DNA of 33,893 bases from Bacteroidales bacterium (GTDB lineage: Bacteria; Bacteroidota; Bacteroidia; Bacteroidales; GWA2-32-17). Shown piece by piece: positions 1 through 33,893 of the stretch. The stretch lies in contig JABUFC010000035.1 of assembly GCA_013314715.1 (NCBI GenBank), positions 1 through 33,893 on the forward strand, read 5' to 3'. Below the pieces are notes generated by a model. The model made no database searches and had not been told where the DNA came from. It worked only from the letters and a program-made list of their open reading frames with translations. The translations under genes and the position numbers were made by a program. The first letter of the stretch is position 1; each line of letters begins with the position of its first letter.

Positions 1-1
1 T

Positions 2-217
2 AAGGCTATAGTTGAGTTCAAATGTATCATATTTAATCGTTGGGGCAAAAAGCTCTACGAATGGGACGACATAACGAAAGGTTGGAATGGTAAGATAAAC
101 GGCAATGGTGCCGATGCGAGTCCCGGTATTTACTATTATGTAGTAACTGCTAAAGATAAAAAAGGCAAGGATTACGAACAAAAGGGTTACTTCTATCTGT
201 TGAAAGAAAAGAAATAG
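2..217 (+). CDS. C-terminal end of a T9SS-exported protein with a CHU_C / type B sorting domain (5' truncated)
   Basis: An open frame enters from the left edge and ends at TAG 215-217, giving about 71 residues. They contain IFNRWGKKLYEW, then GWNGKINGNGADASPGIYYY and a closing YEQKGYFYLLK stretch. The order F-N-R-W-G, W-(N/D)-G, P-x-G-x-Y-Y-Y is the hallmark of the gliding-motility-associated C-terminal domain (CHU_C, type B sorting domain), which directs export through the type IX secretion system in Bacteroidota. The function of the mature protein cannot be told, because the N-terminal part lies outside the window. A strong terminator follows 20 bases after the stop, so the gene ends its transcription unit. 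Confidence 0.88.
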   Translation, partial: KAIVEFKCIIFNRWGKKLYEWDDITKGWNGKINGNGADASPGIYYYVVTAKDKKGKDYEQKGYFYLLKEKK

Positions 218-237
218 AAAGTTAGCATCAAAATTTC

Positions 238-263
238 AAGAGCCGCTTAATGCGGCTCTTTTT
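238..263 (+). terminator. Rho-independent terminator
   Basis: Perfect 9-bp stem AAGAGCCGC / GCGGCTCTT with a 5-base loop (TTAAT), running into a T tract. It lies 20 bases after the stop of the T9SS-exported gene and before the phosphatase gene. Confidence 0.9.
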
Positions 264-312
264 GTTGTTGTATATTGATTAAATAATAGTTATTTTAGTC
301 GCAAAAAATAGG

Positions 313-1962
313 ATGAGAAAGGTTGTAGTATTATTAGTGTTATTCCTTATTGAGCCTTGCTTATATGCTCAAAAATCGAAAAATATACCACCCGAAAAGC
401 CCAAATTAGTTATTGGAATTGTTGTTGATCAAATGCGTTATGATTATTTAACTCGTTTTTATGATAAATTTGAGCAAAATGGTTTTAAACGTCTGATGAA
501 TGAGGGGGTTATTTGTCGCTATGCATATTTAAATTATATTTTTACCCAAACTGGTCCTGGACATGCCACTATATTTACTGGAACAACTCCATCGAATCAT
601 GGAATCGTATCTAATGAATGGTATATACCTTTAAAAAAACAAAAAGTATATTGTGTTGAAGATTCTAAACAAACAACGGTAGGAAGCAATTCTGATAATG
701 GTAAAGCAAGTCCACTTTATTTAATGACTCCTACTTTGGGTGATCAACTTCGTTTACATTATTTAAATAAATCGAAAGTTATAGCTATTTCTCTTAAAGA
801 TAGAGCAGCTATTTTACCTGGTGGAAAAAATCCAAATGCTGCCTATTGGTATGATGAATCAACGGGTAATTTTATTACAAGTACTTATTATATGAAAGAT
901 CTTCCTAAATGGGTAGAAGAGTTCAATAATAAAAAATTAGCTGATTTATATTTAAGTCGCTTATGGACAACATTATTACCAGTAAATGAATATACCGAAA
1001 GTTTACGAGATTCGAATAATTATGAATTGGGTTTTGGAAAAAATCAAATGGTATTTCCTTATGATTTATCTTTTTTAAGTAAAAAAAATAAAAATGAAAA
1101 AGATTATAGTATTTTAAAGTCCACACCGTTTGGGAATACCTTAGTACATGATTTTGCAATAGCTGCAATAATTAACGAGGAATTAGGGAAAGACAATATT
1201 CCTGATATTTTGACCATTAGTTTTTCAGCAACAGATTATATAGGTCATCGGTTTGGACCAAGATCGGTTGAACTCGAGGATACATATTTACGATTAGATA
1301 AAGAAATTGCTCATTTAATAGACTTTATTGAAAATGAAATAGGTAAAGAAAATGTTCTAATATTTTTAACAGCCGACCATGGAGTTGCCGATAGTCCTGA
1401 TTATTTAAACGACAATAAATTAACAGGAGGACAATTCAAGCAATATTATGCTTTGTCTCTTTTACGGACTTATTTAAATGCTACATATGGCGAAGGTGAA
1501 TGGGTGCTTGGATATTCTGATCAGCAAATATTTTTAAATAGAAATTTAATCGAAGATGCAAAATTATCGCTAAAAGAAGTACAGGAAAAAGTGGCTAATT
1601 TTATGATTCAATTTAATGGCGTGGCCAATGCTATTACTGCATATTCGTTGCAAAATCAGAATTTTACAGATGGGCTACTAAAAGCAATGCAAAATAGTTT
1701 TCATCCGAAACGATCGGGCGATGTGCTGATTGCTTTAGAACCTGGTTGGATCGAAGAGTCACCTTATTTATATGATCATAATTCGGCATATTCTTACGAT
1801 ACACATGTTCCGTTGTTTTTTTATGGTTGGAAAATACCCCGTTTAGCGATTAACCGAAAAGTCCACATTATTGATGTAGTACCAACTTTAGCAACGCTAT
1901 TACAAATAGAAGTCCCAATGGGTGCAACGGGGGTCCCTATACAGGAATTAATTGGAAATTAG
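313..1962 (+). CDS. pafA: PafA-type alkaline phosphatase (type I phosphodiesterase superfamily)
   Basis: A secreted phosphomonoesterase of 549 residues that would release phosphate from organic phosphates in the periplasm. Residues 1-19 form a signal peptide ending YA|QK. Active-site residues can be placed along the chain: metal ligand D39 (VVDQMR), threonine nucleophile T80 (FTQTGPGHA), N101, the K162-D-R164 pair, then D308/H312 (ATDYIGH), D355/H356 (TADHG) and H498 (YDTHVP). Threonine nucleophile plus K162/R164 is the signature of Elizabethkingia PafA, with nearly the same numbering, and separates it from PhoA-type enzymes. It is a single gene after a terminator. Its TAG overlaps the stop of the convergent aminopeptidase by 4 bases. 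No Pho box was recognised. The family call is firm; substrate preference is inferred. Confidence 0.9.
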   Translation: MRKVVVLLVLFLIEPCLYAQKSKNIPPEKPKLVIGIVVDQMRYDYLTRFYDKFEQNGFKRLMNEGVICRYAYLNYIFTQTGPGHATIFTGTTPSNHGIVSNEWYIPLKKQKVYCVEDSKQTTVGSNSDNGKASPLYLMTPTLGDQLRLHYLNKSKVIAISLKDRAAILPGGKNPNAAYWYDESTGNFITSTYYMKDLPKWVEEFNNKKLADLYLSRLWTTLLPVNEYTESLRDSNNYELGFGKNQMVFPYDLSFLSKKNKNEKDYSILKSTPFGNTLVHDFAIAAIINEELGKDNIPDILTISFSATDYIGHRFGPRSVELEDTYLRLDKEIAHLIDFIENEIGKENVLIFLTADHGVADSPDYLNDNKLTGGQFKQYYALSLLRTYLNATYGEGEWVLGYSDQQIFLNRNLIEDAKLSLKEVQEKVANFMIQFNGVANAITAYSLQNQNFTDGLLKAMQNSFHPKRSGDVLIALEPGWIEESPYLYDHNSAYSYDTHVPLFFYGWKIPRLAINRKVHIIDVVPTLATLLQIEVPMGATGVPIQELIGN

Positions 1963-3200
1963 TTCATGCGATATTCGATTTCGTCTATTTCAATTGGAAT
2001 ATGTTGCATCAAATTGATAGGAGTAGGTGCCACCAATATATCATTCTCCAATCGAATACCGATATTTTCTTCAGGAATATATATACCCGGTTCACACGAT
2101 AATATCATTCCTTCTTGAAGTATAGTTTCAGTATTACCGCTATCATGAACATCTAAACCCATAAAATGCGAAACACCATGCGGAAAATATTTTTTTACTA
2201 ATGGAGTAGATTCTGTTTTAATATCACTAACAGTAAGGAGTTTGAGCTCTACTAACGCTTTTTCCATTAATTGTTTAGATAAGATATTTAATTCTTTTAT
2301 GGAAGTACCTGGTGTTATATTTTTTTGTACTTCTTTTAAAATAGATAAAACTTTATTATAAATCTCCTTTTGTCTTTTCGTAAATATACCTTTATTAGGA
2401 ATAGTGCGTGAAAGGTCTGAAGCATAACCTTTGTATTCACAACCAAAGTCGAGTAACGTTAATTTATTTTTAAGTAAACGTCCAGAATTATTTGTATAAT
2501 GTAATGTTAGTGCATTTGCTCCACTGGCAATTATAGGGAGATAGGCGTGTTGATATTGCCCTTTACTTATAAAATATGAAGTAATAAAAGCTTCTATATC
2601 GGCTTCGGTTTTAAAATGATTAAAATTTTTTAGTAATTCATTAAAAGCCTCTCCTGTAATTCGAATGGCTTTTTTTATAAATGCAATTTCTTCGGGTTCT
2701 TTAGTTAATCGAAGCTCTTGTAAAATAGGCGATAGATCTATAATATTTTTTGAATTATTATGAAATAAGAGTGAATCAAATAAATGATTCATATTACTTT
2801 TAACAATATAAATATTATCAAAAGCTTGTAATAATTGATTTAATAATTCATTTGAATAATGAATTTGCTCTATGCCTGAAATTTTTTTAACTTCATCTGG
2901 ACTAATTCCTATGCCTTGATAAATAATAGTTTTTTCATCTAAAGTTGGTAAAAAAATATATTCTTGACAGTTTCCATATGAATCTTTGGTTAAAACAACA
3001 GCATGTATAGGATCTAAAATACCTGTTAAATATATAATATTTGAGCATTGTCTGTATTTATATTCATGTGATGCATTTCTATACTTTGTTGAGGCAGAAA
3101 ATAGAATAGCGATACTATTATTATTCAATTTGTTAAAAAGCTTATTTCTATTTTTTCTAAATAAAAAATGTTTATTTTGTTGATTTATATCAATTATCAT
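1959..3200 (-). CDS. pepP: Xaa-Pro aminopeptidase, M24 family (aminopeptidase P)
   Basis: A cytoplasmic metallopeptidase of 413 residues that removes an N-terminal residue preceding proline. Residues 1 to about 165 match the AMP_N (aminopeptidase P N-terminal) domain (HEYKYRQCSNIIYLTG; IFLPTLDEKTIIYQG). The pita-bread M24 domain follows from about 168. All five expected metal ligands are present: D251 (LLDFGCEY), D262 (ASDLSRT), H345 (PHGVSHFMGLDVHD), E370 (SCEPGIYIP) and E385 (RLENDILV). No signal peptide. It is transcribed divergently from sdhC and convergently with pafA, sharing a 4-base stop overlap (TTAG). On the minus strand TAACTTCG (3230-3223) resembles the -7 box with one mismatch. 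Confidence 0.92.
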   Translation of the reverse strand: MIIDINQQNKHFLFRKNRNKLFNKLNNNSIAILFSASTKYRNASHEYKYRQCSNIIYLTGILDPIHAVVLTKDSYGNCQEYIFLPTLDEKTIIYQGIGISPDEVKKISGIEQIHYSNELLNQLLQAFDNIYIVKSNMNHLFDSLLFHNNSKNIIDLSPILQELRLTKEPEEIAFIKKAIRITGEAFNELLKNFNHFKTEADIEAFITSYFISKGQYQHAYLPIIASGANALTLHYTNNSGRLLKNKLTLLDFGCEYKGYASDLSRTIPNKGIFTKRQKEIYNKVLSILKEVQKNITPGTSIKELNILSKQLMEKALVELKLLTVSDIKTESTPLVKKYFPHGVSHFMGLDVHDSGNTETILQEGMILSCEPGIYIPEENIGIRLENDILVAPTPINLMQHIPIEIDEIEYRMN

Positions 3201-3214
3201 ATTGAAAAAAAAAT

Positions 3215-3230
3215 TACATTTGCGAAGTTA
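3215..3230. promoter_or_regulatory. Divergent -7 promoter elements for sdhCAB (+) and pepP (-)
   Basis: Plus strand TACATTTG at 3215-3222 matches the Bacteroidota -7 consensus TAnnTTTG, 11 bases before the sdhC ATG. The minus strand reads TAACTTCG at 3230-3223 (one mismatch) ahead of the aminopeptidase. No convincing -33 TTTG lies at the usual distance for either. The short sdhC leader may mean that the in-frame ATG at 3246 is used instead. Confidence 0.5.
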
Positions 3231-3233
3231 TAA

Positions 3234-3914
3234 ATGAAATTTGATATGGCTAAATTTTTTAACACTTCTGTAGGAAAAAAAATGATTATGAGTTTAAGTG
3301 GTCTTTTTCTAATAGTATTTTTATTGGTGCATTTGACCGCAAATTTAACGGCAATAATAGATAGCTCTGGCGAAACTTTTACCAGAGTTGCCGACTTTAT
3401 GGAAGAAAATCCATTAATAAAAATAATGCAATATGTATTAGCTGCGGGTTTTATTTTACATATTTTTTATGGTACATGGCTCACGTATCAAAATCGTAAA
3501 AAACGTCCAATACCTTATGCTGTTTCGACCCAAACAGATGTTTCGTGGTCGTCGCAAAACATGTGGGTTACAGGAGCATTGGTATTGGGCTTTTTAATTC
3601 TTCATTTATATAATTATTTTTATAAACTTCAATTTACCGATTTGATTGAGAGCGGTCAAATGACAAAATACGAGTTATTAAAAAGTATTTTTCAAGCTGA
3701 TAATTGGCTATATAGTGTATTATACATAGTATGGTTTGTGATTTTAGCTTTACACCTCAATCATTCATTGCAATCGGGTTTTCAAACGTTAGGTTTAAAT
3801 AATCAAAAATGGATAGGTAGGTTAAAATGGATTAGCAGCATATATGCTATTATTATTGCTGTTGGCTTTAGTAGCATTACATTATATTTTTTCATTCAAT
3901 CACTGAATAATTAA
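3234..3914 (+). CDS. sdhC: Succinate dehydrogenase / fumarate reductase cytochrome b558 subunit
   Basis: Membrane anchor of complex II that takes electrons to the quinone pool through haem b. 226 residues with five hydrophobic helices (about 17-38, 63-84, 110-130, 160-180, 200-222). Histidines inside helices (H33 in LLVHLTAN, H76 in FILHIFYG, H124 in LILHLYNY, H174/H177 in LALHLNH) are candidate haem ligands, consistent with the single-polypeptide dihaem b558 type used by Bacteroidota and epsilon-proteobacteria; no separate SdhD is encoded. First gene of sdhCAB, 7 bases before sdhA. The annotated ATG 3234 gives MKFDMAKFF; the ATG at 3246 (MAKFFNTS) is a plausible alternative given how close the promoter box is. 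Confidence 0.92.
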
Positions 3915-3921
3915 AAAGAAT

Positions 3922-5862
3922 ATGGCAATATTAGATCCTCGAATACCAGAAGGTCCCATTGATAAAAAGTGGACATTATTTAAGTCAAGCTGTAAGTTAG
4001 TGAGTCCCGCCAATAAACGTAAATTAGATGTTATTGTGGTGGGTACCGGTTTAGCGGGCGCCTCAGCAGCTGCATCTTTAGGAGAATTAGGGTACAATGT
4101 TAAAATATTTTGTTATCAGGATAGCCCACGAAGGGCACATAGTATAGCAGCACAAGGAGGAATTAACGCCGCTAAAAATTATCAAAATGATGGCGATAGT
4201 GTATATCGTCTTTTTATGGATACGCTTAAAGGTGGCGATTATCGTGCACGCGAGGCTAATGTTTATCGTTTAGCCGAAGTGAGCAACGCTATAATAGATC
4301 ATTGTGTAGCTCAAGGTGTGCCATTTGCACGCGATTATGCTGGTTATCTCGATAATCGTTCTTTTGGGGGCGCTCAAGTATCGCGTACCTTTTATGCACG
4401 TGGACAAACAGGGCAACAATTGTTGCTTGGAGCCTATAGTTCACTCAATCGTCAAATTAAACAGGGAACGGTTAAATTATATCAACGTCGCGATGTACTT
4501 AATATTGTTGTTGTAGACGGCAAAGCACGTGGTATTATTGTACGCAATTTAGTAACGGGCGAAATAGAACGTTATTCTGCACATGCAGTTGTTATAGCGA
4601 CGGGTGGATATGGAAATTTATACTATCTTTCAACCAATGCCATGGGGTCTAATGCTACAGTTATTTGGCAAGCCTATAAAAAAGGAGCGTATTTTGCCAA
4701 CCCTTGCTTTACTCAAATTCATCCAACATGTATCCCTGTACATGGCGAATATCAATCAAAACTCACACTGATGAGCGAAAGTTTGCGAAACGATGGTCGC
4801 ATATGGGTGCCTAAAAAAATTGAAGATGCACGTAAGCTTCAGCGTGGAGAAATAAAAGCCAACGATATTCCCGAAGAAGATCGCGATTATTATTTAGAAC
4901 GCAGATACCCTGCTTTTGGAAATCTTGTCCCTCGCGATGTGGCTTCGCGTGCTGCTAAAGAACGTTGCGATGCTGGTTTTGGAGTTAATAGTACAGGATT
5001 AGCCGTTTTTCTCGATTTATCAGATGCTATTAAGCGTTTAGGTAAAGAAGTTATTGAAAAACGTTACGGTAATCTTATTCAAATGTATGAAAAAATTACT
5101 GGCGATAACCCATATGAAACTCCTATGATGATTTACCCCGCTATTCATTATACAATGGGTGGATTGTGGGTTGATTATCAACTAATGAGCAATATTCCCG
5201 GCTTGTTTGTTATAGGCGAAGCTAATTTTAGTGATCATGGAGCCAATAGACTTGGGGCTTCTGCTCTTATGCAAGGTTTAGCCGATGGATATTTTATTTT
5301 GCCTTATACCATTGGTAATTATTTGGCAGATATGGTGAAGACTCCTCGCTTAGATGTTCAAACTAAAGAATTTGATTTAGCCGAAAATGAAGTGAACGAA
5401 AGAATTCAACGTTTGATGTCGGTAAATGGAAGTGAACCAGTTGATTTTTACCATAAAAAGCTTGGCAAAATAATGTGGGATTATGTTGGCATGGCTCGTA
5501 ATGCCCAAGGTTTAACAATGGCTATAGAAAAAATAAAAGAGATACGTCAAGAATTCTGGAAAAATGTAAAAATACCTGGCACTACTACCGAGTTCAATTC
5601 CGAATTAGAAAAAGCATGGCGTGTAGCCGACTTTTTAGAATTAGGCGAATTATTAGCTAAAGACGCACTCCATCGCGAAGAATCGTGTGGAGGACATTTT
5701 CGTGAAGAAAGTCAAACCGACGATGGAGAAGCAAAACGTAACGACGAACAATTTGCTTATGCAGCAGCATGGGAGTTTAAAGGCGAAAATAATGACCCCG
5801 AATTGCATAAAGATGAATTAATATTTAAAGAAGTAGAGCTTGTTCAACGTAATTATAAATAG
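3922..5862 (+). CDS. sdhA: Succinate dehydrogenase / fumarate reductase flavoprotein subunit
   Basis: Catalytic subunit of complex II, interconverting succinate and fumarate with covalently bound FAD. 646 residues. The dinucleotide-binding motif is G41-T-G43-L-A-G46. The covalent FAD histidine is H73 in [12 protein letters not shown]. Substrate-site residues follow the family pattern: [14 protein letters not shown] (154-167), H267-P-T269, SESLRNDGR (285-293) and R338 in VPRDVASRA as the expected catalytic arginine; [12 protein letters not shown] lies in the second FAD segment. It sits between sdhC (7-base gap) and sdhB (7-base gap to the chosen start), so the operon encodes the full enzyme. 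Direction (oxidation or fumarate reduction) cannot be read from sequence. Confidence 0.96.
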
Positions 5863-5869
5863 AATTCCT

Positions 5870-6613
5870 ATGAACATAAAATTAAAAATATGGCGTCAGG
5901 CAAACCCTAAAGATAAAGGACATTTTGAGACTTATTCGTTAGAAAATATAAGTCCCGATACCTCATTTTTAGAAATGCTCGATATTCTTAACGAAAAACT
6001 TATTCGCGAAGGTAAAGATCCAGTTGCTTTTGATCACGACTGCCGCGAAGGAATATGTGGCATGTGTAGTTTGTATATCAATGGTCGCCCTCATGGTCCT
6101 GACGACGATATTACGACTTGCCAACTTCATATGCGTAAATTTAAAGATGGTGATACTATTACAATAGAACCTTGGAGAGCTGCAGCATTCCCTGTTGTAA
6201 AAGATTTAATTGTAGATAGAAATGCTTTTGATAAAATTCTGCAAGCTGGAGGTTTCATATCTGTTAATACGGGTTCAGCGCCCGATGCCAATAGTATTTT
6301 AATTCCGGCTAAAATTGCCGACGAAGCAATGGATGCAGCAGCTTGCATTGGATGTGGAGCTTGTGTCGCTGCTTGCAAAAATTCTTCTGCAATGTTATTT
6401 GTTGCCGCTAAAGTGTCGCAATTAGCTTTATTGCCACAAGGAAAAGCCGAAGCTACAAAACGAGTCAAAGCGATGATTGCCAAAATGGATGAACTAGGTT
6501 TTGGAAGCTGTACCAATACCGGTGCTTGTGAGGCTGAATGTCCCAAAAACATTTCTATTGCTCATATAGCTCGCCTCAATAGAGAATATTTATCAACAAC
6601 TATTAAAGATTAA
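5870..6613 (+). CDS. sdhB: Succinate dehydrogenase / fumarate reductase iron-sulfur subunit
   Basis: Electron-transfer subunit linking SdhA to SdhC. 247 residues from ATG 5870. A TTG at 5840 extends the frame by ten residues but lies inside sdhA and adds no family-like sequence, so the ATG is preferred. Cluster ligands: C58, C63, C66 (CREGICGMC) and C84 for [2Fe-2S]; C159, C162, C165 (CIGCGAC) and C169, with C214, C220 and C224 ([11 protein letters not shown]), for the [4Fe-4S] and [3Fe-4S] centres. Every expected cysteine is present. Last gene of sdhCAB; a hairpin terminator begins 27 bases after the stop. Confidence 0.95.
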
Positions 6614-6639
6614 GGAGTTGAAATTAATGATTATGATAG

Positions 6640-6663
6640 AAGGCAGTTGCAAAGCTGCCTTTT
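6640..6663. terminator. Terminator after sdhCAB, possibly bidirectional
   Basis: Stem AAGGCAG / CTGCCTT with loop TTGCAAAG, followed by a short T run on the plus strand. The stop of the minus-strand siaC gene is 2 bases beyond, so the structure sits between two converging units and could serve both. Confidence 0.75.
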
Positions 6664-6664
6664 A

Positions 6665-7039
6665 TTACATTTCTACAAATTCAAAAGGTATTTTAAGCAA
6701 TTTAGAAAAACGAACACCCGATGAGTGCATATCGGTATCGTCTTTTAAATAATGCCAACGAATCAAAACTTCGTGTGTTTGTGCTATTTCTTGTAATATA
6801 AGTAAAATTTTTGCTAGTTGTTTTGCAGAAGCAGTATTGAAATATTCTAATTTAAAATTAAAAACGGTTTTGGGTAATGGATCTTTTTTATATTCATTAA
6901 GCCAATTTATAACAGGTTCGTAAAATGCAATTGCATTTTCGGGTAATGAACGATAACCTATTTCAAAAATTCCTTGTTCTTTATTCAAAATAACCGATGG
7001 TGTGTCTTCTTGTTTCACAATATTTATTGGTTCTAACAT
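6665..7039 (-). CDS. SiaC-family regulatory phosphoprotein (DUF1987), copy 1
   Basis: 124 residues of the SiaC/DUF1987 family. Visible family features are TPSVILNKEQGIFEI near the start, LPENAIAFYEPVINWL (residues 32-47) and LEYFNTASAK (64-73). In Pseudomonas aeruginosa SiaC, the threonine of the equivalent N-T-S-S motif (T68) is phosphorylated by the kinase SiaB; the matching residue here is T69. Family knowledge: SiaC is an anti-anti-sigma-like switch whose unphosphorylated form binds the diguanylate cyclase SiaD. No SiaD is encoded in this window, so the target here is unknown. The gene lies 8 bases downstream of a SiaB homologue on the same strand, the same order as the second pair at 25071-26030. 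Confidence 0.85.
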   Translation of the reverse strand: MLEPINIVKQEDTPSVILNKEQGIFEIGYRSLPENAIAFYEPVINWLNEYKKDPLPKTVFNFKLEYFNTASAKQLAKILLILQEIAQTHEVLIRWHYLKDDTDMHSSGVRFSKLLKIPFEFVEM

Positions 7040-7047
7040 AATCTAAT

Positions 7048-8175
7048 TTATTCAACTGCAATTAAACTTTGCAAACTTAAAAATGAATATTGATTGTTTA
7101 TAGGAAGAATATCATATTGAACTGGAAAACCGCTTTTCAGACGAATATCTATCATGCCTAAACCTGTTTTTTTAGAATTTGCGCCCTCAAAGTTAAACAA
7201 ACTATCATTATAATATTCATCAATTTCATCTTTTGTTAATGAATTTACTTTATCAATTTTCTTTTTAAGAGATATAAGTTGTTCGTTATCAATAAAATTG
7301 CCTGTTAAGATACGATAAAAATTTTTATTAAAACCAAGTAAAAATATTCCTGGAATTACATCCTGATCGTAACCTTCATTTGGGATATATCCGTGTTTAA
7401 TAATGTTTTGAAGCATTTCAACAACAACATAAAATACTTTCTTTTTATGGCTAATGCTTCCGGTCATTTGTCCTTCAAGCGAATTAAGTAAGGTAAGTAA
7501 GCTTTCTTGATTAAATGGACCATTGTTAATAATTGAAAGGTTTTCTTTATTTAAAATAGCATGAATTTTTTCGACAAAATGAAATTCATTGATGCCAATG
7601 TTCTGACCTTGTAATTCTTCTTCAACAATAGGTACTGTACAAAGATAAAAATACGAAAGTTCGCCCGAAAGAGGAACAAATTTATATATTAACTTGTTAC
7701 CTGCTTTACGTGCCATGTCTATTAGTCCTAGTCCAGCTCCACCTTTGTCTGATATAGAACCTTCTTCTAAAACGGTTTTGTAGTATTCTTTGAGTTCGTC
7801 TTTGCTGAGTGTATTTATTTTATCAATTAACGCTTGTAAGTATGGAATATTTTTAGTTTGAGCTATATTGCCTGTTGTAATTACATAGCGGTTGTTCATT
7901 TTTTGAATTAAAAATAAACTGTCGTGTTGAGGGTCCACTTCTACATCCGATGCTTGGTGGCGTGTAACATTTTGCAATGCTTCGACTAAAATGTTATAAA
8001 CGCGCTTTTTTATTTTCGAAGATTCTTCTTGTTTTTCAAGTTTGTTCTCGGTTAAAGATAAAATAGTGTCGGTAACATCTTGTGTAAAAATCCCTTTATA
8101 TATATACCCTAGATGATAATCTTGCATGAGAAAAAACAACTGTTTAACGAAATCAAGTGATTGATTTTCGACCAT
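7048..8175 (-). CDS. Tandem SiaB-family protein kinase-like protein (two fused domains)
   Basis: 375 residues from the ATG at 8175. Two homologous halves are visible. Half 1 has VEALQNVTRH (64-73) and KGGAGLGLIDMARK (144-157); half 2 has VVEMLQNIIKH (251-261) and KTGLGMIDIRLK (336-347). Both repeat the pattern E-x-x-QN-x-x-(R/K)H followed about 75 residues later by a glycine box, which resembles the N and G boxes of GHKL-type ATPases and matches the single-domain SiaB homologue at 25071. Half 2 has lost the GGAG part of the glycine box. SiaB phosphorylates SiaC in Pseudomonas. The frame can be read from TTG 8196, but that codon lies in a -7 promoter box, so ATG 8175 is chosen. Followed by siaC after 8 bases. 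Confidence 0.8.
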   Translation of the reverse strand: MVENQSLDFVKQLFFLMQDYHLGYIYKGIFTQDVTDTILSLTENKLEKQEESSKIKKRVYNILVEALQNVTRHQASDVEVDPQHDSLFLIQKMNNRYVITTGNIAQTKNIPYLQALIDKINTLSKDELKEYYKTVLEEGSISDKGGAGLGLIDMARKAGNKLIYKFVPLSGELSYFYLCTVPIVEEELQGQNIGINEFHFVEKIHAILNKENLSIINNGPFNQESLLTLLNSLEGQMTGSISHKKKVFYVVVEMLQNIIKHGYIPNEGYDQDVIPGIFLLGFNKNFYRILTGNFIDNEQLISLKKKIDKVNSLTKDEIDEYYNDSLFNFEGANSKKTGLGMIDIRLKSGFPVQYDILPINNQYSFLSLQSLIAVE

Positions 8176-8193
8176 AGCTCGCGATTTTAATAG

Positions 8194-8201
8194 CAAATAT
8201 A
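8194..8201 (-). promoter_or_regulatory. -7 promoter element for the tandem siaB-siaC operon
   Basis: The minus strand reads TATATTTG (8201-8194), an exact TAnnTTTG match, 18 bases before the ATG at 8175. It covers the TTG at 8196 that would otherwise be the upstream start. A TTTG at 8215-8212 is only 10 bases away, shorter than usual for a -33 element. Confidence 0.55.
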
Positions 8202-8261
8202 AAAATAATTACAAACTTACTATCTTTTTTTTATTTAACAAAATTTTAATTATAGTGTAAA

Positions 8262-9176
8262 TCAGATTTCAACTTTTATTTGAACACTGTGTCGATGAAT
8301 AGATAAATTTATACTTTTACCCATAACAATAGGATAATTATATGAATCATGACCGGCTGGAAAATTTTGAATTATTAATTTTAATGTGGGTAAATTAAAA
8401 CTTTTTAATATAGAAGTAAGTTCGAATGGATAGGCGTTTTCTTGTGGTAAAAGTTTAAAATTACCTAAAATTATTCCATAAACCGAATTGAGCTGACCAG
8501 AATGGTAAAGATGATAAAGCATCCGGTCTATTTTATAGGGATACTCGTCAACATCTTCAATAAATAAAAATTTGTTCTTGGTTTGCAAAGCATACGATGT
8601 ACCAATAGAGCTCTGTAAAAGTGTAAGATTCCCACCGGTAACGATTTCTTCGATGGGGTTTAAAGGCTCATTCAAAAAAACAATGTTTTCGATGGGAAGT
8701 TGAAATGAATAACCTCCGTCAAAAAGTAGTTGGTGTAAGTATGTTAAACTTTTATTGTCTTTGTATTTGCTGAATGAAGCAGGCATAGGTCCATGAATGC
8801 AAGGTATATCGAACGATTGTATCTTGTTGAGCAGCAATGTAATGTCGCTATAGCCAATAATCCATTTGGGCTTTTTTATAAAATGTTGCCAATTTATTTG
8901 CTCAATAATGCGAACACTGCCATATCCGCCACGTGCACAAAATATGGCTTTATATTCATCGCTGTCTAATGCTTCTTGAAAATCGGATAGCCTTTTTTCG
9001 TCTGAGGCAGAAAAATAGCTATCGTTGCCGAAAACATTTTGGCCTATTTCTACAACAAGTCCCCACGATTGAAGTATTTGAATACCATATTCTAAGTCGT
9101 CTTTTTTTATTTTACCCGATGGAGCAACAATAGCGACTTTATCACCTTTTTTTAAGACCGATAATGCATTAAACAT
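8262..9176 (-). CDS. ldcA: LD-carboxypeptidase, S66 family (murein tetrapeptide recycling)
   Basis: Serine peptidase of 304 residues expected to remove the terminal D-alanine from murein tetrapeptides during peptidoglycan recycling. The N-terminal half begins [13 protein letters not shown], a family hallmark, and contains [11 protein letters not shown] (80-90). The Ser-Glu-His triad can be placed at S110 ([11 protein letters not shown]), E207 ([16 protein letters not shown]) and H276 ([11 protein letters not shown]). No signal peptide, which fits a cytoplasmic recycling enzyme. Transcribed divergently from metG across 45 bases that hold promoter boxes for both genes. Some S66 members cleave other substrates (MccF-type), so the exact substrate is inferred. 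Confidence 0.88.
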
Positions 9177-9184
9177 TTATTTTC

Positions 9185-9203
9185 TAACTTTGTTCCAAAA
9201 TTA
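9185..9203. promoter_or_regulatory. Back-to-back -7 elements for metG (+) and ldcA (-)
   Basis: Plus strand TAACTTTG at 9185-9192 and minus strand TAATTTTG at 9203-9196 both match TAnnTTTG exactly and are 3 bases apart. The whole divergent intergenic region is only 45 bases, so RNA polymerase binding at the two sites should be mutually exclusive. Confidence 0.6.
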
Positions 9204-9221
9204 CTAAAGAATTTTGATACT

Positions 9222-11261
9222 ATGCAAAAAGTTTGGAAGCGTTATACCGTAACAAGTGCCTTACCCTATGCCAATGGGCCTGTGCATATTGGACATTTAG
9301 CAGGTGTTTATGTACCTGCTGATATTTATGTGCGTTATTTAAGAAACAAGAAAAAAGATGTTATATTTATTGGTGGAAGCGACGAACATGGTGTTCCCAT
9401 TACAATAAAAGCAATGAAAGAAGGTGTTCGCCCTCAGCAAATTGTCGATAGGTATCATTATCTCATAAAAAAGTCGTTTGAAGATTTTGGGATTTCATTT
9501 GATATTTATTCACGTACAACTCATAAAATTCATTACGAAACAGCATCCGAATTTTTTAAAACATTGTACGATAAAAATATTTTTATCGAAAAGGTTACCG
9601 AACAATATTACGATACCGAAGCCAACCAATTTTTGGCCGACCGATATATTACCGGTACTTGTCCTCATTGCGGAAACGAACGAGCCTATGGCGATCAGTG
9701 CGAAAAATGTGGAACTTCGCTCAATCCTACCGACTTAATAAACCCTAAAAGTGCCATCAGTGGCTCGCCTTTGGTTTTAAAAGAAACAAAGCATTGGTTT
9801 CTGCCACTCGATAAATTTGAAGCCGATTTAAGAAAATGGATACTCGAAGAGCATAAAGAATGGAAAACCAATGTGTCAGGACAATGTAAATCGTGGCTCG
9901 ATTTAGGGCTTCAGCCACGTGCTGTTAGTCGCGATTTAGATTGGGGAGTGCCGTTGCCCATTTCGGGTGCAGAAGGTAAAGTATTATATGTATGGTTCGA
10001 TGCTCCTATCGGTTACATTTCTGCTACCAAAGAACTTACACCCGATTGGGAAAAATATTGGAAAGATAAAGATACCTATTTAGTTCATTTTATTGGAAAA
10101 GATAATATTGTGTTTCATTGCATTGTTTTCCCATCAATGCTCATGGCCGAAGGTTCTTATATTTTGCCCGAAAATGTTCCGGCAAACGAATTTTTAAATC
10201 TCGAAGGCGATAAAATATCTACTTCACGCAACTGGGCTGTTTGGCTTCATGAATATTTAGACGATTTTCCCGGAAAACAAGATGTACTTCGTTATGTTTT
10301 AACGGCTAATATGCCCGAAACAAAAGACAACGATTTTACATGGAAAGATTTTCAAACACGTAATAATAGCGAATTAGTAGCTATACTCGGCAATTTTGTG
10401 AATAGAACCGTTGTGCTTACTCATAAGTATTTTGAGGGTAAAGTTCCCTTGTGTTCAAATATAAGTGAGCAAGATATGGACATTTTACGCCAGGCTGTAG
10501 AGGCAAAGAAAGAAATAGAAGAAAATATTGAAAACTTCCGTTTCCGCGAAGCACTTAAAGCGTATATGAATATTGCCCGTATAGGTAATAAATACCTTGC
10601 CGAAAGCGAACCCTGGAAATTAGCCAATACCGATATGGAGCGTGTCAAAGCCATTATTGCTGTTTCGTTAGAAATTACAGGATTGTTGGCTGTATTGGGT
10701 GAGCCATTCTTGCCCTTTACTACGGTTAAACTTAAAAAAATGCTCAATTTGAGTAATTATGATTGGGATATGGTGGGAACTAAACCTGTTTTTACTGCTG
10801 GACACAAAATAAATAAAGCTGAATTGTTGTTCGATAAAATCGACGATGAAGCCATCGAAAGACAATTACAAAAATTGCAGCAAACAAAAATACAAAACGA
10901 ACAGAATGCCGAAAAACACTATGTACCCGTAAAAGAAAATATCACCTACGACGATTTTTCGAAAATGGACATCCGCATAGCTACTGTAAAACATGCTGAG
11001 CGTGTGCCCAAAACCGATAAGTTGCTGAAACTGACGTTGCAATTAGGATTCGAGGAACGTACGGTTGTATCAGGTGTGGCTCATTGTTATCAACCCGAAG
11101 AGTTGATTGGCAAACAGGTGTGTTTATTGGCTAACCTCGAGCCTCGAAAGATAAAAGGAATAGAGTCGAAAGGAATGGTGCTTTTTGCCGAAGATACGAA
11201 TGGAAAATTAGTAGCCGTTAGCCCCATAATTAAAACCGATGAGGGTTCAGTAGTAAAATAA
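9222..11261 (+). CDS. metG: Methionyl-tRNA synthetase with C-terminal tRNA-binding domain
   Basis: Charges tRNA-Met in the cytoplasm. 679 residues, the full-length dimeric form. The HIGH motif is at 22-25 ([13 protein letters not shown]). The zinc knuckle has C147, C150, C160 and C163 ([18 protein letters not shown]). The KMSKS loop is written KISTS (331-335), a variant common in this enzyme. The anticodon-binding helical domain follows, and from about residue 575 ([14 protein letters not shown]) a Trbp111/EMAP-like tRNA-binding domain. Two glycosyltransferase genes begin 2 bases after the stop, so metG heads a transcription unit with them. Own promoter at 9185-9192. Confidence 0.97.
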
Positions 11262-11263
11262 AA

Positions 11264-12487
11264 ATGACCCAACCTATTACAAGTATATATCTTACCTACG
11301 ATGGTCTTACCGACCCATTAGGACAATCGCAAATTTTGCCCTATTTAGTAGGATTATCGAAACAAGGAATTCGGTTTTATGTGGTTTCTTTTGAGAAAAA
11401 AGAACGCTTTCAGAAATTAAAACAACCTATTCAAACAATTTGCAAAAATAATAATATTAGCTGGATTCCATTGGCTTATACAAAAAAACCGCCCGTTTTA
11501 TCAACGCTTTGGGATATTTGGAAAATGAATCGTACCATTCGTAAGCTAATCACTCGAGAAGATATAACTATCTTGCATTGCAGAAGTTATATTACATCGC
11601 TTATAGGGTTACGATACAAAAAGAAAAAAAACGTTCGGTTTATTTTCGATATGCGTGGCTTTTGGGCTGACGAAAGGGTAGATGGACATATTTGGAATAT
11701 AAAGAACCCTGTCTTTGCTCTTATTTATAGGTATTTCAAGCGAAAAGAAAAGGAGTTTTTAATGCAATCTGATGCTATCGTATCATTAACCGAAGCTGCA
11801 AAAAAGGAGATTACGATACAAATATGCCCTTCGATTAGTCCCGATAAAATTTCGGTCATTCCTTGTTCGGCCGATTATTCTAAGTTTAAGAAAATATCCG
11901 AAGAGGAAGTCAATCAGGTTAAAAGAGAATTAACTATTTCAAGCGATTCCATTGTTTTAGGATATCTTGGTTCGTTAGGTACGTGGTATATGTTGGACGA
12001 GATGCTCCATTTTTTCAGTCTTTTTAGACAAAAATATCCCAACAGCATTTTTTTATTTATTACCAATGATGATATAACAAGTGTTATTTCTAAATCGAAA
12101 ACGCATGGTATTCCTGTTGAGGCAATCAAAAAAGTGTCATCTCCTCATCAAGAAGTGTATCGTTATTTGTCGGTCTGCAATTTAAGCGTGTTTTTTATAA
12201 AACCAACTTATTCAAAAATGGCAAGTTCTGCAACAAAGTTTGCTGAAATTATGGCACTCCAAATTCCTATTGTTTGTAATGCCATAGGCGATTTAAAAGA
12301 ACATATTCAATTAACCGATAATACATACTGTATAGAGCGTTTCGATGAAGAATCGTACAAAAAAGCACTCGCTAAAATTGATGTGCATCAAAAGTCAATT
12401 GCAAAAGAATATTTATTACATTGGTACGACTTAACAAGAGCACTGCTGGAGTATAAAAAGATATATACGCAATTGGTACAAGCATGA
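11264..12487 (+). CDS. Glycosyltransferase, GT-B fold, family 4-like
   Basis: 407 residues. The N-terminus contains YLTYDGLTDPLGQSQILPYL, a motif typical of family 4 sugar transferases from Bacteroidota polysaccharide loci. The C-terminal nucleotide-sugar domain begins near 215 (VLGYLGSLGTWYMLDEM) and carries the E-x7-type acceptor segment ATKFAEIMALQIPIVCNA. No membrane helix or signal peptide, so it probably works at the inner face of the membrane on a lipid-linked acceptor. It starts 2 bases after metG and overlaps the next glycosyltransferase by 4 bases (ATGA), indicating translational coupling. Donor and acceptor cannot be inferred. Confidence 0.85.
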   Translation: MTQPITSIYLTYDGLTDPLGQSQILPYLVGLSKQGIRFYVVSFEKKERFQKLKQPIQTICKNNNISWIPLAYTKKPPVLSTLWDIWKMNRTIRKLITREDITILHCRSYITSLIGLRYKKKKNVRFIFDMRGFWADERVDGHIWNIKNPVFALIYRYFKRKEKEFLMQSDAIVSLTEAAKKEITIQICPSISPDKISVIPCSADYSKFKKISEEEVNQVKRELTISSDSIVLGYLGSLGTWYMLDEMLHFFSLFRQKYPNSIFLFITNDDITSVISKSKTHGIPVEAIKKVSSPHQEVYRYLSVCNLSVFFIKPTYSKMASSATKFAEIMALQIPIVCNAIGDLKEHIQLTDNTYCIERFDEESYKKALAKIDVHQKSIAKEYLLHWYDLTRALLEYKKIYTQLVQA

Positions 12488-13605
12488 GTCAAGCTAAAAA
12501 AATATTGTTTTTGTGCCCTTATCCTCAAAATACTGCACCAAGCCAGCGTTTGAAGTATGAGCAGTATTTTACTAGTTTTGAACAAGACGGTTTTCAGCTT
12601 TGTGTGTCGCCGTTTATCATCATGCCCTTTTGGAATATTTTATATAAAAAAGGCTATTGGTTTCAGAAAGTTTTTTATACTATTATAGGTTATTTTAGAC
12701 GTATTTACGATTTGTTCCGCATACGCAGGTATGATATTGTGTATGTGCATTTATGGGTAACGCCTTTGGGGTTTCATTTATTTGAAATGATGGTCTGTTT
12801 GTTAGCCAAAAAAGTTGTTTATGATATGGACGATATGATTTTTTTGGGACATGCAAGTTATGCCAATAAGCCATTGAAGTTTCTTAAAGGTAAAATCAAG
12901 ATTATTTATTTGTTGAAAAAAGCCGATTTTGTCATAACTAGTACCAAAGCCTTAGAAGATTTTGCCAAAGAATTTAATAATCATGTAATTGATATTCCAA
13001 CCTCAATTGATGTGAATAAATATAAGCTCAAAGAAAATTACAATATTCAAAAAACAATGGTTTTGGGATATAGCGGAAGCCACAGCACATTGAAATACCT
13101 GAAATCGATAGAACCAGTATTTGAGCAATTATTGCAAAGAGGCGTCGATTTCAAGGTTTTGGTTGTAAGCAATTCAACTTTTTCATTCAACAACAAAAAC
13201 ATTCCTACAGAAGTAAGGTATTGGTCTTTAGCTGACGAACAGCACTTATTACATCAAATGGATGTGGGGTTATATCCATTGACCGATGAGCCATGGGTTT
13301 ATGGCAAACGAGGTGGAAAAGCCTTATTATATATGGCAGTCGGTTTGCCCATTATAGCAACCGCTATTGGCTCTAATTTAGATACTTTCGTTGATGGAAC
13401 AAATGGATTTTTAATCCCAGTTGGCGATAATGACAAATGGGTAAGCAGAATTATAGAATTAAAAGATAACCTATCGTTACGTCAATCGCTAGGACAACAA
13501 GCACGCAAAACAATTGAAGAGCGTTTTTCGGTAGAAGCCAATAAAGAATGGTATTTAAAAGTTCTGAACGCTGTGTTAAAAGATAAACTTTCGGAAAGTT
13601 CATAG
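12484..13605 (+). CDS. Glycosyltransferase, GT-B fold, family 4-like
   Basis: 373 residues. It opens KILFLCPYPQNTAPSQRLKY, a recognisable N-terminus of a Bacteroidota glycosyltransferase subgroup. YDIVYVHLWVTPLG and VVYDMDDMIFLG follow in the N-terminal Rossmann domain. The C-terminal donor-binding domain has VLGYSGSHSTLKYL and KRGGKALLYMAVGLPIIATA, then GTNGFLIPVGDNDKW. Its ATG overlaps the stop of the preceding glycosyltransferase (ATGA, 12484-12487), so the two are likely co-translated and may act in one glycan pathway. The pathway is not identifiable here: no flippase, polymerase or sugar-nucleotide genes are adjacent. Confidence 0.85.
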   Translation: MSQAKKILFLCPYPQNTAPSQRLKYEQYFTSFEQDGFQLCVSPFIIMPFWNILYKKGYWFQKVFYTIIGYFRRIYDLFRIRRYDIVYVHLWVTPLGFHLFEMMVCLLAKKVVYDMDDMIFLGHASYANKPLKFLKGKIKIIYLLKKADFVITSTKALEDFAKEFNNHVIDIPTSIDVNKYKLKENYNIQKTMVLGYSGSHSTLKYLKSIEPVFEQLLQRGVDFKVLVVSNSTFSFNNKNIPTEVRYWSLADEQHLLHQMDVGLYPLTDEPWVYGKRGGKALLYMAVGLPIIATAIGSNLDTFVDGTNGFLIPVGDNDKWVSRIIELKDNLSLRQSLGQQARKTIEERFSVEANKEWYLKVLNAVLKDKLSESS

Positions 13606-13781
13606 GGCTAAAGAAGGGTTAATTTTGGGTATTTTACGAATTAAAATTCTTACTTCTAACCTACATTCATGTTGCTGTGATAAAAACTAATTGATTTTTG
13701 TTGGGTTTAACACAATTTAGAATTTAAAATAATTGGATTACAAATGCTTAATTTTGGTTAAAACTTTCTGCTCCTTTTTAT

Positions 13782-13789
13782 TATCTTTG
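13782..13789 (+). promoter_or_regulatory. -7 promoter element for ileS-dksA
   Basis: TATCTTTG at 13782-13789 matches TAnnTTTG, 24 bases before the ileS ATG. A TTGG at 13755-13758 lies 23 bases upstream and could act as a loose -33 element. The rest of the 208-base gap 13606-13813 holds no gene and no clear terminator. Confidence 0.55.
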
Positions 13790-13813
13790 CACCTTTAAAA
13801 AAAAAAAACTTTT

Positions 13814-16800
13814 ATGTCAAAACGTTTTAACGAATACAAACAGCTTGATTTAGCTTCTATTAACAATGAAGTTTTAAAATGGTGGGAAGAAAATAAAACT
13901 TTTAGCAAAAGCCTTGAAGTTCGCGAAGGTGCACCCGATTTTGTGTTTTACGAAGGACCTCCTTCAGCCAATGGTACTCCTGGCATTCATCATGTTATGG
14001 CACGAACTATTAAAGACTTATTTTGCAGGTATAAAACCATGCAAGGCTTTAAGGTAAATCGTAAAGCCGGTTGGGATACTCATGGATTACCCGTAGAACT
14101 TGGTGTAGAAAAATCATTAGGCATTCGCAAAGACGATATTGGTAAAAAAATCTCAATCGAAGAATACAATGCACATTGCAAAAAAGATGTAATGAAATAT
14201 ACCGACCAATGGGAAGAACTCACTCAACACATGGGATATTGGGTCGATATGTCCGATCCTTATATTACTTATGACAACAAATACATTGAATCATTGTGGT
14301 GGTTATTAAAACAATTGTTCGAAAAAGGATTATTGTACAAAGGATACACCATTCAACCTTATTCTCCCGCAGCTGGAACGGGTTTAAGTACACATGAACT
14401 TAATCAGCCCGGTTGTTATAGAAATGTAAAAGATACCACTTTAACAGCACAATTTAAGATTATTCGCAACAACGAATCAGAATTTTTATTCAAACATGTT
14501 GATACCGATTTATTTTTCTTAGCTTGGACAACAACTCCCTGGACCTTGCCTTCAAATACAGCCTTGGCAGTTGGCGAAAACATCGAATATTCAAAGATTT
14601 TAACTTTTAATCCCTATACACAACAAAAAATAACCGTTATTTTAGCTACTGAACGTATATCGGCTTATTTTAACGAAAAAGGTAAAGACCAAGATTTTTC
14701 AGAATGGAAACCAGACGCTAAAATAATTCCATACAAAATATTAGAAACATTCACGGGCAAACAATTAGCCAATATTCGATACGAACAACTAATTCCATGG
14801 CATAAGCCCGAAAATGGTGATGCGTTTAAAGTTGTAATTGGCGACTTTGTTACTACCGAAGATGGTACAGGCATTGTTCATATAGCCCCAAGCTTTGGTG
14901 CCGACGACTTTAGAATGTCTAAAACCTATGGTTTAGCTTCGTTAACCTTAGTTGATAAACAAGGACGTTTTATTGAAGGCTGCGGAGAATTTTCTGGCAG
15001 ATTCGTAAAACAAGAGTATGAAGACGAACAAAATAAACACCCCGAATCGGTTGATGTTGAAATCGCTATCATGCTGAAGAAAGAAAACAAGGCTTTTAAA
15101 ATTGAAAAATACGAACATAGCTATCCACATTGCTGGAGAACCGATAAGCCTATTCTTTATTATCCTCTCGATTCTTGGTTTATAAAAACGACTGCTTTTA
15201 AGGAACGAATGATAGAACTTAATAAAACTATCAATTGGCAACCTCCCTCAACCGGATCCGGACGTTTTGGACAATGGCTAGAAAACCTACTCGACTGGAA
15301 CTTGTCACGTTCACGCTTTTGGGGAACTCCACTCCCTGTATGGGCTACCGACGATTATAGCGAAATGAAATGCATCGGCTCAGTTAAAGAATTAAAAGAC
15401 GAAATTGAGAAATCGTTGAAAGCCGGCTTTATGAAAGAAAACCCATTACAAAATTTTAATGAAAACGATTACTCAATAGAAAACTATAATCAGTTCGATT
15501 TACACAAACCATTTGTAGACAATATAATATTAGTTTCAAATTCGGGTAAACCCATGCGACGCGAATCGGACTTAATAGACGTATGGTTCGATTCTGGTGC
15601 AATGCCTTATGCACAATGGCATTATCCATTTGAACATAAAGACGATTTTCATAAATTATTTCCTGCCGATTTTATTGCTGAAGGAGTTGACCAAACTCGA
15701 GGATGGTTTTTTACTTTGCATGCTATTGCCGTAATGTTATTCGATTCGGTTGCTTACAAAAATATAGTATCGAATGGACTTGTACTAGATAAAAACGGCA
15801 ATAAAATGTCGAAACGATTAGGTAATGCTGTTAATCCATTTGAGGTACTCAATAACTATGGAGCCGATGTATTACGTTGGTACATGATTACTAATTCTCA
15901 ACCTTGGGACAACCTTAAATTTGATATGGATGGGCTGGAAGAAGTGAAACGAAAATTTTTTGGAACATTATACAATACTTATTCTTTCTTTGCCCTTTAT
16001 GCTAATATCGATGGATTTACCACCCATGAACCTAATGTACCATTCGAAAAACGACCAGAAATCGATCGGTGGATTCTTTCTTTACTTAATACACTTATTA
16101 AAAATGTTAAAGATAGTTACGAAGAGTACGAACCAACACGAGCTGGACGTTTAATTCAAGATTTTGTAATGGATCATTTGAGCAATTGGTATGTTCGTTT
16201 AAACCGTAAACGTTTTTGGGGTGGTACCATGGACGATGATAAATTAGCAGCATACCAAACATTATACGAATGTCTGCTACAAATTTCAAAATTAATGGCT
16301 CCCATTGCTCCTTTTTATTCCGAAAAACTCTTTAATGATTTACATGGTTGTCAGTTAGAAAATGTAGAATCGGTACATCACACTTTTTTCCCAAAGTACA
16401 AAGCCGAATTAGTTGACAGTGATCTCGAAGATCGCATGCAATTGGCTCAAGATATTACTTCGCTGGTCTTATCATTACGTAGAAAAGTAAATATTAAAGT
16501 ACGCCAACCTTTAAGCAAAATTATGATTCCTGTGCTCGACAAAAACTTCCAAACCCAAATTGAAAAAGTAAAAGATATTATTTTAACAGAAGTAAATGTT
16601 AAAGAATTAGAGTTTGTTGATGCCAATTCTGGTATCATTGTAAAAAAAGTAAAACCCAATTTTAAAATCTTGGGTGCTAAAATGGGTAAGCACATGAAGG
16701 CTTTTACTAACAACTTAAACAGTCTTTCACAGCACGATATTCAACAGATTGAAAAGCAAGGTTTTTATATATTTAATAACGAAGGAGAATCTTTTACTAT

Positions 16801-17170
16801 TCGTATCGATGAACTAGAGTTTTTAACTCAAGATATGCCGGGATGGCTTGTCGCTTCAAAAGGTATGCTTACCGTAGCACTCGATATTACTGTTACAGAT
16901 GAGCTTAAATACGAAGGTATAGCACGCGAACTCATAAATAGAATTCAAAATATACGAAAAGAAAGTGGTTTTGAAGTTACCGATAAAATTATTATTCAGA
17001 TTGAAAAGCATGAATTAGTTGAAAAGGCTGTTGAAAAGCACAAAAACTATATTGCATCTCAAACTTTAGCATTAGAAGTAAAAATTTTAGAAAAAATGGA
17101 ACAAAATAACTTACAACACGTAGAAATCGATAATAATTTAGAAGTAAAAATTTTAGTTAATAAAGCATAA
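13814..17170 (+). CDS. ileS: Isoleucyl-tRNA synthetase
   Basis: Charges tRNA-Ile. 1118 residues. The class I HIGH motif appears as GIHH at 57-60 in PPSANGTPGIHHVMART, and the KMSKS loop as K664-M-S-K-R668 (GNKMSKRLGN). Between them is the CP1 editing domain, including the TTTPWTLPSNTALAV threonine-rich region and GTGIVHIAPSFGADDF. The C-terminal part from about 870 has LRRKVNIKVRQPLSKI and a long tail (DUF5915-like) without the zinc-binding cysteines of the E. coli type. Length and tail therefore point to the eukaryote-like IleS2 class, usual in Bacteroidota and known in other organisms for low mupirocin sensitivity. The dksA-like gene follows after 20 bases. Confidence 0.97.
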   Translation: MSKRFNEYKQLDLASINNEVLKWWEENKTFSKSLEVREGAPDFVFYEGPPSANGTPGIHHVMARTIKDLFCRYKTMQGFKVNRKAGWDTHGLPVELGVEKSLGIRKDDIGKKISIEEYNAHCKKDVMKYTDQWEELTQHMGYWVDMSDPYITYDNKYIESLWWLLKQLFEKGLLYKGYTIQPYSPAAGTGLSTHELNQPGCYRNVKDTTLTAQFKIIRNNESEFLFKHVDTDLFFLAWTTTPWTLPSNTALAVGENIEYSKILTFNPYTQQKITVILATERISAYFNEKGKDQDFSEWKPDAKIIPYKILETFTGKQLANIRYEQLIPWHKPENGDAFKVVIGDFVTTEDGTGIVHIAPSFGADDFRMSKTYGLASLTLVDKQGRFIEGCGEFSGRFVKQEYEDEQNKHPESVDVEIAIMLKKENKAFKIEKYEHSYPHCWRTDKPILYYPLDSWFIKTTAFKERMIELNKTINWQPPSTGSGRFGQWLENLLDWNLSRSRFWGTPLPVWATDDYSEMKCIGSVKELKDEIEKSLKAGFMKENPLQNFNENDYSIENYNQFDLHKPFVDNIILVSNSGKPMRRESDLIDVWFDSGAMPYAQWHYPFEHKDDFHKLFPADFIAEGVDQTRGWFFTLHAIAVMLFDSVAYKNIVSNGLVLDKNGNKMSKRLGNAVNPFEVLNNYGADVLRWYMITNSQPWDNLKFDMDGLEEVKRKFFGTLYNTYSFFALYANIDGFTTHEPNVPFEKRPEIDRWILSLLNTLIKNVKDSYEEYEPTRAGRLIQDFVMDHLSNWYVRLNRKRFWGGTMDDDKLAAYQTLYECLLQISKLMAPIAPFYSEKLFNDLHGCQLENVESVHHTFFPKYKAELVDSDLEDRMQLAQDITSLVLSLRRKVNIKVRQPLSKIMIPVLDKNFQTQIEKVKDIILTEVNVKELEFVDANSGIIVKKVKPNFKILGAKMGKHMKAFTNNLNSLSQHDIQQIEKQGFYIFNNEGESFTIRIDELEFLTQDMPGWLVASKGMLTVALDITVTDELKYEGIARELINRIQNIRKESGFEVTDKIIIQIEKHELVEKAVEKHKNYIASQTLALEVKILEKMEQNNLQHVEIDNNLEVKILVNKA

Positions 17171-17190
17171 ATCTTTAAAAACATCATACT

Positions 17191-17571
17191 ATGTCAGAAA
17201 AAACTAGATATTCAGACGAAGAGCTTCAGGAATTTAAAGAACTGATTCTTGAAAAGCTCGAAAAAGCAAAAAAAGACTATGAACTTTTAAAACAAGCTTT
17301 AAATAATACAGATGGCAACGACACCAGCGATACTTCTCCAACATTCAAAGCATTAGAAGAAGGGGCGTCTGTATTATCAAAAGAAGAAGTAGGTCGTTTA
17401 GCACAACGTCAGCTAAAATTTATTCAGCATTTAGAAGCTGCTTTAGTACGTATCGAAAACAAAACATATGGTATTTGCCGCGAAACAGGAAAACTTATTC
17501 CTAAAGAACGTTTACGTGCAGTTCCACATGCTACTTTAAGTATCGAAGCAAAAAACAATCAAAACAAGTAA
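17191..17571 (+). CDS. DksA/TraR-family RNA polymerase-binding protein with a degenerate zinc finger
   Basis: 126 residues. A long charged N-terminal helix (1-40), a second helix (about 63-90), then YGICRETGKLIPKERLRAVPHATLSIEAK, the C-terminal signature of the TraR/DksA family. Only one cysteine remains (C96), so the four-cysteine zinc finger is not formed; this cysteine-poor form is the normal one in Bacteroidota. The acidic loop between the helices (DGNDTSDTSP, 41-50) sits where DksA places its catalytic tip in the RNA polymerase secondary channel. It follows ileS after 20 bases and ends at a strong terminator. In many Bacteroidota lspA comes next; here it does not. Confidence 0.85.
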   Translation: MSEKTRYSDEELQEFKELILEKLEKAKKDYELLKQALNNTDGNDTSDTSPTFKALEEGASVLSKEEVGRLAQRQLKFIQHLEAALVRIENKTYGICRETGKLIPKERLRAVPHATLSIEAKNNQNK

Positions 17572-17593
17572 CCTTTGGGTTTATTATTAAATA

Positions 17594-17625
17594 AAAGAGG
17601 CTGCCTGAAATTGTGCAGCCTCTTT
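17594..17625. terminator. Bidirectional terminator between dksA-like gene and the minus-strand barrel gene
   Basis: Perfect 11-bp stem AAAGAGGCTGC / GCAGCCTCTTT around a 10-base loop, with A-rich and T-rich flanks on both sides. It lies between the stop at 17571 and the opposing stop at 17643. Confidence 0.88.
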
Positions 17626-17642
17626 GCTTGTTAAGAGTGTTA

Positions 17643-18458
17643 CTAGAAACAAAACGAAAGACCGGCAGCCCAAGGATGTAAAACGGGACCCTTTTCGTTT
17701 TTAAATAATTCCGATAACTGATAGTCAAAATAAAAGCCAAGTTTGTTAAATCCAATTCGAAGTTGAACAGAATAGGCCAAAGGATTTAAATAATAGCTAT
17801 GATATTCTTTGTTGGTTTGACGATCGCCATCTACAAAATATACTTGTTTAATATGCGAACCAATTCGTAGAGAACCGATTAGCCCAGCACTTAAATATAT
17901 TTTATCTTTTTGATCATTAACAGGTATATGAAATTCAAGCATCATTGGTATTCTTAAATTGCTAATTAACAACTTATTCTTTTTATATTTATTTGTATTA
18001 TCAATAGTATAATCAAGATAAGTAGTATCAATATTTAAATGAATATTTTTTTCAAATTGATAATTATTAAATCCAAGTCCTAATCCAGAAACTAAACCTA
18101 TGTAATTTTTATATAAGCCAATATTCCATTCAAATAGGTTTACATTAAAATTAATAGACTTAACATGATTGAGCTCTAAATAATTTATTTGATTAGGTAA
18201 AGAAAACGAATGGTTGTTCGTTAGGTATCCATTGAAACCAATTTCAATAGCACTCCAACGACCATTAAATTTCTTTTTATGTTTAGTTTTTTGTTTATGG
18301 ATGCTATCGTTTACTACAATACTTTTAGTTGATGTATCAGATTTGTCTGAAATGATAATAACTTTGCTTTTTCCAAAAGAAAAAGTAGTGGTGTCTTTTT
18401 GAGCAATAAGATTTGCACTTAAAAAATAGATCGCTAAAATAAAGAATAACTTTTTCAT
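17643..18458 (-). CDS. Predicted outer-membrane beta-barrel protein
   Basis: 271 residues with a signal peptide (1-19, ending LIA|Q). A charged linker rich in Ser, Thr and Lys (30-65) precedes a region of alternating hydrophobic strands from about 68 (WSAIEIGFNGYLTNN), including VSGLGLGFNNYQF, ISNLRIPMMLEFHIPV, IYLSAGLIGSLRIGSHIK and QLRIGFNKLGFYFDYQLSELF. It ends in aromatic-rich strands (LHPWAAGLSFCF), as in PorT-like small barrels of Bacteroidota. No specific function is recognised. It is the last gene of the run sigma factor, anti-sigma factor, barrel, 59 bases after the anti-sigma gene, so it may be a target or sensor of that pair. Confidence 0.7.
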   Translation of the reverse strand: MKKLFFILAIYFLSANLIAQKDTTTFSFGKSKVIIISDKSDTSTKSIVVNDSIHKQKTKHKKKFNGRWSAIEIGFNGYLTNNHSFSLPNQINYLELNHVKSINFNVNLFEWNIGLYKNYIGLVSGLGLGFNNYQFEKNIHLNIDTTYLDYTIDNTNKYKKNKLLISNLRIPMMLEFHIPVNDQKDKIYLSAGLIGSLRIGSHIKQVYFVDGDRQTNKEYHSYYLNPLAYSVQLRIGFNKLGFYFDYQLSELFKNEKGPVLHPWAAGLSFCF

Positions 18459-18517
18459 AACTTATTTTAATTTAGATGTTTACAATAATATGACGTTGAC
18501 AATAATTAAAAGTTACA

Positions 18518-19738
18518 CTATTTTTTAGAAAAAGATCGCGAAAATGAAAAATTTCCCAAAGTAATTTCTTGCTTAATACGCTGTTCTTTTTCAAATCTTT
18601 GCTCTTTTACAATAATATTATTGCCGGTGTATTGTTGTATGTATTTGGTTCCATTTTCAAGCATATTCCACCAACTACCTTTATGATTGGGCAGAAATGC
18701 CTGTTTTTCATAATTCAACTCTTCTATCATTTGATGAAAATAATTAAATTTATTTTGTGCAAAGAGTTTTTCTAAACTAAGTTTTACAATGCTATCATTA
18801 TTTTCTGTATTAATTTGTTCAGCATATTGCACTTTTGTTTCGATGGTTTTATTTTGAATATCTATGGTTGTGGTATCATTTTTAACATCATTTTTTATTA
18901 AAGCCAATTCTGTTTGCGATTTTTCTATTTTTTTAATTTTGACATTTTGATTTATAATAGTTTTTGAAAAAGAATTGTTTTTCTCTGGGGTATAAACAGT
19001 TCGTATTATGTATGGTTTCAATATAGAATTAGCAGCTAAATAATTAGATTGCATGTTTTTATGCGAAAAATGGTAAAAACTAAAAATAAAAAAAACAATA
19101 ATAGATGCTGCTGCAGACAGAGGCCATAAAAATTTTAATACAGAAGTGCTTTGTTTTTTTAAACGATTTTTATTTTCGAGTCGTATTTGGGTATCAGGCT
19201 CTAAAATTGTATTTTTATAACTTGTAAATATTTTATTTTTTTCTGAATTATTTTTAATCTCTTTTAAAAGTATATTTTTTTCGTCCTTTGAAAGCTGTTT
19301 TTCGATGTAAGCAATACATTTTTCATCAAACGTATTAATTTCCAATTTATAAAGTTGTTCTTTATTTTTATATTTTAAAGACAACTTAGGTAAAAGTTTT
19401 GTTTTTTGATATTTCGAAAATATTTGTTGTTTTTCTGCGTCTTGAGCAATTATTTTTAAAAAATCGTTTTTTTCATTTTCGGTTAAATCATTTTCAATAA
19501 ATCTTATGCAAAGAATCTCAAAATCATTAGCAAATTGATGTTCTTTTTTTAATCGTTCTTTTTTAGAATATTTTATTGGTTTAGGCTGAAGTTTAATTTG
19601 TTGATAATTTTCAAATTCATTTTTCAAATCAGGGTTTTGTTCTAAAAATGCAAAAAGTTCTTTTGTTTGCAATAGAGTTAGATTGCCTTCGAGATATTCA
19701 AAAAAGATGAGTTCTATATTTTGTCGATTAATTTCCAT
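18518..19738 (-). CDS. Membrane-anchored anti-sigma-factor-like protein with three N-terminal repeats
   Basis: 406 residues. The N-terminal cytoplasmic part has three related units of about 57 residues (9-65, 74-131, 138-195). Each begins FFEYLEGNLT / CIRFIENDLT / CIAYIEKQLS, continues with a helix ending near N-x(2-6)-F-x-x-Y-x-x-x-x-L-x-P, and closes with K-(E/N)-x-L-x-K. One membrane helix spans about 203-224 (FLWPLSAAASIIVFFIF), and a periplasmic region of about 180 residues follows. The first unit resembles the short helical sigma-binding head of Bacteroidota anti-sigma proteins. The gene starts 2 bases after an ECF sigma factor stop. An anti-sigma role is inferred from position and topology; no zinc-binding HxxxCxxC motif is present. 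Confidence 0.7.
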   Translation of the reverse strand: MEINRQNIELIFFEYLEGNLTLLQTKELFAFLEQNPDLKNEFENYQQIKLQPKPIKYSKKERLKKEHQFANDFEILCIRFIENDLTENEKNDFLKIIAQDAEKQQIFSKYQKTKLLPKLSLKYKNKEQLYKLEINTFDEKCIAYIEKQLSKDEKNILLKEIKNNSEKNKIFTSYKNTILEPDTQIRLENKNRLKKQSTSVLKFLWPLSAAASIIVFFIFSFYHFSHKNMQSNYLAANSILKPYIIRTVYTPEKNNSFSKTIINQNVKIKKIEKSQTELALIKNDVKNDTTTIDIQNKTIETKVQYAEQINTENNDSIVKLSLEKLFAQNKFNYFHQMIEELNYEKQAFLPNHKGSWWNMLENGTKYIQQYTGNNIIVKEQRFEKEQRIKQEITLGNFSFSRSFSKK

Positions 19739-19740
19739 TT

Positions 19741-20223
19741 TTAAATTAGTACAGTAATGTTACCAATATAATTTTTTAGATAGTTTCTTGCTCTAAATAT
19801 ATAAACTTTTACTTGTGATTCCGAAAGTCCTGTAATTTCGCTAATTTCTTTATACGAATAACCTTCGTAATCTCTTAGTAAAACTACAGCTTTTTGGTCG
19901 GTAGGCAAATTATCAATTGCTTTATGGAGAATTTCTTGTATATCGGGATTAGGACTTTGATAAGTATTGTTTTCATGCTCTTGTTCAAAAGGAGTTAATC
20001 GTTTTTCTTTTCTAATAATGTCAATAAAACCATGATAAGCTGTTGTAAACAGATATGATTTAGCTTTGAGTGCATCTATATTGTCTTTATTTTTCCATAA
20101 TTTTTCAAAACTATCTTGAACAATATCTTCTGCCTTTTCTTTATTTTTTATGTTCTTGAGCACAAAGCGATATAGTGCATCTGCATATAAATCAACAGTT
20201 TTATTGTATTCTGCAACGGTCAT
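19741..20223 (-). CDS. ECF-type RNA polymerase sigma factor
   Basis: 160 residues. Region 2 runs from about 10 to 75, with LYRFVLKNIKNKEKAEDIVQDSFEKLW split around the core-binding helix, and YLFTTAYHGFIDIIRK in region 2.4. Region 4 (about 104-152) has LPTDQKAVVLLRDYEGYSYKEI and the helix-turn-helix LSESQVKVYIFRARNYLK. No regions 1 or 3, the ECF layout. Its stop is 2 bases before the anti-sigma start, so the two are co-translated. The periplasmic part of the anti-sigma protein suggests control by an envelope signal. No iron-transport or TonB genes lie alongside, so it need not be of the FecI type. Confidence 0.92.
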   Translation of the reverse strand: MTVAEYNKTVDLYADALYRFVLKNIKNKEKAEDIVQDSFEKLWKNKDNIDALKAKSYLFTTAYHGFIDIIRKEKRLTPFEQEHENNTYQSPNPDIQEILHKAIDNLPTDQKAVVLLRDYEGYSYKEISEITGLSESQVKVYIFRARNYLKNYIGNITVLI

Positions 20224-20280
20224 TTCTAAAAATGTATATCTTATGACGAAGAAAAAGTAAAAATAGTTACACCTATATTA

Positions 20281-20316
20281 AAAAAAAAGGCTGCCCTTTT
20301 GAGACAGCCCTTTTTT
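20281..20316 (-). terminator. Terminator after the four-helix membrane protein gene
   Basis: The minus strand reads an A tract, GGGCTG, a loop, CAGCC and a run of eight T. GGCTG at 20289-20293 pairs with CAGCC at 20305-20309, with the A and T tracts extending the stem around one bulged base. It is 18 bases beyond the stop at 20334; the flanking tracts also permit function on the plus strand. Confidence 0.75.
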
Positions 20317-20333
20317 ATATCTTATGCAATTAT

Positions 20334-20840
20334 TTAACTCATATGTTTTAAGTTTAAAGCATAAAGTACAATGAAAATAATTGGGAAAATAAATCCTAAA
20401 GTAGCCATAACGCCACCTAAACCAAAACCAACAAGAGCTAAAGTAGCAATTGGAGCTGCTAATTCGCCAATTACATAAACATAGAAACCTTTTTTCATAA
20501 GTTTCCACATCCAGATAACGCCGAGTAAACAAACTAAAGCAGCAACAATGTTAATAATTCCCAATAAGGTAGCATTTTGAGCTAATTTGTTTGCAGCGTC
20601 AACAGCTTCGTTTAATCCAGCCATTGCTTGGTCCATTCCTTCTACGTTTTCCATTCCTTCCATATTGTTTAAACCTTCAGCATATTCGGAACCCGCACTA
20701 GTAACAGCAGATGTTACAGCACCAGCTCCCATTGTAATAATACCGGAAATGATTTGCCAACCTACTCCGATAAAGCTTAAAATTCCTAACACCGTTAAAA
20801 AGGTGGGACGTTTTTTTGTTTCCATTACTTGTTCTTCCAT
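20334..20840 (-). CDS. Small four-helix membrane protein of unknown function
   Basis: 168 residues; I do not recognise the family with certainty. A short charged head (METKKRPTF) precedes a first helix (about 13-38). A 50-residue loop rich in Gly, Met, Asn and acidic residues follows (GLNNMEGMENVEGMDQAMAG, 56-75). Three more helices then cluster at about 90-112, 119-138 and 142-163, with a basic turn KLMKKGFYVY between the second and third. No signal peptide. It is a single gene with a promoter close to consensus and its own terminator, divergent from glyA. Function should be treated as unknown. Confidence 0.75.
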   Translation of the reverse strand: MEEQVMETKKRPTFLTVLGILSFIGVGWQIISGIITMGAGAVTSAVTSAGSEYAEGLNNMEGMENVEGMDQAMAGLNEAVDAANKLAQNATLLGIINIVAALVCLLGVIWMWKLMKKGFYVYVIGELAAPIATLALVGFGLGGVMATLGFIFPIIFIVLYALNLKHMS

Positions 20841-20876
20841 AGTAATAAGTTTTTAGTTAAACATTAGTTTGTAATG

Positions 20877-20907
20877 CAAATGTAAAACCTTTTTTTAAAT
20901 CAGCAAA
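20877..20907 (-). promoter_or_regulatory. Promoter of the four-helix membrane protein gene (-33 and -7 elements)
   Basis: On the minus strand TTTG at 20907-20904, a 19-base spacer, then TACATTTG at 20884-20877: both Bacteroidota elements at the standard distance. The ATG at 20840 lies 36 bases downstream. Confidence 0.7.
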
Positions 20908-21026
20908 AAAAATGTTAAAAATTTTTAAATTTGTTTAGAGTTGCTGAGTCCAATAATCAGATTATCAGATATATTATTTGAATTAAAAAAAAAATTAATA
21001 ACCATAAAATTCATTTTAAAAAAAAC

Positions 21027-21034
21027 TACCTTTG
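21027..21034 (+). promoter_or_regulatory. -7 promoter element for glyA
   Basis: TACCTTTG matches TAnnTTTG, 21 bases before ATG 21056. Its last three bases are the TTG that opens the longer reading frame at 21032, which argues that the TTG is not a start codon. The gap 20841-21055 otherwise holds only a tandem 8-bp repeat at 20956-20971. Confidence 0.6.
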
Positions 21035-21055
21035 CTTGGACAAAATTTTAATTTT

Positions 21056-22336
21056 ATGGAAAAAGATGCACTCATTTTTAATTTAATCGAAGAAGAATAT
21101 CAACGCCAGTTAAATGGTATAGAATTGATTGCTTCCGAAAACTTTGTTAGTCCTTATGTTTTACAAGCAATGGGCTCTGTAATGACGAATAAATATGCCG
21201 AAGGATACCCTGGACGTCGTTATTACGGCGGATGCGAAGTAGTCGACAAGTCAGAACAATTAGCTATAGATAGATTAAAGGAATTATTTGGAGCCGAATA
21301 TGCCAATGTTCAACCGCACTCAGGTGCACAAGCTAATGCTGCTGTAATGTTGGCTGTGTTAAAACCGGGCGATACCTTCTTAGGCTTAGACTTGGCTCAT
21401 GGCGGACACTTAACACACGGTTCTCCTGTTAATTATTCCGGTCTCTTATACAAACCCGTTGCATACCAAGTTCGTGAAGATACAGGCATGGTCGATTATG
21501 ACCAAATGGAAAAACTTGCACTGGAACATAAACCCAAATTAATTGTTGCAGGTGCTTCGGCTTATAGTCGCGATTGGGATTTTGCTCGTATGCGTGCTAT
21601 TGCCGATAAAGTAGGGGCATTACTCATGGCCGATATTGCTCATCCTGCTGGGTTAATTGCTGCCAAAGAATTAAACAATCCATTTCCTCATTGTCATATT
21701 GTAACTTCTACAACTCATAAAACATTGCGTGGTCCTCGTGGCGGTATAATTTTAATCGGTAAGGATTTTCCAAATCCTTGGGGATATACTACACCCAAAG
21801 GTGAAGTAAAAATGATGTCGGCATTAATTGATTCAGCTGTTTTCCCTGGTACACAAGGTGGTCCACTCGAACACGTTATTGCTGCTAAAGCTGTTGCATT
21901 TGGCGAAGCATTACTACCAAGCTATAAGCAATATATTCAACAAGTTCGCAAAAATGCTAAAGCAATGGCCGAAGCCTTTTTAGCTAAAGGATATAAGATC
22001 ATTTCTGGTGGAACAGATAATCACTTAATGTTAATTGACTTAAGAACAAAATTCCCCGAAATTACTGGTAAACAAGTTGAAAATACATTGGTTCGTGCTC
22101 ATATTACTATTAATAAAAATATGGTACCATTCGATAGCCGTTCGCCATTCCAAACATCGGGAATTCGTGTCGGAACCCCTGCTATAACTACTCGCGGATT
22201 AAAAGAAGAGCATATGCCAATTATTGTTGACTTTATTGATACCATCATTTCGAGTATCAACAACGAAGATGTAATTACTAAAATAGGAGGTGATGTTAAA
22301 GATATGATGGCTAAGTTCCCACTTTTTGCTTGGTAA
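21056..22336 (+). CDS. glyA: Serine hydroxymethyltransferase
   Basis: PLP enzyme converting serine and tetrahydrofolate to glycine and methylene-tetrahydrofolate. 426 residues from ATG 21056; the frame extends to TTG 21032 but that codon is part of the promoter box. Visible motifs: [37 protein letters not shown] (substrate site), [25 protein letters not shown] and [13 protein letters not shown], where K222 is the PLP-binding lysine. It ends [14 protein letters not shown] as in all bacterial GlyA proteins. Length and motifs are complete. A single gene bounded by its own promoter and a strong terminator. Confidence 0.97.
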
Positions 22337-22359
22337 ATAAAAATATAAACAAAATTTAT

Positions 22360-22391
22360 AAAAAAGCTACTCATTTTTGAGTAGCTTTTTT
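22360..22391. terminator. Terminator after glyA
   Basis: Perfect inverted repeat AAAAAAGCTACTCA / TGAGTAGCTTTTTT (14-bp arms) around a TTTT loop. It is symmetric, so it could stop transcription from either side. Confidence 0.92.
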
Positions 22392-22393
22392 CT

Positions 22394-22427
22394 TTTGAAA
22401 AAAAATCATACCTTTGAAAAAAAATCA
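22394..22427 (+). repeat. Perfect 15-bp direct repeat containing a -7 box
   Basis: TTTGAAAAAAAATCA occurs at 22394-22408 and again at 22413-22427, separated by TACC. The spacer plus the first bases of copy 2 make TACCTTTG (22409-22416), a -7 promoter element for the lipoprotein gene starting at 22505. It directly abuts the glyA terminator. Confidence 0.6.
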
Positions 22428-22504
22428 ATATATTTATCATTATTAGAAAAATTGATTAAGAGTAATAAAGTGAACATTTTAAACAAATAAAAAAACATTT
22501 ATAC

Positions 22505-23344
22505 ATGAAACCATATTTATTAATATTAGTTGTTATTTTGTTTATTTCTTGCGGTAGTAATGCCTTTAAAAACGATAGTCAAATAGTATCAGATCAGTTG
22601 TCTACTATAAGTCAAGAAAGCAAAAAATATGTTAATGCTGAAGAAGCTTCTAGTAATAATGAATCTGAAACGAATCGAACAGAACTTAAAACAACTATAG
22701 AACGAAAGTTAATAAAACAAGGTAGCATGTCTTTTGAAACAGATAATATTGAAAAAGCAAAAAACTACATTGAGAATAAAGTAAAAATTTTTGAAGGTTA
22801 TATTGCTAAAGAATATTCGTATGATTATACCGAGCAAAAGCAATATGTTTTAGAAATAAGAATTCCAAATCAAAAATTCGATGATTTTTTAAAATCACTA
22901 AATAATATTATTGTTTCGCTTGATAACAAAGATATTCAAGTTAAGGATGTTACCGAAGAGTATGTTGATATAGATGCTCGTATTAAAACCAAAAAAACAG
23001 TTATTCAGCGTTATTCTGAATTGCTAAAACAGGCCAAATCGGTTGCAGAAATGCTCGACATTGAACGTGAAATAGGGAATTTACAAACCGATATCGAATC
23101 GTTGGAAGGCAGATTAAAATATTTACAAAACCAAATTAGTTTATCAACACTTAGCCTTACTTTTTATGAACATAGAACTAAAGACTTTGGTTTTTGGTCT
23201 AAAATTGTAAAAAGTATAAAAGGTGGTTGGAATGGTTTATTGTGGTTTTTAGTTGGGGTAATGTATTTATGGCCCTTATGGTTAATTTTATTCGGGGGAC
23301 TTTGGTTTTTACTCCGATATATAAAGCGAAGAAGGAAAGCTTAA
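22505..23344 (+). CDS. DUF4349-domain lipoprotein
   Basis: 279 residues. A lipoprotein signal ends at C16 (VILFISCGS). The DUF4349 region starts near 68 (KLIKQGSMSFETDNIEKAKNYI) and includes YVLEIRIPNQKFDDFL, VKDVTEEYVDIDARIKTKK and a coiled-coil segment (about 160-205, DIEREIGNLQTDIESLEGRLKYL), followed by ISLSTLSLTFYE. A hydrophobic stretch near the C-terminus (about 245-268) ends in RYIKRRRKA, giving a lipid anchor at one end and a membrane helix at the other. The molecular role of DUF4349 proteins is not established. Its TAA overlaps the stop of convergent purQ by 4 bases. Confidence 0.8.
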   Translation: MKPYLLILVVILFISCGSNAFKNDSQIVSDQLSTISQESKKYVNAEEASSNNESETNRTELKTTIERKLIKQGSMSFETDNIEKAKNYIENKVKIFEGYIAKEYSYDYTEQKQYVLEIRIPNQKFDDFLKSLNNIIVSLDNKDIQVKDVTEEYVDIDARIKTKKTVIQRYSELLKQAKSVAEMLDIEREIGNLQTDIESLEGRLKYLQNQISLSTLSLTFYEHRTKDFGFWSKIVKSIKGGWNGLLWFLVGVMYLWPLWLILFGGLWFLLRYIKRRRKA

Positions 23345-24030
23345 GAAAGGTTTTTAATAATTGATTCAAAAAATACTCTACCATCTGTATTAGAAAGCTC
23401 ATCATCGGCGGCACGCTCAGGATGTGGCATCATTCCAAAAACATTTTTATTTTTATTACAAATGCCGGCAATATTGTCAACAGATCCATTCGGGTTTGCT
23501 TCAGAAGTTATAACACCATTAGCGTCGCAGTACCTAAATAAGATTTGATTATGAAGACGCATCTCTTTTAGTGTATTGGTATCTGCATAATAATTGCCTT
23601 CGCCGTGTGAAATAGGGATTTTAAATGCTTTATCTTTTGGTAAAAGAGAAGTTAGAGTTGTGTTATAATTTTCGGGTTTGATAAAAACATTTTTGCATAT
23701 AAATTTTTGATTGGCATTTCGTAAAAGAGCACCAGGCAACAATTTTGATTCGCAAAGAACCTGAAAACCATTACAAATACCGAACACAAATTTACCTTTT
23801 TCTGCAAAATTAATAATTTCGTTCATAATAGGAGAGAACCGGGCTATAGCACCAGCCCTAAGATAATCGCCATACGAAAAACCACCAGGAATAACGACTG
23901 CATCGACATTTTTTAAGTCAGAATCTTTATGCCACAATAATTCTACATGTTGGTCAAGCAAGTCACGTAATAAGTAAATAACATCGTGATCGCAATTGCT
24001 TCCTGGAAATAATACAACACCAAATTTCAT
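23341..24030 (-). CDS. purQ: Phosphoribosylformylglycinamidine synthase, glutaminase subunit
   Basis: Glutamine amidotransferase of purine synthesis, supplying ammonia to PurL to form FGAM. 229 residues, class I GATase fold. Begins KFGVVLFPGSNCDHD. The nucleophile is C86 in FGICNGFQVL, and the His/Glu pair is H203/E205 in MMPHPERAADD. GGFSYGDYLRAGAIAR (49-64) and SHGEGNYY (141-148) are family signatures. The short form needs separate PurL and PurS subunits, which are not in this window. Convergent with the DUF4349 gene, sharing TTAA as both stops; no terminator separates them. TAACTTTG on the minus strand at 24057-24050 is its -7 box. Confidence 0.95.
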   Translation of the reverse strand: MKFGVVLFPGSNCDHDVIYLLRDLLDQHVELLWHKDSDLKNVDAVVIPGGFSYGDYLRAGAIARFSPIMNEIINFAEKGKFVFGICNGFQVLCESKLLPGALLRNANQKFICKNVFIKPENYNTTLTSLLPKDKAFKIPISHGEGNYYADTNTLKEMRLHNQILFRYCDANGVITSEANPNGSVDNIAGICNKNKNVFGMMPHPERAADDELSNTDGRVFFESIIKNLS

Positions 24031-24049
24031 TGTTTGTAAATTTAAAGTT

Positions 24050-24057
24050 CAAAGTTA
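24050..24057 (-). promoter_or_regulatory. -7 promoter element for purQ
   Basis: The minus strand reads TAACTTTG at 24057-24050, an exact TAnnTTTG match, 19 bases before the purQ ATG at 24030. No TTTG lies at the -33 distance. No PurR-like palindrome was seen. Confidence 0.55.
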
Positions 24058-24178
24058 ATTGAAAAAAATGAAATAGTCATCTTATTTGTAAAAATGTAAT
24101 AAAATAAATGCTATAATTAGGTTTTGTTTTTAAAGAATGTTTGTCTTAATTTGTAAAAAAAATGAACTCAATGCTGCA

Positions 24179-25009
24179 ATGGAGATAAAAGAAGACGAAA
24201 TAAAAGATATTGTAAAGGTTATTTACGATTTATCGGGATATGATTTTTCTGATTATTCTCCTAAGTCATTATTACGTCGGTTTGAAAAGATATTAATCGA
24301 TTACCAATGCACAATGCCTGAACTTATAAGCAAATTAAAAACAAATCCATTGTTAATTGAATCAATAGTAAAAAATATAACGGTAAATACAACCGAATTT
24401 TTTCGCGACCCTTTAGTTTGGATCGAATTTGAAGAAAAAGTAATACCCGAATTAAAGAAACATGAACAGATTAAAATTTGGCATCCTGGTTGTTCGCTTG
24501 GACATGAACCTTATTCGATGCTCATAATGCTTAACGAACATCAATTATTAGATAAAGCTGAAATTATTGCAACCGATTTAAACTCAGATGTGTTAGCAAC
24601 AGCGAAAAATGGTATTTTTAGATATTTCTTAGATATAGAATATTTAAAAAATTTTGATTCCGTTATTAATCGCGACCCTTTAAACTATAAAGTTCCGTAT
24701 GATAAATATTTTGATTTAGAGGCCTCCAAAGATATTTTTAAAATCAAATCCGAATTTTTAGGTAAAATTAAATTTTATAAACATAATTTAGTTCAAGATC
24801 CCTTTCCACATCCCGATTCATTCGATCTTATTATGTGTCGCAATGTTTTAATATATTTTAACATGGAGCTACAAAATAAGATTATCTATAATTTTTACAA
24901 ATCGTTAAAATTAAATTCCTACTTAATATTAGGGTATCATGAATCTATTCTTGGAAGCCTATCCAACTTTTTTGATAAAAATGGTCAAGTTTATAAAAAA
25001 TCAAAATAA
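24179..25009 (+). CDS. CheR-type SAM-dependent protein-glutamate methyltransferase
   Basis: 276 residues from ATG 24179. An in-frame ATG at 24137 adds 14 residues (MFVLICKKNELNAA) that do not look like a CheR N-terminus, so the inner start is preferred. The N-terminal helical domain has YDLSGYDFSDYSPKSLLRRFE. Catalytic-domain motifs: VNTTEFFRDP (69-78), the SAM-binding GCSLGHEPYS (104-113), D133 in ATDLNSDVL, and CRNVLIYF (220-227). The usual GEEPYS reads GHEPYS, with the key second glutamate kept. CheR methylates glutamates of chemoreceptors, but no receptor, CheA, CheW or CheB is encoded nearby. The gene instead precedes a SiaB-SiaC pair by 61 bases, so a non-chemotaxis signalling role is plausible but unproven. 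Confidence 0.85.
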   Translation: MEIKEDEIKDIVKVIYDLSGYDFSDYSPKSLLRRFEKILIDYQCTMPELISKLKTNPLLIESIVKNITVNTTEFFRDPLVWIEFEEKVIPELKKHEQIKIWHPGCSLGHEPYSMLIMLNEHQLLDKAEIIATDLNSDVLATAKNGIFRYFLDIEYLKNFDSVINRDPLNYKVPYDKYFDLEASKDIFKIKSEFLGKIKFYKHNLVQDPFPHPDSFDLIMCRNVLIYFNMELQNKIIYNFYKSLKLNSYLILGYHESILGSLSNFFDKNGQVYKKSK

Positions 25010-25044
25010 AACAATTCACTATTTATTATAAGCAAAATATTTTT

Positions 25045-25052
25045 TAACTTTA
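25045..25052 (+). promoter_or_regulatory. Possible -7 element before the second siaB-siaC pair
   Basis: TAACTTTA at 25045-25052 differs from TAnnTTTG by the last base and lies 18 bases before ATG 25071. It may allow transcription of this pair independently of cheR. Confidence 0.35.
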
Positions 25053-25070
25053 AGGCAATAAAATTATAGA

Positions 25071-25643
25071 ATGGCTATAGTAGCTAATATACAACTACTA
25101 ACCGATTATTTGCGACAAATAAATGTTGATATTCATGCAAATAACGTAATTCTTTTATACGAAGGCGAAGTTAATCACGATATTATAAAGTCCCTATTGA
25201 TAACACTTGAACAGCGATTTAAAAAATCAACATTAAGTAGAACTATTCAAAAGAAAATTTTTAATGTAATGGTAGAATGTATTCAAAATATTGAAAAACA
25301 TACTATTACATTTATATCTGAAAATAAAGAATTTTATAAACGAGGTTCCATGTTAATTATTGAAAATCAAAATGAAATATTGATTTATTCGGGTAACCTT
25401 GTTGATAAAGATCAAATGAGTTTTTTACAACAAAAACAACTGCTGTTAAAAGATAAAACTAAACAACAGTTGCGTTCAATGTATAAACAACAACTCATAC
25501 AGGGAACAATAAGCCACAAAGGAGGTGCTGGTTTAGGTTTTATTGATATGGCGCGTAAAACTGATAATCAAATGGATTTCTATTTCTTTGATATAAATGG
25601 CAATTTTTTCTTTTTTGTAAATAGGATAATGATAAAAAAATAA
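25071..25643 (+). CDS. SiaB-family protein kinase-like protein, single domain
   Basis: 190 residues. Core motifs are MVECIQNIEKHT (64-75), matching an N box, and SHKGGAGLGFIDMARKT, a glycine box near the C-terminus. These are nearly identical to half 1 of the tandem protein at 7048-8175 (KGGAGLGLIDMARK), so the two loci are paralogous. The glycine box is complete, so this copy is expected to bind ATP. By analogy with Pseudomonas SiaB it should phosphorylate the SiaC homologue encoded 3 bases downstream. No membrane segment or sensor domain is visible. It lies after a CheR homologue. Confidence 0.82.
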   Translation: MAIVANIQLLTDYLRQINVDIHANNVILLYEGEVNHDIIKSLLITLEQRFKKSTLSRTIQKKIFNVMVECIQNIEKHTITFISENKEFYKRGSMLIIENQNEILIYSGNLVDKDQMSFLQQKQLLLKDKTKQQLRSMYKQQLIQGTISHKGGAGLGFIDMARKTDNQMDFYFFDINGNFFFFVNRIMIKK

Positions 25644-25646
25644 TAT

Positions 25647-26030
25647 ATGAACCCATTAGTAATTCCTGCAACAATTGATAGTCCCGCTGTAAATCTCGAT
25701 AAAGAAAAACAAATATTTGAGATAAAAGGGAAAAGTTTGCCAGAAAATGTAAATGTTTTCTATCAACCTATAATCGATTGGTTCACAGAATATTTTAAAA
25801 ATCCTAACGAAGAAACTATTTTACATTTTAAGCTCGATTATTTAAATACTGCATCCTCAAAAGCTTTATTATCATTATTTTTAGTAGTCGAAGAGGCTAT
25901 TAAAAATGGAAGAAAAGCCATTGTAAAATGGTATTATGAAGAAGACGATGAGGACATGAAAGATATTGGCGAGGAATATGCTGATATTATTCAAATTCCT
26001 TTCGAAATAATACAGATTGATAACGAATAA
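25647..26030 (+). CDS. SiaC-family regulatory phosphoprotein (DUF1987), copy 2
   Basis: 127 residues, clearly homologous to the protein at 6665-7039: SPAVNLDKEKQIFEIKGKSL, LPENVNVFYQPIIDWF (31-46) and LDYLNTASSK (63-72). T68 in N-T-A-S aligns with the phosphorylated threonine of Pseudomonas SiaC, and its number is the same. The C-terminal part (VKWYYEEDDEDMKDIGEEYA) is acidic, as in the family. Starts 3 bases after the siaB-like stop, so the kinase and its presumed substrate are co-translated. ilvE follows 12 bases later, possibly in the same transcript, which could be incidental. Output partner unknown. Confidence 0.85.
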   Translation: MNPLVIPATIDSPAVNLDKEKQIFEIKGKSLPENVNVFYQPIIDWFTEYFKNPNEETILHFKLDYLNTASSKALLSLFLVVEEAIKNGRKAIVKWYYEEDDEDMKDIGEEYADIIQIPFEIIQIDNE

Positions 26031-26042
26031 AAAAATTTTTTT

Positions 26043-27056
26043 ATGTTAGATTGGGGGAAACTTCCATTCGGTTATGTTAAAACCGATTTTAATGTGCGTT
26101 CTTATTACAAGAATGGTCAATGGTCTGATTTAGAAATCAGTCAAGACGAAACGATGCCTATTCATATTGCAGCAACAGCATTGCATTATGGACAACAAGC
26201 TTTTGAAGGATTAAAAGCATATCGAGGCAAAGATGGTAAAATTAGACTTTTTCGCTGGGACGAAAATGCCAAACGATTGCAACACTCTGCCCGAGGTTTA
26301 CACATGCCCGAAGTTCCCACAGAATTATTTCATCAAGCCATTATTATTGCAGTCAAAAAAAATGAACGCTTTGTGCCTCCCTATGGAACGGGTGCATCCC
26401 TTTATATACGTCCTCTACTTATTGGTACTGGAGCAGAAGTTGGAGTTAAACCTGCCAGTGAATATATGTTTGTCGTTTTTGTTACACCTGTTGGTCCCTA
26501 TTTCAAAGAAGGATTTAACCCTGTAAAAATAGCCATTATCCGCGATAGCGATCGTGCTGCTCCTCTTGGTACAGGAACCTTTAAAGTAGGGGGCAATTAT
26601 GCAGCAAGTTTACGCGGAGTTATTAAGGCTCATCAAGCTGGATGTGGTTCGCCCATGTATCTCGATACAAAAGAAAAAAAATATATTGACGAAATTGGTG
26701 CAGCAAACTTTTTCGGTATTAAAGCCAATACATATGTTACCCCCAAATCTACATCTATACTCGCTTCAATAACCAATAAGAGCATAATGCAGTTGGTAGA
26801 AGATATGGGTATGAAAGTAGAACAACGCCCACTACCGCTTGACGAAATAGAAACCTTTGAAGAAGTTGGTGCTTGCGGTACAGCTGCAATTATTAGCCCT
26901 ATTGGTACTATTATTGACATTGAAACCGGTAAAGAATATAAATTCTGTAAAGATGGAAAACCTGGACCCATTTCTACTCAATTATATCAAACACTTTTAG
27001 GAATTCAATTTGGCGATATTCCAGACCCACATCATTGGATTGAAATGCTTGAATAG
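26043..27056 (+). CDS. ilvE: Branched-chain amino acid aminotransferase
   Basis: PLP class IV aminotransferase performing the last step of valine, leucine and isoleucine synthesis, or the first step of their breakdown. 337 residues. Motifs: ALHYGQQAFEGLKAYRG (47-62), FRWDENAKRLQHSARGLHMP, SLYIRPLLIGTGAEVGV, and the PLP lysine K181 in GTFKVGGNYAAS. It ends with CGTAAIISPIG and GPISTQLYQTLLGIQFG. Length and the GTF-K-x-GGNY form fit the type II (BCAT_beta, eukaryote-like) group rather than the shorter E. coli IlvE. Starts 12 bases after siaC copy 2 and ends at a terminator. No other ilv or leu genes are adjacent. Confidence 0.95.
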   Translation: MLDWGKLPFGYVKTDFNVRSYYKNGQWSDLEISQDETMPIHIAATALHYGQQAFEGLKAYRGKDGKIRLFRWDENAKRLQHSARGLHMPEVPTELFHQAIIIAVKKNERFVPPYGTGASLYIRPLLIGTGAEVGVKPASEYMFVVFVTPVGPYFKEGFNPVKIAIIRDSDRAAPLGTGTFKVGGNYAASLRGVIKAHQAGCGSPMYLDTKEKKYIDEIGAANFFGIKANTYVTPKSTSILASITNKSIMQLVEDMGMKVEQRPLPLDEIETFEEVGACGTAAIISPIGTIIDIETGKEYKFCKDGKPGPISTQLYQTLLGIQFGDIPDPHHWIEMLE

Positions 27057-27080
27057 TCTATTATTTAAAACATAGATAAA

Positions 27081-27110
27081 GAAAAGTCAGGCCTAATAGT
27101 CTGGCTTTTC
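27081..27110. terminator. Terminator after ilvE
   Basis: 12-bp stem GAAAAGTCAGGC / GTCTGGCTTTTC (two G-T wobbles) around CTAATA, followed by TCTTT. The remaining gap up to porZ (27111-27283) shows no gene and no clear promoter match. Confidence 0.8.
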
Positions 27111-27283
27111 TCTTTAAAATAAAATATTAACATGTGCAATTTTTTCAAATTATTTAAGTTATATAGACAACAGTATTTTATGAAATAGCCATGAGAACAA
27201 CTCACTACAATCCAAAAATATTTATAGTGTTTTTGTTTAAAAGGCTTATATCATCGTTTGAACTTAATTAAAAATAATTACAG

Positions 27284-29608
27284 ATGAAAGTTTTAGTTTC
27301 CTTTTTGGTTATATTTTTTCTCTTATCATCTTACCATTTATATTCACAAATTCCTATCATGCAGTGGCGTTCGCATTTATCTTATTCGCAGGGCAAAGCC
27401 GTTATACCTGCCGAAAATGTTATTTACTGCTTAACCGATGGTGGATTATTTTCATATAACATTTACGATAATTCGATTCAAAAGCTTGATAAAAATTTTG
27501 GTCTCTCTGACGTTACCATTACAACCGTTAATTATGATGATAGTAAAAAGTTAGTTGTAATTGGATATGATAATGGCAATATTGACATCATAAAAGGCAA
27601 TCAAATTATTAATGTATCTGATATTTTTCAAAAACCCATAATAGGCAATAAAGCCATTAATCATATTCGTTTTTATTGTGGATTAGCCTATTTAGCCTGT
27701 GGTTTTGGAATAGTAGTGCTCGACTTAGATAAATATGAAATAAAAGAGACTTATTTTATTGGATTAAATGGAGTAAATATAAATGTAACTTCTATCGCTT
27801 TTACAGATCATTATATTTTAGCTTCAACAACAGAAGGCGTTTATAAAGCTTTAAAAAATGGTGTTAATTTAGCAAATTACCAAAATTGGAGCAAAATAAC
27901 CGAAGTGCCCAATTATTTTGGAAATTTCAAAAAGGTTGAATATTTTGATAGTAAAATTTGGCTTTTCTATTGTTCGGGAAATTCTACTGGCGATAGAATT
28001 TATATGAGTAATGATAACAACACTTGGGAAGTTTTCGACACTACGATAACTCATGTTTCAGCGATGAAAGTATATAACGATAAAATGATTATTAGCCAAT
28101 ATAACAAAGCCACAATAGTTTCAGCTGGATCCCATGTTAGCATTTATGATGTATGGGGTATAAATCCGCGCGATGCTGCATACGATAAAAATAATAACTT
28201 ATGGATAGCTGATGGATATGGTGGACTTGTAAAAAAACTGTATAACCACTCTGATGATGTTGTAAGCTTTATTCAACCTAATGGTCCATCAGAAAATAAC
28301 TGTATGCGCATTGATTGTGGCGAAAACAATTTATGGGTAGCTCGTGGTGCTTTGAGCAGCGCTTGGAATAACCAGTGGGTAAGTGGAAAAATTTTCAGAT
28401 TCCACAACGAACAATGGACTTCGTTTTCAGCCGATAATAATTCCAAATTAACGAATGTAAAAGATATTTGTTTTGTAAAAGTAGACCCTAAAAATGCTAA
28501 ACATGCTTATTTTGGGTCGTATGGTATGGGTTTAATCGAAGTTAACGACGGTTCAATAATTGAAGTTTACGACGACCAAAATAGTCCCTTGCAAAACATT
28601 TTTCCCGGACAACCGTTTGTTCGTGTTACAGGAATGGATTTCGATTCTAATGGAAATTTATGGATTATTAATTCTGAAGTTAACAACAATCTTACCATTC
28701 GTAAATCGGATGGTACCTGGAAATCAATCTCATTAGCCAATGCTATGGGAGGTGCCAAAATAACAGGCGAACTCCTATGCACTTCTGATGGTACTAAATG
28801 GATTATTTTCCCGAAAGGAGGAGGCTTGTTTGCTTATAACGAAAATGGAACAATCGATAATTTATCAGATGATAAAACTAAAGCAATATCTATTATTAGT
28901 CCCGAGGGCGAAGCAATTTCAAACGATGTTTATTCAATAGTTGAGGACAAAGACGGATTACTATGGGTTGGAACAGCCAAAGGACTTGTATTTTATTATA
29001 ATCCTTCACAAGTTTTTGAGTCTTCTGGTTTTTATGCACAACGCATAAAGTTACCCAATGAAATAGAAGGGCAAGCAAACTATTTATTCGAATCTGAAGT
29101 AGTAACAGCCCTTGCCATAGATGGCGCTAATCGAAAATGGGTAGGTACTTTATCGGGTGGGGTGTTTTTAATGTCGGCCGACTGCCAAAAAGAAATATAT
29201 CATTTTAAAACGGACAATAGCCCATTATTATCGAATAGTATTAATGATATTGCAATTGACCCTAAAAGTGGTGAGGTATTTTTTGCTACCGACAAAGGTA
29301 TATGCTCTTTTAGAAGTACTGCAACTGAAGGATTAGAATTTCATCATAATGTAGAAGTTTTTCCAAATCCAGTTCGACCAAATTATAATGGTAATATTGC
29401 AATTAGAGGATTAGTTAAAAATGCTCACGTCAAAATAACCGATATTGCTGGAAATTTAGTTTACGAAACTACAGCCGAAGGCGGACAAGCCAATTGGAAT
29501 GGAAAAAATTTATCGGGCAATAGAGTAAGCACTGGTGTGTATTTAATTTTTTCGACTAACGACGATGGTAGCGAAACCTTTGTTTCTAAAATTTTATTTA
29601 TAAATTAG
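27284..29608 (+). CDS. porZ: Type IX secretion system protein PorZ
   Basis: 774 residues, close to the length of Porphyromonas PorZ. A signal peptide (1-21, ending LYS|Q) is followed by IPIMQWRSHLSYSQGKAV, the characteristic PorZ start. Repeated beta-propeller blades follow, resembling two-component-regulator propellers (DGGLFSYNIYDNSIQKL; NNLWIADGYGGLVKKL; GLLWVGTAKGLVFYY; RKWVGTLSGGVFLMS). The last 90 residues form a type A T9SS sorting domain (VEVFPNPVRPNYNG, VKITDIAGNLVYE, STGVYLIFSTNDDG, SKILFIN). In P. gingivalis PorZ is a surface component of the attachment complex that delivers anionic LPS to exported cargo. It is the only T9SS machinery gene in the window and appears to stand alone. 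Confidence 0.88.
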   Translation: MKVLVSFLVIFFLLSSYHLYSQIPIMQWRSHLSYSQGKAVIPAENVIYCLTDGGLFSYNIYDNSIQKLDKNFGLSDVTITTVNYDDSKKLVVIGYDNGNIDIIKGNQIINVSDIFQKPIIGNKAINHIRFYCGLAYLACGFGIVVLDLDKYEIKETYFIGLNGVNINVTSIAFTDHYILASTTEGVYKALKNGVNLANYQNWSKITEVPNYFGNFKKVEYFDSKIWLFYCSGNSTGDRIYMSNDNNTWEVFDTTITHVSAMKVYNDKMIISQYNKATIVSAGSHVSIYDVWGINPRDAAYDKNNNLWIADGYGGLVKKLYNHSDDVVSFIQPNGPSENNCMRIDCGENNLWVARGALSSAWNNQWVSGKIFRFHNEQWTSFSADNNSKLTNVKDICFVKVDPKNAKHAYFGSYGMGLIEVNDGSIIEVYDDQNSPLQNIFPGQPFVRVTGMDFDSNGNLWIINSEVNNNLTIRKSDGTWKSISLANAMGGAKITGELLCTSDGTKWIIFPKGGGLFAYNENGTIDNLSDDKTKAISIISPEGEAISNDVYSIVEDKDGLLWVGTAKGLVFYYNPSQVFESSGFYAQRIKLPNEIEGQANYLFESEVVTALAIDGANRKWVGTLSGGVFLMSADCQKEIYHFKTDNSPLLSNSINDIAIDPKSGEVFFATDKGICSFRSTATEGLEFHHNVEVFPNPVRPNYNGNIAIRGLVKNAHVKITDIAGNLVYETTAEGGQANWNGKNLSGNRVSTGVYLIFSTNDDGSETFVSKILFIN

Positions 29609-29701
29609 TAAACGTATCTTAATTTATTTATGCTTAATTTATTAAAATACGATTGTTGAAAAGTCTTAAATATGGTAAGAAATTTCTGAACTGATTTACT
29701 C

Positions 29702-29709
29702 TACATTTG
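29702..29709 (+). promoter_or_regulatory. Possible -7 promoter element in the porZ-oxidoreductase gap
   Basis: TACATTTG matches TAnnTTTG, but it lies 160 bases before the next start (29870) with no -33 TTTG at the right distance. If real it gives a long leader. The 261-base gap 29609-29869 otherwise contains no gene or clear terminator. Confidence 0.3.
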
Positions 29710-29869
29710 TACTAGCCGATTTTATTATTTGTTTTAATAGTGTTGATTAGTTGTTTTTTTTATCATTCGATGGTTCAGCACTATTTAATAATTGTTGTAA
29801 AAACAATAGTTAAGCCAAACAAATATTTAATCGGTAATATGAAATATAAAAAATTGAAAAATTATTAAA

Positions 29870-30832
29870 ATGGCATTACGCATAGGAGTAATCGGAGCAG
29901 GTCATTTTGGCAAGTATCATCTACAAGCTTTAAAAAATTTACCCGAAGTTGAATTAATGGGTTTCTTCGACATAGACCCCATGGTTCAGCAAACAGTGAG
30001 TCATGATTTTAAAGTTAAATCGTATAATTCTTATGACGAATTGCTTAGCGATGTTGATATTGTAGATATTGTAACTCCTACCATAAGTCATTATGAATGT
30101 GCATTAGAAGCCATTCGTCATCAAAAGCATGTATTTATCGAAAAGCCTGTAACTCATAATGTAGAAACAGCTCAACATTTAATAAAAATGGCAGACGAAG
30201 CTGGTGTAAAGGTTCAGGTTGGACATATAGAACGTTTCAACCCAGCTTTCTTGGCAGTAGAACCGTATATCAATAAACCTATGTATATAGAAGCCCATCG
30301 TTTACAACCCTTTACACAGCGAAGCCTTGATATTTCTGTTGTTCTTAATCTCATGATTCATGATTTAGATATAATTTTATATACAGTAAAATCAAATATT
30401 AAACGCATAAGCGCCAATGGAGCTGTGGTAGCCACACAAAGTGCCGATGTGGCCAGTGCACGAATAGAATTTGAAAATGGTTGTGTTGCTCATATTACTT
30501 CGAGCCGTATTTCTATTGATAACATGCGTACCATTAAACTTTTTCAGAAAGATAATTGTATTACTATCGACTTTTTAAACAAAAAAGCTGAAATTATTTG
30601 GGCAAAACAACATCCAACAAACCAAGACCATTTGGAGCAATCGACACCTGTAGAACTTACATCGTTCTACCCACCCATAATTCTTAATAATGCTATTTTA
30701 GAAGAAATGCGTTCTTTTGTAAATGCTATAAAAAATAACACTTCACCCATTGTAACACTTGAACATGCTTATTATGCAATAAAAATTGCATTCGAAATCA
30801 TGGAAAAAGTAAAATTTTCGTTTGAATCGTAA
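29870..30832 (+). CDS. Gfo/Idh/MocA-family oxidoreductase
   Basis: NAD(P)-dependent sugar-type dehydrogenase of 320 residues. The N-terminal Rossmann fold has IGVIGAGHFGKYHLQAL (5-21), an acidic residue ending the second strand (GFFDIDP), and the family signature E91-K-P93 (HVFIEKPVTHNVE). The C-terminal domain has VGHIERFNPAF (117-127) and MIHDLDIIL (162-170), where H164 and D165/D167 lie in the expected catalytic region. The closing part follows the family (VNAIKNNTSPIVTLEHAYYAIKIA). The substrate cannot be told. The phosphoglycosyltransferase downstream would fit a nucleotide-sugar role, but a promoter separates this gene from those that follow. Confidence 0.85.
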   Translation: MALRIGVIGAGHFGKYHLQALKNLPEVELMGFFDIDPMVQQTVSHDFKVKSYNSYDELLSDVDIVDIVTPTISHYECALEAIRHQKHVFIEKPVTHNVETAQHLIKMADEAGVKVQVGHIERFNPAFLAVEPYINKPMYIEAHRLQPFTQRSLDISVVLNLMIHDLDIILYTVKSNIKRISANGAVVATQSADVASARIEFENGCVAHITSSRISIDNMRTIKLFQKDNCITIDFLNKKAEIIWAKQHPTNQDHLEQSTPVELTSFYPPIILNNAILEEMRSFVNAIKNNTSPIVTLEHAYYAIKIAFEIMEKVKFSFES

Positions 30833-30849
30833 AATAAATAATATCTTTG
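30821..30849 (+). promoter_or_regulatory. Promoter of the lipoprotein-phosphoglycosyltransferase-rhodanese unit
   Basis: TTTG at 30821-30824, a 17-base spacer, then TATCTTTG at 30842-30849. Both elements match the Bacteroidota consensus. The -33 element lies inside the end of the upstream oxidoreductase gene, and the lipoprotein ATG is 36 bases past the -7 box. Confidence 0.65.
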
Positions 30850-30884
30850 CAAGTTTTTCGTTTTACAACTATTGAAAAATTGGC

Positions 30885-31730
30885 ATGAGGTATTTATTTA
30901 TTTTAATTGCTTTAATATTTTTTTCTCTGTCTTGCCAAAAATGGGATAAAGAAGAGGATATACCTTCGTATATTCGTATTGTAAACGCCAGTATATCAAC
31001 TAATTATGCCACACAAGGTTCAAATAGTTGTAAAATAGCCGATATATGGGTTAACATTGATGGCAACAGACAAGGTACATACGAAATTCCAACACGTTTT
31101 CCTGTTTTAGCTACAGGCAAACACAATATAACATTAAGAGCAGGAATAAAAGTAAACGGAATTAGTGCAAGTAGAATTATTTATCCTTTTTATAATATTT
31201 TAAATATCGACACGATTTTACCCGAAGGAAATATTCTTACCCTGTCGCCAGTTTTTACCTACAAAACCGAAACTGTTTTTGGATGGAGAGAAGATTTTCA
31301 GGGTAACGGTTTTAGCTTAGATAGAGATACAGAATCGGACACTTTACTTTATGCCATTTCGGACTCACTAGGGAATAAAGTTGGAAAATTTTCGATTGAT
31401 GCTATTCGTCAACGATTTTATTATAAATCGGCCGATGCATTTACTTTACCCAAAAACGGAACTGCTATATTTTTAGAGTTCGATTATCGTTGTAATCACC
31501 CTTTTTCGGTAGGACTTATTATAAATAAATTACAATCATCAATAGTTACGCCTTTATTAATATTAAACCCACACCCAAACACATTTAATCATATATATGT
31601 CGATTTTTCTTACATAGTTAATCAAAATGTAGATGCCATAGATTTTAATGTTATTTTTCAATGCAACATACAAGAAGGCTACACCCAAGGAGATGTAGAA
31701 ATTGATAATATTAAATTACTTCATTTTTAA
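30885..31730 (+). CDS. Lipoprotein of unknown function
   Basis: 281 residues. A short lipoprotein signal with the lipidated cysteine at C17 (IFFSLSCQKWDKEED). The mature part begins with an immunoglobulin- or DUF4397-like stretch (SYIRIVNASIS, WVNIDGNRQGTYEIPTRFPVLATGKHNITLRAG). A second part from about 130 (FGWREDFQGNGFSLDRDTES; AIFLEFDYRCNHPFSVGLII; QGDVEIDNIKLLHF) has a strand pattern suggestive of a jelly-roll carbohydrate-binding fold. Neither assignment is certain. The TAA overlaps the ATG of the phosphoglycosyltransferase (TAATG, 31728-31732), so the two products are made together. That suggests a role in envelope glycan assembly, but this is inference from position. Confidence 0.78.
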   Translation: MRYLFILIALIFFSLSCQKWDKEEDIPSYIRIVNASISTNYATQGSNSCKIADIWVNIDGNRQGTYEIPTRFPVLATGKHNITLRAGIKVNGISASRIIYPFYNILNIDTILPEGNILTLSPVFTYKTETVFGWREDFQGNGFSLDRDTESDTLLYAISDSLGNKVGKFSIDAIRQRFYYKSADAFTLPKNGTAIFLEFDYRCNHPFSVGLIINKLQSSIVTPLLILNPHPNTFNHIYVDFSYIVNQNVDAIDFNVIFQCNIQEGYTQGDVEIDNIKLLHF

Positions 31731-33145
31731 TGAATACAAAACGACAAACAATAAAATACATTATTTCAGATTTTATAGCGGCCTTGTTATCTTGGCTTTT
31801 GTTTTTTACATTCAGAAAAAAAATTATTGAGACAGAATATTTTGGCTACCCCATTCAATTAACTTACGACGAAAAGTTTTTCCTTGGACTTATTCTAATA
31901 CCTTTATTTTGGTTAATATTACATTATTTATCGGGCTATTATCAAGATGTTTACCGTCGTTCACGCTTAAAAGAACTTTGGCAAACATTTTATATTACTG
32001 TTTTAGGAACCATATTTTTGTTTTTTGCATTAGTATTAGACGACTATGTAGTAAGCTATCATGATTATTACCGCTCTGTATTAATGTTGTTTTTTACTCA
32101 ATTTGTATTAACCTATATTCCTCGAATTGCAATAACCACACGTACTATTCATAAAATTCATCAACGTAAAATTGGTTTTCGTACCATTATGGTTGGTAGC
32201 GATAAGAAGGCATTTGATTTATATGAGTATTTCATTAAACAGCCCAAAGGTACAGGAAATTTATTTGTTGGATTTGTAAGCGTAACACCTAAACCCAAGT
32301 ATCGAATTGAACGATATTTAAAACATTTAGGCGATGTTTCAAAATTGCATCATATTATTGACGAAGAAAAAGTACAGGAAGTTATTTTAGCACTTGAAAC
32401 ACGAGAACACGACCAAATTAATGCTATATTGAATAGAATCGAAAATAAAGATGTTGTGATTAAGGCCATACCATCATTATACGATATATTAACCGGTAGT
32501 GTACGCATGTCAACGCCCTACGATGCTCCTTTGATTCAAATATCGCGTGATCTTATGAGTCCATTTGAATCAAACCTAAAGCGGTTGATTGATATTGTTT
32601 TTTCTATTTTTGCTATAATTATACTTTTGCCTGTATATTTGTTTTTAGCCATTGGTGTAAAATTATCATCACCCGGACCTATAATATATACTCACGAACG
32701 TATTGGACGTTTTGGCAAACCCTTCAATATTTATAAGTTTCGTAGCATGTATATCAATGCCGAAGCTATGGGACCAGCCTTATCGAGCAAAAACGATCCT
32801 AGAATAACTAAGTTTGGTCGTTTTATGCGAAAAGTGAGATTGGACGAAACACCCCAGTTTTTTAATGTATTAAAAGGTGATATGTCGCTTGTTGGTCCAC
32901 GACCCGAACGTCAGTTCTTTATCGACCAAATAATGAAAAAAGCACCCCATTATGCTCATCTTCAAAAAGTAAGACCTGGAATCACCTCGTGGGGACAAGT
33001 AAAATTTGGATATGCCGAAAATGTAGATGAAATGATAGAGCGATTGAAGTATGATTTAATTTACATGGAAAACATGTCGCTTTATGTTGACTTTAAAATA
33101 ATGATATTTACCATAAAAATTATTTTTCAAGGGCGTGGAAAGTAA
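31730..33145 (+). CDS. Exopolysaccharide polyprenyl-phosphate sugar phosphotransferase (WbaP/WcaJ type)
   Basis: Initiating enzyme of lipid-linked glycan synthesis, moving a sugar-1-phosphate from a nucleotide sugar to undecaprenyl phosphate. 471 residues. The N-terminal membrane part has helices at about 8-28, 50-68, 85-105 and 115-135. A CoA-binding-like soluble domain spans about 145-260 (GFRTIMVGSDKKAFDLYEY). The catalytic domain starts with a membrane hairpin (KRLIDIVFSIFAIIILLPVY, 284-303) followed by SSPGPIIYTHERIGRFG, FNIYKFRSM and the catalytic D372-E373 pair in RLDETPQFFNVLKGDMSLVGPRPE, then VRPGITSWGQV. All motifs are intact. Its start overlaps the upstream lipoprotein by 1 base; the rhodanese-like gene follows. 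Confidence 0.93.
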   Translation: MNTKRQTIKYIISDFIAALLSWLLFFTFRKKIIETEYFGYPIQLTYDEKFFLGLILIPLFWLILHYLSGYYQDVYRRSRLKELWQTFYITVLGTIFLFFALVLDDYVVSYHDYYRSVLMLFFTQFVLTYIPRIAITTRTIHKIHQRKIGFRTIMVGSDKKAFDLYEYFIKQPKGTGNLFVGFVSVTPKPKYRIERYLKHLGDVSKLHHIIDEEKVQEVILALETREHDQINAILNRIENKDVVIKAIPSLYDILTGSVRMSTPYDAPLIQISRDLMSPFESNLKRLIDIVFSIFAIIILLPVYLFLAIGVKLSSPGPIIYTHERIGRFGKPFNIYKFRSMYINAEAMGPALSSKNDPRITKFGRFMRKVRLDETPQFFNVLKGDMSLVGPRPERQFFIDQIMKKAPHYAHLQKVRPGITSWGQVKFGYAENVDEMIERLKYDLIYMENMSLYVDFKIMIFTIKIIFQGRGK

Positions 33146-33167
33146 AGTATTTCATAATAAAGGAATA

Positions 33168-33548
33168 ATGTCAGGTGGCATTTTTTGTTTAAGCCCCTCA
33201 GAAGCTTATGAATTAAGCAATACTGAAATATATTTTGTTGATGTTCGTGAACCTTATCTTTTAGGATATAAGAAAATAGACGTAAAAAATTTAATCTATT
33301 TACCAGCCAGTAAATTTGACGAATGGTGTTCTACTCTTTTATATAATAACGCATATATATTTTTTGATTCAGTAGGTCTTAAGAGCGCAGAGGTAGTTAA
33401 AAAACTTAAAGCAAAAGGATATACAAATATAGCCAACATGGCAGGTGGTATTGTTGCTTGGGAACAAGAGCATCTGCCTCTTATTATCGACAATACTGAG
33501 CGTTTAGACGGAAGTTGTATGTGTCAGTTACGTCCTAGATTAAAATAG
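33168..33548 (+). CDS. Rhodanese-like protein lacking the catalytic cysteine
   Basis: 126 residues from ATG 33168, preceded by AAAGGA (33159-33164), a fair ribosome-binding site. The frame also opens at GTG 33135, inside the phosphoglycosyltransferase gene, but those 11 residues are not family-like. Rhodanese features: IYFVDVREPY (21-30) and MAGGIVAWEQEHLP (91-104). The active-site loop, normally C-x-x-G-x-R-S, reads D67-S-V-G-L-K-S73, so the sulfur-carrying cysteine is replaced by aspartate. A C-x-C pair sits near the C-terminus (C117, C119 in DGSCMCQLRPR). Classical sulfurtransferase activity is therefore unlikely. No partner domain is present. Confidence 0.8.
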   Translation: MSGGIFCLSPSEAYELSNTEIYFVDVREPYLLGYKKIDVKNLIYLPASKFDEWCSTLLYNNAYIFFDSVGLKSAEVVKKLKAKGYTNIANMAGGIVAWEQEHLPLIIDNTERLDGSCMCQLRPRLK

Positions 33549-33550
33549 TT

Positions 33551-33814
33551 CTACTGAACAACATTTACTTGAAACTCGGCTGAAATACTTTTATCGCTAT
33601 TTTTATCCCAAATTAAGCAATAACAACTTAAAGGATTCTTGAGGTCTTTATTATATGCAATAAAAAAGGGTGCTACCTGTGATGTAAATTCCTTGACAGA
33701 CATTTTTGAATTTTTCATAAGATCGCTTTCGTCAAGCATAATATTTCCATTTTTATCGCTAACTCTCCCGACTTCGCCACTTTTTAGGCTTAAGTAATTG
33801 ATATACAAATACAT
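33551..33814 (-). CDS. Small hypothetical protein, unrecognised, possibly a remnant
   Basis: An 87-residue frame on the minus strand, stop at 33551, ATG at 33814; an in-frame TGA lies just upstream at 33821-33823, so it does not continue into the edge of the window. The composition looks protein-like (SGEVGRVSDKNGNIMLDESD, then EFTSQVAPFFIAYNKDLKNP and a strand-like end SISAEFQVNVVQ), but there is no signal peptide and no recognised motif. It converges with the rhodanese-like gene with 2 bases between the stops. It could be a small gene, or the C-terminal remnant of a longer one. Codon use was not tested. Confidence 0.45.
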   Translation of the reverse strand: MYLYINYLSLKSGEVGRVSDKNGNIMLDESDLMKNSKMSVKEFTSQVAPFFIAYNKDLKNPLSCYCLIWDKNSDKSISAEFQVNVVQ

Positions 33815-33893
33815 AAAAAATCATGTAGGCACTACACGATTTTACAAGTAATTATATATCAATACATTATTGAATCATAAATGGAATATTTGA

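Follow-up and report, generated by a model that had tools for sequence, protein, structure and literature searches.

The SiaABCD system of Pseudomonas aeruginosa (PDB 6KKO, 6K4F, 6KKP and 7E6G) is described as a c-di-GMP biofilm switch in the parts of the literature covered by our search. Its SiaB is a dimer (PMC7278518), and its SiaC is reported to be phosphorylated at T68 (PMC7647112). The RsbW/RsbV/RsbU and SpoIIAB/SpoIIAA switches resemble the genes studied here in their GHKL kinase fold, STAS-like substrate and PP2C phosphatase. Rv1747 and PknF of Mycobacterium tuberculosis are reported as an ABC exporter with FHA domains and a Ser/Thr kinase that share an operon.

We compared these systems with a window of 33,893 nucleotides, which is the entire contig C35 of a Bacteroidales draft genome (3.0 Mb, 99.5% complete) and carries two SiaB-SiaC pairs. 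Shared with the Pseudomonas system are the folds of SiaB and SiaC, the threonine of the N-T-x-S motif and the adjacency of siaB and siaC, and SiaA-like PP2C phosphatases occur in operons of relatives and elsewhere in the same genome. Unlike Pseudomonas, the genome has neither SiaD nor any GGDEF match, the window operons hold no SiaA-type PP2C, one SiaB is doubled with an eroded lid in its C-terminal lobe, and there are many phosphatases for few SiaC proteins. The positions through which SiaC contacts SiaD are also changed in the SiaCs of this genome (S69 to A in two of the three, Y31 to L or I, and D114 to I or L), and in relatives the place of siaD after SiaC is taken by an exporter. The RsbW and SpoIIAB switches differ in that the window proteins match Pfam families of their own, PF19788 for SiaB and PF09345 for SiaC, and RsbW-type parts are separate in the genome, which has a single STAS match and three RsbW-like matches, one of them strong and two weak.

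The SiaB-SiaC pairs and the doubled SiaB

The initial annotation had read 6665-8175 as a siaB-siaC pair with a doubled SiaB and 25071-26030 as a second pair with a single SiaB, separated by gaps of 8 and 3 bases respectively; Pfam bears out both pairs, with two PF19788 domains in the doubled SiaB, and the gaps are correct. The SiaC of the doubled pair (group A) has 124 aa and lies at 6665..7039(-) (PF09345, E 1.3e-33; relatives PDB 6K4F and 6KKO). Its partner is encoded in the open reading frame 7048-8196(-), in which two stretches match DUF6272 (SiaB) in Pfam with E 9.3e-69, and comparison with the relatives favours the ATG at 8175, already preferred as the start, over the TTG that lies upstream at 8196, giving a protein of 375 aa at 7048..8175(-) with two PF19788 stretches (model pLDDT 80.4, pTM 0.80). 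In the second pair, group B, a single SiaB of 190 aa (25071..25643(+), PF19788 E 3.4e-31) is followed by a SiaC of 127 aa (25647..26030(+), PF09345 E 2.7e-40). The motif N-T-A-S was found in the alignment for both SiaCs, as had been claimed, with the threonine codons at 6833..6835(-) (Thr69, group A) and 25848..25850(+) (Thr68, group B). The likeness drawn to the phosphosite of Pseudomonas SiaC stands for the threonine, which is equivalent to T68, but does not extend to the next residue, an alanine at position 69 where Pseudomonas SiaC has serine. A gene for a CheR-type methyltransferase (24137..25009(+), PF01739 E 5.9e-40), overlooked earlier, lies immediately upstream of the second pair, and the run of CheR, SiaB and SiaC is followed by an aminotransferase-like gene, in our reading, and porZ.

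The window proteins match PDB 6KKO and 6K4F by sequence and are thus homologues of SiaB and SiaC. In NCBIfam, the two window SiaBs reach 245 and 126 bits against the SiaB-family kinase model NF038262 (cut-off 85), and fall below the cut-off of the Pseudomonas SiaB equivalog (114 and 58 bits; cut-off 225), as do the two SiaCs below that of the Pseudomonas SiaC equivalog (61 and 94 bits; cut-off 150). As SiaD was searched for and not found, the pairs are filed as members of the SiaB and SiaC families and not as a SiaABCD system.

Where two copies had been assumed, the genome has three pairs, the third being on contig C16 (SiaB 184 aa, SiaC 128 aa, motif N-T-S-S), so that there are three SiaC genes and three SiaB genes with four SiaB domains above the cut-off. 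A recent duplication of the two window pairs was rejected, since the SiaB groups occur in many families of the order and are separate on the tree. The pairs are broadly kept apart on both the SiaB and the SiaC tree, which is compatible with cognate pairs; the SiaC tree has many weak forks and does not unite group B in one clade. In our reading, the window pairs are two of the three ancient SiaB-SiaC switches of the genome.

The two lobes of the doubled SiaB differ in their motifs. The N-lobe (7612..8175(-)) is kinase-competent by motif, keeping ExxQN and, at residues 145-150 (7726..7743(-)), the ATP-lid box GGAGLG. The C-lobe (7051..7593(-)) is a probable pseudokinase that keeps ExxQN and has lost the GG of the lid, which in the alignment reads KKTGLG at residues 335-340 (7156..7173(-)). 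The single SiaB of group B retains both the ExxQN box and the lid GGxGLG, as does the N-lobe. Among the fetched loci of the order we found 27 doubled SiaB genes, including that of the window and two fused to SiaC. The lid box GGxGLG is present in 27/27 of their N-lobes and 0/27 of their C-lobes, which makes the C-lobe of the doubled SiaB probably a pseudokinase, and in 40 of 46 single SiaBs; the ExxQ/DN box is found in 27/27 N-lobes, 26/27 C-lobes and 43/46 single SiaBs.

A quick maximum-likelihood tree of 100 SiaB domains, computed with the lid columns excluded, joined the 27 N-lobes in one clade (SH-aLRT 97) and put the 27 C-lobes on the same side of a branch (68). A single old fusion therefore looks like the simplest reading of the doubling. 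The GG of the C-lobe was probably lost after this fusion, because among nine named doubled genes (one of which, L166, is probably the L038 contig) it is lost in six and kept in three, those of the Cytophagales loci L196, L226 and L244, where the lid is GGAGLG. As synonymous sites are at or near saturation within the genus in several comparisons, selection was judged on dN alone. Within the genus both lobes have a dN of 0.05-0.09 (C-lobe 0.05-0.08) and are thus constrained, and the single SiaB of the second pair is far more divergent in the same genomes (0.22-0.42). Conserved columns number 17 in the C-lobe against 30 in the N-lobe.

The initial annotation had predicted a GHKL-like fold for SiaB, and the model of the doubled protein agrees, its best match being Pseudomonas SiaB 6KKO (Foldseek E 5.7e-8), followed by SpoIIAB and RsbW chains (VIA Z 11-13). 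Residues 197-372, within the C-lobe, superpose on 6KKO_A with VIA Z 18.1 and an rmsd of 2.7 over 166 residues. As the Pseudomonas SiaB is dimeric, a fused pair with one eroded lobe would be a natural reading of the doubled protein. Natural fusions extend further, with SiaB-SiaB-SiaC in L053 and L059 and SiaB-SiaC in L079. Neither a doubling of SiaB nor a link between SiaC and an exporter was described in the literature searched (open-licence PMC papers).

Phosphatases and the exporter beside SiaC

The initial annotation had stated that SiaA and SiaD are missing from the window and had suggested a genome-wide search for PP2C, GGDEF and SiaC. The contig has no SpoIIE match, in line with that statement, and the genome has 20 SpoIIE/PP2C matches, some of them fragments, and three SiaC matches, whereas GGDEF gave no match up to E 1 in an assembly that is 99.5% complete. 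SiaD, the output in Pseudomonas, is therefore absent, and a c-di-GMP output was ruled out for this genome. The leading candidate for the output is now the exporter described below. Ten of the 20 SpoIIE proteins were scanned, and nine of them match the phosphatase part of the NCBIfam SiaA model with E<=1.6e-31; the tenth (L009) does not match it, none of the ten comes near the whole-protein cut-off, and the sensor parts are varied. With 20 SpoIIE matches and three SiaCs, the genome has many SiaA-like phosphatases for very few possible substrates, and these phosphatases would presumably act on its SiaCs.

In a set of 31 genomes, made up of this one and 30 relatives, the 19 genomes that have SiaB are also the 19 that have SiaC, and GGDEF is present in three of the 31. 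The SiaBC genomes have 4-63 SpoIIE matches and the other 12 have 0-2; the SpoIIE number as a simple function of the SiaC number was rejected, there being no correlation within the 19 (rho 0.14). A phylum-wide sample of 296 genomes has SiaC in 17, this one included.

The candidate output is a protein of about 1030 residues, here called T, in which Pfam recognises TerB, ABC ATPase and ABC-2 membrane domains (E 3e-34 for PF00005 and E 8.3e-21 for PF01061 in the L101 copy). The Walker A, signature and Walker B motifs are kept in both T copies of the genome (on C52 and C6), and the TerB part of the model resembles 2H5N (Z 8.9). After TerB the model has an FHA-like fold, closest to the MEK1 FHA domain (Z 8.3, rmsd 2.1, 77 residues; a Z of about 8 can reflect a common arrangement), with many other FHA rows below it. 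A profile of this part found the MEK1 FHA as its only PDB match up to E 10 (E 0.098), a Pfam search of it gave nothing, and the usual FHA binding residues were not seen in its alignment. FHA domains bind phosphothreonine. T has by Pfam the ABC ATPase and ABC-2 membrane domain of an Rv1747-type exporter and, compared with Rv1747-PknF, is alike in being an ABC exporter with a putative FHA-like fold (as modelled in T) in its cytosolic part and in being encoded next to a threonine-phosphorylation system. It differs in its N-terminal TerB domain, in a single FHA-like domain that Pfam does not see, and in a kinase of the SiaB type, which would act through SiaC. A read-through fusion of SiaC and the first 250 residues of T was modelled with pLDDT 82 and pTM 0.61; the placement of SiaC on T is not predicted at this pTM, and the model was set aside as structural proof of a complex, there being no confident interface.

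Gene neighbourhoods were compared in 90 loci, 20 further exporter loci, 24 phylum-sample loci and 80 named ones. The named loci are the best 80 of 573 confirmed matches and form a biased set, as the query alignment contained T-linked SiaCs. A set of genes recurs, in which one or often two CheR genes are joined by CheB, a GAF protein, a SiaA-like phosphatase, SiaB, SiaC and T, as well as by a lipoprotein and a small protein that is exported. Among the named loci with the entire operon are those of Alkaliflexus imshenetskii (L208), Persicobacter sp. CCB-QB2 (L214) and Chryseotalea sanaruensis (L229). Within this biased set of the best 80 of 573, CheR, CheB, PP2C, SiaB, SiaC, T and the lipoprotein occur together in 46 of the 80 loci; of the 79 loci that could be scored, 67 have T straight after SiaC on the same strand, and 63 have a SpoIIE gene at most four genes upstream. 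In the phylum sample, which is less biased, T adjoins SiaC in 4/6 loci of the window's class, and all four genomes from which these six come have such a locus; the count is 0/18 for loci of other classes, and this second count speaks against an exporter output.

The co-occurrence of T with the pair is close, as T is found in all 19 SiaBC genomes of the 31, and among the 12 genomes that lack SiaBC only in G012, as a weak partial match (E 5e-7). The chance of such a split is about 7e-9 by genome (exact, uncorrected for descent) and 1.5e-6 by family (10/10 families against 0/12, likewise uncorrected). Of 49 full-length matches to the N-terminal T model, 16 adjoin a SiaBC pair, counting L085, where T adjoins SiaB, and L093, where a 71-codon open reading frame lies between. 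The T tree has three clades, one holding 7/7 B-context copies (SH-aLRT 100), another 8/8 C-context copies (99) together with the genome's own C52 copy, and the third its C6 copy. Within the family of the window, T adjoins neither type of window pair, which again counts against the exporter; no SiaA is found next to the second pair there, and of the family's 20 T matches the 15 placed on the tree all fall outside the B clade. In the Cytophagales loci L196, L226 and L244 the doubled pair is located immediately past the T genes, in convergent orientation to a SpoIIE gene.

A probable docking helix and the contact face of SiaC

In other classes of the phylum, the genes near SiaC are different. By Pfam, a GGDEF protein follows SiaC in L142 and L145, and L146 has the motif in a reading frame that is split. 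The next gene encodes a histidine kinase in L144 (one gene later in L160), a SpoIIE phosphatase directly follows in L152, and a protein of 77-99 residues follows in L148, L158 and L163, with an AAA protein after it in L158 and L163. The pattern [RK]-[ILVM]-[SG]-D-x-x-Q marks an N-terminal helix that these proteins have in common. A helix profile built from ten such proteins found six more in the fetched loci, with two after SiaC in L222. Among PDB entries the profile best matches SiaD in 7E6G (E 0.007), where it covers both stalk motifs. This match supports a portable SiaC-docking helix. In 7E6G, T68 of SiaC touches S82 and Q86 of SiaD, whose equivalents in the second motif are S50 and Q54, and SiaD double mutants still bound SiaC, S82A-Q86A less stably (PMC8457831).

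The idea that T itself is a docking-helix protein found no support, as the motif is in 0/72 T proteins and the helix profile is also negative. Among the order's fetched loci (L029-L117 together with the window), no protein scored above the inclusion threshold of the profile. L222 is labelled Bacteroidia and has two docking-helix proteins after SiaC, and T is therefore not the sole partner even in this class. The face of SiaC varies with its neighbour. Position 69 is Ala in 66/67 T-linked SiaCs and Ser in 13/13 docking-linked SiaCs, as in Pseudomonas SiaC, and position 31 is Leu in 67/67 T-linked and Tyr or Phe in 11/13 docking-linked SiaCs. Both SiaCs of the window are of the T-linked kind at the two positions; the C16 SiaC has Ser69 and Ile31.

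A proposed switch and its alternatives

The explanation that we favour, with a probability of about 50%, is a SiaBC switch with a fused kinase-pseudokinase whose output is the exporter T. By analogy with the family, SiaB would phosphorylate SiaC at the threonine of N-T-(A/S)-S. The phosphate would be taken off again by PP2C phosphatases of the SiaA-like kind, which are encoded elsewhere and have many different sensor parts. As far as motifs can tell, the doubled SiaB may be an old pair of covalently joined kinases, with the N-lobe as the active one and the C-lobe as a conserved pseudokinase, probably binding SiaC or nucleotide as the regulatory half. Operon structure and co-occurrence suggest that dephosphorylated SiaC would bind the cytosolic TerB-FHA module and license transport, an output that would include the lipoprotein and the small exported partner of T. 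The second pair may be a stripped CheR-CheB-SiaA-SiaB-SiaC-exporter operon of which CheR, SiaB and SiaC are left. The TerB/FHA-like/ABC exporter is thus the most likely output, and we infer that control has moved to it from c-di-GMP. The weakest part of this proposal is the link of the doubled pair to the exporter, for which the evidence consists of the Cytophagales loci.

SiaC might instead target a docking-helix protein encoded elsewhere, such as a histidine kinase, a phosphatase or a small adaptor, the exporter being a fellow traveller in the same regulon. The SiaD-stalk-like helix on GGDEF, histidine kinase, PP2C and small adaptor proteins near SiaC in other classes would fit this, as would the two proteins of L222 and the want of such a helix in T, but the profile drew a blank in the fetched loci of the order, T adjoins SiaC in two paralogous settings with matching T clades, and the contact residues of SiaC separate the T-linked from the docking-linked group, so that we regard it as unlikely. 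We give less credit to the idea that SiaB or its C-lobe is a regulator like RsbW, which holds a target and releases it upon dephosphorylation of SiaC. Partner switching by a target-holding kinase is established for RsbW, and SiaB resembles SpoIIAB and RsbW in fold; however, no obvious target gene adjoins the doubled pair in the window, and in Pseudomonas SiaD is bound by SiaC and not by SiaB (PMC7278518), which leaves this idea improbable. That the module acts through a diguanylate cyclase as in Pseudomonas is hardly conceivable with no GGDEF match in this genome and GGDEF in so few relatives, even though SiaABC is homologous and SiaA, SiaB and SiaC are followed by a GGDEF protein in some Bacteroidota of other classes (L142, L145 and L146).

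The reading of the C-lobe has a rival of its own, namely that it, too, works as a kinase and has a lid of another form. The ExxQ/DN box of nearly all C-lobes, the intact GGAGLG of the three Cytophagales proteins and the strong constraint on the lobe all speak for this, yet the GG is gone from every C-lobe of the order and kept in every N-lobe, and the C-lobe has fewer conserved columns, and we consider a second kinase unlikely.

Returning to the exporter as output, we put forward more tentatively the broader idea that SiaC is a plug-in phospho-switch whose outputs have been exchanged several times, through the docking helix where the partner is a diguanylate cyclase, histidine kinase, PP2C or small adaptor, and through a remodelled SiaC face for T in the Bacteroidia/Cytophagia lineages, and that the doubled SiaB may let many phosphatases converge on the exporter. 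Should this kinase and its substrate indeed control an exporter in some of the Bacteroidota, organisms that lack a c-di-GMP cyclase would possess a phosphorylation system connecting about twenty sensor phosphatases with a very small number of substrates. With the fusion of kinase and pseudokinase, the tuning of such convergence could be tested directly, and the portable docking helix would allow SiaC targets to be sought by sequence in any genome.

Divergence and surroundings of the two SiaB genes

Between congeneric genomes, the dN of the single SiaB (25071-25643) was 0.22-0.42, far higher than the 0.05-0.09 of the doubled SiaB (7048-8175, minus strand), and from these sequence comparisons it appears as if the constraint on the single SiaB was altered upon loss of its operon partners. 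In the window, its SiaBC pair is followed by an aminotransferase-like gene and then by the type IX secretion system gene porZ (27284-29608; NCBIfam 705 bits against a cut-off of 260), and both of these gene clusters recur downstream of the SiaBC pair in the relatives' loci L063-L069. The window also encodes a PafA-type alkaline phosphatase (313-1962), a succinate dehydrogenase/fumarate reductase operon (3234-6613) and an exopolysaccharide sugar-phosphate transferase (31730-33145), and a SpoIIE phosphatase match on another contig of this genome (C62:6216-6815) contains a single in-frame stop.

Fusions and operon partners in relatives

Three natural fusions were noted in relatives, of which two were SiaB-SiaB-SiaC (L053:2067-3584 and L059:6322-7881) and only that of L079 was SiaB-SiaC. 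CheR and CheB sit within the SiaABC-exporter operon of relatives (e.g. L101, L168, L208), which suggests a methylation input into the same switch.

Docking helix and further SiaC neighbours

An N-terminal SiaC-docking helix, matching the SiaC-binding stalk of SiaD, appeared portable near SiaC, being borne by GGDEF proteins, histidine kinases, one PP2C and small proteins (L142, L144, L145, L148, L152, L158, L160, L163 and L222, mostly from Bacteroidota classes other than that of the window). In all three SiaCs adjoining the small docking-helix protein (L148, L158, L163) the phosphosite is Ser, not Thr. Multi-AAA (AAA_lid_6) proteins adjoin this small protein and SiaC at L158:2893-6702 and L163:3679-6618, and are a possible further SiaC output.
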